Positions 1-64,000 of a DNA stretch of 64,000 nucleotides are shown one piece after another. This DNA is from Opitutaceae bacterium (GTDB lineage Bacteria; Verrucomicrobiota; Verrucomicrobiia; Opitutales; Opitutaceae). A model generated the notes under the pieces. That model was given only the letters and a program-made list of their open reading frames with translations, ran no database searches and had not been told where the DNA came from. Each line of letters opens with the position of its first letter. Positions within the stretch are counted from its first letter, which is position 1. The stretch is from positions 1 to 64,000 of the forward strand of contig JABTUS010000011.1 of NCBI GenBank assembly GCA_015075305.1, given 5' to 3'. A program made the position numbers and the translations under genes.

Positions 1-115
1 GGTGAATGACAAGGAGCGCCTCTATGAATTGGGAGGCACGCTTCCCGACGACCATTTCAAGTGGGACAAAAAGAAAGCAGCCGAGCAGGCGGCCGCGGCC
101 GGCGGGCATGACTGA
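1..115 (+). CDS. nuoI: NADH-quinone oxidoreductase subunit I, C-terminal end (partial)
   Basis: This is the last 37 codons of a gene that starts before the window; the frame runs from base 2 to a TGA at 113-115. The visible tail is hydrophilic ([10 protein letters not shown], then a Lys/Ala-rich end). It lies directly upstream of nuoJ, which is the normal position of nuoI in complex I operons. NuoI is the two-[4Fe-4S] ferredoxin-like subunit on the cytoplasmic arm. Its cysteine motifs are outside the window, so the call rests mainly on gene order. Confidence 0.75.
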
Positions 116-159
116 TCCGGCCGTCCCCGATTCACGAGTAGAACCACCGCATCCTGTTC

Positions 160-678
160 ATGTCCTCCATACTTTTCCATCTCCTGTCCGCGCTGGTGCT
201 TGGCACCGCATTGCTGGTCGTGTTGAGCAGGAACGCGGTCAACTCCGCCATGTTTTTCCTGATCAGCCTGCTCGGCACGGCCGGACTCTTCGTGCTTCTC
301 GATGCTTTCCTGCTGGCCGCAATCCTTGTGCTTGTCTACGCGGGCGCGGTGGTCGCGCTGTTTCTTTTCATCATCATGCTGCTCGACATGAAGGGGGGAG
401 ACAGGAAGCCGCTCTCGCATTCCGCCGTGCTGGCCAGCGTTGTTGCGGCGGCCGTTCTTGCGATCGGTGTGCTGAGCTTTGTCAAACACGGTCAGCTCGC
501 AGGTGCTGCGCCCGATGCCGCCGCACCCGCGGTGGGCGCGGTGCTCAAGTTCTATTCGGCACAGCTCTTCACCACCTACCTGCTGCCGGTGCAAGTCGTG
601 GGTTTCCTTCTTCTGATCGCCATGCTCGGCGTGATTGTGCTCAGCAAGCGCTTTCAGGGCGCGGAGGATGCCAAATGA
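160..678 (+). CDS. nuoJ: NADH-quinone oxidoreductase subunit J
   Basis: A 172-residue, almost entirely hydrophobic protein with about five predicted membrane segments. It includes the glycine/valine-rich stretch [19 protein letters not shown], typical of the NuoJ third helix, which takes part in coupling in complex I. It lies 44 bases after nuoI, and its TGA overlaps the nuoK start in an ATGA arrangement, so translation is probably coupled. The length is normal for the family. Confidence 0.93.
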
Positions 679-980
679 ATGTCACCCTGAATGATTACCT
701 CCTGGTGAGCGTGCTGATGTTTGCCATCGGCTTTTTCGGGGTTCTCATGCGGAGAAACACCCTTATCGTTTACATGTGCCTGGAGCTGATGCTCGTGGCG
801 GCGACGATCGCTCTGGTTGCCTTCTCGCGCTTCAACCGGACGATCGACGGCAATGTCTTTGTGTTCTTTGTCCTCACGGTTGCCGCCGCGGAGGTCGCCG
901 TTGGCCTGGCGATCATCGTCGCCCTTTTCCGCCGGCGGCAAACGGTTCAGCTCAATGAGTTGAACGCGATGAAGAACTGA
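675..980 (+). CDS. nuoK: NADH-quinone oxidoreductase subunit K
   Basis: A 101-residue, three-helix membrane subunit of complex I. The helix-2 motif with the conserved glutamate is visible (MCLELML), as is the second membrane glutamate in [11 protein letters not shown]. Both are known proton-pathway residues in NuoK. I start it at the ATG at 675, which overlaps the nuoJ stop; an open frame running through from base 6 in this phase is not the real protein. The length matches the family (about 100). Confidence 0.95.
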
Positions 981-1026
981 TCGGCAGTCATGGCAGTCAC
1001 CACGCATCGGTTGAAATCCTGATACC

Positions 1027-2907
1027 ATGGAACAGCATCAATTTGCGATACTTGTCCTTGTCGCACCACTGGTGTCGGCCACCGCGATCGCACTCATGTC
1101 GAGAAAGCAGGCGCGCATGGCCTCCATCATCTCAGTCGCTGCGGCGGCGGTGGTGGCGGTTGTCGGCCTGAAGCTCACGCTGGAGGGAAATCGCTTTTCC
1201 TGGAACGCCCCCTGGCTCGAGGTTGGAAGCTTCACCCTTTCGATCGGCTTCCTCTTCAACGACCTGTCCGCACTCATGCTCGCGATTGTCGGAATCGTGG
1301 GACTGGCGGTGCACGTTTTCTCGCTGGGCTACATGCGGGACGACGGGGCGAAGGCGCGGTATTTCGGCGGCCTTTCGCTATTCATGTTTTCCATGCTGGG
1401 GATCGTTCTCGCGAACAATCTCTTCATGATCTTCATTTTCTGGGAGCTGGTTGGCTTCAGTTCCTACGTTCTCATCAACCACTATCACGAACGTCAGTCA
1501 GCCGCGGATGCATCCAAGAAGGCATTCATCACCAATCGCGTTGGCGATGTCGGATTCATGCTCGGGATCCTCTGGTGCTACTGGTCGCTCGGAACGGTCA
1601 ATCTCACCGAGATTGGCGCTGCCGTGCAGGGTGGCTCGGTGGTGGCAACTGGGATTCCTCTTCTTCTGTTCTGCGGTGCCGTTGGGAAGTCCGCCCAGGT
1701 GCCTCTGCAGGTATGGCTGCCGGATGCAATGGAGGGTCCAACGCCCATTTCAGCCCTGATCCACGCGGCGACCATGGTGGCTGCCGGTATTTTCATGCTG
1801 TGCCGCATCGAACCTCTTTTCATGGCGGCTCCGCAGGCGCTGCCTGTGGTCATGTGGATCGGCACCATCACCGCCCTGTATGCGGCCCTTTGTGCGATCG
1901 TTCAGAGCGACATCAAGAAGGTGCTGGCCTACTCAACCCTTTCACAGCTGGGCTACATGGTGGCCGCATTTGGATTGGGCTCGCTGCATGTCGCCCACGG
2001 TGAGGGCATGCCCCACATGATGGTGATCGCCGCCGGAGCCGGCGCGGCAATGTTTCATCTGACCACACACGCCTTTTTCAAGGCGCTCCTCTTTCTCGGG
2101 TCGGGTGCGGTGATCAATGCCTGTCACCATGAGCAGAATATCTTCCGAATGGGGGGATTGAGGAAATTGTCTGTCACCTTTTTCACGTTCACCACGGCCG
2201 TGCTGGCGATCATCGGCATGCCAGGCCTGGCCGGTTTCTTCTCGAAGGATGCTATTCTCTATCTCGCTCTTGCCAACAATCGCGCGGTGTTTGCGGTTCT
2301 GGCTGTCACCGCGGTGCTGACCGCGTTCTACATGATTCGCATGTGGAAGATCGTCTTCCTCGGCGAACCACGCAGTGACGAGGCACGCCATGCGCATGAG
2401 GGCGGTCTCAGCATGACACTTCCACTGATTGGCCTGGCGATTCTCGCCGTTGTCGGCGGATACGGAATCGTCTATGGACGCCTGGCAGGCGACTACCAGA
2501 CGTTGATTCCTCACGCCCATGGTTCGGATCATGTCGTCATTCTGATCACCAGTATCGCGGTTCTTCTGATTGGATCCGTCGCCGCCTATCGGTATTATCC
2601 ATCGGCCGATCGCGATGCACTGGCGGCACGCTCACCGGGCAGTTTTGCCAGCCTGAAGCTCCTCAACGAATCGTTCGACGGAATTTACGGCTACTACATC
2701 GAGAAAGTGCAGCAACGGCTGGCGATGCTTCTGAATTTCCTTGAGCAGATTTTTCTGTCCGGACTTCTCGTTCGCGGCCTCGCCGGAATCGTGGGGTTCC
2801 TGGGAATGGGCACGCGCTCGCTCCATGTGGGCAGCGTGAGCGCCTATGCCTACTGGTTTCTGGTCGGCCTCGTGTTTCTCTGGGGCTATGCGGGTGGCTG
2901 GTTTTGA
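1027..2907 (+). CDS. nuoL: NADH-quinone oxidoreductase subunit L
   Basis: A 626-residue antiporter-like subunit at the distal end of the membrane arm of complex I. Visible family marks are the TM5 glutamate in FIFWELVGFSSYVLI and the lysine plus discontinuous-helix region VGKSAQVPLQVWLPDAMEGP followed by TPISALIHAATMVAAG. A second lysine occurs in QSDIKKVLAYSTLSQLGYM. The C-terminal extension with the lateral helix is present, giving the expected length (about 610-650). It follows nuoK after 46 bases. Confidence 0.96.
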   Translation: MEQHQFAILVLVAPLVSATAIALMSRKQARMASIISVAAAAVVAVVGLKLTLEGNRFSWNAPWLEVGSFTLSIGFLFNDLSALMLAIVGIVGLAVHVFSLGYMRDDGAKARYFGGLSLFMFSMLGIVLANNLFMIFIFWELVGFSSYVLINHYHERQSAADASKKAFITNRVGDVGFMLGILWCYWSLGTVNLTEIGAAVQGGSVVATGIPLLLFCGAVGKSAQVPLQVWLPDAMEGPTPISALIHAATMVAAGIFMLCRIEPLFMAAPQALPVVMWIGTITALYAALCAIVQSDIKKVLAYSTLSQLGYMVAAFGLGSLHVAHGEGMPHMMVIAAGAGAAMFHLTTHAFFKALLFLGSGAVINACHHEQNIFRMGGLRKLSVTFFTFTTAVLAIIGMPGLAGFFSKDAILYLALANNRAVFAVLAVTAVLTAFYMIRMWKIVFLGEPRSDEARHAHEGGLSMTLPLIGLAILAVVGGYGIVYGRLAGDYQTLIPHAHGSDHVVILITSIAVLLIGSVAAYRYYPSADRDALAARSPGSFASLKLLNESFDGIYGYYIEKVQQRLAMLLNFLEQIFLSGLLVRGLAGIVGFLGMGTRSLHVGSVSAYAYWFLVGLVFLWGYAGGWF

Positions 2908-2961
2908 TTTCAACGACCCACCTGAAGCTGCTCATCTGTACCAATTGCAACACGCGATAAC

Positions 2962-4485
2962 ATGTTGTTAGACCACCTTCTCCTGCTCGCCATAGCCGTG
3001 CCGCTGGCGGTAGCCGCTTCGATTTTTGCCGGGATGCCCAAGCGGTATTCGGTGAGGCTGGCGTATCTCGGCTTTGGTGTGCCTGCGTTGATTGCGATTT
3101 ATGCATGGGTGTCGTTTCCGTCCGGACTGGGAGACAGGTTTGCGTACCTGGCGAGTTATGACACCGGGCTTGGCTCACTGGGCATCAAGCTCACGCTGGG
3201 ATTGAACGGCATTTCACTCGCCATGTTTGTGCTCGCGGGAGTCGTTGGCCTCGCTGCCGGACTCTATGCGATCCAGTCGGGAGCGGAGCGGCTCAAGATA
3301 TACCTCGCGCTGCTGCTTGTGATGCACGCCGGTCTGATGGGTACGTTCGCCAGCGTGGACATCTTCTTCTTCTATTTCTTCCACGAACTGGCATTGATTC
3401 CGACATTCATCATGGTCGGAACCTGGGGTGGCCGCGACCGCAATTACGCAGCGATGAAGCTGACGATCTACCTTACCCTGGGCGCGATGCTTTCGCTGGT
3501 AGGCTTGATAGCCGTGTATGTGCAGAGCGATGCCGGAAGCTTCAGTCTGATCGAGTTGCGGCAGGCGCTTGCGACAATGCCGCTTTCCGCAAGCGCGCAA
3601 AAATATGGCTTTGGCCTGCTGATGTTCGGTTTCGGCATTCTGGTTTCCCTGTGGCCCTTTCACACCTGGGCTCCGTTGGGTTACGGAGCGGCGCCAAGCT
3701 CCGTTGCGATGCTGCATGCAGGGGTTCTCAAGAAATTCGGGTTGTACGGCCTGGTACAGATAGCGCTGCCTCTCCTTCCTCTTGGAGCCCATCACTGGAG
3801 CGGCTGGCTTACGGCACTGGCGCTCTGCAACATTCTCGTGGTCGGCTTCGTGGCCATGGCGCAGCGCGATCTCAAGCAGGTTGTCAGCTACGGATCAGTC
3901 ATGCACATGGGATATGCCTTTCTTGGAGTTGCCTGCGTGTCCACCACAGGTGCAGGCGGAGCAATCCTGATGATACTGGCCCATGGCTTTTCGGTGGCTC
4001 TTTCGTTCCTGCTTGTAACAAGCATTCATCACCGCACCCAGACCTTTGATCTTGGTGGCATGGGTGGACTCGCGCAAAAGGCGCCGGTTCTCGCCGCGTA
4101 CTTTGTTGCAGCAACGATGGCGACAATCGGCCTTCCGGGGATGGCCAATTTCTGGGGTGAGCTTACGATTTTTGTTGCTGTCTGGAAATTCTCGCCCTGG
4201 GCCGCAGTTGGTGCAGTGACTGGAGTTGTCATCACGGCAATCTATGCACTTCGTGCGACTGCCAGGGTGTTTTTTGGACCGCAGTCCGAAGCGCTTCAAA
4301 AATCTTCGACATTCGTCCCGATCGTCGACTTGCGCTGGAGTGAACGCATTCCAGCGCTGATCCTCCTGGCGATGCTGCTGTTGGTTGGTTTTTGGCCGAA
4401 ATCGCTTTCAACCCCGCTCAATGACTCACTTGAGGCGATCTACCCCGCGTTGAAATCGCCTCCAGCGGGAATTACTCGGAAGTAA
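2962..4485 (+). CDS. nuoM: NADH-quinone oxidoreductase subunit M
   Basis: A 507-residue antiporter-like complex I subunit. Marks include the TM5 glutamate in FFYFFHELALIPTFIM, the proline-rich broken helix region LWPFHTWAPLGYGAAPSSVAML with HAGVLKKFG after it, and RDLKQVVSYGSVMHMG. It has about 14 predicted membrane segments and no signs of damage. It is 54 bases downstream of nuoL and 26 bases upstream of nuoN in the same operon. Confidence 0.96.
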   Translation: MLLDHLLLLAIAVPLAVAASIFAGMPKRYSVRLAYLGFGVPALIAIYAWVSFPSGLGDRFAYLASYDTGLGSLGIKLTLGLNGISLAMFVLAGVVGLAAGLYAIQSGAERLKIYLALLLVMHAGLMGTFASVDIFFFYFFHELALIPTFIMVGTWGGRDRNYAAMKLTIYLTLGAMLSLVGLIAVYVQSDAGSFSLIELRQALATMPLSASAQKYGFGLLMFGFGILVSLWPFHTWAPLGYGAAPSSVAMLHAGVLKKFGLYGLVQIALPLLPLGAHHWSGWLTALALCNILVVGFVAMAQRDLKQVVSYGSVMHMGYAFLGVACVSTTGAGGAILMILAHGFSVALSFLLVTSIHHRTQTFDLGGMGGLAQKAPVLAAYFVAATMATIGLPGMANFWGELTIFVAVWKFSPWAAVGAVTGVVITAIYALRATARVFFGPQSEALQKSSTFVPIVDLRWSERIPALILLAMLLLVGFWPKSLSTPLNDSLEAIYPALKSPPAGITRK

Positions 4486-4511
4486 AGCCCCGCAAGCCAC
4501 TGGAATTCTCC

Positions 4512-6038
4512 GTGATGAATCTCGAACTGCTGCAAGCTGCCGCCGCCAAGAACACCTGGGGAGCGATCCTGCCTGAGCTCCTTCTGGGATCGCTTGCCCT
4601 GCTCCTGCTGATCCTGGAAATCATCCTTCCAAAGAAGCAGCACACCGCAATTCCGTCGTTGGCGATTCTGGGCCAGGTCGCGATCCTTGTCGTCACGATC
4701 GGTGGTTTTCACACCGGTTACTTCGGCAGCGAGACTTTCGGAGGACTTCTCAAGCACACCCTGCACGGTCAGTTCATGCGGGTGTTTCTCCTGATCACTT
4801 CGATCCTTGTGTGCATTCTGGGTGCGATGAGCCTGAAGGGGAGGAACGTTCCGCGTGTTGAATTTTTTCACATCGTGACCGTCGTGACGGGAGCGCTCAT
4901 GCTCCTGGTGCAAAGCAACCACTTCGTGATGCTCTTTGTTGCGCTCGAAACAGTCACAATCGGTTTTTATGTTCTCGTCAGCTATTACCGTTCGAATCCC
5001 TTGTCGCTGGAAGCGGGTCTGAAATATCTCGTCATGGGGGCGTTGAGCTCCTCGATCCTGCTCTTCGGAATCGTTTTTCTTTATGGCGTTGCCGGGAATC
5101 CGCAGCTGGCTCCCCATGGCGCGGAGTCAGGAGCGATGGAGTTTGGATCGATCAATCGTTTCCTGGCGGATCATCCAGACAATTTCCTCGCGAAAGTTGG
5201 CATCGTCCTGGTTCTTGCGGGGATTGCCTTTAAAATCGGGGGCGTCCCGTTTCAGATCTGGATACCGGACGTGTACCAAGGTGCGCCAACACCGGTGACC
5301 GCGCTGCTTGCAGTAGGCTCAAAAGCGGCGGGATTTTCTGTCCTGCTTGTCCTTGCCGGCGTTTTCGCTCCGTGCAAGGCGCTGGTGATACCGGTGCTGT
5401 CGGTCATGGCTGGTGCGACGATCATCTTCGGCAACCTTGCAGCTCTGACCCAATACAACGTCAAGCGCCTGATCGGACTATCCGGTGTATCTCATGCCGG
5501 CTATCTGCTCATTGGTGTCATTGCCGCATATTCTGATTCGACGGCAGTTGGCGCGGTCTACTTTTATCTGCTCGCCTACCTGATCGCCTCATTCGCCGTG
5601 TTTGGGGTGATGACGCATGTTTGTGGCGAAAATGATGCGGACCAGGATCTCGAGCATTATGCCGACCTCGTGAAATCACATCCGTTTCTTGCGGTGGTGC
5701 TGGCGATCGGACTCGGTTCGCTGGCAGGCATTCCACCGCTGGCCGGATTTATCGGCAAGCTTCTCGTTTTCATCGCGGCATTTCACGCTGGCCTCTACGC
5801 TTTGCTCGCGATCGCCATTGCGGGCGTGGTGGTGTCGATCTACTATTACTTTGGCTGGATCAAGGCGGCGATTTTTCCGTCGTGGGGGATTCCGCGTGGC
5901 AGTGATGGCATCGTTCCGCAACGACCGCGTCTGCCAGTGGGCTTGGTTTCCAGCCTGACCCTCGGGGCTCTTACGATAGCCTCTGTCGTTCTGGGATTGT
6001 ACCAAGGCGGACTTGTTCAGTGGCTGTCTTCGCGATAG
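4512..6038 (+). CDS. nuoN: NADH-quinone oxidoreductase subunit N
   Basis: A 508-residue antiporter-like subunit that closes the nuo operon. Visible marks are ALETVTIGFYVLVSYYR with the membrane glutamate, FKIGGVPFQIWIPDVYQGAP with TPVTALLAVGSKAAG after it, and NVKRLIGLSGVSHAGYLLIG. The start could be the GTG at 4512 or the ATG at 4515; the choice changes one residue. No further nuo gene follows. I see no convincing terminator in the 134 bases before the next gene. Confidence 0.95.
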   Translation: MMNLELLQAAAAKNTWGAILPELLLGSLALLLLILEIILPKKQHTAIPSLAILGQVAILVVTIGGFHTGYFGSETFGGLLKHTLHGQFMRVFLLITSILVCILGAMSLKGRNVPRVEFFHIVTVVTGALMLLVQSNHFVMLFVALETVTIGFYVLVSYYRSNPLSLEAGLKYLVMGALSSSILLFGIVFLYGVAGNPQLAPHGAESGAMEFGSINRFLADHPDNFLAKVGIVLVLAGIAFKIGGVPFQIWIPDVYQGAPTPVTALLAVGSKAAGFSVLLVLAGVFAPCKALVIPVLSVMAGATIIFGNLAALTQYNVKRLIGLSGVSHAGYLLIGVIAAYSDSTAVGAVYFYLLAYLIASFAVFGVMTHVCGENDADQDLEHYADLVKSHPFLAVVLAIGLGSLAGIPPLAGFIGKLLVFIAAFHAGLYALLAIAIAGVVVSIYYYFGWIKAAIFPSWGIPRGSDGIVPQRPRLPVGLVSSLTLGALTIASVVLGLYQGGLVQWLSSR

Positions 6039-6172
6039 CCGACCGTCCTGCTGGCAGGTGCGAGGTTCCGTTCCGTTTCCCTCGGAGCTTGGGTGGCGTG
6101 AATCGAAAGATTCCCGTGCGATCGCCTTTTTTGGCTGACTCGATGCGAGGCCGTAATGTCTGCTGAACGTGC

Positions 6173-7519
6173 ATGCGCATCACCGGACTCGCATTGGTTC
6201 CTCCTCCAAGCGCGGCTGACCTGCCGAAAGTCACGCCAGAGCTGCTGGCATCCGTGCTTGCGCGCTACTCGCGAAGCAATGAGGGTTTGGCCGCCATACT
6301 TGAGAAGGTGGATGTGACCCACCCGGATGCCTCGATTGATCGCATCCTGAAGTTCGTCGACTACGGCCATGCATCGATAGGCGGGCTGACAGGCGGCCTG
6401 GCTGTTGCCATCGATGATGTTTCGATGTGGCTGGCGTACAAGCTGTTTGAAGTATCACAGATGGCCGATGGTCAGGAATCCTCAACCCGCTACATCACGA
6501 TGGAGGCGACAAACCTGCCACCTGCGGAGGAACTCGGCATTCCCGGTGACTTGACGCCCCGTTGGGTCGAGCTCATGAAACGCGCGTTTGAGCATTATCA
6601 CACCGAATTTGCCCGATTGGACAAGCTGGCAGCGCTGGAGCCGCAACGCCTGCGCTTTCCGGTGGGTGCCGCCCCCGGTGTCATCAACCGCATCCGGAAG
6701 AACTATGCTCTGGATCGGGCGCGATACTTCATTCCCTTCGCAACCCGGACCAATGTCGGTCTGGTGCAGAGCTCCAGAATGTGGGCTCAGACGGTCAAGC
6801 ATCTGGACTCATTGCCACATCCGGAGGCACGGCTTGCCGCGCGGCTCATTCGCGATGAGCTGATGAAGCAGTCTCCGCGGCTGCTGAAGCATAGTTTTGC
6901 GGATGCATCGTATTCAGAGCAATCCCGTCAGGAGCTGGAGACCAGTCTGCGCCTGGGGCTTGAACGACTTTCCACGAGGCTACTCGCGGACAAGGTTTGG
7001 GTGAAGGTTGATCGGGATGCGCCCCCCTGGCTCGCGGAAGATCAGTCAGTGGACCAGTCGCTTCGACACCGCACCAATCGCTACGGTCATCAGGGAACCG
7101 CAACACGTCGCATGCGTGTTTCATTTGCGTGGAACAACCTCGCTCTGGCAGAGCTGCGCGATCTCAACCGACATCGGACGGGGAATCGTTATACCCCGTT
7201 GATACAAGCTGGATTCTACCTGCCGCCTGACATGACGGACACGGGATGCAGTGGCCTGCTGGAGGATCAAGCCGAATTGACGCATGAACTCATGCAACGG
7301 GGCTCACCCGCCTATGTCTACTCGCTGCTCTTGGGCGCACAGACGCCCTTCGAGCACAGCACCCATGCGGACAAGTTCATTTACGAAGCCGAGCTGCGCA
7401 CCGGCATGGGAGCTCATTTCCGGTATGCCGAACATCTGAGTGCGGCTCTGCGCGAGTTTTTCAAGCAGGTGCCGGAGGCGCAGCAATGGGTGGCGGAAGG
7501 CACCGCCGAACCTGAATAG
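6173..7519 (+). CDS. Tandem-domain ThyX-like protein (FAD-dependent thymidylate synthase superfamily)
   Basis: A 448-residue protein that looks like two ThyX folds in series. The N-terminal half has an ARYSRSNEG start, HAS at 66-68, QESSTRY at 101-107 (the end of the ThyX signature), and an ARYFIP...SSRMW stretch at 184-204 that matches the conserved ThyX C-terminal helix. The C-terminal half carries NRHRTGNRY at 332-340, which holds the RHR element, and a closing ELRTGMGAHFRYAEH. ThyX makes dTMP from dUMP with methylene-tetrahydrofolate, FAD and NADPH. Classical ThyX is about 220-250 residues and has the whole RHR-x7-S motif in one place; here its parts are split between the halves. Thymidylate synthase activity is therefore likely in kind but not certain. 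It shows no obvious link to its neighbours. Confidence 0.7.
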   Translation: MRITGLALVPPPSAADLPKVTPELLASVLARYSRSNEGLAAILEKVDVTHPDASIDRILKFVDYGHASIGGLTGGLAVAIDDVSMWLAYKLFEVSQMADGQESSTRYITMEATNLPPAEELGIPGDLTPRWVELMKRAFEHYHTEFARLDKLAALEPQRLRFPVGAAPGVINRIRKNYALDRARYFIPFATRTNVGLVQSSRMWAQTVKHLDSLPHPEARLAARLIRDELMKQSPRLLKHSFADASYSEQSRQELETSLRLGLERLSTRLLADKVWVKVDRDAPPWLAEDQSVDQSLRHRTNRYGHQGTATRRMRVSFAWNNLALAELRDLNRHRTGNRYTPLIQAGFYLPPDMTDTGCSGLLEDQAELTHELMQRGSPAYVYSLLLGAQTPFEHSTHADKFIYEAELRTGMGAHFRYAEHLSAALREFFKQVPEAQQWVAEGTAEPE

Positions 7520-7538
7520 GGGGACACAGTCACGCGTC

Positions 7539-8351
7539 ATGTCCTGGTTCAGCAGACTCGAGAAGCGCCTGGCACCCTATGCGATTCCCCATTTGACGCT
7601 GTTCCTAGTGGCCGGGCAGGCCTTCGTCTACCTGACGACAATGCTGGGCCTCCTTGATGAAGGCCGCCTCGTTCTCTATCCCGTCCTCGTGCTGCGAGGT
7701 GAGTGGTGGAGGATCTTCACATTTGTAGGCTACCCGCCGGGCGGTCATTGGCTGTTTGTCGCCCTTGCCCTTTACTTCCTGTACTTCACAGGCAATGCGC
7801 TCGAGCAGGCGTGGGGTGCCCTTAGGTACAACCTGTTCCTGCTTGTTGGATTTCTTCTGACCGTGGCGGCGGCTTTCGTCACCCCATACGTGGCTGCATC
7901 CAATCTCTTTGTGGGTGGCGTCATCTTTCTCGCATTCGCTCACATGTACCCGAACTTCACGATGTACGTGTTCTTCGTACTGCCAGTTCAGATCAAGTGG
8001 CTGGCAGTGGTTGCATGGATAGGCTATATCTGGGAATTCGTCGTCGGAGGACCGTCACAGCGTCTGGCGATCACTGCGGCCTTGCTGAATTTCTTCCTAT
8101 TCATCGGGCGTGACCTTTGGCTCTCGCTCAGGCAGGGCCAGCGGCGACTTCAGACTGAAGCGCGCCGCCATGCCGAGGAGCGGCAGGGCCCGCAAGTGCG
8201 GCATCGGTGCTACGTATGTGGAAAGACGAATCTGACGAATCCAGAAATGGACTTCAGGTACTGCTCGAAGTGCGCGGGTGACCAGTGCTATTGTCCCGAC
8301 CACATCCGCAACCATGTGCACGTTCTGACCGGAAATGATGCGAAACAGTAG
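7539..8351 (+). CDS. Rhomboid-fold membrane protein, probably not a protease, with C-terminal zinc-finger
   Basis: A 270-residue protein with about six membrane segments at residues 15-200, followed by a charged linker and a Cys/His cluster. The core layout (WWRIFTF, GNALEQAWG, then a helix ending P...IKWLA) matches rhomboid proteins. The usual GxSG serine motif reads AASN here, and the last helix lacks the catalytic histidine (SQRLAITAALLNFFLF), so it should be an inactive rhomboid-like protein. The tail has C-x2-C, then C-x2-C, C-x-C and two histidines (CYVCGK, YCSKC, CYCPDHIRNH), which suggests a cytoplasmic zinc-binding domain. The start is taken as the ATG at 7539, 19 bases after the upstream stop. 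Its 3' end overlaps prmB by 17 bases. Confidence 0.7.
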   Translation: MSWFSRLEKRLAPYAIPHLTLFLVAGQAFVYLTTMLGLLDEGRLVLYPVLVLRGEWWRIFTFVGYPPGGHWLFVALALYFLYFTGNALEQAWGALRYNLFLLVGFLLTVAAAFVTPYVAASNLFVGGVIFLAFAHMYPNFTMYVFFVLPVQIKWLAVVAWIGYIWEFVVGGPSQRLAITAALLNFFLFIGRDLWLSLRQGQRRLQTEARRHAEERQGPQVRHRCYVCGKTNLTNPEMDFRYCSKCAGDQCYCPDHIRNHVHVLTGNDAKQ

Positions 8352-9357
8352 GCGCCCTGCAAGAGCCAGCAAGTCGAACGCCGCGATGTTGGATGCCCGG
8401 CGGGGTCATTTGGAACGGGTGCGTGGCAGTGTCAGCGCGGACTATGGCAGGGAGAAGCGAACACTCCCCCCTTCCTCACAGCTTGCGACGTTGAACGATT
8501 GGCTGGAATTCGCGGCCGAATTGTATGACAGCCATGGACTGGCCCTGGGGCAGATCTCAACCACCGCACATGACGAATCCCTCTACCTATTCCTGCACGC
8601 GCTTTCATGGCCGCTCGACGGCGCTGTCTCTCTGCTGAAAAAGCAGCTGGGCCCGCAGCAGCGCACTGCGTTGAGAGCGGTGTTGGAACGGCGGGTGATC
8701 GACAGGATTCCGCCCGCATACATCACGCGGGAGGCATGGCTGAATGAACACCGGTTCTACGTGGATGAACGCGTGCTCATCCCGCGAAGCTATTTCCTCG
8801 AGATCATACCGCATTCGCTGGAGCAGTGGTTTCCAGATCCAAAACGGGTGAAAGCTGTCGCTGATGTCTGCACAGGATCCGCGTGTCTGGCGATTCTCCT
8901 CGCACATCAATTTCCAAGAGCCCGGGTCGATGGGATCGATGTGTCCAAGGATGCGCTCGACGTCGCAAGGATAAACGTCGACAGCCATCGTCTCGGCGAA
9001 CGAGTGCGCTTGCATCAAAGCGATGTATTCGATGCGGTGGGCCCGCCCAAGGGTGGCTATGATTTGATCATCAGCAACCCCCCCTATGAACCATCGAGGC
9101 TTTGCGACCGGCTGCCCTTGGAATTCATGAAGGAACCGCGGCTGGCGCTTGATGGAGGCACCGACGGATTGACGATCATAAGGAAGTTGATCGCACAATC
9201 CGCGGAACGACTGGCCTCACATGGCATGTTGTTGATAGAAGTCGGAGGCCTTCAGGAAGCGATGAATCGCGAGTTTGCAGAACTGAATCTCCGATGGCTG
9301 GAGTCGGAGGACGAGGCGAATTGCATTTGCGCAATTCAGGCCCGAAACCTGCGCTGA
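8335..9357 (+). CDS. prmB: 50S ribosomal protein L3 glutamine N5-methyltransferase
   Basis: A 340-residue class I SAM-dependent methyltransferase of the HemK/PrmB family. The SAM-binding motif (VCTGSACLAI) and the catalytic NPPY motif (ISNPPYEPS) are clear. The region before them, DRIPPAYITREAWLNEHRFYVDERVLIPRS in two parts, fits PrmB better than PrmC. PrmB methylates a glutamine of ribosomal protein L3 during 50S assembly. The N-terminus is about 30-40 residues longer than usual; a later start near residue 18 is possible. It overlaps the rhomboid-like gene, so the two are probably co-transcribed. Confidence 0.85.
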   Translation: MMRNSRRPARASKSNAAMLDARRGHLERVRGSVSADYGREKRTLPPSSQLATLNDWLEFAAELYDSHGLALGQISTTAHDESLYLFLHALSWPLDGAVSLLKKQLGPQQRTALRAVLERRVIDRIPPAYITREAWLNEHRFYVDERVLIPRSYFLEIIPHSLEQWFPDPKRVKAVADVCTGSACLAILLAHQFPRARVDGIDVSKDALDVARINVDSHRLGERVRLHQSDVFDAVGPPKGGYDLIISNPPYEPSRLCDRLPLEFMKEPRLALDGGTDGLTIIRKLIAQSAERLASHGMLLIEVGGLQEAMNREFAELNLRWLESEDEANCICAIQARNLR

Positions 9358-9416
9358 CCAGCAGGCTGACGGTCCCGTCAATCGCCTGTTCGGCGCAGAT
9401 CAATTGAGACAGAATT

Positions 9417-12400
9417 CTATGAGCGAAGCTTCATCAGAAGATCCTTGGCCTCGACGGTGTCACCGACGCTGACGTTGAGCTCAGCGACAACACCTGAGAC
9501 AGGTGCGTAAACCGTTGTCTGCATCTTCATTGCCTCCATCATCAGGAGTTTGTCGCCCTTCGCGACCTTGGCTCCCAACGAGACGGACAGTGCCGCAATC
9601 AGGCCAGGAATGGGGGCCGCAAGCTGTAGCGGATCAGCAAGGTCGGCTTTCGGCTTGGATTTGCCTTTTACGGCGACCGATCGGTCCGAAATGCTGACCT
9701 CCCGAGACATACCGTTGAGGTCAAAATTTAGCGTGCGCCGGCCATCCTTGTCCGGATCTCCGATGCTGACGAGTCTGATGATCAGCACCTTGCCTTCCTC
9801 GATCTCAACGCTGATTTCCTCGCCCGGCTTGAGACCATAGAAGAAGGCGGGCGTTGGAAGCACGCTGACATTTCCAAATTCCCTTTGCTGTTTCTGGAAC
9901 TCAGCGAAAACCTGGGGATACATCAGGTGAGAATACACCTCGTCGGTAGTGAGCTCGCGGCGATATCTCTCACTGAGATCCCTGGAAATCTTCTCGAATT
10001 CCGCGGATGCCGTTGCGGCATTCGGCAGGGTGTAAGGTTTGCCGGCCTGAACGAGCGCATTCTGATACCTTGCCTTTGCATCCGTATAGCGGGCTCCACC
10101 AAGAATGGCCTTCCATACGGGGTCGGGCCAGCCTCCTTCCGGCCAGCCGAGCCCTCCCATAAGCATGTCGATCACGCTTTCGGGAAATGGCATGGAACCG
10201 GGTTCGAGATTCACGATGTCGGCAGGATTGATGCCTCGCGAGAAAAGGAACAGGGCGAGATCACCAACCACCTTGGAGGACGGGGTCACTTTGACGATGT
10301 CGCCAAAGAGGGAGTTAACCTCCGCATAGGTTCTGGCAATCTCCGGCCAGCGGTGCGACATGCCCATTGCCGCGGCCTGTTCCTTAAGATTGGTGTACTG
10401 GCCGCCGGGCATTTCGTGAAGATAAACCTCAGCCGAGCCCGTGCGCGGTGCCGTGTCGAAGGGTCGGTAGTATTCGCGAACCTGCTCCCAATAGTCGGAA
10501 AATGCGTTGGCTTTTTCGAGATCCAACCCGGTGTCGCGCGGTGTATTCTGGAGCGCAGCCACAATTGAATTGAGATTGGGCTGGGCCGTGCTTCCGCTCA
10601 TTGAGGCCAGAGCGAGGTCGACAACGTTCACACCTGCGTCCGCCGCCCGCAGTATGGACGCGGCGGTTGTTCCGCTTGTGTCGTGCGTGTGAAAGTGAAT
10701 CGGAATTCCGACCTCCTGGCGGAGGGTCCGGATCAGCTTCTCCGCCGCATAAGGTCGGCAAAGGCCAGCCATGTCCTTGATGGCTAGAATGTGTGCGCCC
10801 ATCTTCTCGAGCTCCTTGGCGAGACGGACGTAATAGGACAACGAATACTTGTCCCGGCGCGGATTCAGAATGTCGCCGGTGTAGCAGATTGCGGCCTCGC
10901 AGACTGCGTGGGTGGATCGCACGGCCTCCATCGCGCCGCGCAGGTTGGGGAGATAGTTCAGCGAGTCGAATATGCGGAAGATATCCATGCCGGCTGCCGC
11001 GGCGTGGCGCACGAAGCCCGTGACGACATGGTCGGGGTAGTTTGTGTATCCAACGGCGTTGGCTCCCCGTAGGAGCATCTGCAGGCAGATGTTCGGAACC
11101 CGCCGCCGAATTTCACGCAGGCGATCCCATGGGTCCTCATGGAGAAACCGCATTGCGGTGTCGAAGGTGGCGCCACCCCACATTTCGAGAGAGAATAGAT
11201 TGGGGAGGAAATGGGCGACGCCACTGGCGCAAGCCAGCAGATCATAGCTGCGGACACGCGTCGCCATCAGCGATTGGTGCGCGTCCCGAAAAGTCGTATC
11301 TGTTACAAGAAGCGCCTTCTGCCGCACTGTCCAATCCGCAAAGCCCTTGGCGCCGAGTTCGAGCAGTTTCTGACGCGTTCCGTCGGGAGGTGAAACTGAA
11401 TGATCGTAGGAGGGTGCGGCCGCGCTGGGAAGGGGTTTTTCGGGACGGTACCCTTTTGCGTGCGGGTTTCCATTGACGATGACATTGCCGAGAAAAGTAA
11501 GAAGCTTGGTGGCCCGATCCCGGCGCGGCTTGAACGAAAAGAGCTCCGGCGTGGTATCGATCAGCGAAGTCGTCGCCTGCCCGGATCTGAACGTCGGGTG
11601 GGCAATCACGTTCTCCAGGAACGGAATGTTGGTCTTGACGCCCCGGATGCGAAACTCGCTGAGGGCGCGACGGGCGCGATTCATTGCGATTTCGTAGCTC
11701 TGGCCGCTGGCGATCGCCTTTACGAGAAGGGAGTCGTAGAAGGGAGTGATGACTGCACCAGCGAAACCCATGGCTCCATCAAGACGGACGCCGAAACCGC
11801 CAGGCGAGCGATAGGCAAGGATGCGCCCGTAATCGGGGACGAACTTGTTTTCGGGGTCTTCAGTTGTGATGCGGCATTGGATCGCATAGCCATTGCGCGG
11901 GACCTGTGATTGCTGGGGCATGCCTACTTCTGGGGAGTGCAGCGAATACCCCTGTGCAATGAGGATCTGTGCCCGAACAAGATCGAGCCCGGTGATAACC
12001 TCAGTCACGGTGTGTTCAACCTGGATACGGGGGTTCATCTCGATGAAGAACCACTCGTGGCGGTCAAGGTCGTAGAGGAACTCGATTGTTCCAGCATTGT
12101 CGTAGCGTATTTCCTTGGCGATTCGCGCGGCAGCATCGCAAAGCTCGCGGATGACTTCAGTCGGCAGACCGTAGCTCGGGGCGACCTCGACCACTTTTTG
12201 ATGCCGTCTCTGAATGGAACAGTCACGTTCATGGAGGTGTATCACGTTGCCGTGTTTGTCGCCGAGCACCTGCACCTCGATGTGCTTCGCACGAGAGATG
12301 AATTTCTCCAAAAAGACGGCGGGATTTCCGAATGCACGTTCGGCCTCGCCCTGGGCTTCGTCGAGCAGGTTGTCGAGATCGGCTGGCTTGTTAACCACCC

Positions 12401-12956
12401 GCATGCCACGCCCTCCACCGCCAAACGCAGCCTTGATGATCAGGGGAAACCCAATCGATTTTGCGATCCTGAGGGCCTCTGAGCGTTCTGCGACTGGTGC
12501 GTTTGTGCCCGGTAGGACTGGCACCCCGATCCTTTGAGCAAGCGCACGGGCTGCCGTCTTGTCACCCATCATTGCGAGCAGTTCCGGGCGCGGTCCGACA
12601 AAAACAATCCCAGCGGTTTCGCATGCTCTCGCAAAGTCGGCATTCTCCGAAAGGAAACCGTAGCCAGGGTGAATCGCATTGACGCCCTTTTCCTTGGCGA
12701 TCGCGACAATACTCTCAACGTCGAGGTACGCGGCCACCGGGCCCTTTCCTCTTCCAATGAGGTATGCCTCATCCGCCTTGTACCGATGGATGCTGAACCG
12801 ATCTTCGTGCGCAAAAACGGCCACAGTCCGCATCCCTAATTCAGTACCGGCGCGAAAAATCCTCACCGCAATCTCGCTGCGATTTGCAGCCAAGAGCTTC
12901 AGGAAATTGCGTGGCTTGGAGGTCTGTGCGGAACTCTGGGTGGATGAAACGCTCAT
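9417..12956 (-). CDS. pyc: Pyruvate carboxylase (single-chain)
   Basis: A 1179-residue biotin enzyme that makes oxaloacetate from pyruvate, bicarbonate and ATP (anaplerosis). Domains in order: biotin carboxylase at about 10-470 (glycine-rich ATP loop FGGGGRGMRVV, EMNPRIQVEH), carboxyltransferase TIM barrel at about 530-800 (TDTTFRDAHQSLMATR), PYC/OADA domain to about 1010, and a biotinyl domain whose carrier lysine lies in MEAMKMQT near residue 1145. I start at the ATG at 12956 (MSVSSTQSS), since the frame upstream to 13238 has no family similarity and the standard length is 1150-1180. It stands alone, convergent with prmB and divergent from the 13325 operon. Confidence 0.95.
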   Translation of the reverse strand: MSVSSTQSSAQTSKPRNFLKLLAANRSEIAVRIFRAGTELGMRTVAVFAHEDRFSIHRYKADEAYLIGRGKGPVAAYLDVESIVAIAKEKGVNAIHPGYGFLSENADFARACETAGIVFVGPRPELLAMMGDKTAARALAQRIGVPVLPGTNAPVAERSEALRIAKSIGFPLIIKAAFGGGGRGMRVVNKPADLDNLLDEAQGEAERAFGNPAVFLEKFISRAKHIEVQVLGDKHGNVIHLHERDCSIQRRHQKVVEVAPSYGLPTEVIRELCDAAARIAKEIRYDNAGTIEFLYDLDRHEWFFIEMNPRIQVEHTVTEVITGLDLVRAQILIAQGYSLHSPEVGMPQQSQVPRNGYAIQCRITTEDPENKFVPDYGRILAYRSPGGFGVRLDGAMGFAGAVITPFYDSLLVKAIASGQSYEIAMNRARRALSEFRIRGVKTNIPFLENVIAHPTFRSGQATTSLIDTTPELFSFKPRRDRATKLLTFLGNVIVNGNPHAKGYRPEKPLPSAAAPSYDHSVSPPDGTRQKLLELGAKGFADWTVRQKALLVTDTTFRDAHQSLMATRVRSYDLLACASGVAHFLPNLFSLEMWGGATFDTAMRFLHEDPWDRLREIRRRVPNICLQMLLRGANAVGYTNYPDHVVTGFVRHAAAAGMDIFRIFDSLNYLPNLRGAMEAVRSTHAVCEAAICYTGDILNPRRDKYSLSYYVRLAKELEKMGAHILAIKDMAGLCRPYAAEKLIRTLRQEVGIPIHFHTHDTSGTTAASILRAADAGVNVVDLALASMSGSTAQPNLNSIVAALQNTPRDTGLDLEKANAFSDYWEQVREYYRPFDTAPRTGSAEVYLHEMPGGQYTNLKEQAAAMGMSHRWPEIARTYAEVNSLFGDIVKVTPSSKVVGDLALFLFSRGINPADIVNLEPGSMPFPESVIDMLMGGLGWPEGGWPDPVWKAILGGARYTDAKARYQNALVQAGKPYTLPNAATASAEFEKISRDLSERYRRELTTDEVYSHLMYPQVFAEFQKQQREFGNVSVLPTPAFFYGLKPGEEISVEIEEGKVLIIRLVSIGDPDKDGRRTLNFDLNGMSREVSISDRSVAVKGKSKPKADLADPLQLAAPIPGLIAALSVSLGAKVAKGDKLLMMEAMKMQTTVYAPVSGVVAELNVSVGDTVEAKDLLMKLRS

Positions 12957-13324
12957 GTAATCGCTGCAAGTCGTGACAAGAGCGCACGCTTGATGCAATG
13001 GCGTTTGCACGACAAGAAATTGGCGGATGCTGCCGCGCGTGTGGATTCGATCATACTCGCGTCGAAATCGACAATCCGTAGGTTTACGCGTCATTCTCAT
13101 CGCTTTCGGACGGCCCGAAGTGGAGAGAAGCATGGCAAACTCATATGGCTGCTGAGGCAAAGGCATGGTTGGGCGAGGCATGAGGACATGTGCGAATCGA
13201 GTGCATGAATGACACTCCAGCCCATTTTGCCCATGCATCGCTTGACACCGCCTCGAAATCCACGCAGAAACTGGACGCCGTAAGCGTCCCGCTTGTTGAA
13301 GTGTGAATTTGAGGGAAATTCCAT
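12957..13324. other. Intergenic region between pyc and the signalling operon
   Basis: These 368 bases separate two divergent transcription units. I see no convincing gene: the open frames here are short, without family similarity, and mostly the upstream extension of the pyc frame. Apart from a TTGACA box and a GAGGG ribosome-binding site near the right end (separate entry), I recognise no operator, RNA gene or repeat. It is also where base composition begins to fall from pyc toward the AT-richer block. Confidence 0.5.
13242..13315 (+). promoter_or_regulatory. Possible promoter and ribosome-binding site of the receiver/kinase operon
   Basis: A perfect TTGACA occurs at 13242-13247, but the sequence 16-18 bases further on (around CAGAAA) is a poor -10 box, so the promoter call is weak. 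GAGGG at 13311-13315 sits 9 bases before the TTG at 13325 and is a good Shine-Dalgarno site. It supports that TTG as the start of the first gene. Confidence 0.35.
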
Positions 13325-14476
13325 TTGCTGCAGACGGAAACCTTACGCAGACCCTTGAACACCAGCGCTGCGGAAAAGCCCCTAGTTTTGGTAGTGGATG
13401 ACGAATACGGCCCTAGGGAGTCGATCGCTTTTACATTGTCGGCGGATTTTTCAGTCGACACTGCAGAGCGGGCTATGGAGGCATTATCTAAGCTAAGAGC
13501 TCGAAGCTATGCAGCGATCGTGTTAGACATCCGAATGCCGGAAATGGATGGTATCCGGGCCTTGGAGGAAATACGCAAGATTGATCGAGAAGTCTCGGTC
13601 ATCATGTTGACCGGCTATGGCACGCTCGCAACCGCCCAACAGGCCATCTTGGGAGGGGCCAATCAATACCTGAGAAAACCCCCCGATATTCACGAACTGA
13701 TAGCTGCCGTAAAAAATAATGCGGCACAGACCATCGAACGGCGCCACCACGCTAGGATGTCTCGGGAAGCATTGGACATGAATGCCGCGCTTCGCCGCGA
13801 AATTTCCGAAAAGCAGCCTCATGTTTGGCAAGCAAGAGCGGCAGTCGAGTTGGTCCATGATCTAGCGAATCCATTGACGGTCATGATCGGATACGCCGGC
13901 TTGTTGGTAGAAGAAGCCGAAGATATCGCTCGTCAACACCCCGAGCGTGCAGATAAGCTGAAGGGATATTCGGTTATTGTTGAAAAGGCGGCTGAATATT
14001 GCCACCATCTCGCCGACAACTGGCGGCAGGCGTCCCGAAAAACCACTGAATTTACTCAGATCGATCTAGTTTCTGTGGTAAAAGAGGTTAAACATGTAAT
14101 CTTCTTCGGTAACGGCGCGCTTGAAGTAACCGGGGACGATAATGCGTGGATCAAGGGCGCTCGATTTGAGCTCGCACGGGTATTCCAGAACCTATTCAAG
14201 AATGCTTTAGAAGCCAATGCAACCAGAATTGAAATATCCATAAAGACCTTAGACGAGAATGTCGACGTTATGATAGTCGACAATGGAACTGGAATGGACG
14301 CAGAAACGATGAGAAATGCTCTAAGAGGTGGCTTTACAACTAAGGTAAATGGTACGGGACTTGGATTATCAATCTGTCGCCATCTCTTAGGAGCTCATGG
14401 TGCAACGCTTACACTCGACTCGCTCCCTGCAAAAGGAACAACCTCACACTTGGTGTTCCCCGCTGTACCCGAATAG
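13325..14476 (+). CDS. Receiver-histidine kinase hybrid without output domain
   Basis: A 383-residue cytoplasmic two-component protein. Residues 20-135 form a complete receiver: acidic pair D25/D26, phosphoacceptor D68 in VLDIRMPEMDG, T96 and K118. After a short helix comes a HisKA-type H-box with H178 (LVHDLANPLT). The ATPase domain is intact: N-box NLFKNALEAN, G1 box VDNGTGMD, and G2 box GTGLGLSICR. There is no DNA-binding domain and no membrane segment. It is the first of five closely spaced genes and probably takes phosphate from, or exchanges it with, the kinases encoded downstream. The TTG start is supported by GAGGG 9 bases upstream. GC is already lower than in pyc. Confidence 0.85.
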   Translation: MLQTETLRRPLNTSAAEKPLVLVVDDEYGPRESIAFTLSADFSVDTAERAMEALSKLRARSYAAIVLDIRMPEMDGIRALEEIRKIDREVSVIMLTGYGTLATAQQAILGGANQYLRKPPDIHELIAAVKNNAAQTIERRHHARMSREALDMNAALRREISEKQPHVWQARAAVELVHDLANPLTVMIGYAGLLVEEAEDIARQHPERADKLKGYSVIVEKAAEYCHHLADNWRQASRKTTEFTQIDLVSVVKEVKHVIFFGNGALEVTGDDNAWIKGARFELARVFQNLFKNALEANATRIEISIKTLDENVDVMIVDNGTGMDAETMRNALRGGFTTKVNGTGLGLSICRHLLGAHGATLTLDSLPAKGTTSHLVFPAVPE

Positions 14477-14520
14477 ATCCCGCTCATGACTCGCCTATAA
14501 GACGAGTACAGGACTCACAA

Positions 14521-15726
14521 ATGAAGCGGCGCAGAGTCAAGATTACAGGCATAGGTCCCGTTACTCCATTGGGGATCGGGCGCTCATCATTTCTATCTGC
14601 CTTGCTCAGCGGAGAAAGCAAGGTCAGAAGTATCAAACGCTTCATTGAGGAGGCTGGACCATTTATTGCAGCCGAAGTCAGTGATTTCTCACCTGAGCAT
14701 CTTCTACACCAACCTATCCTCAGAAAAATGCCCCGTCATACTCAGTTTGCACTGGTAGCAGTCATGCAAGCACTCGCAGATGCAAAAATTGGTCTTGGAG
14801 AATTGGCATCATCGAAGATCGGCCTACACGTCGGAGCAGCGCTCATGGATTTTGGTTCAATAAATAGGACCATTGACTTGATTTCGCGGAAAGGACCGAT
14901 AGCTGGGCTACCATCAGCTATTGCATCTGCTTCACCCAGCTCAATCGCGTCTGCAATTGCACAATTCCTAAAGATGCAAAGCGTTGCATCGATGACCTAC
15001 CAAAGTGCATGTTGCTCGGGAATAGATGCCATAGGACATGGATTGCAAGCTGTGCTTGGAAGAGAAGTAGACATTGCTATTTGTGGCGGTACTGAAGCAC
15101 CTCTGTTCTTACATCCTATGCTAGAACTGAGAATGGCTGGTCTTTCATCTTCCAACCAATACCTCCCGGAAAATCAATGTCGTCCGTTCGATCTTTGGCG
15201 AACGACTGGTGCAATTGGAGAAGGGAGCTGCATGCTCGTACTTGAACCCAATGAAAGCCCACGTAAAGCATACGCATACATCGATGGATATGCCTCAGCG
15301 GGTGACTATAAAGAAACTCCTTGCAGCGGCTTGTTCCATGCTATGAAAGAGTGCCTATCCTCAGCAGCAATTGCGCCATCAGAGGTCGAAGCGATCAGCG
15401 CCTGGGGTCCCGGCCATCGCGAGATTGATAAGCAAGAAGCCCGAGCAATTAGATTGCTATTCGAGAGTTCTATCGCCAATATTCCTGTCTATTCCATCAA
15501 AGGCGCAATCGGAAATCCCCTGGGTGCAGCAGGGGCAATACAAGCAGGCGCCGCTGCCTGTTGTATTGATGCCGCGGTAATACCACCGACTGTCAACTGG
15601 AGTTTTCGGGACCCTGACTGCAATCTAAATCTTAGTTCGGTGCCTCGGGCGGTGGGTCATAAGAATTGTCTTGTCAACACGCATGGTATATCAGGAGCGA
15701 ATTCATGTTTGTTGATAAGTCAATAA
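14521..15726 (+). CDS. Beta-ketoacyl synthase-fold protein lacking both catalytic histidines
   Basis: A 401-residue FabF-type thiolase-fold protein. The nucleophile elbow is present (YQSACCSG, C164), as is the conserved lysine K327. The two histidines needed for decarboxylative condensation are replaced: the NAHGTST position reads SAWGPGH (W295), and the GHxxGAAG position reads GNPLGAAG (N332). The gating loop GFGGTN reads GISGAN. Chain-length factors lose the cysteine; this protein does the reverse. It may be an acyl-thioester binder or sensor, a non-decarboxylating acyltransferase, or a partner of another ketosynthase. No acyl carrier protein, ketoreductase or acyltransferase lies nearby. 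The gene is 44 bases after the receiver-kinase and overlaps the next gene by 22 bases. Its base composition is AT-richer than the flanking housekeeping genes. Confidence 0.8.
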   Translation: MKRRRVKITGIGPVTPLGIGRSSFLSALLSGESKVRSIKRFIEEAGPFIAAEVSDFSPEHLLHQPILRKMPRHTQFALVAVMQALADAKIGLGELASSKIGLHVGAALMDFGSINRTIDLISRKGPIAGLPSAIASASPSSIASAIAQFLKMQSVASMTYQSACCSGIDAIGHGLQAVLGREVDIAICGGTEAPLFLHPMLELRMAGLSSSNQYLPENQCRPFDLWRTTGAIGEGSCMLVLEPNESPRKAYAYIDGYASAGDYKETPCSGLFHAMKECLSSAAIAPSEVEAISAWGPGHREIDKQEARAIRLLFESSIANIPVYSIKGAIGNPLGAAGAIQAGAAACCIDAAVIPPTVNWSFRDPDCNLNLSSVPRAVGHKNCLVNTHGISGANSCLLISQ

Positions 15727-17714
15727 TAGAAGCTCCCACTGTAGTTGCGGCCGTCCTAGCGCTTTATATTGGGGGCCTAGCCTTCCACTCTAACCCTAAT
15801 AGGCTGATCAATCGGTACTTTCTTTCATTATCCGTTCATGTTTCTTTCTGGCTCGCTTCTCTCTTCTTAGCACTCACCGCCAATCCAGGCTTGATCTGGA
15901 TGAGAGCGAGCTGCGCTATCGCCGGCCTAATTCCCCTACACCTCTTCTTATTGAGAGAAGCCGCTGCCTCAAACCCAGGTCCACCAAAGTGCAGCGCACG
16001 ACATTTGGCAGGCTGGCTTGTAGTTGGCCTGCTCATGTGCATTCTACCAACCACCTACCAATTTATTCCAGCACACTCAACTGCTTCCCATAGGATTTAC
16101 GGCAGCGCTTTCTATATATACTTTCTACTCCAGGTCGCGTCCTATGCTGAACTATGTCGTGGTACTATTGTCAAGCTAAGAGCACTCAAAGGAATAGCGA
16201 ACATTGAACTCCAAATACTCCTATTTGGTGGATGCTTGACAGGAGCTGCTATATTGCTCCTTATGCTTATTGGCATTGCGACAGAAAGTCGAACTTATAT
16301 CCGAATACAACCGATTATAATAGTTTCATTTTATGCATTGACCGTCGCATCTATCACTACGCATAAGATTTTCGATGCGTCATTCTTGCTTCAGTTAGCT
16401 TGTAGGAGATTCATCCTTATTGTTATCGTTTCAGGTATCGGATATATCTCCGACCAGCTTGTCCGCCTAGTGATTAGTGAGCCATTTGCTTTCGCAATAA
16501 CAACGGCAGCGATTCTTGGCTTTGCCTATCGACTAGATTCATTTCTTGGTTCATTATTCTCCCCAAGTTTTCTATATACTAGAATTCGAGAGGCCGTTCA
16601 TTTGAGAAGAGAAGGTGGACAAGACTTCGAGACACAAATTTTTCAATATGAAACAATACTACGAGAATGGTCCCAATCTACTTGCGCACAGTTGGGTGTC
16701 ATTTGTGAGGACAATCAATTTCGGCAAAATGGCTTTCAGCTTGGGAAGGCTGAACTGGAGGAACTCCAACGCATTCACTGGGCAACACCCGAACGCCTCA
16801 GTCGCGAGAGAACTAGCGACCGGCGAGGCTCACTGGCGAAATTCCTTACTAAATCGGCCATCGCTGCGCTTGTCCATGTTGAAGGCAAGACACTACAAAT
16901 CACTATTGCTTTAGGAGTGCGTGATTCAGGCCGCCCCTATGTACATCATGAAATTGAATTTCTTATCGATACTGCTGTCCAGATTGAGGAATCACTCGCT
17001 AGATCTTATTTAGCACTCAAAACAAAAAGAGCTGAACGCCTCGCTATCTTGGGCATATTGGGAGCAGGAATCGCACATGAAATTCGCAATCCGCTTGTTG
17101 CAATGAAGGCCTTGGTACAACTCCTACCTTCGAAATATGCAGAATCCCAATTTCGAGAACTCTTCTTTCCCCTAATGTCAGGAGAAATTGAACGAATTGA
17201 GAGACTAACGGAACAGCTACTAGATTTAGCCTCTCCGAGAAAATATGATATTAAATCTTTTCCAATCAGTGATCTAATCGAATCATCGTTACCACTGATA
17301 CGCTACCAAGCAGATAAAGATAGCGTGGAAATTCGGTTGACAGAAAGCAGTTCTAAAATCTGTATTGATGTGGATTCAAGTTCCTTTAGGCAGGTTTTTA
17401 TTAACCTTTGTTTGAACGCAATTCAAGCGCAAGCCCAGCAATCAAGGCATCGCTGGGTTGAGATCGAATATACAATTCGTCTAGGTGGCGCTGAGCTCGT
17501 GATCAAAGACAACGGCCCGGGAATTAGGCCAGAAGCCCGTGAACGTTTGTTTGAGACCTTCAACACGACTAAGTCTACCGGCTTCGGTTTAGGGCTTGCT
17601 CTGAGTAGTAATATTCTTTCGGATCAGGGCGCAAGACTCTCTGTTGATCCATATCTAGAAGGCAAGGGAGCAGTATTTCGTGTCTTCTTTCCATGCAAAG
17701 TACAGTTAGATTAG
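15705..17714 (+). CDS. Multi-pass membrane sensor histidine kinase
   Basis: A 669-residue kinase. Residues 10 to about 290 hold roughly nine hydrophobic segments (seven or more membrane passes with very short loops), like the N-terminal membrane sensor of 7TM kinases and PrsK-type kinases. A GAF-like linker region at about 300-440 precedes an orthodox kinase core: H458 in IAHEIRNPL, N-box NLCLNAIQAQ, G1 box KDNGPGI, and G2 box GFGLGLALSS. It should autophosphorylate in response to a membrane or membrane-soluble signal. I start it at the ATG at 15705; an upstream TTG at 15666 is less likely. It overlaps the ketosynthase-like gene by 22 bases and the next gene by 22 bases. Single 60-base lines that I counted are about 35-38% GC, far below the rest of the window. 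Confidence 0.82.
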   Translation: MFVDKSIIEAPTVVAAVLALYIGGLAFHSNPNRLINRYFLSLSVHVSFWLASLFLALTANPGLIWMRASCAIAGLIPLHLFLLREAAASNPGPPKCSARHLAGWLVVGLLMCILPTTYQFIPAHSTASHRIYGSAFYIYFLLQVASYAELCRGTIVKLRALKGIANIELQILLFGGCLTGAAILLLMLIGIATESRTYIRIQPIIIVSFYALTVASITTHKIFDASFLLQLACRRFILIVIVSGIGYISDQLVRLVISEPFAFAITTAAILGFAYRLDSFLGSLFSPSFLYTRIREAVHLRREGGQDFETQIFQYETILREWSQSTCAQLGVICEDNQFRQNGFQLGKAELEELQRIHWATPERLSRERTSDRRGSLAKFLTKSAIAALVHVEGKTLQITIALGVRDSGRPYVHHEIEFLIDTAVQIEESLARSYLALKTKRAERLAILGILGAGIAHEIRNPLVAMKALVQLLPSKYAESQFRELFFPLMSGEIERIERLTEQLLDLASPRKYDIKSFPISDLIESSLPLIRYQADKDSVEIRLTESSSKICIDVDSSSFRQVFINLCLNAIQAQAQQSRHRWVEIEYTIRLGGAELVIKDNGPGIRPEARERLFETFNTTKSTGFGLGLALSSNILSDQGARLSVDPYLEGKGAVFRVFFPCKVQLD

Positions 17715-19483
17715 CTTCCCGAAATCCTTCCCTTTTGAAGTCATGGCGGGCCCAACTGCCTGAAGGCTTAGGTGGCTTTGGTGATGAATTCGGTTCACCC
17801 CAGGTGGGGGCTAGTATACCAACCCTTTATATCGTCGACGAGTTACTGTGGGAGGCGGTGCTTCCTACAATCCGTTTCGCTTCGAGTGTCATAGTAGTTG
17901 TCGGCGAGCCTTACTCCCGTAGGTTTGAGGATCTAAGATCTGATCAACGGATCACCTTCTCCTTCACATACACCGAAAGTACATGCCGGTTGCGAGAAAT
18001 GGTCCCGATCTTCCTAAGGCTCTTAGAACAGGGTTCCCGTGAAGAAATTCTGATTTCAAAGTTGCGACAGGCCAATTCTAATACTCCCAACTCTAGAGTT
18101 AGCAGTGTTAGCGCCTTCGATGAGTTCGATATGGAGGGCCTGCTGGACGGTATTTTGTCGAGCGTTAGGTCGCGAGAAGAATTGCTTCGTGAATTTAGAC
18201 GCACTATCAGGCGAGTTCTGGGAGTCTCCTATGTCGAATTCTATTTGCGAGGAGGTTCCGGATTCTCTTCAGATCGGGGCTCAGCTCCTCTATCTGACGT
18301 AGATCCATTGATCGGGTTTCTAGCGAGAAACCCAGTTGTTTTGGATGGGATAACTTGGACCGGCCCAGTTGATCCTATCGCAGAGTTGAGCGCACGCAAT
18401 CATCTGGCATTGTGGCATGCAAGATTGATTGTCCCTATTCATGATAACGGCCTCTTGCATGGCTTGATAGTTTGTGGTGTGCGAGATGACGGCCATCCAT
18501 TTGATGTCAATGAAAAGGTACGCGCGCATACCCTCGCTAAATGTTTCAAGCATTGTCTGATATGCTGTCGAGATTTTGAGCGCCTAATTGAACGCGATAA
18601 CCGAATTAGTCAGTTTGCTGGATATCTTCCCAACTCCCTCATGCTTTACGAGAATGAAGAGCCGGAAAGAACAATACCGTTAGCTGTGAGAGCATTGATC
18701 GGGCAGGTTCGGAGAGAACGAGATACAAGGAGAGTTTACCCGACTGAAGACCAACCGCTGAGAATAGGCGCTGGGTTTGTTCCGGGGATCAAGGGCACTT
18801 GGGCATCTTGGGACGAAGCTGCTGTAGAGCTAGATTTCCAGGCAGCAAATGCTAAAAGGGAGCGAATTGCAACGCTGAGGGATATTGCGCTCATTCTAAA
18901 TCACGAAATTGGCAATGCGCTGATTTCTCTCTCGACATTTTCGAAGATAAATAGTTCGTTACTCAATCTTGATACGCTGAGACACATTGTGGAGGGAGAC
19001 GTAGATCGCCTACGGGAGTTGAATAGCGAATTGGCGCAATTGGCGTCAATTAGCGATGTGAGTCCACAATTGACGGACATCGTGCCCCTCATTCGTACCA
19101 TCGCGCAGGAGTCGTCCATCGATTTTGATCTCTCTACTGATTCTTTTTCATTATTCGTTGTGCCGCATCTGATAGAATTCGCACTCAACGCAATAATCGC
19201 TGGCGTCCTTGTGAATCTGCGCGAGAACAGTTCTCGCCACAAGCTTGCAATTCAATTGCGATCTGCTGGTGAAGGACCCAATGCTCTTGCACTGATATCA
19301 ATTCGAGGTAAGGATATGGAGCTTGAAGGGATTCTGCCTGAGCGCCCAGCTAATGCGCCCCCAACTCAGGGGCGCATCGGGCTATTTATTGCGCGTGAAA
19401 TTATTAGATTGCATCGAGGATCTATTCATGCAGGCCCTGGGTTTGAGGGACAGGAAATATTGATTTCACTACACCAATGGTAG
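17693..19483 (+). CDS. Pseudo-receiver/GAF/degenerate histidine kinase
   Basis: A 596-residue soluble protein. Residues 1-110 resemble a receiver that lacks the acidic pair (ASRNPS instead of DD) and the conserved lysine, although an aspartate (D49, LYIVDE) sits near the phosphoacceptor position. Residues 150-300 look like a GAF sensor domain. An H-box-like motif follows with H404 (LILNHEIGNALISL). The C-terminal ATPase domain is eroded: the N-box reads EFALNAIIAG, the G1 box has no DxGxG (IRGKDMEL), and only a G2-like RIGLFIAREI remains. It may be a phosphotransfer or dimerisation partner and not an active kinase. The gene overlaps its neighbours by 22 and 7 bases. Confidence 0.68.
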   Translation: MQSTVRLASRNPSLLKSWRAQLPEGLGGFGDEFGSPQVGASIPTLYIVDELLWEAVLPTIRFASSVIVVVGEPYSRRFEDLRSDQRITFSFTYTESTCRLREMVPIFLRLLEQGSREEILISKLRQANSNTPNSRVSSVSAFDEFDMEGLLDGILSSVRSREELLREFRRTIRRVLGVSYVEFYLRGGSGFSSDRGSAPLSDVDPLIGFLARNPVVLDGITWTGPVDPIAELSARNHLALWHARLIVPIHDNGLLHGLIVCGVRDDGHPFDVNEKVRAHTLAKCFKHCLICCRDFERLIERDNRISQFAGYLPNSLMLYENEEPERTIPLAVRALIGQVRRERDTRRVYPTEDQPLRIGAGFVPGIKGTWASWDEAAVELDFQAANAKRERIATLRDIALILNHEIGNALISLSTFSKINSSLLNLDTLRHIVEGDVDRLRELNSELAQLASISDVSPQLTDIVPLIRTIAQESSIDFDLSTDSFSLFVVPHLIEFALNAIIAGVLVNLRENSSRHKLAIQLRSAGEGPNALALISIRGKDMELEGILPERPANAPPTQGRIGLFIAREIIRLHRGSIHAGPGFEGQEILISLHQW

Positions 19484-20313
19484 AGAACTGCCTCGCGAAC
19501 CGCCTGCTATATATGATCGCAGGGAATCAATGTCTACCCGCTTCACTCATCTTTGGATCTCAAATCAAAGGATTCGCAGGCGATTTGTCGGATTTCGATT
19601 TTCAGATTATAGCGAACAGACATGCATGGCTAAACCTCCGGCCTTGGATTTCTACTGTATTTAAAAACCATTTGGAGGAATTGTCGGAACGACCTGCCTT
19701 AGGCGGTGCTCGGAAATTTGAACTGCGTAGTCGATTGGGGTCTGCAGATATAGTGTTTGTTTCACAATTTAGAATGGAGCTAGCGTGCGCCTGCGTGGCT
19801 TTTGATCTTCATAAGGCGTCCAAATGGTTAGCCGACATGTTGAGCCCGCTAGTACTAATAATTGGTTCTGGATTTAGGATAATTAAGGGTGGCCACAGAT
19901 GGGAGCTATTTTATAGAAGGATTGTTCGGGAAATTTCTATTCCCAGACTTTCGGACAATGAAGTTGAGTATTTGTCTCGCATCGCATACAACGATGGACT
20001 ATGGGCAGTTGATAAGTGCCGCAACGGGGAAAGTTTTTCGGCGATTCGAATACTATTTGCAAGCTGTCTAAACATCAATTTACGTCTACTGAACGAGCTT
20101 CGCCTACGTCGGGCCGAAAAGCCAACTTATGATGGTAGAAGAGCTGAGCTGGTTCTACCTTTGGACCAATTACAGCTCATGCTCAGGCTACCAAAAGGAT
20201 TCGGAATCGAAGAGCAGCTGATTCTATGCGAATTGTGTAAAGATGCAACGGGTATATTGAGAACAAAACTGCTTTTGCATGGTTCTTCACGGAATCGTGT
20301 GGGTAGCGCCTGA
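19477..20313 (+). CDS. Nucleotidyltransferase-fold (MNT/Pol-beta type) protein, 3' end replaced by an insertion sequence
   Basis: The frame encodes 278 residues. The N-terminus has the polymerase-beta nucleotidyltransferase signature: LIFGSQIKG (G27/S28) followed by LSDFDFQII with D39 and D41, and a third acidic residue at D91 (GSADIVFV). This suggests transfer of a nucleotide from NTP to a protein, RNA or small molecule; the target cannot be read. The remainder is helical and unfamiliar. The last ten or so codons (from about 20281) lie inside the terminal sequence of the insertion-sequence remnant, so the native C-terminus is lost or altered. It overlaps the preceding gene by 7 bases, so it belongs to the same operon. 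Confidence 0.65.
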   Translation: MVENCLANRLLYMIAGNQCLPASLIFGSQIKGFAGDLSDFDFQIIANRHAWLNLRPWISTVFKNHLEELSERPALGGARKFELRSRLGSADIVFVSQFRMELACACVAFDLHKASKWLADMLSPLVLIIGSGFRIIKGGHRWELFYRRIVREISIPRLSDNEVEYLSRIAYNDGLWAVDKCRNGESFSAIRILFASCLNINLRLLNELRLRRAEKPTYDGRRAELVLPLDQLQLMLRLPKGFGIEEQLILCELCKDATGILRTKLLLHGSSRNRVGSA

Positions 20314-21030
20314 GGGAAGAAGGGGCGCGAGGTCGATCTTGCCACAGGAAAAAGAGGATGCGGGCGCGGTAGTTTTCGAAGCGGCGGAAGCCGCGGGCAT
20401 CGGCCTTGATGGCTTGGATCTTGGAGTTGAAGCCCTCGGTGAGGGCATTGGTGATCGGGTGCTGGAAGTGCGTCAGAAGATTCACCAGATGGCTTTTGAG
20501 GGTGCGGGCCACGGCCATCACCTTCGGCAAACGGCTGCGCTTGACGGTGCGGTACCACTGGGAGAAGAAGCGTTCGCCGCTGGCCGTGTCCGGCTGCCTC
20601 CAGAACTCCAGCATCTGCTCCTTGTACAACCAGGCCCGGGAGGTCTTCAGGTTCATTTCCAGCAGCTCGGCGCAGCTGGCCTGATGCTTTTCCTTCACGA
20701 TGCCATGCAGCCAAGGATACCGAGTCTGCTTGAGGGTCTCGTCGCCCTTTTCGGCCAGCTTGGCCGCCTCCTGCCGGCGGCTCTGGTCGACCGACTCGTT
20801 GAGGTGCTTGGAAACATGGAAAAGGTCATGTACGATCGCAGCCTGCGGAGCGGCGATCCGGGTGGCATTCGGACGCCGTTTGGCGAATTGCTGAAGAATC
20901 CCCGCGGGCACAGGTGCAATTGGGGCCTGCGAAAGAACGTCTCGACCCGTGATGGTTTTGTGCGGGGGCTGTCGTGCGGAGTCAACGAGCTCACGAATGT
21001 GCCGTACGTGGGAGTGGGCCCGTTCCAATG
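20281..21030 (-). mobile_element. Truncated ISL3-family insertion sequence
   Basis: The element carries the C-terminal two thirds of an ISL3-type transposase on the minus strand. Its recognisable outer end begins at GGTTCTTCACGG (20281), next to the ancestral stop of the transposase, as usual for ISL3 elements. The other end is missing: the transposase N-terminus and its inverted repeat are gone, and argD begins only about 45 bases further on. The exact right border is uncertain. I see no matching inverted repeat in the window and cannot identify a target-site duplication. Confidence 0.75.
20287..21028 (-). pseudogene. ISL3-family transposase, 5'-truncated and frameshifted
   Basis: Two ISL3 signatures are clear: PQAAIVHDLFHVSKHLNE with QSRRQEA after it, and TNALTEGFNSKIQAIK followed by GFRRFENYRARILFF. 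The first 150-200 residues, including the zinc ribbon, helix-turn-helix and first catalytic acid, are absent. Near the 3' end, after RILFF, a one-base insertion in a T/C run shifts the frame. Read without it, the end becomes CGKIDLAPLLPSGATHTIP and a stop at 20287-20289, exactly the kind of end this family has. With the insertion, the frame runs on into the nucleotidyltransferase gene to 20183. It is inactive. Confidence 0.82.
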
Positions 21031-21075
21031 CACATTCCCTGCCTCCCTCCCATCTTGGACAGCCTTGCGATCAAA

Positions 21076-22293
21076 TCAAGACTTGGACTTGAAAACGCAT
21101 TGGAGAGCTTGAATCGATAGGGAGAGTTCTTCAGGGGTCGCGGTCAGGGGAGGGAGGAGGCGAATCACGTTTCCTCCGGCGGAGGGGACCAGCAGTCCGG
21201 CCTCGCGCAGGGCGGTTACGTAGGGAGACGGGTCGCTTGTGAGCTGGAGTCCCACCAGGTAGCCGTAGCCACGCACTCCGGTGATCTGGCTGGAAAAATC
21301 CGCGGCGAGTGCCTTCAAGTCGGCGATCCAGGCCACGCAATTCAGCCGCACTCGCTCCATCAGGCCTTCGCGCTCGATCACATCGAGCACCGCGAGCCCC
21401 GCGGCACAGGCGAGCGGCGTGCCGCCGAACGTAGATCCGTGCGATCCGGGTTGAAAGAGTTCGGCCGATTTCTCGCCGACCCAGATGGCGCCGATGGGGA
21501 ACCCACCGCCCAGGCCCTTCGCCATGCCAATGGCGTCGGGGCGTATGCCAGCGTGCTCGAACGCAAAAAATGCGCCGGTCCTTCCGACGCCACACTGCAC
21601 TTCATCCAGCATCAGGAGCAGGTTGCGCTGGTCGCAAAGCCTGCGGATTCCACGGAGGAATTCAGGAGTGCACGCATGCACGCCTCCTTCGCCCTGGATT
21701 GTCTCAAGGAATATCGCCGCAGTATGATCGCCAACGAGCGACTCAAAAGTTTCCAGCTTGTTGAGTTCACCAAAGGCGAAGCCCGGCACCAGCGGGCGGT
21801 AGCCCTTCTGGATCTTCTCCTGCGGGGTTGCACTCATCCCGCCGAAGGTGCGTCCGTGAAACGCCTGCTTCGCCGCGATGACATGAAAAATCCGGCCTTC
21901 CTCTCCTCCGGCCTTCTTCATGCCGTGCAGGCGCGCAAGCTTGAGCAGGCCTTCGTTGGCCTCCGCTCCGCTGTTGCAGAAAAAGACGCGACCGGGGCCC
22001 GCGTAGCCGATCAGCCGGCGCGCCAGCTCCGCCTGATTCGGATTCCGAAACAGATTGCTCGTGTGAATCAGTTCCGCAGCCTGGCGCTGCACGGCCGAAA
22101 CCCAGTGCGGGTGACAGTGCCCGAGGGCGCTGACGGCGATGCCCGACGTGAAATCCAGATACGCGTTGCCCTGGTCATCCCAAACGCGCGCCCCGCGGCC
22201 GCGCACCAGCGTGAGCGCAGCGCGCGCATAGTTCTTGAGAACATGCGCATCATAGAGATCGGCGGTTGAGGTGCGGACAACGGTGGGTTGCAT
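21076..22293 (-). CDS. argD: Acetylornithine aminotransferase
   Basis: A 405-residue class III PLP aminotransferase that converts N-acetylglutamate semialdehyde and glutamate to N-acetylornithine in arginine synthesis. Visible marks are DFTSGIAVSALGHCHP near the N-terminus, NSGAEANEGLLKLAR, LDEVQCGVGRTG, and the PLP lysine in AMGMAKGLGGGFPIGA (read here as IGMAKGLGGG). I start at the ATG at 22293 (MQPTVVRTS); the open frame continues upstream but overlaps the intergenic space after argB. It lies 61 bases downstream of argB in the same direction, so the two are probably co-transcribed. Its 3' end is only about 45 bases from the insertion-sequence remnant. Confidence 0.94.
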   Translation of the reverse strand: MQPTVVRTSTADLYDAHVLKNYARAALTLVRGRGARVWDDQGNAYLDFTSGIAVSALGHCHPHWVSAVQRQAAELIHTSNLFRNPNQAELARRLIGYAGPGRVFFCNSGAEANEGLLKLARLHGMKKAGGEEGRIFHVIAAKQAFHGRTFGGMSATPQEKIQKGYRPLVPGFAFGELNKLETFESLVGDHTAAIFLETIQGEGGVHACTPEFLRGIRRLCDQRNLLLMLDEVQCGVGRTGAFFAFEHAGIRPDAIGMAKGLGGGFPIGAIWVGEKSAELFQPGSHGSTFGGTPLACAAGLAVLDVIEREGLMERVRLNCVAWIADLKALAADFSSQITGVRGYGYLVGLQLTSDPSPYVTALREAGLLVPSAGGNVIRLLPPLTATPEELSLSIQALQCVFKSKS

Positions 22294-22354
22294 GGTGAAC
22301 AAAACTGCTGGCGGGCCCTGAAGAATCAGTTTCGCCGGGAGGCGAACTCTCCTG

Positions 22355-23236
22355 CTATCCGTGCACGATCTCCGTTCCGATGCCCTTGTCGGTGAAAATC
22401 TCCAGCAATAGCGAATGCGCCAGCCTGCCATCGATGAAATGCACGCGCTGCACGCCTTCCTGCAGAGCCCGGATCGCACTGCCGACCTTCGGGCGCATTC
22501 CCTTGTCGACGACGCCCTTCTGCTTGAGCGCGTCAACCTGGGAGATCTTGAGGGTGGAAATCAGCGACTCCGGATCCGGCGGGGCGGAAAGCAGGCCGGG
22601 GACGTCGCTCATATAAACCAGACGCCGCGCATGCAGGGCGCTGGCCACGCGACCGGCCACGAGGTCGGCATTCACATTGTACGGCATGCCGTCATACCCC
22701 TCCGCCACCGGCGAAATCACCGGCACAAATCCATCCGCGATCTCCTTCTTGATCAGCTTGACCTTCACTTCGGTGACCTCGCCAACAAAACCGAGGTCGA
22801 CCGGTCGGCCTTCGTCATCCGTCGTCAGCTTCTGGCACACCAGCACGGAATCGCCAGGAAGGCCCTTCGGTTTCCCCTTAGCCAGGGAAATGGCGTCGCA
22901 GACCTCCTTGTTGACGACTTCATCCAGTGTCTTCTTCACGATCGCCACCGTCGCGGCATCGGTCACCCGGAGTCCATTGACAAACTTCGCGGCGAGCCCC
23001 GATCCCTCCATCGCCTTGGTGATCGCCTTGCCCCCGCCGTGCACGACAACGACATTGATGCCGCAGGCCGCGAGAAAGGCGATGTCGTATGCGACACGCG
23101 TGCGTATGACCGGGTCGGGATCGTCCATGAAGCTTCCACCATACTTGACCACAAAGATGGAGCCTCGAAAATCCTGGATGTAGGGAAGGGCCTCGAGCAG
23201 CACCTCGGCCTTGGCTGTGATTTCAGAGACGTTCAT
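22355..23236 (-). CDS. argB: Acetylglutamate kinase
   Basis: A 293-residue amino acid kinase that phosphorylates N-acetylglutamate, the second step of arginine synthesis. Marks are VVKYGGSFM near the N-terminus, [14 protein letters not shown], the substrate loop NGLRVTD, and the [15 protein letters not shown] stretch. The length is normal. The N-terminal helix before VKYGG is present, which in the family is linked with hexameric, arginine-inhibited enzymes; that is an inference. It heads the argB-argD unit and is divergent from argJ across 244 bases. Confidence 0.95.
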
Positions 23237-23480
23237 TCAGAATCACGCTGGCACGACCCGCCACACGGCGGATCGCCTCAAAGCAGGTGCATGGAAAAGA
23301 GCCATCACTGAAATGCTCACGAGTCAGCGGAATGTCCTACTGACTACGGATCCGCCCCTGCGCTTTCCACAAAAAATTGCGTCGGACTGCAATATTGTTT
23401 CCGCCCACTGGAAGGTTTCTTTGTTTGCCAGTCCAAAAAATCGGCTTCACTCCCCCGCCCGAAAATCGCAGGTGTGAGAG

Positions 23481-24797
23481 GTGCCGAGCACATCCCTGAC
23501 ATTCTCATCACGAGTCGAACACCGCGCCTGGCTTGCCTCCCAGGCTGTCCTGCCCGCGGGCTTCCGAGTGGGCGCGACGCGGTTCGAATTCATGCCACAG
23601 GAGGCGCCCAAGGCGGCGCGCATGAATCTCACGCTGCTTGCGCTCGACACTCCTTCGGGTGACTTCGCCGCCGTCTTCACCCGAAACGCCTTTCCCGGCG
23701 CCCCGGTCATTGTGGGTCGCAGGCGACTGGAGGAGCGGGCGCTCGGAGCCATCCTCATCAACAACAAGATTTCCAACGTCTGCGCCCCCGGCGGCATCGA
23801 AGCCGCCGAGAAGATTTCCGCCGAGGTGGCGCGCCTGCTCGGCATTGCACCCGGTTGCGTTCTCCCCTGTTCGACGGGAGTCATTGGCTGGGGACTGCCC
23901 GTCGACGCGATGATCAGCGCGCTTCCCCGCGCGGTGGAAACACTGGCTGGCGGTTCCGCCGTGCCGCTTGCGGAGGGCATAGTCACGACCGACCTCTACC
24001 CGAAGGCGCGTCGCGCCACCCTTGGCCAGGGAAGCATCCTGGGGGTTGCCAAAGGCGCAGGCATGATCGAGCCGAATCTGGCGACCATGCTCGTTTACAT
24101 CCTCACGGACCTCGCTGTGCCCCGGGAGGCGATTCGCACCATGCTCAGGCGGGTCGTGGATGAGAGCTTCAACACCATCAGTGTGGACAGCGACACCAGC
24201 ACGTCCGACACCGTTGTGCTGGTCTCCTCGGGTCGTGTGCCTTGCACGGATCACGCAGCCTTCGAGATTTCGCTCAAGCGCGTATGCCAGGATCTCGCCG
24301 AGGATGTGGTTCGCAATGGCGAGGGTGTGCGTCACGTCATCCGGGTCGAAGTCCGCGGCGCTCCAACCCGCCAGCTTGCCCTTCAATTGGGCAAGGCCGT
24401 CGTCAACGCTCCACTCTTCAAGTGCGCCATTGCGGGCAACGACCCCAACGTGGGGCGCCTCATTCAGGCGATCGGCAAGTCGGTCGGCAGCCAGGGGCCA
24501 CCCGTCGATCTGTCCCGCCTTTCGGCGTCCATCGGGGGGATCGAGATATTCGCCCGCGGCGCATTCCAACTGAATCCGGTCAAGGAAACAGCCTTGGTCG
24601 CCCATTTGCGCCAGGCCGAACTGTACGCGAGCGCACCCGGCAAGGAAGGCGTCTTCACGCCACCGATCGACTACCCCACCCACGAGCGTGCGGTTGAAAT
24701 CTCGGTGGATCTCGGCCTAGGCGGCGCAGCGGCTACCGTCTATGGCGGCGACCTCACCCACGAGTACGTCAGCGAGAACGCCGATTACCGCAGCTGA
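23481..24797 (+). CDS. argJ: Bifunctional glutamate N-acetyltransferase/ornithine acetyltransferase
   Basis: A 438-residue ArgJ that moves acetyl from N-acetylornithine to glutamate, so the pathway recycles its acetyl group. The self-cleavage motif is visible as NLATMLVYILTD, in which the threonine becomes the N-terminal nucleophile of the beta chain. LPCSTGVIGWGLP and the DSDTSTSDTVV stretch are also present. The start is a GTG at 23481 after GAGAG. It lies between divergent argB and convergent argC. No argA is seen in the window, consistent with a cyclic pathway. Confidence 0.94.
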   Translation: MPSTSLTFSSRVEHRAWLASQAVLPAGFRVGATRFEFMPQEAPKAARMNLTLLALDTPSGDFAAVFTRNAFPGAPVIVGRRRLEERALGAILINNKISNVCAPGGIEAAEKISAEVARLLGIAPGCVLPCSTGVIGWGLPVDAMISALPRAVETLAGGSAVPLAEGIVTTDLYPKARRATLGQGSILGVAKGAGMIEPNLATMLVYILTDLAVPREAIRTMLRRVVDESFNTISVDSDTSTSDTVVLVSSGRVPCTDHAAFEISLKRVCQDLAEDVVRNGEGVRHVIRVEVRGAPTRQLALQLGKAVVNAPLFKCAIAGNDPNVGRLIQAIGKSVGSQGPPVDLSRLSASIGGIEIFARGAFQLNPVKETALVAHLRQAELYASAPGKEGVFTPPIDYPTHERAVEISVDLGLGGAAATVYGGDLTHEYVSENADYRS

Positions 24798-24843
24798 CCC
24801 ACCCGGCCGTGCCCCCTGCCTGCGGCTCCGGGTTATTGGAAAC

Positions 24844-25869
24844 TCAGATCAATCCGGCCGTCTCAGGAAATCCGAGCCAGAGGTTCATGATCTGAACCGC
24901 CTGACCGCTGGCCCCCTTGAAGAGATTGTCTTCGGCAGCTGTGAGAATCATGTTGCCCGTCCGGGGATCGTGCACGGCGGACATGTCGACCCGATTCGTG
25001 CCGACAACATGCGCCGTGTCAGGCGTCTCGCCCGATGGCAACACATGGATGAAGGGTGCCGCACCATAGGCCTTTTTCCAGGATGCGTAAACTGACTCTA
25101 CCGTCGCGCCGTGCGCCGCCGGAACCGTGATGGTTGTCGCGATACCCCGCCGCATGGGAACGAGATGCGGGTTGAACTGGATGACCGCTGGTCCGCCGGT
25201 GTGAAGCGCAAGCTGCTCCTCGATCTCCGCAAGATGCCGGTGCTTGACCAGTCCGTAGGCTTTCACACTCTCGGCGCGCTCGACGTAGAGGTAGGCCTCC
25301 TCAACCTTCCGTCCGGCACCGCTCACGCCACTCATCGCATTGACGACGATGTGTTCGCGCGCGACAAGTCCGTCGCGAAGCAGTGGTGTCAGTGGAACCA
25401 ACACACTCGTGGGATAACACCCCGGTGATGCCGCCAGCTTGATTTCCTGTTTCCATGCCGGTGCGGTCAGCTCCGGCAGGACAAACCGCGCCTGGGGCAG
25501 CAGTTCCGGTGCATGGTGCCTGCCGTAGTAGCGCTCATAAGTCGCCAGGTGCGCGATCCGGAAATCGGCGCTCAGATCGATGACCTTCTTGCCCGCGGGC
25601 ACCAGCACCTTCGCAAAATCCGCGGCCGCGCCGTGGGGAAGCGCGAGAAAAAGCAGATCCAGCGCGCCCGCCGCCAGGGCTTCGGCGTTGGAGTCGGTGA
25701 AATGCAGGTCGCGGTCGACGCCCCGCAGCGACGGAATCACCTGCCTCAGCGGTCTGCCTGCGTGCGTGCGCGACGTGACCGTCGTGAGGCGGACATGGGG
25801 ATGCCCGAGCAGAAGCCTGACCAGGAGTTCACCGGAATAACCGGACGCACCGACAACACCGACATTCAT
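24844..25869 (-). CDS. argC: N-acetyl-gamma-glutamyl-phosphate reductase
   Basis: A 341-residue NADPH-dependent dehydrogenase, the third enzyme of arginine synthesis. The nucleotide-binding start VGVVGASGYSGELLVRLL and the active-site cysteine in AASPGCYPTSVLVPL are clear, as is the conserved HRHLAEIEEQL with the catalytic histidine. The length is typical. It is transcribed toward argJ, with 46 bases between their stops. Upstream it is separated from rpsI by a strong terminator. Confidence 0.95.
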   Translation of the reverse strand: MNVGVVGASGYSGELLVRLLLGHPHVRLTTVTSRTHAGRPLRQVIPSLRGVDRDLHFTDSNAEALAAGALDLLFLALPHGAAADFAKVLVPAGKKVIDLSADFRIAHLATYERYYGRHHAPELLPQARFVLPELTAPAWKQEIKLAASPGCYPTSVLVPLTPLLRDGLVAREHIVVNAMSGVSGAGRKVEEAYLYVERAESVKAYGLVKHRHLAEIEEQLALHTGGPAVIQFNPHLVPMRRGIATTITVPAAHGATVESVYASWKKAYGAAPFIHVLPSGETPDTAHVVGTNRVDMSAVHDPRTGNMILTAAEDNLFKGASGQAVQIMNLWLGFPETAGLI

Positions 25870-25929
25870 GACAAAGAGAAATCAGGATGAATTTCAAAAA
25901 CGCAAGAGAACCGCCGCGGGAGGCGGACA

Positions 25930-25961
25930 CAAAAAAAGCCGCCCCGTTGAAGCAGGCGGCC
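25930..25961 (-). terminator. Rho-independent terminator of the rplM-rpsI operon
   Basis: On the minus strand a GCCGCC/GGCGGC stem (25955-25960 with 25938-25943, loop of 11) is followed by a run of seven T (25937-25931). It lies 26 bases after the rpsI stop and just before argC, so it should separate the two units. Confidence 0.88.
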
Positions 25962-25986
25962 AGTTTTGAAAACCGAGGAGCTCGAA

Positions 25987-26388
25987 TCAGCGCTTCGAGA
26001 ACTGGAAGCGCTTGCGGGCGCCGGGTTGGCCGGGCTTCTTGCGTTCCTTGCCGCGCGGATCGCGGGTGATGTGACCCGCCTTTTTGAGGGCAGCGCGGTA
26101 TTCCGGATTCATTTTCTGCAGAGCGCGCGCAATACCATGGGCGGTCGCACCAGCCTGGCCGGAAACTCCACCGCCGACAACATTGACGGTGACGTCGATC
26201 TTGTCGCGCAGTTCAACCGTCAGAAGCGGAGCGTAGGCCTGCTTGGAAAAGTTCTCGTGGGTGAAATAGCTGTCGAAGTCACGACCGTTGACAAGCAGCT
26301 TGCCCGAGCCCTCGAGCAGACGAACGCGGGCAGTGGCTGTCTTGCGACGGCCCGTGGCGGAAAAGACATTGGTGGCGGTTGCGCTCAT
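25987..26388 (-). CDS. rpsI: 30S ribosomal protein S9
   Basis: A 133-residue ribosomal protein. The family pattern is clear: [14 protein letters not shown] near the N-terminus, [19 protein letters not shown] in the middle, and the C-terminal tail ending RKRFQFSKR that reaches the P-site tRNA. It lies 9 bases after rplM in the standard rplM-rpsI operon, closed by the terminator at 25930-25961. Confidence 0.97.
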
Positions 26389-26397
26389 AAATCAGAA

Positions 26398-26829
26398 TCA
26401 AACGGAAATCTTGACGGGGTTCTGCGCCTCGTGCGTGTGGTTCGGGCCCGCAAACACACGCAGCTTGGTCAGCATTTTGGCAGCGATGCGGTTCTTCGGA
26501 AGCATGCCCTTGACCGCGTGCTCGATCAGGAACTCGGGATTGCGCTCGCGCTGCTGTGGAATGGAACGATAGCTCTCACCACCAACAAAGCCCGAGAAAA
26601 ACATGTACTTGTTCTGCTCCTCCTTCTTGCCCGTCAGCGCGACCTTTTCCGCATTGATCACCACAACGTAGTCGCCGGTGTCGACATTGGGCGTGTAGGA
26701 AGGCTTGTTGCGACCGCGGATGATGTTGGCGGCCTTCACGGCGAGACGGCCAAGCACGACTCCCTCGGCATCGATCAGATGCCATTTTGGCTGCGGCAGG
26801 GTCTCGTTTTTGGCGAGGAACGTTTTCAT
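26398..26829 (-). CDS. rplM: 50S ribosomal protein L13
   Basis: A 143-residue ribosomal protein starting MKTFLAKNETL. Typical blocks are WHLIDAEGVVLGRLA, DYVVVINAEKVALTG and AVKGMLPKNRI. I use the ATG at 26829; the frame extends five codons upstream to 26844, but MKTFLAK is the normal bacterial start. It is first in the rplM-rpsI operon. Confidence 0.97.
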   Translation of the reverse strand: MKTFLAKNETLPQPKWHLIDAEGVVLGRLAVKAANIIRGRNKPSYTPNVDTGDYVVVINAEKVALTGKKEEQNKYMFFSGFVGGESYRSIPQQRERNPEFLIEHAVKGMLPKNRIAAKMLTKLRVFAGPNHTHEAQNPVKISV

Positions 26830-26888
26830 GAGAAAAGGGGCCAAGAGGTACGGTTGCAGCCGTCGGTGTCAACAGCTTTTCCCCAATG

Positions 26889-26924
26889 TAAAAAAACCGA
26901 CCTGCGCCAGCAGGTCGGTTTTGC
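26889..26924 (-). terminator. Rho-independent terminator downstream of the porin gene
   Basis: On the minus strand a stem AAAACCGACCTG/CAGGTCGGTTTT (loop GCGCC region) spans 26893-26922 and ends in a run of T read from 26896-26891. It lies 30 bases after the porin stop and about 60 bases before the rplM start, so it protects the ribosomal operon from read-through. The A-rich other side means it could act weakly in both directions. Confidence 0.88.
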
Positions 26925-26953
26925 CAAGGAAAAGGCAAAACAATGGACTCGCC

Positions 26954-27661
26954 TTAGAAGCCCACAGTCAGCCCGGCTGTGAACCACAAAATATTGTCGT
27001 CAAAGCCATCACGATCGTTGGAAGCATACTGTCCACCAAAGACCAGCGTGGCTTTGTCAGTCAGCTTGAACGGCAGGTTCACCCCAACCCCCCAATAGAC
27101 ATAGTCGTCACCAACCTCCGGCGAATCATGTCCGATTGTGGCGGTGAAATCGAGCGAGGTGCCGTAGTCGGCCAGAGGAATGCTGTACCCGACCGACCCC
27201 TGGAAAATCACCTCCTTGAGGTCAAAGTCGTAGTAGGCATAGATCCCGGGGGTGAAGCCCGCGACGGTTCCCGTTATGCCGAAATAGCCCTCGAACGAGT
27301 GCTCGATCGAAACGGATTTGTTAGCCTCGGGATAGTAGTAGTACGTGCCGCCGACATCGATCTTCCAAATGTCATTGAGAGGAATTCCGTAACCGGCGTA
27401 AAAATCGATCTCATTGTCCAAATTGTCAGTGATCGGCTGGTTCATCCAGACACCGGCATAGAGACTTTTTGAAGTAATCTCGATGGATGGTTGAATCGTG
27501 TCCCTTGTCTTTTCGATTCCCCGAAACACGTACTTGCTCGCATAGGGAAAGTCCACTGTGACGGAATACGAGAGCTTGCTCTCCTGCACAGGCGACTGCG
27601 CCTTTGCAACAGTGGTCAAGCCGCAGACGATCGCGGCAAGGATGATGGAGGTCTTATTCAT
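26954..27661 (-). CDS. TorF-family outer-membrane porin
   Basis: A 235-residue protein with a signal peptide (MNKTSIILAAIVCGLTTVAKA, cut before QSP). It is rich in alternating aromatic beta strands and ends in a phenylalanine (LTVGF), as outer-membrane barrels do. The N-terminal block ASKYVFRGIEKTRDTIQPSI and the later LDNEIDFYAGYG match the TorF/Gcw_chp putative porin family. Its substrate is unknown. I start at the ATG at 27661; the upstream extension of the frame has no signal sequence. It stands alone, followed by its own terminator. Confidence 0.82.
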   Translation of the reverse strand: MNKTSIILAAIVCGLTTVAKAQSPVQESKLSYSVTVDFPYASKYVFRGIEKTRDTIQPSIEITSKSLYAGVWMNQPITDNLDNEIDFYAGYGIPLNDIWKIDVGGTYYYYPEANKSVSIEHSFEGYFGITGTVAGFTPGIYAYYDFDLKEVIFQGSVGYSIPLADYGTSLDFTATIGHDSPEVGDDYVYWGVGVNLPFKLTDKATLVFGGQYASNDRDGFDDNILWFTAGLTVGF

Positions 27662-27838
27662 GGTATTGTTCTTTGGTTTCCTGGAACCAATTGAGTCAGG
27701 ATGGTCGGTAGGTCGCCCATATTGCCGGGTTGTAAAGCGTGAAGCTCCTGACAACCTGACAAGACGGGTTGCAAACCGCTGACCTGAAAATCGGTTCGAG
27801 GTTCCTTAAGCAGGACTCGGGCCAAGCCAAACAAATTC

Positions 27839-28234
27839 ATGAAATTCTTTAAATGGGCGAGCGCCTTGTCAGGAAGTTCGGCCGTCATTCTCGGCGCCAT
27901 GGGAGCGCATGCGTTGAAGGATCGGCTTGTTTCCTCAGGGCATCTGGATGCCTGGAAAACCGCCTCGCTGTATCATGTCGTGCATGCCGTGGCCATCGTC
28001 GCCGTCCTGGCAGCCGCCCAACACGCGCATTCCCTGGGAGACGAAAAACTGCTTCGTGCCTGGCGTCGCGTGGTTGTCCTCTGGCTCGCCGGCATCACAC
28101 TTTTTTCCGGATCAATCTACGCCCTGAGCCTGAACTCACCGTCCTGGCTGTGGCCGCTGACCCCGATGGGCGGAATTCTTCTCATCGTCGGCTGGCTGCT
28201 CATTGCCAGGACCCGCATCCCCTCCCGCTCCTGA
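27839..28234 (+). CDS. DUF423 family small membrane protein
   Basis: A 131-residue protein with four predicted membrane helices. The family-defining start is present: GSSAVILGAMGAHALK, followed by a histidine-rich helix (YHVVHAVAIV) and GGILLIVGWLLI at the end. Members (YgdD-like) are widespread inner-membrane proteins of unknown function. Its stop is 3 bases before the start of the CCA-adding enzyme, so they are likely co-transcribed. Confidence 0.9.
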   Translation: MKFFKWASALSGSSAVILGAMGAHALKDRLVSSGHLDAWKTASLYHVVHAVAIVAVLAAAQHAHSLGDEKLLRAWRRVVVLWLAGITLFSGSIYALSLNSPSWLWPLTPMGGILLIVGWLLIARTRIPSRS

Positions 28235-28237
28235 TTC

Positions 28238-29644
28238 ATGATTCTGCCAGAGGATCTTCAGACCGTCCTGCGAGCTGTGCGCGTCGTCGGAAGGCCACGG
28301 CTCGTCGGCGGGTGCGTGCGCGACTGGCTTCTCGGCCTCGCCTGCAAGGACTTCGATGTCGAGGTGAGCGGTGTCAGTTTTGACCAGTTGCACCGAGTCC
28401 TCGCCCCATTCGGCTCGACAGACGTCGTCGGCCGCAGCTTCGGTGTCATCAAACTTCGCACAGCATCCGGTGCGGACTATGACTTCAGTCTTCCGCGGCG
28501 CGAATCCAAGACCGGAGCCGGGCACCGCGGCTTCGCCGTCGAGCCCGATCCGAACCTGAGCGACGCCGACGCCGCCGCACGGCGCGACTTCACGCTAAAT
28601 GCCATCGCCTGGGACCCGTTCGAGGAAAAGCTGATCGACCCACTGGGCGGCGAGACCGACCTCAGGGCGGGCCGGCTGCGCCATGCCAGCGCGGCCTTCG
28701 TCGAGGATCCGCTGCGCGTCCTGCGCGCCATGCAACTGGCGGCGCGTTTCCAATTCACCCTCGCACCCAAAACCGCCGCGTTGTGCGCGTCCATCGTTGC
28801 GAGCTATCCGGAACTTCCGGTCGAGCGCGTATGGGGGGAATGGGACAAGTGGGCCACCCAGTCCACCAAGCCGTCGCTGGGCCTCAACGTCCTCGTCGAG
28901 ACGGGCTGGATCGTTCATTTCCCGGAAATCGCCGCCCTGCAGAACTGTCCGCAGGAACCCGAGTGGCATCCGGAGGGCGACGCCTTCGTTCACACCCAGC
29001 ACTGTTGCGACGCCCTTTGCCGGATGGACTCCTGGAAGGCATCTCCGCCAGACCGGCGTCGCATCCTGCTGCTTGCGGTGCTGGCTCACGATTTTGGAAA
29101 GCCCGGCACAACCGTTAGGGAGCTGAAGCGCAATGTCATGCGCTGGACGAGCCCGGGGCACGAAGCGGCCGGTGAACCGCTCGCAGTCTCCTTTCTCCAG
29201 CGAATCGGCGCACCATCTCTGATTGTCGGGCACGTCGTGCCGCTCGTCGTCAATCATATGGTCCATCATCGTGGACCGAAAAGCGTGTTCGGAGACACCC
29301 AGGTTCGGCGGCTGGCCCAGCGAATCACGCCCGCCACCATCGACGATCTGGCTCTTGTGATGCTGGCCGATTCGTTCGGGCGTCCTCCCTTGTACTCACC
29401 CGAGACAATCAATCTGATCGAAAAACTGAAATCGAAATCGCGGGCACTGGAAATCGCCTCGCAGGCGCCAAGACCAATCCTTCTCGGCCGCCACCTGATC
29501 GAACTGGGAGAGAAGCCGGGGCCTGCATTCCGAAAAACTCTGGATGCCGCCTTCGAGGCACAACTGGATGGAGTTTTTACGCATGAGGCAGGAGCCATGG
29601 CCTGGGCCAGAAACCATTTGCGACCGCGCCGGTCCACGGATTAA
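28238..29644 (+). CDS. cca: tRNA CCA nucleotidyltransferase / poly(A) polymerase family, with HD domain
   Basis: A 468-residue class II nucleotidyltransferase. The head domain has [13 protein letters not shown] and KDFDVEVSG with the metal-binding DxD. The [13 protein letters not shown] block and the RRxD-type [14 protein letters not shown] neck follow. A central HD phosphohydrolase region ([23 protein letters not shown]) is present as in the long bacterial CCA enzymes. It repairs or adds the 3' CCA of tRNA. The gene for tRNA-Leu at 34159 already encodes CCA, so repair is the likelier main role for that tRNA. Confidence 0.87.
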
Positions 29645-29682
29645 CTGCTCCAAGCAGAAAGGCTTCCCCCTCTTCAAACGCC

Positions 29683-30630
29683 ATGTCCAATCAACTCGAA
29701 CAACTCAAAAAAATCACGACCGTCGTCGCCGATACGGGCGATTTCGGAGCCATCAAGCGTTTCTCTCCGCAGGATGCGACAACCAACCCGTCGCTCATCC
29801 TCAAGGCCGCCGGCATGCCGGAGTACAGCCACCTGGTCGACAAGGCCGTCAAGGACTCCCCGTCCAGCGCAAGCCTCGGATCGATCATCGACCGTCTGCT
29901 CGTGCTTTTCGGATTGGAGATTCTGAAGATTGTTCCCGGCCGCGTTTCGACCGAGGTGGACGCACGCCTTTCTTTCGATCGTGATGGATCGATTGAAAAG
30001 GCCCGCGAGATCATCGCCCTCTACAAGGCCGCCGGCATGCCGCGCGAACGCGTCCTCATCAAAGTCGCCTCAACCTGGGAAGGCATCAAGGCTGCCGAGA
30101 TACTGGAAAAGGAGGGCATTCGCTGCAACATGACGCTGCTGTTTTGCTTCGCGCAGGCGGTCGCCAGCGCGGAGGCCAGGGTGCAGCTCATTTCTCCCTT
30201 CGTCGGCCGAATCCTGGACTGGTACAAGAAGAACACAGGAAAGGAATACGCTCCCGCTGACGATCCTGGAGTGCACTCCGTCACGGCGATTTATTCCTAC
30301 TACAAAAAATTCGGCTACAAGACCGAGATCATGGGAGCGTCCTTCCGCAGCAAGGGTCAGATCCTGGAACTCGCCGGCTGCGACTTGCTCACGATCGCCC
30401 CGAATCTCATGGCGGAGCTCGAAGCGAGCTCGGAGCCCATCGCGCACAAGCTCTCCGTCGCCAACGCAGCCAAGGATCCGCAGCCAAAGGTGTCCTTCGA
30501 TGAAAAGTCGTTCCGCTTCGCGCTCAACGAGGATGCCATGGCCACGGAAAAAACCGCTGAGGGCATACGCGTTTTCTCTGCAGACATCCGGAAGCTTGAG
30601 CACTTGATCACGCAGAAGCGCGGACGGTAG
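29683..30630 (+). CDS. tal: Transaldolase
   Basis: A 315-residue type I transaldolase of the pentose phosphate pathway, which moves a dihydroxyacetone unit between sugar phosphates. The family blocks are [13 protein letters not shown] near the N-terminus, the Schiff-base lysine in [17 protein letters not shown], and [15 protein letters not shown] followed by [13 protein letters not shown]. The length matches the E. coli TalB class (about 316). It may be read with the upstream cca (38 bases apart). Confidence 0.96.
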
Positions 30631-30657
30631 TCGGTCAAGCCACACCCCGAAACGGAC

Positions 30658-30686
30658 AACAAGGATGGCACTGCACCACCCTTGTT
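30658..30686. terminator. Possible bidirectional terminator between tal and the MOSC gene
   Basis: Inverted repeat AACAAGG (30658-30664) with CCTTGTT (30680-30686), continued inward by TGG/CCA with one mismatch. It lies between two convergent stops. The T-run on the plus side is poor, so I rate it as tentative. Confidence 0.4.
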
Positions 30687-31190
30687 TCAGGCCCGACTCA
30701 AATGGCCGCTCGTAACCGCAAACGCGTTTGCCCCGACCCTCAGCGCACCGTCACGCAGAATCCGCGCGCGGAGTCCGCCGCGACCCTTGAGCCACTGCTC
30801 CGCGCCCGGACACGCGGCCTGATCCATCCAGTAACAGGGTGCGGATTCGCACATCCCCTCAAATTCAACGGCACCCAGATTGAAGCGCACACCCACATGG
30901 GCCATGAGATCGAGCCCCTCCACCATCACGTTTCGCCGGAAGGCGCCAGGTTTCAAATCTGGAAGTGAAAAGCGACGCTTCAATTCAACATAGACCTGAT
31001 GATCGAAGAATGTGATCTGACCCCGGTAGTCGGGTTTGTAGTCGAAGAACCGGTCGCCCTCGATGCCCCGGCCCGCGCGACACATGACCTCCGAAACCTC
31101 CTGGGTCGGATTCAATCCCGCCGGCTGACCGTGGTGACCAAAAAAATTGTGCCCGGGAGAAATGAACAGATGGCGGACAACGACCTGCAT
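30687..31190 (-). CDS. MOSC domain-containing protein
   Basis: A 167-residue protein with the MOSC sulfur-carrier fold. Marks are RGIEGDRFFDY near the middle, ITFFDHQVYVEL, PGAFRRNVMVEGLDL, and a single conserved cysteine in MCESAPCYWMDQA. Stand-alone MOSC proteins move sulfur or act on molybdenum-cofactor-related or N-hydroxylated substrates; the substrate here cannot be inferred. It converges with tal and is divergent from the GH20-like gene. Confidence 0.85.
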   Translation of the reverse strand: MQVVVRHLFISPGHNFFGHHGQPAGLNPTQEVSEVMCRAGRGIEGDRFFDYKPDYRGQITFFDHQVYVELKRRFSLPDLKPGAFRRNVMVEGLDLMAHVGVRFNLGAVEFEGMCESAPCYWMDQAACPGAEQWLKGRGGLRARILRDGALRVGANAFAVTSGHLSRA

Positions 31191-31297
31191 GCCGCCAGCC
31201 AGATATCAAGCCGTCGCAATGGCAAAATCCATTTTCAACACGCCACCCGGATCGTCCCCCTTGGAGGGGCACGCTCCGTCGTGACAGGCTCGATTCC

Positions 31298-33232
31298 ATG
31301 ATCCGCGCATTCCAGTGGGATCTTGCCCGACAGGTTGAACGCCTCGACTGGCTGCACGCGCAACTGCCCCGTTACTCCGATTGGGGTTATCAGGAACTCT
31401 ACCTCCACCTCGAGGACGCCGTGGAATACCCATCGCTGCCTTCGGTTGCGCGCGCCGACGCGTACAGGCATCGCGACCTCGCACGATTGACCGAGCGCGC
31501 CGACAAGGTCGGCATCAAGGTCGTTCCCATAGTCAATCTGCTGGGTCACACCCAGTACCTCATCAAAACTCCGGAACTGCGCGAACTGAACGAACTGCGC
31601 CACCCTGACGGTTCTCCGCTCGAACGCGGCCAGGTCTGCCCCGTTCTGCCACGAACACTGGAAATTGCGGAAAAGCTCTTCGACGATGTTCGCGTTTTCT
31701 GCAGCGCCGGAAAGATCCATGTAGGTCTCGACGAGTCCTTCCACCTCGGACACCACCCCGAAAGCAGGCGTGAAATCGCGGCCATCGGTCTCGCCGCGCA
31801 TTTCGCGCGCTATGCGACGCGACTGCATGAACGAATCTCCGCGCGGGGAATGAAGATGGGGATGTGGGCCGACATGCTTGCGCTTATCCCCGAAGCCATC
31901 CCGCTTCTCCCCGCAGGCATCGCCGCCTACGATTGGTACTATTACCCGTTTCAATCCCGGCCGCGCCTGGAGCTCTTCAACTTCCGTGAATACGACCTCG
32001 CACCGTCGCTGCGCGCCCGCGGAATCGAATACTGGGGCTGCCCGACGAACGGAGCGTTTCGCTTCGAACCACTGCCGGTTTTTTCGGATCGCCTTCAGAA
32101 CCTTCGCGCCTGGTGGAAGCGCTGTCACCAGGTCCAGGCTGCCGGCTTCCTTGTCACGTCCTGGGAGTCTTATCGACTCGCCATCGAAATCACAACGCTG
32201 GTCGACGCCGCCGCTGCCACACTGTGGCGGGAACCGTCAATCGACGACGGCACTGGCATGCTCGCCAACGGCTTCCGCCTGGCCCAACCTGGTGCGAACA
32301 TGCGACAGTGTCAGACCTGGGCACGCAGCGCGCTGTCCTGCGACGCCCATGCCTTCAGCGGCTACGCGCGCTGGGAAATCAACGAGCGCTGGAACGGCAT
32401 CAGCACGCACAGCCCCTTCGCCCGCAGCACCGCCGAACTTCGGTTCTTTGCGCGCATGCAGCGGCGCGACATCCTGCCCGAGCCCTTTCGGCAGAGCATC
32501 GCATTTCGACGCTATCTGGCGGAGCGCGACCGGTTCGTTCAAGACGCCGCGCGCGGAGTCTGGCGTCTGCGACGGCTTCACATGAAAAGCCGCCACGGGG
32601 AATTCATCGCTGTTGTTCGAAGCCTTCGTCACGAAGCTTCTGAATTTCGTGCGGCATTGAAACACGGAAGATCCGCCGCTGTCGCCATGTGGAATCGGTC
32701 CCGGGACCCACGCGTGCGCGGGCAAAACCTGGGCATTCTCGAAAACGACCGCCTGCGTCTGAATACCTGGATCGCCTGGCTGAAGTGCGTTGGCAAGGAT
32801 TACAGCATGGCAAACGGCGAAACCGTCGTCGCCGGATTCTGGCAGCTTCAGTTTCTCGTCCATTCCTTCGCACCCGCCCTTCAGAAGGTGATTGTAGAAG
32901 AGCAGACCGGCGACGGCGCCTGGAAACAAATCGGCGCGCGCTTCACGATAGAATTCCGCGCCGAAGCCGCCCGCCCCCGCTCGCGCATCCGGCGGGAATT
33001 TGCCGTTCCGGTTGAGAATCCTGAGGCAAAGTTCCGCATCGCCGTCCGTGGCCTTGGACAGATTGCCATCTCCGGAGTCGAACTGACCAACGGTGTCCAT
33101 CACCGCCGGGCGATCGGCGTTCTCCCGACCCGGCGGAAGATCATCGGCAAGCCTGCGCCCCGGCGGGGTTTTCCGAAAATCGACTGGGACACCAATGTGG
33201 ACGCGTGGACGATCCAGTTCGCCCACCGATGA
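31298..33232 (+). CDS. GH20-like glycoside hydrolase, cytoplasmic
   Basis: A 644-residue protein with no signal peptide. The first 350 residues look like a (beta/alpha)8 barrel of the family 20 hexosaminidase type: the early WGYQELYLHLED, a KVVPIVNLLGHTQYLIK strand, and IHVGLDESFHLG, where Asp-Glu sits as in the GH20 catalytic pair. Tryptophan-rich strands follow (YDWYYYP, VTSWESYR). The remaining 290 residues are not recognised and may be an accessory helical plus beta-sandwich part. It could remove a beta-linked N-acetylhexosamine, but the motif is not the standard GGDE, so substrate is open. The next gene follows after 96 bases. Confidence 0.6.
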   Translation: MIRAFQWDLARQVERLDWLHAQLPRYSDWGYQELYLHLEDAVEYPSLPSVARADAYRHRDLARLTERADKVGIKVVPIVNLLGHTQYLIKTPELRELNELRHPDGSPLERGQVCPVLPRTLEIAEKLFDDVRVFCSAGKIHVGLDESFHLGHHPESRREIAAIGLAAHFARYATRLHERISARGMKMGMWADMLALIPEAIPLLPAGIAAYDWYYYPFQSRPRLELFNFREYDLAPSLRARGIEYWGCPTNGAFRFEPLPVFSDRLQNLRAWWKRCHQVQAAGFLVTSWESYRLAIEITTLVDAAAATLWREPSIDDGTGMLANGFRLAQPGANMRQCQTWARSALSCDAHAFSGYARWEINERWNGISTHSPFARSTAELRFFARMQRRDILPEPFRQSIAFRRYLAERDRFVQDAARGVWRLRRLHMKSRHGEFIAVVRSLRHEASEFRAALKHGRSAAVAMWNRSRDPRVRGQNLGILENDRLRLNTWIAWLKCVGKDYSMANGETVVAGFWQLQFLVHSFAPALQKVIVEEQTGDGAWKQIGARFTIEFRAEAARPRSRIRREFAVPVENPEAKFRIAVRGLGQIAISGVELTNGVHHRRAIGVLPTRRKIIGKPAPRRGFPKIDWDTNVDAWTIQFAHR

Positions 33233-33328
33233 CCGATGCCTGGCTTCTTTTTTCAGGCTTCAAGTCCCGACTCAATGACTCGTCTTCTTTCTTTCCACGC
33301 AACTCCACGCGCTTAAACCCTCAATTCC

Positions 33329-34129
33329 ATGCGAATCATCCGCCACCTCACGGCCACTGGACCAGCCTATGCAGCGTTGCAGCCCGATGGGTCCGCCCGC
33401 GCGATCCTCGGTGATCCTTTGACAGGGAAACACCAGGTGACGCCATCCGTCGTTCAGCAGGGAAAGCGCCTCGTCCCCATCGCGCCGGTCAACATCATCG
33501 GCATAGGCCTCAACTACCGGAAACACGCGGAAGAGGGCGGCAAGGGAGTGCCTGCGCGTCCCATGTGGTTCATGAAGACGATCTCGGCTGTGCAGAATCC
33601 CGGCGACCCGATCGTCCTTCCGCGAACCTGCCCCAGTGAAAAGGTCGACTATGAAGGCGAACTCGCCATCGTCATCGGACGAAGCGCACGCAATGTTTCG
33701 CGCGAAGCCGCGCTTGATCACGTGCTCGGCTATACGATCGCCAACGACGTCTCCGCGCGCGATTGGCAGTTTGAACTCGGCGGCGGACAATTCTGCCACG
33801 GGAAAAGCTTCGACACTTTCTGTCCGCTGGGACCCGTGCTGGTGACGACCGACGAAGTGCCCAACGCGAACGCACTCCGCCTGATCACGCGTGTGAACGG
33901 AGAGGTGCGGCAGGATTGGACCACCGCCGACATGGTTTTCGACGTCGCCAGCATCGTCAGTTTCCTCAGCGGCAGCCGCACGCTTCCACCGGGCACGGTG
34001 ATCCTGACGGGAACCCCGCACGGCGTAGGTTTCGCAAGAAAACCGCCCGCCTGGCTCAAGCCGGGCGACACTGTTGAAGTCGAGATCGAGCACCTCGGCA
34101 CACTCTCAAACCCGGTCGCATCGGAATAG
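33329..34129 (+). CDS. Fumarylacetoacetate hydrolase (FAH) family enzyme
   Basis: A 266-residue FAH-fold enzyme. The core is clear: IIGIGLNYRKHAEE, the metal-site region KVDYEGELAIVIGR with its acidic residues, GYTIANDVSARDWQF, and ILTGTPHGVGFARKP with the closing GDTVEVEIEHLGTL. The family cleaves or decarboxylates beta-diketo and 2-keto-3-deoxy acids, or dehydrates sugar acids. Near a uronate locus, a role in 2-keto-3-deoxy-sugar acid breakdown is possible but unproven, and the gene faces the other way. Confidence 0.88.
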   Translation: MRIIRHLTATGPAYAALQPDGSARAILGDPLTGKHQVTPSVVQQGKRLVPIAPVNIIGIGLNYRKHAEEGGKGVPARPMWFMKTISAVQNPGDPIVLPRTCPSEKVDYEGELAIVIGRSARNVSREAALDHVLGYTIANDVSARDWQFELGGGQFCHGKSFDTFCPLGPVLVTTDEVPNANALRLITRVNGEVRQDWTTADMVFDVASIVSFLSGSRTLPPGTVILTGTPHGVGFARKPPAWLKPGDTVEVEIEHLGTLSNPVASE

Positions 34130-34158
34130 CGCCAAGATCGCCGGTTCACCTGCCAAGC

Positions 34159-34242
34159 TGGTGCCCGGGACAGGACTTGAACCTGCACACCTTTCGGTAA
34201 CGGCTTCTAAGACCGTCGTGTCTGCCATTCCACCACCCGGGC
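34159..34242 (-). tRNA. tRNA-Leu, anticodon UAG
   Basis: On the minus strand the acceptor stem GCCCGGG pairs with CCCGGGC, with A as discriminator and CCA encoded at 34161-34159. The anticodon arm is ACGGT-CTTAGAA-GCCGT, giving UAG, which reads CUA and CUG-type leucine codons. The GGTTCAAGTCC T-arm and the long variable arm (ACC/GGT) confirm a class II tRNA. Length is 84 with CCA. Confidence 0.95.
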
Positions 34243-34430
34243 GGGTGGTGCGCAAATTGAAGACTGCCGGGGCACAGGGCGAGCCAGATTCGCAAAAACA
34301 GCGTGAGCGAAGGGAACATCAATACTGCCGCAACTGTGCGCCGTGGTTGGGCAACGCCTTCTCCGGCGCGGACGGCAACGAGCCACCCTGCCGCTCCCGC
34401 CGCCCCAAGTCTCCACGCGTCCGGCAATCG

Positions 34431-35288
34431 CTAAACTCCCGGACAGCAGAGAAAGCCGCCGTCGATGGGAAGCGTCACACCGGTGACGAATTCGGCCTTA
34501 TCGTCGTCCAGGAGCCAAAGAACGCCGCCGAGTAAATCCTTTGCCTCACCAAACCGTTTGTTTGGCGTATGGTTCATGACGTTGCGTCCCCGGGCGGAAA
34601 GGGATCCGTCCGGATTCTGCAGGATCTTGCGGCTGCGATCATTGACATAGAAGCCCGGTGCAACGCCGTTCACGCGGATGTGGGAGGGAGCGAGGTAGGC
34701 GGCGAGCCACGCGGTGAAGTTCACGATGCCTGCCTTGGCTGTCGCGTAGGCGGCAACGCGCGTAATGGGCCGGAAACTGGTCATGGAGGCGAAATTGAGA
34801 ATCGAACCGCGACCCAGCGCGGCCATCTCGCGCCCGAAGATCTGCGACGGCACCATCGTCCCCAGAGTGTTGATGCGAATGACATCCTCGAACACAGCTG
34901 GATCCAGATTGAAGAACCCTCGCAGTTCCGGAGTGCGGTCCGCGGCTAGTTCCGCCGGAGTGAATTCGGTGGTGGACGTTATGGCCGCCGCCTGGTTGCC
35001 ACCGGCACCATTGAGAAGGAACCAAGGGCATCCCAGTTTTCGCAACACGGTTTCCCGCGCCCGCTCCACATGGTCAGGTCGAGTGACATCACAGGCGATC
35101 GGCAGCGCGGTGCCTCCGGCAGCGTGGATTCTCTCCGCAACGGCCTCAAGTGGCGCCAGTGTCCGTCCGAGCAGCGCGAGCTTCGCCCCCTCCTGTGCCA
35201 GACGGAGTGCGATGACGGAGCAGAGGGTGCCGCCAGCGCCGGTAATGACCGCGGTTTTCCCCGCGAAAAAAGAAGTCGAGTCGCTCAT
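34431..35288 (-). CDS. SDR oxidoreductase, probable D-mannonate oxidoreductase (fructuronate reductase)
   Basis: A 285-residue short-chain dehydrogenase. The nucleotide loop VITGAGGTLCSVIA, the NAG-type LLNGAGGNQ, the serine strand LNFASMTSF and catalytic YATAKAG are visible. The longer insert around FTPAELAAD is like that of SDR-type mannonate oxidoreductases (Bacillus YjmF class). These reduce fructuronate to mannonate in place of the usual UxuB family. Position supports it: the start ATG at 35288 overlaps the uxaC stop. It is the last gene of the operon. The frame extends 11 codons upstream, but the ATG overlap is the better start. Confidence 0.75.
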   Translation of the reverse strand: MSDSTSFFAGKTAVITGAGGTLCSVIALRLAQEGAKLALLGRTLAPLEAVAERIHAAGGTALPIACDVTRPDHVERARETVLRKLGCPWFLLNGAGGNQAAAITSTTEFTPAELAADRTPELRGFFNLDPAVFEDVIRINTLGTMVPSQIFGREMAALGRGSILNFASMTSFRPITRVAAYATAKAGIVNFTAWLAAYLAPSHIRVNGVAPGFYVNDRSRKILQNPDGSLSARGRNVMNHTPNKRFGEAKDLLGGVLWLLDDDKAEFVTGVTLPIDGGFLCCPGV

Positions 35289-36703
35289 GATCGTAAATCG
35301 GGCAGAGGAAGACGCAGCCAATGGCGCGCATTGTCGTAGGCAATGCGCCGGACGCAGTCGGAGAGAAGTGCAAAGTCATCCGGGAGCCGGCCGGCGGCCG
35401 CCTGTTCGCCAAGGTAGTCGCAGAGGATGCGCCGAAAATACTCGTGGCGCGTCATGGACACCAAGCTGCGGGAGTCGGTCGTCATGCCGATGAACGAGGA
35501 GAGAAACCCATAGTGGCTAATTGCATCGAGGTGGTGCCTGATTCCCAGCACGTGATCATTGAACCACCAAGCGGGACCACACTGCACCTTTCCCGCCACG
35601 CCTTCCTCCGTGAACGAGCCGGTCAGCGCCGCGAGGGGCGCGTAGTCTCCCGGATGCAGGGAATAGATCACCGTGCGGGGCAGGACGCCCTCGCGCTCAA
35701 GATCGTCAAAAAAGCGACAGAGCGCGCCAATGTTGGCTGGCTGTCCAATCGTGGCATACCCACCGGCGGGACCCACCCGCTCGCGCAGCCGGGAGCTCGT
35801 GTCCCGCTGGGCCCCGAGATGGAGCTGCATCGCCCAGCCCCGCCGGCCATAGGAGGTGCCAAGGTGCGCAAGCAGGTGGGACCGCAAAGCCCGCACCTCG
35901 CCCGGCTCAAGCGCCCTCCCTTCGAGTCGGCGGCGAAAGGCCCGGTCGGCCTCGGATGCAGGGGTGGTCGCATAATCGAACATATCGAGTGCGTGGTCGG
36001 ACAGCACGCATCCGTGGACAGCGAAGTCTTCGAGACGGACCTCGATTGCCGCCAGAAAATCATCGAGTCCATTGATGGAAACCCGGGTGCGCTCGCCCAG
36101 TGCCTGCACCCACGAGGGAAAATCCCGGCTTTGAACCGCGAGCGCATCATCGGCACGGATCGAAGGTAGAACCCGAGTGGCATTCAGCTTACCGGCCAGA
36201 TGCCGGTGATCGGCCAAATCATCCAGCAACCGATCCGAGGTGCAGACGCAGGCGACCGGGGCCAATGCGAGCAGCGCACGCGCCGAGTGGGAAGGCCGGG
36301 TGAGCAAGTCGAGAGTTCGGTTCCAAACGACTTCGGCCGAGGAGGTATCGAGAGCCTGCGTGATCCCAAAAGTGTGGCGCAGCTCCAGGTCACTCCATTG
36401 GTGAAGCGGGTTGCCAAGGAGCCGTGGCAAGGATGCAGCCCAGGCGAGGAACTTCTCGTAGTCGGACGACGAACCCGTGATCAGCGATTCGGGCACGCCC
36501 AGATGACGCAGGGCGCGGTGCTTGTAGGGGTCCGGCGCAATCCACAACTCAGTCAAATTCGCAAACACCCGGTCCGCGGCCAGGTCGCGTGCACTCAGGT
36601 GGGAATGAAAGTCGATGATGGGCAGCATCGCCGCCTGTTCGTGGTAGAGCCGCCGACCAAGGGGCGTCTGCAGGAGAAAATGTTCGTTCCAGGCGCTGTT
36701 CAT
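35285..36703 (-). CDS. uxaC: Glucuronate isomerase
   Basis: A 472-residue amidohydrolase-fold isomerase that interconverts glucuronate and fructuronate (and galacturonate and tagaturonate). The N-terminal metal motif IIDFHSHLSARDLA is present, followed by LTELWIAPDPYKHRAL, DSRSLVSMTRHEYFRR and DNARHWL at the end. The length is the family norm (about 470). I start at the ATG at 36703, which overlaps the transporter stop by 4 bases; the frame's upstream part is the antiporter gene read in another phase. Confidence 0.95.
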   Translation of the reverse strand: MNSAWNEHFLLQTPLGRRLYHEQAAMLPIIDFHSHLSARDLAADRVFANLTELWIAPDPYKHRALRHLGVPESLITGSSSDYEKFLAWAASLPRLLGNPLHQWSDLELRHTFGITQALDTSSAEVVWNRTLDLLTRPSHSARALLALAPVACVCTSDRLLDDLADHRHLAGKLNATRVLPSIRADDALAVQSRDFPSWVQALGERTRVSINGLDDFLAAIEVRLEDFAVHGCVLSDHALDMFDYATTPASEADRAFRRRLEGRALEPGEVRALRSHLLAHLGTSYGRRGWAMQLHLGAQRDTSSRLRERVGPAGGYATIGQPANIGALCRFFDDLEREGVLPRTVIYSLHPGDYAPLAALTGSFTEEGVAGKVQCGPAWWFNDHVLGIRHHLDAISHYGFLSSFIGMTTDSRSLVSMTRHEYFRRILCDYLGEQAAAGRLPDDFALLSDCVRRIAYDNARHWLRLPLPDLRS

Positions 36704-37971
36704 GAGGAAGGGGCGGACGTAGGGAGTCGTTCGACGCGTCCCAGGACGAAGAGGAGTGCGGCGCAGGCGACCAGTGCCGTGGTGCCGACCACCCAGAAGA
36801 CAGGACCGTATCCGGCGCTTCCTACAATCTGCCCGATGAGATAGGTAAATGCCGCGCCGCTCAGGCTGGCGGCGGTTCCGGTCGCACCAACCGCAGAGGC
36901 CATGTTGTCGGACGGGAAGATGTCCGCATGCAAAGCGAGGATGTTGGCGCTCCAGCAGCCAAAACCGAATGTGGCAATGCAAACCCACATGATGGCCACT
37001 GCAGCGTTTTCCGCTCCGGCGACCTTCACGCCGCCGACCATGAGCAGCGCTCCGAACACCATGATACTCTTGCGCGCAAACGTCGCGTTGTGCCCCCGGG
37101 AGAGGAGGCGATCGGAGACCGCACCGCCGAGCATCTTCCCCAAATCAACCGTGACATAGGGGATCCAGGCGTAGAGTCCGATGTCTTTGAGCGAGAATCC
37201 CCGGGCCTCGCTCAGATAGTCGGGCAGCCAGAACACGTAAAACCACCAGACCGGCGTGGCGAGCAACCGGGTCAGCATCAGACCCCAAAGTGCCCGCGTG
37301 CGAAGCAGACGCGCCAGCGCGCTCCCGAGAGGTGTGTGACCGCCCAAGGCACCTGATTCCACCGCAACCCTGACCCGGTCCTCCTTCCCCAGCCAGCGAT
37401 GACGGTCCGGCGTCTCATAAATCGTCAGCCAGCCGACAACCCAGATGAAGCCGAGCACGCCGGTGACCAAGAAGGCCACCCGCCAGTTGAACTGCAGCGC
37501 CAGCAACGCCACGAGTGGCGGCGCCAGAATGGCACCAACCGCCGACCCTCCGTCAAAAACGGCCATGGCAAACGCCCGCCGCTTTTGCGGGAGCCACTGC
37601 GCAATCGCCTTGGTGCCGGCCGGCCAGTTGCCCGCTTCAGCCAGACCGAGCAGGAGGCGAAAGGCAACGAGCGTGAGCACGCCGGCGGTGAACGCGTGCA
37701 GCACCGCAGCCACTGACCAAACTGCGGCGAACACCGCGAAACCAATCCGGGTGCCAACACGGTCAATCCATACCCCCGCGGCCAGCTGGCCCACGGTGTA
37801 GGCAAGCAGAAACACCGTTGTGACAAGGCCGTAGTCGGCCGCTGACAATCCTAGTTCGGTCCGGAGTGTCGGCATAAGGACCGACAGGGACTGCCGGTCG
37901 ACGTAGTTGATCACCGTCGACAAAAAGAGCAGGAGCAGCAGCAACCACCGTAGTCGTTCGGGGCGCATCAA
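36700..37971 (-). CDS. MFS transporter, probable hexuronate uptake (ACS family)
   Basis: A 423-residue, 12-helix major facilitator. The family start RQSLSVLMPTLRTELGLS, YTVGQLAAGVWIDRVGTR and RLLLGLAEAGNWPAGTKAI match the anion:cation symporter group that includes ExuT. Position between uxaC and the RraA-like gene, with 4-base overlaps on both sides, makes glucuronate or a close relative the likely substrate. The start is the ATG at 37971 (MMRPERL). It sits in the inner membrane. Confidence 0.82.
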   Translation of the reverse strand: MMRPERLRWLLLLLLFLSTVINYVDRQSLSVLMPTLRTELGLSAADYGLVTTVFLLAYTVGQLAAGVWIDRVGTRIGFAVFAAVWSVAAVLHAFTAGVLTLVAFRLLLGLAEAGNWPAGTKAIAQWLPQKRRAFAMAVFDGGSAVGAILAPPLVALLALQFNWRVAFLVTGVLGFIWVVGWLTIYETPDRHRWLGKEDRVRVAVESGALGGHTPLGSALARLLRTRALWGLMLTRLLATPVWWFYVFWLPDYLSEARGFSLKDIGLYAWIPYVTVDLGKMLGGAVSDRLLSRGHNATFARKSIMVFGALLMVGGVKVAGAENAAVAIMWVCIATFGFGCWSANILALHADIFPSDNMASAVGATGTAASLSGAAFTYLIGQIVGSAGYGPVFWVVGTTALVACAALLFVLGRVERLPTSAPSS

Positions 37972-38723
37972 AAGTACCCGCCCTTGTCGGTGATCTGGCG
38001 CACACTCCTGCCCTCCGCCACCCAGGAAAAGATCTTCTTCTCGTTGCTTCGGATCTCTTCAGCCCGGACCAGAATCTCGAAGGCAAGGTCCCGCGGCACC
38101 ACAACAACACCATCGATGTCACCGAGAATCACATCACCCGGCTTGATCACCACGCCGCGGATGAGGATGGGAACTTGGTAGTGAGTGATAAGGCAGCGTC
38201 CGAGACTCCCGTTCGGAATGCGATACCTGTAGAAAACGGGAAAGTCCTTCTCCAGGATCTGATGGGTGTCACGAATGCCTCCATCAATCAGCGCGCCGCG
38301 GATGCCTTTGGCTGCAGCCGTGGCGGTCATCACTCCACCCCACAAGGTTGCCTTTTCGTCGTTGCTCGTGTCCCAGACCACAAAGGAGTCGGCTCGCATG
38401 TCCTCGAGCATCCGGGTGCGGTAGGTCATCTCGCCAGTGACCTTCACGCTTGGAGCGCTCTTTACGGTGAAGGCAATGCCGGCGACGGTCCGTTCCGGCC
38501 GCAGGGGAATGAGTTGCCCGATCGCCTGGTCGAGAAGGGCATGCTCGCGCAGGACGTCGCTGATGGCACCGGTGTAAAGCTGTTCATAGCGTGCCAGCAG
38601 TTCAGCCTCCGGGATGGGAAACGGGCGCGTGGAGATCGCCTCCCGGGTGGCGATCAGCCGCTCCAGCTTCATCATCTTCGCCTCTTTCTGGAGGAGGCCT
38701 TCATCTTCGGTTGAGGTGTTCAT
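37968..38723 (-). CDS. RraA-family protein (HMG aldolase-like)
   Basis: A 251-residue protein of the RraA/4-hydroxy-4-methyl-2-oxoglutarate aldolase fold. The active-site region is visible: WGGVMTATAAAKGIRGALIDGGIRDTHQI in two parts, with the R-D pair of the aldolases, and PGDVILGDIDGVVVVP near the C-terminus. Family members cleave substituted 2-oxo acids with a divalent metal. In this operon a role on 2-keto-3-deoxygluconate or a related keto acid is plausible but not shown. I take the ATG at 38723 as start; a GTG at 38738 is possible. Its end overlaps the transporter start by 4 bases. Confidence 0.8.
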   Translation of the reverse strand: MNTSTEDEGLLQKEAKMMKLERLIATREAISTRPFPIPEAELLARYEQLYTGAISDVLREHALLDQAIGQLIPLRPERTVAGIAFTVKSAPSVKVTGEMTYRTRMLEDMRADSFVVWDTSNDEKATLWGGVMTATAAAKGIRGALIDGGIRDTHQILEKDFPVFYRYRIPNGSLGRCLITHYQVPILIRGVVIKPGDVILGDIDGVVVVPRDLAFEILVRAEEIRSNEKKIFSWVAEGRSVRQITDKGGYF

Positions 38724-38744
38724 GTCGGATTTGGTCACGGGATT

Positions 38745-39713
38745 TCAGCTGTAGGGAATGTGGAAGGAGTCGAGAATGCCCTTCATGTAGCCGAGGGCGA
38801 AGAGACGGCCCAGGTGCGCATATCCATGCGGTAACCCGGCCTCTCCCGCGAGCGAGGGCACATGGTCTACCCGGATGGGGCCGCGAAAGCCGATCTCGTG
38901 GTAGTGACGCAGCAGGGCCGGCATGTCCGTGGGCCCGGCATCATGAAAGGTCTCGGTGAAATCCGTTGCCGTTCCTTCGACATCACGAAAGTGTAGAAAC
39001 GCCAGTCGTGGAGCCCAGCGCCGCGCCGTCGCGGCAAGGTCGGCACCCATCAGGCGAAAGTTCGCCTGGCAAAAGGTCACAGCATGGCTGGGGGAACTGC
39101 TCAATGCCAGTGCCCGATCAAAATCCGCCACGGTGCTGAAGATGCGGGCCACGCCTCGCAGCGGTGACAATGGAGGATCGTCCGGATGCAGGCCGAGCCG
39201 CACGCCGGCTCGTTCCGCGGCGGGCAGCACGGCATTCAAGAAGACGATGTAGTTTGTCCACAGTTGCTCCGTTGATATGCGATCGGCCTCCTCCACGGGT
39301 TGCGATGGGAGGGCGGACAGTTGAAAACGGTTGGTGAGGGCGCCGCCCCGGATTGGCACCTGGGTGTGCGTGCGGCACCACCCGATGCTTGCCATGAAAT
39401 TATAGCAGAGCAGGGGAATGCCGAGTTCCCCCAGATGATGCAGCATCCGCTGGTACCGTTCAAGGTCCTCGTCCCGACCCGGCCGTCCGAGCTTGATGCG
39501 TTGCATGTCAAACTCGTCCCCCTCGAGTCCGCAGACAGTGATCCCTGCATCGGCAAAATTTCGCTGAATCTTTCGCAGCGTGTCGATTTCGTAAGGAGGA
39601 GGCAGATCGGTGTCCCGGGGATGGCATCGCACGATGGCATGCGACACCCCGGCCTGAAGGGCGTAGTCCCACGACCGGTCGCGTCGGGCAGGCAGGAAAT
39701 CGGCCAGGATCAT
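38745..39713 (-). CDS. uxuA: Mannonate dehydratase
   Basis: A 322-residue TIM-barrel enzyme that dehydrates D-mannonate to 2-keto-3-deoxygluconate. The signature strand RLGLHPDDPPLSPLRG is present, as are LLCYNFMASIGWCRTH, VTFCQANFRLMG and LAFLHFRDVEG, which hold the metal ligands and catalytic residues of the UxuA family. It is shorter than E. coli UxuA (about 394) but near the size of other bacterial forms. I start at the ATG at 39713, since the frame beyond it runs into the hydrolase gene. Confidence 0.88.
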   Translation of the reverse strand: MILADFLPARRDRSWDYALQAGVSHAIVRCHPRDTDLPPPYEIDTLRKIQRNFADAGITVCGLEGDEFDMQRIKLGRPGRDEDLERYQRMLHHLGELGIPLLCYNFMASIGWCRTHTQVPIRGGALTNRFQLSALPSQPVEEADRISTEQLWTNYIVFLNAVLPAAERAGVRLGLHPDDPPLSPLRGVARIFSTVADFDRALALSSSPSHAVTFCQANFRLMGADLAATARRWAPRLAFLHFRDVEGTATDFTETFHDAGPTDMPALLRHYHEIGFRGPIRVDHVPSLAGEAGLPHGYAHLGRLFALGYMKGILDSFHIPYS

Positions 39714-39744
39714 GGGTGGCAGAGGCAGCCGAGGTCGATCGCCC

Positions 39745-41211
39745 TCAACGTGGAAGGGGTTGCACCGGGACGAGCGATCGCTCAGCCAGCAGCAGCGGCG
39801 AGTCATAGACTGGCACGTTGCGGAGATGAATTCCCGTCGCGTCCACGGTCCACTGGTTTTTCGCGAGCGCGTAGACGGTGCTGGTGCGAAGGTCCACCAA
39901 CACTGGCTCAGTGAAATGCCCGGACGGCAGGCTAAGCTGCATCTGATCCACCCCATTGCCATCTGCCGGAGGGGCATCGTTGAACCAGAACGCCGCCACC
40001 TGGTCTCCCGATTTCTTGTCGCGGTAGCCGGTCAGACTGATGCCACGGAGTGCCGACGCCGTGTACGGATAGGCAGAGATCCTCTCCACGGTGGAATCGA
40101 ATATTGTGAATACACCCTGAACCGCGCTGTAGGCTGGCTTCACATGGTCGACCGTTTGATCCAGCCGCGTGGCGAGCAGACCCTTGTGGTTCATGCGAAG
40201 CACACCGTCGGCCCCGCCTTGGTTGCTCTCCTGCGTGTAGTGCATGTCACACAGCGTGAAAAGATTCATGGGAACATCGCGGGCGCGATATGCGAGCAGC
40301 CGGCGCAGGTCCCACTTGGCCTGGGTGGTTTCGGTGAAGGAAATCTGACGCAGGGCGAAGTTGTCCTGGTAGCGGGAAGGAGCTCCGGTCTCACCCTGAC
40401 GCAGTTCGATCGGGCGTCCGTATTTGACGACCACGGCATGAAGTTGGTCGAGTGTTCTCATGTCATCTGGATTGCGCGGGTAGCCGTGAAATGTGATGGC
40501 ATCAACCAGCCCCAGCCTACCCTTGGCCTTCATGCCCGCCAGAAATTGGTCCGCATAGGTGGTGACGTGGGCCAGTGCGAGAGCCCAAATCTTTCCGGAA
40601 GGCTGCAACTGGCGGACGATCGTAGCGGTGCGGATATAGAGGTCGACGTAGGCTTCCGCGGTCGCTGTGCCTTTGCTGTTGAGGTCCGGTTCATTCCACA
40701 CCTCCCACTGGTCCACCCGGTCCCGATAGCGGAGCACCAAGACGCGCACCCAGGCGTCCCAAGCGGCCAGTGCCTCAGGAGAAGACGGAAACCCGCCGCC
40801 CAGTCCAGTGTCACCTCCGCCCGGATAAACCGGATTGCCGTAGCTGAACTCCAGCCACGGTTTCACCCCCTGCGCGGTGGCGTCATCGACGATCGCATCG
40901 AGCCATGCCCAGGAGTAGACACCCTTGGCCTTCTCGCACTTGGCCCAGCCAGCCTGCAGGCGAACGCCCTTCGCTCCAAGTGGCCCGAGAAAACGCTTGA
41001 AGTTGTCATAGACGGTGAAGTCGCGATCCATGGTCTCTGCACCGATCGACCACGGAGAATCATGGATTGCGGCAGCCGAACGAGGGGCAATCTTTCCCAG
41101 GACGGAGAGGGAGATGCCAGTCGTCGGAAGGACTTCCTGGGCGGAAAGCACGATCGCCCCGGCGGCGATAGCTCCGGTCGCGAGGAGGAGACGGATTGAA
41201 GGTATGCTCAT
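39745..41211 (-). CDS. Secreted clan GH-A glycoside hydrolase (GH39-like)
   Basis: A 488-residue protein starting MSIPSIRLLLATGAIAAG with a signal peptide that probably ends near VLSAQ. The barrel is of clan GH-A: WEVWNEPDLNSKG carries the acid/base glutamate, and RQGETGAPSRYQ the likely nucleophile glutamate. YGNPVYPGGG and AITFHGYPRNPDD resemble beta-xylosidase type GH39 and related families. A beta-sandwich C-terminus follows from about 390. It probably acts in the periplasm on xylo-oligosaccharides or a similar glycan. The start is 4 bases after the GH115 stop. Confidence 0.72.
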   Translation of the reverse strand: MSIPSIRLLLATGAIAAGAIVLSAQEVLPTTGISLSVLGKIAPRSAAAIHDSPWSIGAETMDRDFTVYDNFKRFLGPLGAKGVRLQAGWAKCEKAKGVYSWAWLDAIVDDATAQGVKPWLEFSYGNPVYPGGGDTGLGGGFPSSPEALAAWDAWVRVLVLRYRDRVDQWEVWNEPDLNSKGTATAEAYVDLYIRTATIVRQLQPSGKIWALALAHVTTYADQFLAGMKAKGRLGLVDAITFHGYPRNPDDMRTLDQLHAVVVKYGRPIELRQGETGAPSRYQDNFALRQISFTETTQAKWDLRRLLAYRARDVPMNLFTLCDMHYTQESNQGGADGVLRMNHKGLLATRLDQTVDHVKPAYSAVQGVFTIFDSTVERISAYPYTASALRGISLTGYRDKKSGDQVAAFWFNDAPPADGNGVDQMQLSLPSGHFTEPVLVDLRTSTVYALAKNQWTVDATGIHLRNVPVYDSPLLLAERSLVPVQPLPR

Positions 41212-41215
41212 AAAA

Positions 41216-43120
41216 TCAAGGCGGGGACGCATCGAGCTGGCGGAGACGTTGGAAGATGCCGGGCCAGTTGGCCTTGCGGTCTCCGACATACCAGCCCTCC
41301 CACGGACCCGTGGCGAGCGGGGCCCGCACGGCGAGGGAACTTTCGAGATGGCGAATCGCGCCGGGCACGTCGTTGCGACGCAGCGCGGCCGACATGCGGT
41401 AAAGCTCCGCGAGATAGGCGGCCTGCGTGAGGTAGTAGTCGCGCGTCCAGCCGCGCCAGCGAGCCGACAGGACGGAGAGATCACCCGCCTGTCCGACGGC
41501 GTCGAGCGCCCTGGCGGCCGCCTCCAGCTGTTCCGCCGGAACAAGGCGCTCCATCGCCTGCAGCGCGGCCTCCCGGCTCGATGCGCGCAGGAAACTCTCC
41601 GCAATCTCCACGCAATCGCCGTCCTGGATCCACACCCCATCGGCCCGTTTCGGCAGCGCGGCGTGGAATGCGTTCATGAACGGCAGGGTTGCGGCGGGGG
41701 CGAACTCCACCAGCGTTTCGGCGAGCGGCCGTTCCGTGCTATGCAGGGCCGCACGGATGAAAACGTGAGCGCCGAGCGCGTGCTCGCGAATGTTCGAGAC
41801 ATTCACGATCGCATAGGCGGTGTCGCCACGCTCTTCGAGCTGCCGAAGCGTGCGCACGATGCGCGACGGCGCGACGCCTTGCACAAGATGCGGGCCTTGC
41901 CGCCAAAACGCCACGTGGTAATATACTCCGTAAGTGTAATCGGGCAGCCTCGGGGCGGTCTCGAAATCACGCTGCAACTCCTGAGTGGGGCCATGATCGG
42001 CGAACACGACGGTCAGGCCGTCCGGAAAACGGAGCGCCCCGCTCGCCATGAGCTCGGCACCCTCCAGGAACAAGGTTGCCGTCATCGGAGGCCGGTCCCG
42101 CGGATCGACCTCGCGGACAATCGCCGCCTGGTCGGCCATGGCACGCGAGATAAATTCACCACCGGTCTCGGGCCGGATGTTCTTGTCGTCGATCCAGATC
42201 GGCCGGTCTCCGCGGCCGCGCATGCCGAGCTGCCAGATGACGCGATCGCCGGCAATCTCGCGCCAGCGTTTCGCGTGCGCGCGCCAGACTGTGCGCACCG
42301 CCTCTGGATCCGTCGAGTAACTGAATTTCTTTTCCTGCCCCCGCTCGCGCCAGAAATTCTCGAACCCAAAGTGGCTTACGCCCATTGGCTCGACGTGATG
42401 CTGCGACACATAAAGCCCGCGGTCAGCCGCGCGCCGTACCAGTTCAGCCTCCGGAGGGTTGAGGATGTTGACGAACGAGGCCGGGATGATGAGGTTGCCA
42501 CCCAGGCGCAGCAGACATTCGAAAATCCGGTCGGCGATCGCATAGTCGATCACCCGCGAATAGAACGGATAGTCGATGTGCCGCGGTCCGCCGCTGGTGC
42601 CGAACTCGGTCAGGAGGTCCTCGTCGTTGATGAACCAGCCCCGGTACCGGAACTTCGCGGCCGGGGACATCCAGGTCTGCGCCGCCAGTGCGATCCGTTC
42701 CCGCCCCTCTGAAGGCATGCCTTTCCAAAACCACAAGGGATCCACACCAAGGGCGCGTTCGCTGAAGGCATAGATGCCGTGCACGGCCCCGAGTAGGTCT
42801 CCTCCCGAAATGACCACGCGTTCGGGTGAAATCTCGATGTGCCAGGCCTCGGCGCCTCCGAGGCGGGGATCGACACTCACGACCACGTCGGCCTGCGCGG
42901 CAGGCGTCCGCACGCCGCGGGTGCCGAGCACGCGTTCCAGATCAGCGGCGAGATCGACCAAGGCGAGGTCGATCGCCGCCCCCTCCGTGGTCGTCGCGAG
43001 GCGCACGACACCGGCACGCTCGAAACGTGCCGCAGAAGCCGACGCTGCAAGGCCCTCCATAGCGGCCAGCGCGATCCAGACAGGTGCCAACAGACAATGC
43101 AGGAAGAAACGAAGCCTCAT
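41216..43120 (-). CDS. GH115 xylan alpha-glucuronidase
   Basis: A 634-residue secreted protein; the hydrophobic start at 43120 (MRLRFFLHCLLAPVWIALAA) is a signal peptide. An N-terminal beta/alpha domain (VVISGGDLLGAVHGIYAFSE) leads into the GH115 barrel: FRYRGWFINDEDLLTEF, LGGNLIIPASFVN, and YVSQHHVEPMGVSHFG. GH115 enzymes remove 1,2-linked glucuronate or 4-O-methyl-glucuronate from xylan. Known members are often 800-1000 residues because of C-terminal beta domains; here the protein ends soon after a helical part, so it is a short form. Upstream starts at 43132 and 43141 (GTG) are also open. It nearly touches the TonB receptor gene. Confidence 0.85.
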   Translation of the reverse strand: MRLRFFLHCLLAPVWIALAAMEGLAASASAARFERAGVVRLATTTEGAAIDLALVDLAADLERVLGTRGVRTPAAQADVVVSVDPRLGGAEAWHIEISPERVVISGGDLLGAVHGIYAFSERALGVDPLWFWKGMPSEGRERIALAAQTWMSPAAKFRYRGWFINDEDLLTEFGTSGGPRHIDYPFYSRVIDYAIADRIFECLLRLGGNLIIPASFVNILNPPEAELVRRAADRGLYVSQHHVEPMGVSHFGFENFWRERGQEKKFSYSTDPEAVRTVWRAHAKRWREIAGDRVIWQLGMRGRGDRPIWIDDKNIRPETGGEFISRAMADQAAIVREVDPRDRPPMTATLFLEGAELMASGALRFPDGLTVVFADHGPTQELQRDFETAPRLPDYTYGVYYHVAFWRQGPHLVQGVAPSRIVRTLRQLEERGDTAYAIVNVSNIREHALGAHVFIRAALHSTERPLAETLVEFAPAATLPFMNAFHAALPKRADGVWIQDGDCVEIAESFLRASSREAALQAMERLVPAEQLEAAARALDAVGQAGDLSVLSARWRGWTRDYYLTQAAYLAELYRMSAALRRNDVPGAIRHLESSLAVRAPLATGPWEGWYVGDRKANWPGIFQRLRQLDASPP

Positions 43121-43141
43121 CGCATGGAACATGGGCCACAA

Positions 43142-46100
43142 TCAGAATGAGAACTTTGCGGAAAGCGTAATCTTCCGGCCTTCGGCGATGGACCATACCG
43201 GAATGGTGCCGTCGGGATTGGCCACCGCCGGAACCAGCTGGTCATGGGTGAACAGATTTCGCACATTGAGCTGGAGCTTGAGCGGAACGCGGTTCCGGAA
43301 GATCCTGGTGCCATAAGACAACCACGCATCGTAGCGCGTTTCCGTGGGGCCGAAATAGGGATGGTGCACATCGGATATGCGAAGATCGCTGAGCTCGGGG
43401 ATGCCGTCCGACGGGCTCATGTCGGATTCGAACGTGGCCACGGGAAATCCGATGGCGGCCCTGTCCTGCCAGCGAACGCCAGCACCGACGCCCCACCCCT
43501 TCAAGCGCCCGGTTTGAAACTGGTAGTTCCCGACAAAATTCACGCGCCACTCACGCAGCTCCTGCACCGGTGCTCCGTCCCCGGAGGCGGCGACATTGTA
43601 GCGATTGAGCGCATTGATCAGAAAATTGTTGCCCAGCAGATTGATGTCGTTCGAGCCCTCCTTGCCAAGAGCGCCGGCATTGAGCGGGATCTGGCGAGCC
43701 CAAGGCTTCAACCATTCTGCGGCCAGCGAATCGCCCGTGGAAGTCGGCGTATCGAACAGGAGACGACGGACCGCCCGGCCGGTATTGCTGCGGACGGATT
43801 GCTGCTGGGCGACATTGAGAACGAAGGAGAGGCCGCGGGTGGGCCGGAAGGAGAGTTCGATCTCCTTGCCCTCGGTGACGAAGTCACTGGTGTCACGCAC
43901 CCCGGGATTCGTCGATGAGATGAATCCGCTGGGTTGAACCTGAACGGAGAAGGTGCGGAGCAATTCATCCGGAGGCGGGACATAGCCGCTGGGAAAACCA
44001 TTGCCGCCATTGGAAACCAGTCCGGACCGTACCATGTTGAAGACGGTGTTGTGGAGGCTCACGATCGTGGCAGGAATGGCGCTGACCACGGTGTTGAAGC
44101 TGCCGGTCTGGGTGGTCTTGAACGAGTTGATACGCAGGGCAATGCGACCGTCGAAGGCTTCGAGATAGATCCCGCCCTCCTCCGTCAACCCGCGCGGGGG
44201 AGGAATCTCGTTGCGGAAGGCATCGAAGGTGCGCGTCTCAGGAGGACTGAAGTTCTCGGACTCTCCGTAGTAGAGGTTGAGGGCCGAAAGGACTGGTATG
44301 CGCCGTATCCAGCGCTCGGGCGTCTTTCCAACCGCGCTCCAGGCAAAGAGCGTCTGCTGAAATTTCTGGGGAACCAAGTCCGGGTTCTTCAATGAATAAT
44401 TGGGGCTGTCAACCAGCACATAGCCTTCGCCACCCGGGGCAAACGGCGCATTGGCGCCGAGAATCGAGGACTTCTCCTTGCGCCAGCCCGCCGTTCCCAC
44501 GACGAGCTCACCGAGCAGGTAGCTCTGCATTGAGATCGCCTGCGAATCAAGCGTGCGTTGGTTGAGGTTGGCATAGCCGGCTGTGTTCGTGACCTCGCGG
44601 TTTTCACGCAGGATGGTCAGCGGGCCATGGGTCGGCTGGTATTGGGCCTGGCCAGCCACCGCCGCCGAGGGCGCGGGAACACGCTGGATGATGACGTTCT
44701 GACTGGTCAGAGTGTCCTGGAAATTCAGCAGGTTCTTCTGGAGACCGGACAGCCCGGCTCCGCTTGGACTGCTGGCACCGGCAAGCGACGGACCAAGGTA
44801 AACCCAGGTGACGATCTGTTTGCTCTGGCCGGCGCCGCGCGACTGGTTGTTGCCATTGGTCCAGAAGTCCGGCGTGTAGTGGGTGGATCCCCCACCGCGA
44901 TTTTCGGTAGTCAGTGTCTCCTTCTGCACCAGACTCGAGACAATGTGCCGGCCGAGCAGCCAGCCGAGCCAACGACGTTGCCGCCCCCTGAGATCGATCT
45001 CGAAAAAGGCCTTGGCGCGAGTCGTTTCAGCCTCGACATCATTGTAGGTCGCGCGGCCGGCAGTCGAGACGAAGGGCCGACCGTAATTGGGGTTGGCCTC
45101 CCCCGTCCACATACGCGTGTTGACGTCGATAGAAATGTAGGGCGCCGACTGCGGCATCAGGCTCTGCAGACCTTCATCCCAAGCCTGACGACTGAATGCG
45201 ACCTCGAAACCAGCCTTGCGATCCCATACCAGTTGTTCCAGCGAAAGATCGAGCGCCTTGAGATTGGCGAGTCCTTCGGAATTGGGACCAATCAAGGTGT
45301 TGTTGAAAAAATCGAAGATAGTCGGGTCTCTCAGGTTCTCTGACGTGTAGAACGCTCCGTCCGGGAGGCCGTAGTCGGATCGGAGACGGCTCATCTCCCG
45401 CGAATAGGCGGCGACTGCGATCCCGGTCAGCCCGGTCGAGGGATAAAACACATTATTCGAGACCATTGGACGTCCAATGACCGACTGGCCTGCGCCGTTG
45501 ACCGGTACATTGTCCCTGGGCGAGACGGAATTGACGTCCTGAAAAAAGAGCGTGGGTGAACGGTTGACGTTTTCAATGACGCCGATACTGGCGTTCCGAT
45601 TGGCGAGATTGAAGACGTTGAATGGACCGCGGGTGGGGTCATACGAGACTTTTTCCCGGGCTCCCAGCGCCTCCAGATCATCGGGCAGCGTCGATGAGAA
45701 CCACGAGGAGAGGCGATCCGACGGAGTCAGCGTACGAGGACGATTCGATTCAATCTCGCCCTGTTCGTAGGAGGCGCGAAGCGTGGTGGATGAGAGGAGG
45801 CCTCGATTGCGCAGCCGGCGGACATCCCAGGCACCAGCGACATACTGTCGGTCGGTGTCAGTGAAGGCGAACTTCTGCTGAAACTTCTCACGCGCATGCA
45901 CGGCACCAACGCGGATCGCCAGTTCATTTGGCAATATCACATGATTGTACTTGAGCACACTGCGGTAGCCGCCGTGATTGTTGCCGGAGACCTCGACGCT
46001 GCCCGCCTGCTTGTGCAGATCGGCACCGAGCGTGGTGGTATTGATGATTCCGGCCGGGCTGCCCACTCCGAAGAGCAGGGCATTGGCTCCGCGGTTGATC

Positions 46101-46648
46101 TCCACGCGCTCCGTATTATAGCTGTCCATCGGAATGAAGCTCCGGAAAAAATTCCTGGCCAGAGTTGCTTCCGCCAGGCCGCGGACGCGCGTGCCAGGCG
46201 AACCGGCGCTCAGACTGGGTTCCCCCGCCACTCCTCCGGGAGCTGGCTCCGCTCCAGAGAGATTGCCACCGAATCCAGTGGTTTCCATATTGGTCTGGTA
46301 GACCAGCAGATCGCGCAGGTTGGTTGAACCGGTGTCTTCGAGAAACTTGGAGTTGATCACCGAGACCGACGCGCCGATGTCGGTCAGCTTGGTCTTTAGA
46401 CCGGTGCCCGCGAGCGATTCCGTGGCCTGGTAACCGACATCGGCGCTGGCACCCACAACAAAGGGAGAGAGTTCAATGGCGGGTTCACTCGCGGCAGGTG
46501 TGGCAGTGCGGCCGGCCGTTTTGGTCTGGGCCACGCAAAGGTGAACCCAGAGGCCAAGTCCGGAAACAACCATGGCGCGCACAGGGAGGCAGTGGAGCAC
46601 AGACGCGAGGATGGACCTGATCGCGGGAGGGAAAGACGTGACATTCAT
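43142..46648 (-). CDS. TonB-dependent outer-membrane receptor
   Basis: A 1168-residue receptor. After a signal region (residues 1-45) comes a plug that begins ELSPFVVGASADVGYQA and contains ASVSVINSKFLED and RVEINRGANALLFGVGSPAGIIN, typical of TonB plugs. The rest is a long barrel ending ITLSAKFSF with the outer-membrane C-terminal phenylalanine. The plug start is of the type common in Opitutaceae. Given the operon, it probably imports glucuronate-decorated xylo-oligosaccharides. The start is the ATG at 46648. It is the first gene of the operon and is divergent from the AraC regulator. No SusD-type partner is present. Confidence 0.9.
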   Translation of the reverse strand: MNVTSFPPAIRSILASVLHCLPVRAMVVSGLGLWVHLCVAQTKTAGRTATPAASEPAIELSPFVVGASADVGYQATESLAGTGLKTKLTDIGASVSVINSKFLEDTGSTNLRDLLVYQTNMETTGFGGNLSGAEPAPGGVAGEPSLSAGSPGTRVRGLAEATLARNFFRSFIPMDSYNTERVEINRGANALLFGVGSPAGIINTTTLGADLHKQAGSVEVSGNNHGGYRSVLKYNHVILPNELAIRVGAVHAREKFQQKFAFTDTDRQYVAGAWDVRRLRNRGLLSSTTLRASYEQGEIESNRPRTLTPSDRLSSWFSSTLPDDLEALGAREKVSYDPTRGPFNVFNLANRNASIGVIENVNRSPTLFFQDVNSVSPRDNVPVNGAGQSVIGRPMVSNNVFYPSTGLTGIAVAAYSREMSRLRSDYGLPDGAFYTSENLRDPTIFDFFNNTLIGPNSEGLANLKALDLSLEQLVWDRKAGFEVAFSRQAWDEGLQSLMPQSAPYISIDVNTRMWTGEANPNYGRPFVSTAGRATYNDVEAETTRAKAFFEIDLRGRQRRWLGWLLGRHIVSSLVQKETLTTENRGGGSTHYTPDFWTNGNNQSRGAGQSKQIVTWVYLGPSLAGASSPSGAGLSGLQKNLLNFQDTLTSQNVIIQRVPAPSAAVAGQAQYQPTHGPLTILRENREVTNTAGYANLNQRTLDSQAISMQSYLLGELVVGTAGWRKEKSSILGANAPFAPGGEGYVLVDSPNYSLKNPDLVPQKFQQTLFAWSAVGKTPERWIRRIPVLSALNLYYGESENFSPPETRTFDAFRNEIPPPRGLTEEGGIYLEAFDGRIALRINSFKTTQTGSFNTVVSAIPATIVSLHNTVFNMVRSGLVSNGGNGFPSGYVPPPDELLRTFSVQVQPSGFISSTNPGVRDTSDFVTEGKEIELSFRPTRGLSFVLNVAQQQSVRSNTGRAVRRLLFDTPTSTGDSLAAEWLKPWARQIPLNAGALGKEGSNDINLLGNNFLINALNRYNVAASGDGAPVQELREWRVNFVGNYQFQTGRLKGWGVGAGVRWQDRAAIGFPVATFESDMSPSDGIPELSDLRISDVHHPYFGPTETRYDAWLSYGTRIFRNRVPLKLQLNVRNLFTHDQLVPAVANPDGTIPVWSIAEGRKITLSAKFSF

Positions 46649-46800
46649 GGGAGTAACGTGAGGATGAAAGTGGAGATGCTTGCCTAAGATTGACCTGGCA
46701 TGATGCGGGATGAGCCCAGGTTCGTTTCCCAACAATAAATCTTCGTTCGAGCACCGTCTATAGTTGCCTCTGATAATGTTTGTCTGAAATTGATCCTTTC
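46649..46800. promoter_or_regulatory. Divergent control region between the TonB receptor operon and its AraC regulator
   Basis: These 152 bases lie between two divergent starts and must hold both promoters and the likely AraC-type binding site. AT-rich patches TATAGT and GATAATGT occur near 46757-46780 as possible -10 elements for the regulator. I cannot name a precise operator. Confidence 0.45.
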
Positions 46801-47724
46801 ATGGCGATGACTTTTCACTCGGTCGAACGGTTGGGCGCTCCCTACGCTTCCGTGTCGGAGGTGGGCTTTGTCATCCCCACGGGAAGTGAAATCAACCTGA
46901 GCAACGTGGAGCACAAGATCGTGTTCTACCTGAAGGCGCGATGCAGGCTCGTGATTGAGGGGGAGGGTGAATTCGCGGTCGAAGCAGGGGATGTCCTGGT
47001 CGTGCCGCGGCGGTGTGTCCAGCGATACCGGGCGGGACAGGGAGGCGCGGCCCAGTTGCATGCGCTGAAGATCCTCTTTTCCTTGCCTCCGCTTCCAGCG
47101 AAGGGCGCAAGGCCGGTGCCGACGGAAGGGCTTGGTGATCCCGAGGCGGATCTGACGGCCTTCGTCCAGCATCATTTCCGGCAAATCCGCTACCTCCGCG
47201 GTGCGCAGACAGCCGCGATCCAGGAGATTCTCCGTGCGATCCGGCATGAGACTGAACACCACGGACCCGGGATCCGTCACCGCGTGCGGGCCTTGTGCAC
47301 CAATCTGGTTGTGCACGTGGCTCGCCGGCTGCATGAGCCGATCTCCGCTCCCCATGCGTCGGCGATGGGATCAGGGGCGGGAGCGGTGGTGGTTCAGGCA
47401 AAGGAGTACCTGATCCGCAATCACGCACGAGAGCTGACCTTGGGAGAGGTGGCGTGGTCGGTGAGAAAGAGTGAGGAGCACCTCGCGCGGGTGTTTCGAC
47501 GCGTGACCGGCCAGACTGTCTTTGACTACCTGCGCACCGTACGCCTGGAAATGGCGAAGACTCTTCTGATCAACTCGGAAAAAACTCTGACGGAAATCGC
47601 GTCCGCGTCGGGATTTGGCTCACTCGCCCTTTTCAGCCGTAACTTCAAGCACTATGTCGGCAACAGTCCCTCCATCTATCGGCAGCAGCGCTCCCAAGCT
47701 GTGGTGTGGCGTCCGTCGGCGTAG
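46801..47724 (+). CDS. AraC-family transcriptional regulator
   Basis: A 307-residue protein. The first 110 residues form a cupin-like sensor (YLKARCRLVIEGEGEFAVEAGDVLVVPRR). The last 100 are a two-helix-turn-helix AraC domain: TLGEVAWSVRKSEEHLARVFRRVTG with DYLRTVRLEMAKTLL, then TLTEIASASGFGSLALFSRNFKHYVG. It is divergent from the TonB receptor operon and is the natural sugar-responsive activator for it. A TTG start at 46780 would add seven residues; I prefer the ATG at 46801. Confidence 0.88.
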   Translation: MAMTFHSVERLGAPYASVSEVGFVIPTGSEINLSNVEHKIVFYLKARCRLVIEGEGEFAVEAGDVLVVPRRCVQRYRAGQGGAAQLHALKILFSLPPLPAKGARPVPTEGLGDPEADLTAFVQHHFRQIRYLRGAQTAAIQEILRAIRHETEHHGPGIRHRVRALCTNLVVHVARRLHEPISAPHASAMGSGAGAVVVQAKEYLIRNHARELTLGEVAWSVRKSEEHLARVFRRVTGQTVFDYLRTVRLEMAKTLLINSEKTLTEIASASGFGSLALFSRNFKHYVGNSPSIYRQQRSQAVVWRPSA

Positions 47725-47761
47725 TGAAAGAGCGGACTCTTACCGGAGTCGAAATCGCAGC

Positions 47762-47962
47762 TCAGCCGCTCCGGCAGGCGATGCTCGCGTACTGCTTTCG
47801 GCTGAAGCCGTAGTGGTGGTTTGCGCATTCGGGACACAGCGTGTGCGAGATGGAGTTGCGCTTCTGCCACAGTTCGTACGGATCCATTTCGACAAACTCC
47901 ATCGGCCCCACCCGCAGGCGCTTGCACCCGCAGCACACGATGAGCAGGGGCTCCGCGTCCAT
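47762..47962 (-). CDS. Small Cys-rich protein (66 aa), zinc-binding type
   Basis: A 66-residue reading frame starting at the ATG at 47962, with AAAGGA 5 bases upstream. It has two cysteine pairs: CCGCKRLRVG near the N-terminus and SHTLCPECANHHYG near the C-terminus, with a tryptophan in LWQKRN between. This C-x2-C...SH-x-L/I-CPxC pattern resembles the short metal-binding segment often found at the ends of two-component and sensor proteins in this group. A longer start at 48013 is possible. It is convergent with the AraC gene. The function is unknown, but the ribosome-binding site and motif make it likely to be real. Confidence 0.6.
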   Translation of the reverse strand: MDAEPLLIVCCGCKRLRVGPMEFVEMDPYELWQKRNSISHTLCPECANHHYGFSRKQYASIACRSG

Positions 47963-48155
47963 GGAATCCTTTCGCGCAATAGTCGATGCCATTGTGACCA
48001 TGCCCAATACCATGAACCCGGTCGCGCGCCCTGCCTATCGGGGTTTCCCCCACTCTTTCCCTCGGGCGCAAGCCCCCACTTTGTTCCATCGCCATGACTC
48101 GTGACAACCGGCATCCACGCTGTCGAAATGTTTTCCTCGCAAGGTCCTTGATTTC

Positions 48156-48173
48156 CGAAGCTTGCAGGCTTCG
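48156..48173 (+). other. Hairpin upstream of the 5'-nucleotidase gene
   Basis: A perfect six-base stem CGAAGC/GCTTCG with a six-base loop is followed by CTTTTC, like a short terminator or leader hairpin. It lies 24 bases before the nucleotidase ATG and argues against a start at 48162, which would fall within it. Confidence 0.35.
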
Positions 48174-48197
48174 CTTTTCAACGCTCACCCATTCCGC

Positions 48198-49838
48198 ATG
48201 CAAAGACTCGCCGACAGCCGTTACGCGCTCTCATTGATTTTTCTAATTTTGGCGAATTTTTCAGCGGCGGCACCTGAGCGAACGCAGGTCACGCTGCTTT
48301 CAACGACCGACCTGCACGGTCACATTCTGCCCATCGACTACGCTACAAACTCACCCTCCAACGTGGGTCTCGCAAAGGTCGCCACGCTCATCAGAAAGGT
48401 GCGCGCCGCTGAGGGTGAAATCGTGCTTGTGGACTGCGGCGACACGATCCAGGGCACTCCGCTGGTCTATCATCACAACCGCATCAACAACACTCCGCCG
48501 GATCCCATGATGCTGGTGATGAATGCACTCGGTTATGACGCGATGGTCGTCGGCAATCACGAGTACAATTTCGGACTCGCGGTTCTTCAGAAGGCGCGTC
48601 GCGAAGCGCAATTTCCGTGGCTCTCGGCGAACACCGAACACACCGCTGACGCCACGCCCGCATTCGACGCCTATGTCGTCAAGACCGTCCGCGGCGTCCG
48701 CGTGGGAGTGCTCGGGCTGACAACCCCCGGGATTCCGTATTGGGAGGACAAGGGAAACTACGCCGGCCTTCGTTTCACCGATCCGGTCGATGCGGCGCGG
48801 CGCGGCATCTCGGAGCTGAAGACCAGGGAGAAAGTCGATGTCGTGGTCCTCGCGATGCACATGGGGCTCGAGGAGAATCTCGCGACGGGCATCATTTCCT
48901 CCAGCCAGGTTCCCAACGAGAACGCGGCGTTGAAAATCGTCCGTTCCGTGCGCGGTATCGACGTTCTCTTCATGGGACACACCCACCGCACGGTCCCCAG
49001 CCTCGCAGTCGGCACCGCCTTGCTCACGCAGGCCGGGCGCTGGGGCGACCACCTGAGCCGCGCCGATGTGTATCTCGAGCGCAGCGATGGCGCTTCAGCC
49101 TGGCGGATTGTGGCGAAATCCTCCACCTGTATTCCGGTGGAGGCCGCCACCAGGCCCGATCCCGAGGTCCTCTCGCTCGCAAAGCCCTACCATGAGGAAA
49201 CTCAAGCCTGGCTTTCACGACCCATCGGACACAGCACCAAGGCTCTTTCTTCGGCTGAATCGCGGCTTCGGGACACCGCCATCATGGACCTGATCCAGAG
49301 AGTGCAGCTCGATGCCGGGAAAGCGGATGTGTCATTCGCCTCCAGCTTCACTCTTAACGCCCGCCTCCCCAAGGGCCCGGTGACCGTTAGGGACATCGCC
49401 GGCCTGTATGTTTATGACAACACCCTGGTGACGATCGATCTCACCGGCGCCCAGATCAAGGAAGCTCTCGAACATTCGGCGCGCTATTTCCGTCCCCATG
49501 ACGCCGGCAAATCAGCGGCGCAACTCATCGATCCATCGATTCCAGGCTACAACTTTGATCTGGCGGAGGGTGTCAGCTACATCATCGATCTGCGCCGTAC
49601 TCCCGGCGATCGCATTGTCGATCTGAAGTTCAATGGCGAACCCCTCGATCCCTCGCGCCACTTTCGAGTCGCAATCAACAACTATCGCCTCAACGGCGGC
49701 GGCGGTTACACGATGTTCAGCGACGCCCCGGTGCTCCAGCGCTCGAGCACGGAGATCCGCGATCTCATCGTGGACTGGGTTCAGTCCCATCCGGAAATTC
49801 CCACCGAGCCGACGAACAACTGGTCGATTCAGGACTAG
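48198..49838 (+). CDS. Secreted 5'-nucleotidase / 2',3'-cyclic nucleotide phosphodiesterase family
   Basis: A 546-residue protein with a signal peptide (MQRLADSRYALSLIFLILA, ending near FSAAAP). The metallophosphatase motifs are all present: STTDLHGHI, VDCGDTIQGTP, VVGNHEYNFG, LAMHMGLEEN and MGHTHRTVP. The C-terminal 5'-nucleotidase domain follows from about 330, with GPVTVRDIAGLYVYDN and the nucleotide-stacking region NNYRLNGGGGYTMF. It should release phosphate from extracellular or periplasmic nucleotides. I start at the ATG at 48198, which gives a clean signal peptide. Confidence 0.9.
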   Translation: MQRLADSRYALSLIFLILANFSAAAPERTQVTLLSTTDLHGHILPIDYATNSPSNVGLAKVATLIRKVRAAEGEIVLVDCGDTIQGTPLVYHHNRINNTPPDPMMLVMNALGYDAMVVGNHEYNFGLAVLQKARREAQFPWLSANTEHTADATPAFDAYVVKTVRGVRVGVLGLTTPGIPYWEDKGNYAGLRFTDPVDAARRGISELKTREKVDVVVLAMHMGLEENLATGIISSSQVPNENAALKIVRSVRGIDVLFMGHTHRTVPSLAVGTALLTQAGRWGDHLSRADVYLERSDGASAWRIVAKSSTCIPVEAATRPDPEVLSLAKPYHEETQAWLSRPIGHSTKALSSAESRLRDTAIMDLIQRVQLDAGKADVSFASSFTLNARLPKGPVTVRDIAGLYVYDNTLVTIDLTGAQIKEALEHSARYFRPHDAGKSAAQLIDPSIPGYNFDLAEGVSYIIDLRRTPGDRIVDLKFNGEPLDPSRHFRVAINNYRLNGGGGYTMFSDAPVLQRSSTEIRDLIVDWVQSHPEIPTEPTNNWSIQD

Positions 49839-49946
49839 AATCCAGAGGGTCGCTCCCTGCGGTCTCTGGGCGTGCAGGTGGCCCGGATCAAGCGCACGTC
49901 GGCACATTTGGCTGAAGCTTGAACGAAATCGCTCCGATACTTTGGC

Positions 49947-50591
49947 ATGAGCAACCTCATCCCACCGCTTCTTTTCGCCGGCCTGATTGCAGCCGCTCCG
50001 CTGGCTGCGGTTGAGCGCGGGGATTCCTACGACTCGGTCATCAGCGAAAAAGGCGCCCCCTCCGGCAAATTGAATTCAGGCTCGGTTCAGATCCTGAAGT
50101 ACAGCGATCAGGAGATCCGCCTCGAAAAAGGTGTCGTGGTGTCCATCCGCGGCGTAGGCAGGTCCGCAGCACCGGCGGTCAAGCCGCAACCCCCACAGGG
50201 CATTCCCGCTTCACCGCCGGAGTTGCGATGGACGGAAAGTTTTCCCGAGGCAATCAACCTGGCCAAGGAAACGGACCGCAAGGTTTTCATGTTTTTCACT
50301 GGCTCCGACTGGTGCGTTTGGTGCAAGCGACTCGAGGCTGAGGTCCTCTCAACACCCCAATTCGCCCGCTTCGCGCCCGAACGCTTCGTGCTGCTCAAGG
50401 TTGATTTTCCCAAGAGCACCCAGCAACCCGAAGATCTTGTCGCGCAAAACCAGGCACTCGCGAAGCGGTTTCGCGTGAACGGTTTTCCGACAGTGATCGT
50501 TTTCTCCGCCGATGGAAAACGCCTCGCCGACCTCGGTTATGAGCCGGGTGGACCGGCGCCCTTCATCGAGAAACTGTCGATGATCAAATAG
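49947..50591 (+). CDS. Exported thioredoxin-like protein
   Basis: A 214-residue protein with a signal peptide (MSNLIPPLLFAGLIAAAPLA). Residues 20-75 resemble a short outer-membrane-lipoprotein-like segment (RGDSYDSVISEKGAPSGKL). A thioredoxin fold follows, with TGSDWCVWCKRLEAEV (CxxC active site) and NGFPTVIVFSADGKRL. It may reduce or isomerise periplasmic disulfides, or act as a thiol sensor. It follows the nucleotidase after 108 bases in the same direction. Confidence 0.83.
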   Translation: MSNLIPPLLFAGLIAAAPLAAVERGDSYDSVISEKGAPSGKLNSGSVQILKYSDQEIRLEKGVVVSIRGVGRSAAPAVKPQPPQGIPASPPELRWTESFPEAINLAKETDRKVFMFFTGSDWCVWCKRLEAEVLSTPQFARFAPERFVLLKVDFPKSTQQPEDLVAQNQALAKRFRVNGFPTVIVFSADGKRLADLGYEPGGPAPFIEKLSMIK

Positions 50592-50608
50592 GGCGCGGTT
50601 GCAGCCGC

Positions 50609-53600
50609 CTACCACTCGTACACTTCGACCAGGGCAACCCCGGTCGTGCCGCCGACTCCGGAGACGTTTGCAGTGTAGCTGCCCGGCTCAAGGTTGACGA
50701 TCAAGACGGCGTCCTTGCCTCCCTCCTTGAGCGGAAAAGCCCCGCGAGCCCTGCCATCATCCGTGGACCAGTTGTCATTGGATGCAATGGATGTCGTCCC
50801 GCGATAGAGTTCGAGCTGGGGGTCGTTCAAGACGCCTCCCACTCCAAACTCGGAGAGCTGGGGACCGACTGCGCGAATGAGCACCCGTTTTGTCCCGCCG
50901 CCTGAAATCACGAAGCCGGCGATAAGGAGGTCTCCTCCCGTGCCGACATCCGCACGTGCGGACACATTGATCAGCCGCGGTCCACCGGTGGCAATCGGTC
51001 CATCCATGTCATAGAGCTCAACCAGCGCGACGCCCGACGCCTCCGCCTTCACCTGGGCCGTGTACGCGCCCGGCAGTACAGGTGTCAGCAGGGCGGAGTC
51101 CTTCGATCCGGCATCAAGGGAAAACGCACCTATCGAATTGAAAACGGACGCATCCTGGGCGCGCCAATTGTCGTTCCGCCCAACAATCTGCTTATCCTTC
51201 AACAGTTCGATCGCAGGATCCGGAAGGAACGCCTGCACACCATAATTGGCGAGCGACGGACCCACCGCGCGCGCAAGCAGCGTCTTGGCTCCGCCTTCAA
51301 CGACAAATCCCACAATGAGCGTCTTCTCGGCCTGACCACCACCCGATGTAGAGCATGCCATTGTGCAGCAGCGGTGACGACCGAACCGGTCCTCCAAAGT
51401 GGTAGGTGCGCTTGATCGATCCATCCGCATTCACCGCCACAAGCTTTCCGTCGAGCGTTCCGATGTAGATCACGCCCGCGCTGTCCACGGCAGGCGAAGA
51501 GGTCCGTATCTCGGCCCCCACCTGTGCCGCCCATCGCAACACGCCATCACGACTGACGGCATGCAGTTTGCCATCGTAGGTGCCGAAATACAGCGTGCCA
51601 TCCACCCCGATCGCGGCGGATGAGGACAATCCCGAGCCCGCGCGGTAGATCCACTTTTTGACCCCATTCCGATCCACCGCAAAGAAATCCCCATTCAACG
51701 CGCCCACGTACACGTTGCCTTGCTGATCAATGGTGGGTGACGCATAGATTTCATCTCCCGCATCAAAGGTCCATCGGACGGTCATGTCCGGAGTCAGCGC
51801 GTAAAGTTTGTGATCCGTGGAGCCAATGTAGATCGTGCCATCCCCACTCATGCCAGGGGAGGAATAGGACTCGCCGGTGATCGGATACTTCCCTTTGACG
51901 TCACCCTGTTTGCTTATGGCATGCAGATCACCGGCCTCAGCTTTCGCGTAAACGGTGCCATCCAAGGAGAGAGCCACCGAAGCATGCATGGCATCGCCCA
52001 GGTCCCGTTCCCAAAGAATTGCCCCTGCAGGCGAAAGTGCAGTCAGTGTTCCCGCCTCATCGCCGATGACGATGGTGCCTTCCGAGTTCACCGCAGGGCT
52101 GGAATACGTGCCGTAGGATGAGAGAAACTTTGTCCACCGCCCCTCTCCCGACGGGCTCATAGCCTCCAGATAGCCAAGTGCGCTTGAGAAGTAGATCGTT
52201 CCATCGGCACCTGCCGCAGGTGGCGCATTCACCTCCCCTATCGACAGTTCCTGCCACTCGGAATCCACCAACCACAAATCAAACCTGCCGCCATCCGTCA
52301 GACTGTCGACCGAGAAGAAATACGTTTCGCCAGCCTTGGCTTGAAACGTCACCGTTGGGTCAGGAAGCAGACCAAGGGCATCGTCATTCTCGGCCACCAG
52401 CTTCAACGCCGCAATGGCACTCCCTTGGTAAACGCCAAGAAGCGTGTCAACCGCATCACTGTGCACCGATGCCGTAAACGGGCCATCCTGAGGTGCGTTC
52501 CATCGAAACCACACCGACCGCCCTCCAACCATGTTGTCTATCCGTGGCTCGCCTGTCTGAAGCGTCGCTCCAATGTTGCTTTGGGTCGTTCGAAAGCTCA
52601 ACCCGGACAATTCCTGAGCCGAGGCAAAATCGTCATTGCCCGGCGGCGCGCGAAGGTTGAGCAGAACCATGCCCTCCTGGCCGACTTTTCCATCGACCAC
52701 AATGTGGTAGGTCGTGCCCTGGGTTGCCGTGAACTCCACCAGACTCGTCATCTGGCCTCCGATGTTGTCGTTCGACACCACCTCCACCAGACTGTCCACC
52801 CGACTTCCGGTGTAAACCGCAAGGGCCGTATCCAGGAGACTGCCAGCGGTGTCGAAGGCGACTTTCATGGTTTCAGGAGCAGTCCAGCTCCACCACAACG
52901 AATGCGAAGCCGGCACCCCTCCATGGGCGGGCTCCCCGGTTTCCCTCCCCGCTCCATTGTTCGCCGTGCGAACCCGGACAAACCCCCCAGTCAGAATGGC
53001 AGCGTCAGCGAAGGCGTCATTGAAAGGTGCGGAGCCGGCCATCAGGGCACGAGCCAGATTGATCCGAAGTGGCTCCATAGCCATCGCTCGTGAGGAATTT
53101 CAGCGCCATGATGCGCGCTTTCCAAGCTACCCCGGCGAGTCCAACCCCATTGTTGCCCACCGCACCAATGACACCCGCAACCGCCGTGCCGTGCCCAAAA
53201 CCATCGTCATCCAGAGGACTGCCGCTGGCGGGATCCTTGCGGGCTACGGTGGCATTGATGCCGAACACGTCGTCGATGTAGCCGTTTCCATCATCGTCGA
53301 TCCCGTTGCTTTCCTTTCCATTGCCCGACTCTCCCGGGTTCCGCCAGAGGTTGCCAGCAAGGTCGGGATGATCGGGATAGACTCCTGAATCGATGACTGC
53401 GACAACCACACCGGAAGCGTCCGTCGCCACATCCCAGCCTTCAACGGCATGGATATCCGCCCCCGCCTTCCCGCCTGACTGGCCGGTATTCTGCAAGGCC
53501 CACTGCGCTCCCGATAGGAATTCCGGATCGGATGGCAGCGCATGAGCCCGGAGCAGGCGATCCGGTTCAACCTGCGAATAAAGCCCGGTCTCCTGAAGCC

Positions 53601-53907
53601 GGGTGATCAAACGAGTTACACTCTCCCCGGGAGGCACTTCAATGACCCGCAACCCGTCAAATCGGGAAAATCGCCGGGAAGTCCGCGTCTTCTCCCGCCC
53701 TTCAGCCGCCGTCAGGCTCTGTTCGGATGCCGACTGTTTGGGCACCGCAAGAATGGCCCTGTTGGTGAAACCTTGAGCCCTTTCCTCCGGCGTAAATGCC
53801 CGGTCGGAGACCTTGACAACTTCAGCCGCAGCTTCCGCTGCAATGCCAAGACACAGGGCGAAGCAAAGCCAATTCAATCCGCTCGGGGTATGCACTGCAG
53901 CGAGCAT
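50609..53907 (-). pseudogene. Subtilase with PPC, PQQ-repeat and C-terminal beta domains, broken by two frame-changing lesions
   Basis: Three frames in series make one former secreted protein. The first (53907 to about 53060) has a signal peptide, the catalytic aspartate (VAVIDSGVYPDHPDL) and histidine (DDGFGHGTAVAGVIG) of family S8, and stops being subtilase-like after GYGATSD. The serine region (GTSMA type) is missing. Near 53058-53066 the sense jumps phase to INLARALMAG, which normally follows the catalytic domain. This part has two PPC-like domains (NDAFADA..., NDDFASA...) and about seven PQQ-type repeats (GTIYIGS, GTLYFGTYDGKLHAV). A second phase jump near 51345-51375 leads to a tail of two repeats (TLIVGFVVEGGAKTLLARAVGP, LIAGFVISGG). 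The enzyme cannot work as a protease. Confidence 0.75.
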
Positions 53908-54006
53908 GCAATCCACACCACGTTGGCAAGCTCGTTGTACTCGCAGGGCTGCCCAGCAGCGCGTTTCAGGGATTCCGATTCGCGCGCGTATGCGCTACCG
54001 CAGTCG

Positions 54007-54762
54007 CTACTTCGGCGAGGGAAAAGTCACTTTTGGAGCTTCGCTGTCGGCTGGAAGCGCTCCTGCCGGCTTCGTCGTCGCCGAAGACTCCGACATTCCA
54101 CTTTCAGCACTCAAAGTCACCACGCGCTGCGCCCAAATGCTTTGTGGGCTAAGCGCATTGAGTTGGGTCACATAACCTTGGAGGCCGGTCGAATCGCCAG
54201 CCACAGAAGCAAGCACCGCCAGTTGATAGGTCGCTTCCGCCCGCGTTGACACCGGTTGTCCCAGATCGGCCACTATGGACTTCAAGGCTGCCTCGCCGCC
54301 GGCGCGATCGCCGGAGAGCAACTTGGATACCGCTCCTCCCATGATGGCACGATGCGACAAGATACTTGTCCCAAGGGCTGGAACCGCCTTGGCGTAAAGA
54401 GGAATTGCCTCGGAATACCTGCCCGCTGTGTAGGCTTCATCCGCCAGCCTCAGATAGGCCACCCCGCCGAGCAGGTGATGCTCATGGGATGCAGCAAACG
54501 CCTTCAACTGGTCGTTTGACGTCGCCTTCGCATAGTCTGCGGCGACTCCCTTCTCACGTTGTTCCTGAATGATTTCCCAAACGCCCTTGCCAACAATGGC
54601 CCCGAGCACGACGACACATGCCACGATGATGATCGCACGGTTGCGCGTCCAGAACTGGCGCAGCTTCTCATCAAAGGGAACTTCGGCCACCGGTGCCGGC
54701 GCGCCAGCGGAGGGAGCATCGCCCGCGGAACCAGGACGAGAGGGCGGTAGTGATGAAGCCAT
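54007..54762 (-). CDS. Single-pass membrane TPR protein (YfgM-like)
   Basis: A 251-residue protein. A proline-rich cytoplasmic N-terminus (about 45 residues) precedes one membrane helix (AIIIVACVVVLGAIVGKGVWEII). The rest is a periplasmic helical repeat domain with TPR-like units (RLADEAYTAGRYSEAIPLYAKAV, ATYQLAVLASVAGD). This layout is that of YfgM-type chaperone-linked proteins, but sequence identity cannot be judged by eye. It lies between the pseudogene and purU on the same strand. Confidence 0.6.
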   Translation of the reverse strand: MASSLPPSRPGSAGDAPSAGAPAPVAEVPFDEKLRQFWTRNRAIIIVACVVVLGAIVGKGVWEIIQEQREKGVAADYAKATSNDQLKAFAASHEHHLLGGVAYLRLADEAYTAGRYSEAIPLYAKAVPALGTSILSHRAIMGGAVSKLLSGDRAGGEAALKSIVADLGQPVSTRAEATYQLAVLASVAGDSTGLQGYVTQLNALSPQSIWAQRVVTLSAESGMSESSATTKPAGALPADSEAPKVTFPSPK

Positions 54763-54834
54763 GTTCAAGGTGGTGAAAGGCGAGACCTAAGCAGACCGGC
54801 CCAATCGCGTAAAGGAAGGAGTTAATCTGCCGGA

Positions 54835-55680
54835 TCAGTCGAAAACCACGGTCTTGTTGCCATACACCAGCACCCGGTTCTCCAGGTGCCATCGAACTGC
54901 TTGGGCAAGCACCGTTCTTTCAAGATCGCGCCCCCGGCGCACGAGATCATCCACACTGTGGCGGTGGGTGACACGCGCCACATCCTGCTGAATGATCGGC
55001 CCTTCATCCAGGTCCCGTGTCGCATAATGCGCCGTCGCGCCGATCAGCTTCACTCCTCGCGAATGCGCCTGATGGTAGGGGCGTCCGCCGGCAAACGCCG
55101 GCAGAAACGAGTGATGGATGTTGATCACGGGCCTGCCGAAACGATCGAGAAAATCCGAGGAAAGGACCTGCATGTAGCGGGCAAGGATCACCAGCTCGAT
55201 GTTGTGCTCCCTCAGCAACGCCAGCTGCGCCGCTTCCGCCGCAGGTTTGGTGTCACCCGTGACCGGTACGTGCTTGAAGAGCAGGCCATAACCTTCCGCC
55301 GCAGCGGCAAGATCACGGTGATTTGACAGAACCAGCGCAAAATCGGCCGTGTAATCCCCTGCGCGCGAACGCAGGACAAGGTCGTGAAAGCAGTGATCGG
55401 CCTTCGAGACAAACAGCGCCACGCGGGTCCGGCGCGACGACTCCACCACGCGGGCCTGCATGCCCAGCTCCGCCGCAAACGCAGAAAATGCCGCCGTGTC
55501 CGAGGACTGGCTGCCGGCCGCCGGCTCCCATTCCACGCGCTGGAAAAAAATGCCCGCTTCGCGATCACGATGTTGATCCGCATGCAGGATGTTTCCTCCT
55601 CGCTCAAAGATCCAGCCGGAGACCCGCGCGACGAGGCCGCGCTGGTCCGGTCCGTGAAGCAGGGCTACAATGCTCGCCAT
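54835..55680 (-). CDS. purU: Formyltetrahydrofolate deformylase
   Basis: A 281-residue enzyme that releases formate from 10-formyltetrahydrofolate. An N-terminal ACT domain (LLHGPDQRGLVARVSGWIFERG) is followed by the formyltransferase fold, with VALFVSKADHCFHDLVLR, the ILARYMQVLSSDF block, NIHHSFLPAFAGGRPYHQA and IGATAHYATRDLDEGPII. The histidine and aspartate of the active site are within these. The length matches PurU (about 280). The gene starts 6 bases after the carB stop. Confidence 0.95.
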   Translation of the reverse strand: MASIVALLHGPDQRGLVARVSGWIFERGGNILHADQHRDREAGIFFQRVEWEPAAGSQSSDTAAFSAFAAELGMQARVVESSRRTRVALFVSKADHCFHDLVLRSRAGDYTADFALVLSNHRDLAAAAEGYGLLFKHVPVTGDTKPAAEAAQLALLREHNIELVILARYMQVLSSDFLDRFGRPVINIHHSFLPAFAGGRPYHQAHSRGVKLIGATAHYATRDLDEGPIIQQDVARVTHRHSVDDLVRRGRDLERTVLAQAVRWHLENRVLVYGNKTVVFD

Positions 55681-55686
55681 CGGGAA

Positions 55687-58956
<3,270 letters not shown>

Positions 58957-59172
58957 GGACGTGGATTTCGGAGAGGGTTGGCCGCCGCACTTCGTGCCGC
59001 AAGCGGGAAGTCACGGCGATCCACCCCTGATTCAGACCGTTTCCAACATGCCGCGCAGAGCAATCACGCCTGAAAGCGGCCTATTGGCAAAATGCCATCG
59101 ATAACGCATCACGCCACGCACGCAGCAATGCCGGCTCAAACCGGGTCGAATCGCGCGTGACGACGCGACCTC

Positions 59173-60162
59173 TCAGGATTTCCCACGCCCACGCTTCTTC
59201 AGCTCCGATGTCAGCCGTTCCATCGCCTCCGGACGCAGCGGCTTCCCTGCGCTCTGCGCAGCCAGCACCACGGCGCCAATGATTGCCGGGGAGGGCGCAA
59301 CAATTATCCTCACCTGCGGAGCCGCGCGCGCAACAGCCTGCCGAAAGGCCTCAAGATAGACCTCATTACCCAGCAATCCGCCAAACGGAACGACATTGAC
59401 GTCGCCGTCGCCAAAATTGAGCCGCTCAAGAAGCGCCACCACGAGGCGGGACAGTTGGTGAGCCCCTTCGCGCACGATTTCCCGGGCGGCATCATCATCC
59501 GCCGCCGTTGCAACAACTGTTGATGCCAGGGCCGCAAGCTGAGAACGGGATCTTTCCGGGCGAAGGGCCCATTGCATCGCCTCGCGAGGTGTCGTTACGC
59601 CAAGCTCGGCAAACAGCGCCGGTTCGAGATGTGTCGCGGGCGCCCGCCCATCGGCAGCTTCAAAAATCCTCCGCAAGCCTTGTAGAGCCAGCCATACGCC
59701 GCCGCCCTGATCATCCATCAGCCAGCCCCAGCCTCCCGTCTGCGCAGTATGACCCTCCTGGTCGCGGCCGTATGCAGCGGAACCCGTACCGGCGACAACC
59801 ACGATGCCTGGCAGATCTCCACATCCTCCCGCCAGCGCAATACGCAGATCGTGATCCAGCCCGAGGCTTCCCGCTCCTTCGACCAAATTCAGTGCGCACA
59901 AGGGCTCCCGCAGCGCCTGGTGATCCACCAGCGACTTCACTCCCGCAAGACCAAGAAACGCGCCCGCCGCCCTGCCGAAAACACCCGCCTCCGCCCTCGC
60001 CATCGCAACCGCCTCGCTCACCGCCTCAACCGCCATGGCAACCCCGACGCTGTGATAGTTGGAGCTTCCTGATTCACCCATGCCAAGTAGCGCCCCGTTG
60101 GCATCCGCGATCAATGCCCGCGTGTGCGTCCCGCCACCATCGATGCCGAGAAACCAGATCAC
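59173..60162 (-). CDS. BadF/BadG/BcrA/BcrD-type sugar kinase (N-acetylglucosamine kinase-like)
   Basis: A 329-residue ASKHA-fold kinase. The phosphate-1 loop FLGIDGGGTHTRALI, GLAGVKS, the phosphate-2 loop VVVAGTGSAAYGRD and GGWGWLMDDQGGGVWLA match the BadF family, whose closest well-known members phosphorylate N-acetylglucosamine. The start is a GTG at 60162 just before IWFLGIDGGG; the frame upstream to 60273 is not family-like. It is divergent from the ATP-grasp gene across 161 bases. Confidence 0.85.
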   Translation of the reverse strand: MIWFLGIDGGGTHTRALIADANGALLGMGESGSSNYHSVGVAMAVEAVSEAVAMARAEAGVFGRAAGAFLGLAGVKSLVDHQALREPLCALNLVEGAGSLGLDHDLRIALAGGCGDLPGIVVVAGTGSAAYGRDQEGHTAQTGGWGWLMDDQGGGVWLALQGLRRIFEAADGRAPATHLEPALFAELGVTTPREAMQWALRPERSRSQLAALASTVVATAADDDAAREIVREGAHQLSRLVVALLERLNFGDGDVNVVPFGGLLGNEVYLEAFRQAVARAAPQVRIIVAPSPAIIGAVVLAAQSAGKPLRPEAMERLTSELKKRGRGKS

Positions 60163-60323
60163 GGCGATTGTTGTGAAAGGCCCCGCGCCACTTGGCAAAC
60201 CCGTCGTGACTATCCCGAAAAAATGCCCCCTCGCCGCCCATCTCAGCCGGAACGGGGCACTCGGTAGCCACACGAGCGCAGGCTTGCGACCACTCCGCCC
60301 GCTCCTATCGCTCTATCGCCGGA

Positions 60324-62819
60324 ATGCCTGCCGTCACTCACCTCCCTCCCGTACCCCTCCTGTCCGCATGGCAGTTGGAGAACCTGCGGAGCCGCCTGCG
60401 AATATCCATCCGGGAAGCCGGGTTGAGTGGCATCCTATCCGAACGCCAGCATCGGAGTGAGGGGCTTTTCTGGGACCTCGATCCCGTTCCCAGAGTGATC
60501 GAACCAACGGAATGGACGCAACTGGAAGCAGGTCTGATTCAGCGCGCACGGTTCGTGAACGCATTTCTGGTCGATATCTACAGCCGGCAGCAGGTCCTGA
60601 TTCAAAAACTGCTGCCACCCGAAATCATCCTTTCCGACCCTTGTTACCGGCGTCCCTGCCTGCACCTCGAAGCCGAGCGGAATCAGCCCGCAACCCTTCT
60701 GAGATTCGACCTGATCCACACGTCCCGCGGCTGGCAGTTTTCCGGAACCCACGCCGACTCGCCCGCAGGCCTGGGCTTCGCCGTGCAGAATCGACGGTTC
60801 CTCTCCCAGGAAGCCTCCGACATCTACGGAAAACTGCCCGACTATCACTCGATCATCAACTTCCCGCTAAATCTCCTCGAGAGCCTGCGCCAGCTTGCAC
60901 CCCATTCCAATCCCGCGCCGAGCATCGTCGTCCTTACCGCAGGCCCGCACGAGCCCTTCTATTTGGAACACAGTTTTCTGGCCCGCAAGATGGGCCTTCC
61001 GCTCGCCCGCGGAGACGACCTGCTCGTGCTGGACAACTGGGTCTATTTCAAGACCATCAACGGGCTCGAACGCGTCGACGTGATCTACCGCCGGCTGAAC
61101 GACGCCCATATTGATCCCGTGGTGTTTTCCACCGACCGCGAAACCGCCGGTGTGCCCGGCCTGATGCAATGCATCCGTCGCGGCAATGTCGCCGTCGCCA
61201 ACAGCATTGGCAGCGGGGTGGCCGACAGCCGCGCCCTCGATGCCTATCTTCCTCAACTGATGCGGTTTTACCTGGGTGAGCGTCCGTTGATCCCATCTGT
61301 TCCGACTCTGACCTGCGGCGACACCGACCAGCTCGACGAAATCCTGGAATCCTCGGAGGAAATGGCGGTGCTGCCCAATCACGACCATCGGGCCGGTGAC
61401 CCGCGTCTGGTTGCGCTGAGGGGCCCCCTGCTCGACAAGAACGGCCTCGCCAGGGAGGTTCGCGAGAATCCATACGGCTACGTCGCCCGTCGCCAGCCCT
61501 GGCTCGGTGCCGCATCGCCAGAAACACCAGCATCGGATTCGTTTCATCTCAGCGCCTTCGTGCTGTCGCACAAAGGCGCCTATTCGGTGCTTCCGGGCGG
61601 ACTCGCGCGCCCGGGCAACACCTCCCTCCCCATCGACCGCATAGGCGCTTGCGCGGACACCCTGGTACTGCAGGGTGACACGGTCAGCGTCGACGAGGGC
61701 CCCGATGTCGACCGCCCATCCGAACCGCATCGGCCGCACGCCCTTGGATCGCGCGCCGCCGAAACGCTGTTCTGGCTCGGGCGATACCTCGAGCGGGCTG
61801 AAGCGACGGCTCGCATGCTCGTGATTTTTGAGGACGTCGCCCTCGAGGAAATTCCAGCCCGCGACCGTCGTTACTGGATTCCGATCTGGCGAGGTTTGCT
61901 CGAGGCCACCGGGCATTCCCAGGAATCCATCTCCCCCCCGGCCAACCCCCTTCAGGTGCTGAGCAGCGATCTCCACTGGCGCATGACGCTCTCACCCGAG
62001 CACCCCAGCTCGATCGCGTCATCAATCGCGGTTGCAGCGGAGAACGGGCGCCAGTTGCGCGACTTCATCAGCCCGGAGGCATGGGTCCTGCTCAGCCGAC
62101 TTGCGAACAAGATCAATTCGCTTCAGCAGGGCCATCTGACTCCCGGCAGAAAGCGGAAAAACGCGTCGCAGGCGATGAACCTGGTTCTCACGGATGTGAA
62201 CGCGTTCATTGCCACCGCCGAACGCACGATGTTGATGGATGCAGGCTGGGAGTTTTTTCTCATGGGATGCCACCTGGAGCGGGCCATCATGGCCTGCAGC
62301 GCGCTGCGCCCGATCCTGGGCAAACTTGACGACCTCGCCGCCGGTCAGGGAACCCCCGAACTTGTCGCGCGAGCCCGGTCCGGCGATGCTCCCGAACTGT
62401 CCGCACTTCTTCGCATGCTGGGTTCCCAGGACGCCTACCGGCGCCTCTACCAGTCGGCCAGCCAGCCGGGTTTGGTGACAGCGCTTTTTCTAGTGCAGGA
62501 AAACGTACCGCGCAGCCTCATGTACAATCTTCAGCGGATCCGGCGCAGCGTGCGCGTCGTCGCCACGAGCACTCCCCAGGAGCAGGATGAGGCCGTCGTC
62601 GCAGCTGTGGACGAGCTGCTCCGGTTTCTGCGCGAACTGCCAATCCAGGACTTTTTTCGGGCGCGAAAGACGCAGGAGAGCTCCGCAGACTCAGCAAGAT
62701 CAAGTCTTGGCGAACTGCTCGCGCATCTGCTCGACCGCCTCTTCGATCTCCATCCCCTGCTAAGCGATCACTACTTCAGCCACCAGGCGCGGGCCCTTCA
62801 GCGCGCTACAACCGGATAA
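60324..62819 (+). CDS. Fusion of circularly permuted ATP-grasp (type 2) and alpha-E domain
   Basis: An 831-residue protein. Residues 1-480 form a circularly permuted ATP-grasp enzyme (DUF404/DUF407 class), visible in GLFWDLDPVPRVI, VNAFLVDIYSRQQV, HSFLARKMGLPLARGDDLLV and RRGNVAVANSIGSGVADS. Residues 490-830 form an alpha-E domain (DUF403), from SRAAETLFWLGRYLERAEATARML. In many bacteria these are two separate genes beside a transglutaminase-like gene and are thought to make an unknown peptide. Here they are joined in one chain. The 3' end overlaps the convergent ABC transporter gene by 14 bases. Confidence 0.9.
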   Translation: MPAVTHLPPVPLLSAWQLENLRSRLRISIREAGLSGILSERQHRSEGLFWDLDPVPRVIEPTEWTQLEAGLIQRARFVNAFLVDIYSRQQVLIQKLLPPEIILSDPCYRRPCLHLEAERNQPATLLRFDLIHTSRGWQFSGTHADSPAGLGFAVQNRRFLSQEASDIYGKLPDYHSIINFPLNLLESLRQLAPHSNPAPSIVVLTAGPHEPFYLEHSFLARKMGLPLARGDDLLVLDNWVYFKTINGLERVDVIYRRLNDAHIDPVVFSTDRETAGVPGLMQCIRRGNVAVANSIGSGVADSRALDAYLPQLMRFYLGERPLIPSVPTLTCGDTDQLDEILESSEEMAVLPNHDHRAGDPRLVALRGPLLDKNGLAREVRENPYGYVARRQPWLGAASPETPASDSFHLSAFVLSHKGAYSVLPGGLARPGNTSLPIDRIGACADTLVLQGDTVSVDEGPDVDRPSEPHRPHALGSRAAETLFWLGRYLERAEATARMLVIFEDVALEEIPARDRRYWIPIWRGLLEATGHSQESISPPANPLQVLSSDLHWRMTLSPEHPSSIASSIAVAAENGRQLRDFISPEAWVLLSRLANKINSLQQGHLTPGRKRKNASQAMNLVLTDVNAFIATAERTMLMDAGWEFFLMGCHLERAIMACSALRPILGKLDDLAAGQGTPELVARARSGDAPELSALLRMLGSQDAYRRLYQSASQPGLVTALFLVQENVPRSLMYNLQRIRRSVRVVATSTPQEQDEAVVAAVDELLRFLRELPIQDFFRARKTQESSADSARSSLGELLAHLLDRLFDLHPLLSDHYFSHQARALQRATTG

Positions 62820-64000
62820 TCTGATCCGCACAATGGCAGAATGCCTGGCGATGACAGGCGACAATTGCAGTGATCCCGGCGCCCACGCGGCGTCGAATCG
62901 CCGCCACGACATGCTGTTCCGATTCATCCTCAAGTGCAGACGTGGGCTCATCCAGCAGCAAAAGGGGTCCACTCCGATAGAATGCCCGGGCAAGGGCAAG
63001 CCGCTGCCGCTGACCTCCTGAAAGATTTGCCCCGCCTTCCTGCAGCCAGGTGCCAAACTTGTCGGGGAGCGACTCTATCCAACCGAGCACATTCGCATCG
63101 CGGCATGCCTCCAGGAGGCGGGCGACATCGGGTGGGCCACCGTCGGGAATCAGGTTGTCCATGACCGAGCCCGAAAACAGCTCCACCCGCTGGGGCATCA
63201 CGGCCAGGCCCCTTCGCAATCCATCAAGGGAAAAATGCTCGAGTCCAACACCTCCGATTGAGACCCGGCCTTGAGTGATGTCCTGGCTCGCCTGCAACAC
63301 AGCCAGTATGGTGCTCTTTCCGCAGCCTGATGCCCCAACGAGCACCGTCAGCGTTCCCCTTCGGAACACCGCGGAAAACTCGCGCAGCACAGGCAGCCGG
63401 CCCGGGTGCTGCACCGTGACGCTTTCCCATTCAATGTCTCCCATTGTTTCCGGGTTCAGCATTCTCACTCCCCCTGTCGGTTCCGGCTGAAGATCGACGA
63501 TTTCAAAGAGCCGGTCGGTCGCAACCATGGCCTCCTGCACGGAGGAGTTCAGCGATACCAGCGACGACGCCGGGCCAACAAGATAACCCGCCAGCGTGTA
63601 CGCGCTCATCAGCTCACCCATTGAAAGGTGCTGCTGCAGAACAAGCCATCCTCCGATCCAAAGAGTTCCCAGCGTATAAAGCTGCGTTGAAGCCTGGTTG
63701 AAAACCCCGAGCCAGAGTCCCGCAGTCACAGCCCCGCGATGCGCACGTAGCAGTCTCACAAGCTGCTGCTCTCCCCGCTCCGCTTCCCTATCCTCAAGGT
63801 TCATGGCGCGCACCGTCAGGTGGGTCTGGAGCGACTCGGCCAGATGGCCCTGCCATTCGGCCGCCCGCACCATGAGCAGCCGCTGCGCCCGCCGGTTTAC
63901 CACATTCGCAACGGGATACATCATGCCCTGCAGAACAATCAGTCCTCCAGCCAGCGCGCCGAGGCGCCAGTCGTAGAAAAACAATCCCGTCAACGACGCT
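62806..64000 (-). CDS. ABC exporter, fused membrane and ATPase domains (partial, N-terminus outside window)
   Basis: 398 C-terminal residues are inside the window. Residues up to about 150 are the end of a type I exporter membrane domain (GWLVLQQHLSMGELMSAYTLAGYL with SLVSLNSSVQEAM after it). The ATPase has Walker A GASGCGKST, a Q-loop (MPQRVELFSGS), signature LSGGQRQRLALARA, Walker B LLLLDEPTSA and H-loop ACHRQ. The arrangement is that of peptide or bacteriocin exporters and peptidase-containing transporters. The N-terminus, which would show whether a C39 peptidase is present, lies beyond 64000. Confidence 0.88.
   Translation of the reverse strand, partial: ASLTGLFFYDWRLGALAGGLIVLQGMMYPVANVVNRRAQRLLMVRAAEWQGHLAESLQTHLTVRAMNLEDREAERGEQQLVRLLRAHRGAVTAGLWLGVFNQASTQLYTLGTLWIGGWLVLQQHLSMGELMSAYTLAGYLVGPASSLVSLNSSVQEAMVATDRLFEIVDLQPEPTGGVRMLNPETMGDIEWESVTVQHPGRLPVLREFSAVFRRGTLTVLVGASGCGKSTILAVLQASQDITQGRVSIGGVGLEHFSLDGLRRGLAVMPQRVELFSGSVMDNLIPDGGPPDVARLLEACRDANVLGWIESLPDKFGTWLQEGGANLSGGQRQRLALARAFYRSGPLLLLDEPTSALEDESEQHVVAAIRRRVGAGITAIVACHRQAFCHCADQIIRL

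Follow-up and report, generated by a model that had tools for sequence, protein, structure and literature searches.

Architecture of the operon

What might an operon do that joins three histidine-kinase proteins to a ketosynthase and a nucleotidyltransferase, and do such genes belong together? We examined this question for a locus in an Opitutaceae genome, within a window of 64,000 nucleotides (the whole stretch of DNA that was analysed). Five genes, A to E, lie within positions 13325-20313, all on the + strand:

13325..14476, + strand: gene A, soluble protein with receiver, HisKA and HATPase domains, 383 aa
14521..15726, + strand: gene B, FabF-fold ketosynthase, 401 aa, with Cys164, Trp295 and Asn332
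15666..17714, + strand: gene C, membrane histidine kinase with an intact kinase core; alternative ATG start at 15705
17693..19483, + strand: gene D, receiver-like domain, GAF, PAS-like part and kinase-type fold
19477..20313, + strand: gene E, two-domain Pol-beta-type nucleotidyltransferase, 278 aa

Genes A and B are separated by 44 bases, and the genes that follow overlap by 22 (B-C, with C starting at ATG 15705), 22 (C-D) and 7 (D-E) bases. An earlier sequence-only reading of this DNA had reported the same values and proposed that the genes were built as a unit. A search of genome contigs with D alone retrieved no relative; a second search, with an alignment, gave 60 loci in 59 genomes. Genes A to E are all present in 44 of 60 GTDB loci, and 14 others are interrupted by contig ends. 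With start codons chosen by a script, the C-D overlap is exactly 22 bases at 29 of 54 Opitutaceae loci, and neighbouring genes overlap or lie no more than 60 bases apart in 51 of 54 C-D pairs and 51 of 58 D-E pairs. The recurrence of the same order within Opitutaceae confirms that the five-gene operon is real and more than a product of chance. A remnant of an ISL3 transposase is present at 20183-21028 on the - strand, and its reading frame overlaps the 3' end of E. We rejected truncation of E by this element: the Pfam match of the remnant stops before reaching E, and E can be aligned with its relatives to near the C-terminus.

Two of the genes code for intact kinases of the kind found in canonical two-component systems. 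A matches Response_reg, HATPase_c and HisKA in Pfam, the last just below its cut-off (26.5 vs 26.9 bits), and the receiver and kinase residues that we checked are canonical. Its kinase residues are kept in 46 Opitutaceae rows, except for one X and one gap; A was found in 17 of 57 relatives. C matches HisKA and HATPase_c, has about seven hydrophobic segments and retains its kinase residues (phospho-His and ATP site) in 47 Opitutaceae rows. None of the five genes encodes the DNA-binding response regulator of a canonical two-component system, as the sequence-only reading had pointed out.

Related clusters across Verrucomicrobiota

The genome searches covered the phylum Verrucomicrobiota. A cluster-type ketosynthase is present in 57 of 387 genomes (E-value <=1e-115; next match 8e-109), with the cut placed at a gap in the scores below which divergent members could escape the count. 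All 40 of these genomes that belong to neither Opitutaceae nor f30 were taken into the locus analysis. Of eight non-Opitutaceae genomes retrieved by one search, six were examined, and G301 and G324 were left out.

Outside Opitutaceae, the layout A< FadL< B> C> D> is complete at 29 of 46 loci from many families. Where the flank is long enough, A is present at 38 of 39 loci, a FadL-type gene at 31 of 39, C at 44 of 44 and D at 43 of 44. The FadL and regulator labels at the 46 loci come from BLAST to a few references. Pfam PF03349 matched two of the FadL proteins (1.7e-58 and 2.2e-61), and Pfam analysis of three regulator relatives confirmed a sigma-54 regulator in one. A full NtrC-type sigma-54 regulator occurs at 18 of 44 outside loci, shorter relatives number 13 (including four f30 receiver proteins that do not directly follow D), and 13 of the 44 loci have neither. 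Most full-length cluster regulators are 52-62% identical; the values for two others are 44% and 35%. The lack of a DNA-binding output is therefore correct for the operon in the window but is not a general trait, and in Opitutaceae it looks like a derived state.

The sequence-only reading had made its proposal depend on co-occurrence of the genes in other genomes. They do co-occur elsewhere: the complete five-gene set recurs in Opitutaceae, but it was not found outside this family. Searches of an open-access library also turned up no account of such a cluster, consistent with the earlier statement that no described system has this content. The sequence comparisons indicate that the module predates the Opitutaceae. 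The operon in the window is apparently a rewired Opitutaceae version of a widespread, apparently undescribed Verrucomicrobiota signalling cluster.

We compared the cluster with AtoS-AtoC. AtoS or AtoC is the best NCBIfam name for window C (171.6 bits) and for C, D and the regulator from outside loci, and the sigma-54 output at many outside loci is shared with AtoS-AtoC and related NtrC-type systems. However, every score is well short of its equivalog cut-off (348.5 of 646; 465.1 of 714), that of window C included. Unlike AtoS-AtoC, the cluster combines three kinase proteins, a ketosynthase and FadL at one locus, and the Opitutaceae version lacks a regulator.

As its target we predict the FadL-type channel, whose control is sigma-54-like. 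The two proteins tested from the position next to A outside Opitutaceae match PF03349, the FadL/TodX transporter family, but this gene has a sigma-54-like promoter and kinase and ketosynthase neighbours. The fadL gene of E. coli is described as being controlled by FadR, ArcA, OmpR and RybB (PMC9329746). We scored sigma-54-like sites with a consensus and hand-set weights and applied four thresholds. Such sites lie upstream of 15 of 33 FadL genes vs 2 of 277 other genes taken as controls; at a threshold of 7.4, the counts are 20 of 33 and 26 of 277. The Fisher p of 1e-14 for this comparison overstates independence, as the loci share ancestry; in addition, FadL of locus L160 is split in two and entered the count twice. 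A wider scan of the FadL-B interval found sites at 20 of 46 loci, with shuffle p values up to 0.05. No site scoring 8.2 precedes the Opitutaceae operon (0 of 46). PF03349 has no match in the genome of the window and matches in 5 of 17 genomes with operon genes, all at 1e-27 to 1e-31; on these results we rejected the idea that FadL is kept elsewhere in Opitutaceae genomes. We also rejected the idea that Opitutaceae genomes keep the regulator as an orphan orthologue: the relatives retrieved were generic NtrC proteins, with identities of no more than 47% among the matches listed, compared with the 52-62% given above for most full-length cluster regulators.

An altered ketosynthase

B matches both Pfam ketoacyl-synt domains above cut-off (N-terminal, 101.6 bits; C-terminal, 63.8 bits), and together they span the whole protein. 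The ketosynthase fold assigned by the sequence-only reading is thus supported, but the normal catalytic triad is absent. B aligns over its full length with FabF (KAS II), a member of the same fold family, and shares its Cys. It differs from FabF in lacking the Cys-His-His triad and in its score against TIGR03150 (fabF), which is below cut-off at 221.2 of 493.75 bits. In the window, the active Cys164 and Lys327 are kept, the first catalytic His is replaced by Trp295 and the second by Asn332, giving Cys-Trp-Asn. The Cys is present in 47 of 47 rows and both His in 0 of 47, so the FabF triad is never complete; both His are intact in 6 of 6 FabF controls. Judged by these residues, B is not a normal ketosynthase enzyme, with both catalytic His replaced in Opitutaceae.

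A single ketosynthase gene with its Cys retained also distinguishes the operon from the ketosynthase/chain-length-factor pair of type II polyketide systems, in which the chain-length factor has lost this residue. Unlike type II polyketide clusters, the window contains no acyl-carrier-like motif between positions 12000 and 22000, as judged with a home-made pattern. The same pattern occurs at only 3 of 106 loci, where the frames containing it are 292-528 aa long, and we rejected a biosynthetic cluster on this near-absence.

Could B instead make a lipophilic signal that FadL passes, C and D sense and an NtrC-type protein responds to? Pyrone and dialkylresorcinol signals are made by ketosynthase-like enzymes, and a synthase adjoining its sensor is a common quorum-sensing layout. 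Most B proteins outside Opitutaceae carry Cys-His-Asn, described as the working triad of KAS III (PMC4549310), so these proteins may be enzymes, a point that counts against the explanation we prefer below. We nevertheless consider a signal synthase unlikely given that both catalytic His are absent from every aligned row of Opitutaceae B, that f30 members lack the first, and that the acyl-carrier motif is so scarce.

The same losses bear on a second alternative: B would be the output rather than the sensor, a ketosynthase still engaged in making an envelope lipid whose regulation or decoration falls to the kinases and E. The retained Cys and Lys327 would suit such an enzyme, as would the FAD-linked oxidase family that adjoins A at 16 loci (Pfam on two), a type to which ether-lipid enzymes belong. 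Loss of the catalytic His makes this role improbable, and among the identified neighbour families no further fatty-acid synthesis gene recurs.

A proposed lipid-responsive relay

We favor a multi-kinase relay that responds to lipids, B being the protein that binds an acyl ligand, with an Opitutaceae version that has lost FadL and the linked regulator, uses D for phosphotransfer and has gained E. We assign this reading a probability of about 40%. In the older form, membrane kinase C, soluble kinase D and receiver-kinase A would act on the NtrC-type regulator, which would activate the FadL-type outer-membrane channel, and then A, through a sigma-54 promoter. The invariant Cys of B would hold an acyl group or acyl-thioester, and lipid supply would be reported to the kinases rather than used for chain elongation. 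The sequence-only reading had guessed at lipid or acyl-thioester sensing; the FadL gene beside the cluster outside Opitutaceae supports this guess, with acyl binding by B a prediction.

Several observations count against the relay. Of the 39 loci where the flank suffices, 8 lack FadL, including the four f30 loci, and 13 of 44 outside loci have no relative of the regulator. FadL-type proteins also transport other hydrophobic compounds. A lacks the phospho-His at seven loci outside Opitutaceae and so cannot supply phosphate everywhere. One clade keeps A, C and D while both B and E are missing, indicating that B is unnecessary for kinase retention.

Across much of the phylum, histidine kinases are linked to an altered lipid-condensing enzyme. 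Acyl-chain sensing by B, if it occurs, would be a way of reading lipid supply that is unfamiliar in bacteria, and a retired lipid enzyme may serve these bacteria as a sensor part.

Rewiring in Opitutaceae

FadL and the linked regulator are gone from the Opitutaceae locus, as is the sigma-54 site, and D has changed. Its only Pfam match is a sub-threshold GAF domain (20.3 vs 22.4), and its predicted structure (pLDDT 84.4, pTM 0.47) matches histidine kinases. In the window, the phospho-His (His404) is kept and the N-box and G1 residues are lost. Throughout the family, the phospho-His is present in 54 of 54 D proteins and the ATP-site N-box Asn and G1 Asp in 0 of 54, which bears out the degenerate kinase recognized by the sequence-only reading. 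Outside Opitutaceae, D is an intact HisKA/HATPase kinase with both ATP-site residues in 42 of 42 proteins. ChpT is described as having a kinase-like fold with a retained phospho-His and an unusable ATP site (PMC3433190), and Opitutaceae D resembles it, at the level of residues, in having the phospho-His without the ATP-site residues. D differs from ChpT in its additional receiver-like, GAF and PAS-like parts and in its derivation from a kinase that is still intact in other lineages. Opitutaceae D is most likely a ChpT-like phosphotransfer protein that would relay phosphate, in one direction or the other, connecting A or C with a response regulator encoded elsewhere in the genome. Since sister lineages still have D as an intact kinase, the Opitutaceae branch can be regarded as a natural experiment in the conversion of a kinase to a putative phosphotransfer protein.

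E is present in 15 of 387 Verrucomicrobiota genomes, all of them Opitutaceae, and these are the same 15 genomes that have Opitutaceae-type B. This coupling and the conserved layout counts contradict the idea that unrelated kinase and metabolic genes are adjacent by accident. Kinases and ketosynthases are common gene types, but with synteny at 46 loci from many families, a B triad that is never complete and overlapping reading frames, chance adjacency is barely credible.

The Pol-beta type nucleotidyltransferase named by the sequence-only reading is well supported. Pol-beta is the only Pfam match of E and is sub-threshold (15.7 vs 26.9), but the structure is predicted with confidence (mean pLDDT 92.1) and confirms a nucleotidyltransferase fold. 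Across 56 rows, residues G27, D39 and D41 do not vary and D91 hardly does. The closest structural matches are LinB and ANT(6); both domains superpose on LinB (Z 16.5, rmsd 3.3, 242 aligned), and E shares the two-domain fold and the GS...DxD...D residues of these antibiotic nucleotidyltransferases.

This resemblance raises the possibility that E inactivates antibiotics or acts in defence, the operon being a drug-sensing resistance or defence system. We consider this very unlikely. E is about 11-14% identical to LinB and ANT(6), has no antibiotic link, shows no significant sequence match past the first nucleotidyltransferase motifs (best E-value 0.0016) and is always accompanied by B in our sample. 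PADLOC matched A only weakly and in part (best 0.0014) and gave no match for B-E, and E scored 13.9 of 60 bits against the MntA model of type VII toxin-antitoxin systems. On these scores we rejected a defence or toxin-antitoxin identity, and the defence-like role raised by the sequence-only reading gains nothing.

Under the relay model, E would have joined the operon in Opitutaceae, the family in which neither catalytic His of B remains, and would probably nucleotidylate B, its ligand or a partner. Our more specific proposal for B is tentative, and the odds are somewhat against it: B may be a signalling ketosynthase that carries an acyl group on its invariant Cys, is unable to finish a condensation and sets the activity of the multi-kinase relay by its acylation state, with E as a dedicated nucleotidyltransferase that marks or resets B or its acyl ligand and D as a kinase-derived protein that passes phosphate on in Opitutaceae.

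One genome (G002) contains a second copy of E, which shed no light on the operon; it lies elsewhere, among genes that we named by eye as cell-envelope types.

Organization and products of the operon

An earlier sequence-only reading had claimed a five-gene operon of unusual content, and the five gene positions and spacings that it gave match our gene map. A transposase remnant lies directly behind the last gene:

13325-20313, plus strand, genes A (receiver-kinase), B (ketosynthase), C (membrane kinase), D (degenerate kinase) and E (nucleotidyltransferase)
20183-21028, minus strand, ISL3-type transposase remnant (Pfam match)

The remnant lacks its front part, since the Pfam match begins at profile position 69. 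A transposase-like gene, named by eye, likewise sits behind E in the near relative L025. Pfam identified A as a soluble receiver-kinase and B as a FabF-like ketosynthase. For C, also a kinase, about seven hydrophobic segments were predicted. The sole Pfam signal of D was a weak GAF match, the Pol-beta match of E was also weak, and structure models settled both assignments. E was modeled as a confident two-domain nucleotidyltransferase (pLDDT 92.1) whose closest fold is LinB (Z 16.5, rmsd 3.3, 242 aligned); ANT(6)-Ib gave Z 13.4 and rmsd 4.3 with 236 aligned. The D model (pLDDT 84.4, pTM 0.47) matched phytochrome-type and other histidine kinases. Judging from titles and abstract openings, our searches of an open-access library turned up no account of such a cluster.

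Co-occurrence of the genes within Opitutaceae

Of 57 related genomes, 17 have A, 16 have D and 15 have E. The operon-type ketosynthase is present in 16 at E-values of 1.1e-107 or better, a cut placed at the wide gap before the next group (4.7e-54). All 16 D-bearing genomes carry A, and 15 of them carry both B and E; the remaining genome, G013, has neither. The seventeenth A-bearing genome, G036, has A and B together on one short contig. A search with the D alignment collected 60 GTDB loci. The five genes are complete in 44 of these, and contig ends cut 14. Locus L093 (strain EW11) includes flanking DNA but neither B nor E, and L103 holds a D fragment and E with different DNA upstream. In the D tree, G013 and EW11 group together as a clade (support 100/99), which suggests a single joint loss of B and E. 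Across 387 Verrucomicrobiota genomes, E occurs in exactly the 15 that have the Opitutaceae-type ketosynthase. E lies between A and B on the opposite strand in G117, G164, G201 and G276, which belong to a single genus. A reading of the genes as chance neighbours is poorly supported.

Several variations were observed within the family. Identity is 57-87% for A versus about 24-63% for B-E, as if A had more partners. Four loci (L022, L023, L024 and L026, from G009, G001, G004 and G006) have a second membrane kinase upstream of A, divergent to the operon and 27-30% identical to C. In L118 (G310), A is absent from its usual site and a distant receiver-kinase (29% identity to A) lies behind E. Genome G002 has an additional E gene, which stands alone on a separate contig (L168:8563-9504).

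A related cluster outside Opitutaceae

A search with the ketosynthase alignment reached relatives beyond Opitutaceae. Ketosynthase scores from the 387 Verrucomicrobiota genomes split in two, with 57 genomes at 1e-115 or better and FabF-type enzymes below them. We mapped 46 loci outside Opitutaceae. In their usual layout, which is probably the older form of the cluster, A shares a strand with the gene for a FadL-type channel, and the opposite strand carries B, C, D and often an NtrC-type regulator; the full order A< FadL< B> C> D> is found in 29. Where the flank was sufficient, A is present in 38/39 loci, FadL in 31/39, C in 44/44 and D in 43/44, and the regulator occurs in full in 18/44 and as a shorter relative in 13/44. 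Pfam confirmed FadL (PF03349) in both proteins tested and, in the one regulator tested, the receiver-sigma-54-Fis architecture. None of the 46 loci has a gene labelled as E-like.

We searched the 200 bases before each gene for matches to a sigma-54-type -24/-12 consensus (threshold score 8.2). Such sites precede 15/33 FadL genes versus 2/277 other genes of the same loci; they precede A in 1/42 and B in 2/46 cases outside Opitutaceae, and A in 0/46 within it. Nine of the 15 FadL sites begin 58-70 bases upstream of the assigned start codon, and the others 32-104. Judged by these consensus matches, FadL and the A gene behind it look to be controlled, outside Opitutaceae, by the regulator encoded in the same cluster.

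The regulator of L149 consists of receiver and Fis domains only. Behind D in L144, L145, L154 and L160, all that is left of the regulator is a 70-residue open frame that matches only the Fis-type DNA-binding end (Pfam on L145). In 16 outside loci, A is flanked by a member of a recurring family of FAD-linked oxidases, for example at L145:12318-13919; Pfam gave FAD_binding_4 for both proteins tested. In the five loci of the non-Opitutaceae group f30 (L108-L110, L112 and L113), a lantibiotic-dehydratase-like family (Pfam on L108) adjoins A and replaces FadL's side of the cluster.

The ketosynthase active site

B aligned end to end with FabF from the PDB. The nucleophile Cys164 is present in every row of three alignments (15, 46 and 47 rows). 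Trp replaces the first catalytic His throughout the Opitutaceae rows; outside the family, 37/46 rows have His at this position, 5 have Tyr and 4 have Asn. At the second position, 37 of 47 rows have Asn, 4 each have Cys and His, and 2 have Ser. Both His residues occur together in 0/47 B rows versus 6/6 FabF controls from the phylum, and Opitutaceae B lacks both. In an unrooted tree, one branch (100/100) sets apart Opitutaceae B and another (100/100) does the same for FabF.

We propose that the cluster is a phosphorelay in which an altered enzyme has become a conserved part. The main rival to this reading is a lipid-signal synthase encoded with its receptor. Cys-His-Asn is described as the KAS III triad (PMC4549310), so B proteins outside Opitutaceae may be enzymatically active, and the synthase reading is most plausible in the Cys-His-Asn lineages. 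Next comes a biosynthetic B that is itself the output of the system. A defence system is poorly supported.

Kinases and a proposed relay

The checked residues of C are intact in 47/47 Opitutaceae rows, and those of A in 46 rows except for one X and one gap. The receiver of A is the operon's only canonical one. D keeps its phospho-His in 54/54 Opitutaceae and 42/42 outside rows, and an Asp in its receiver-like domain in 53/54 and 42/42. The N-box Asn and the G1 Asp of D are each present in 42/42 rows outside Opitutaceae and 0/54 inside. Opitutaceae D thus resembles ChpT in retaining the phospho-His with the ATP site lost; ChpT is described as shuttling phosphate with no autophosphorylation (PMC3433190).

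We infer the following steps for the proposed phosphorelay, which would be lipid-responsive. E. coli FadL is described as importing long-chain fatty acids (PMC9329746), and a FadL beside A together with a ketosynthase that retains its Cys points to acyl chains as the possible cue. Among named proteins, the kinases and the regulator come closest to AtoS and AtoC, which NCBIfam names as regulators of acetoacetate metabolism. C and A would be the likely phosphate sources. Because the A receiver is the only canonical one, the simplest Opitutaceae route would run from C or A to the A receiver, then to D and an unlinked regulator. The tie of E to B suggests that E might act on B or its ligand.

The phospho-His of A is Arg in seven outside loci (L127, L129, L143-L145, L154 and L160). 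Judged by this substitution, A rather than D is the decaying kinase there. In L144, L145, L154 and L160, the substitution and the Fis-only regulator remnant are found in the same loci.
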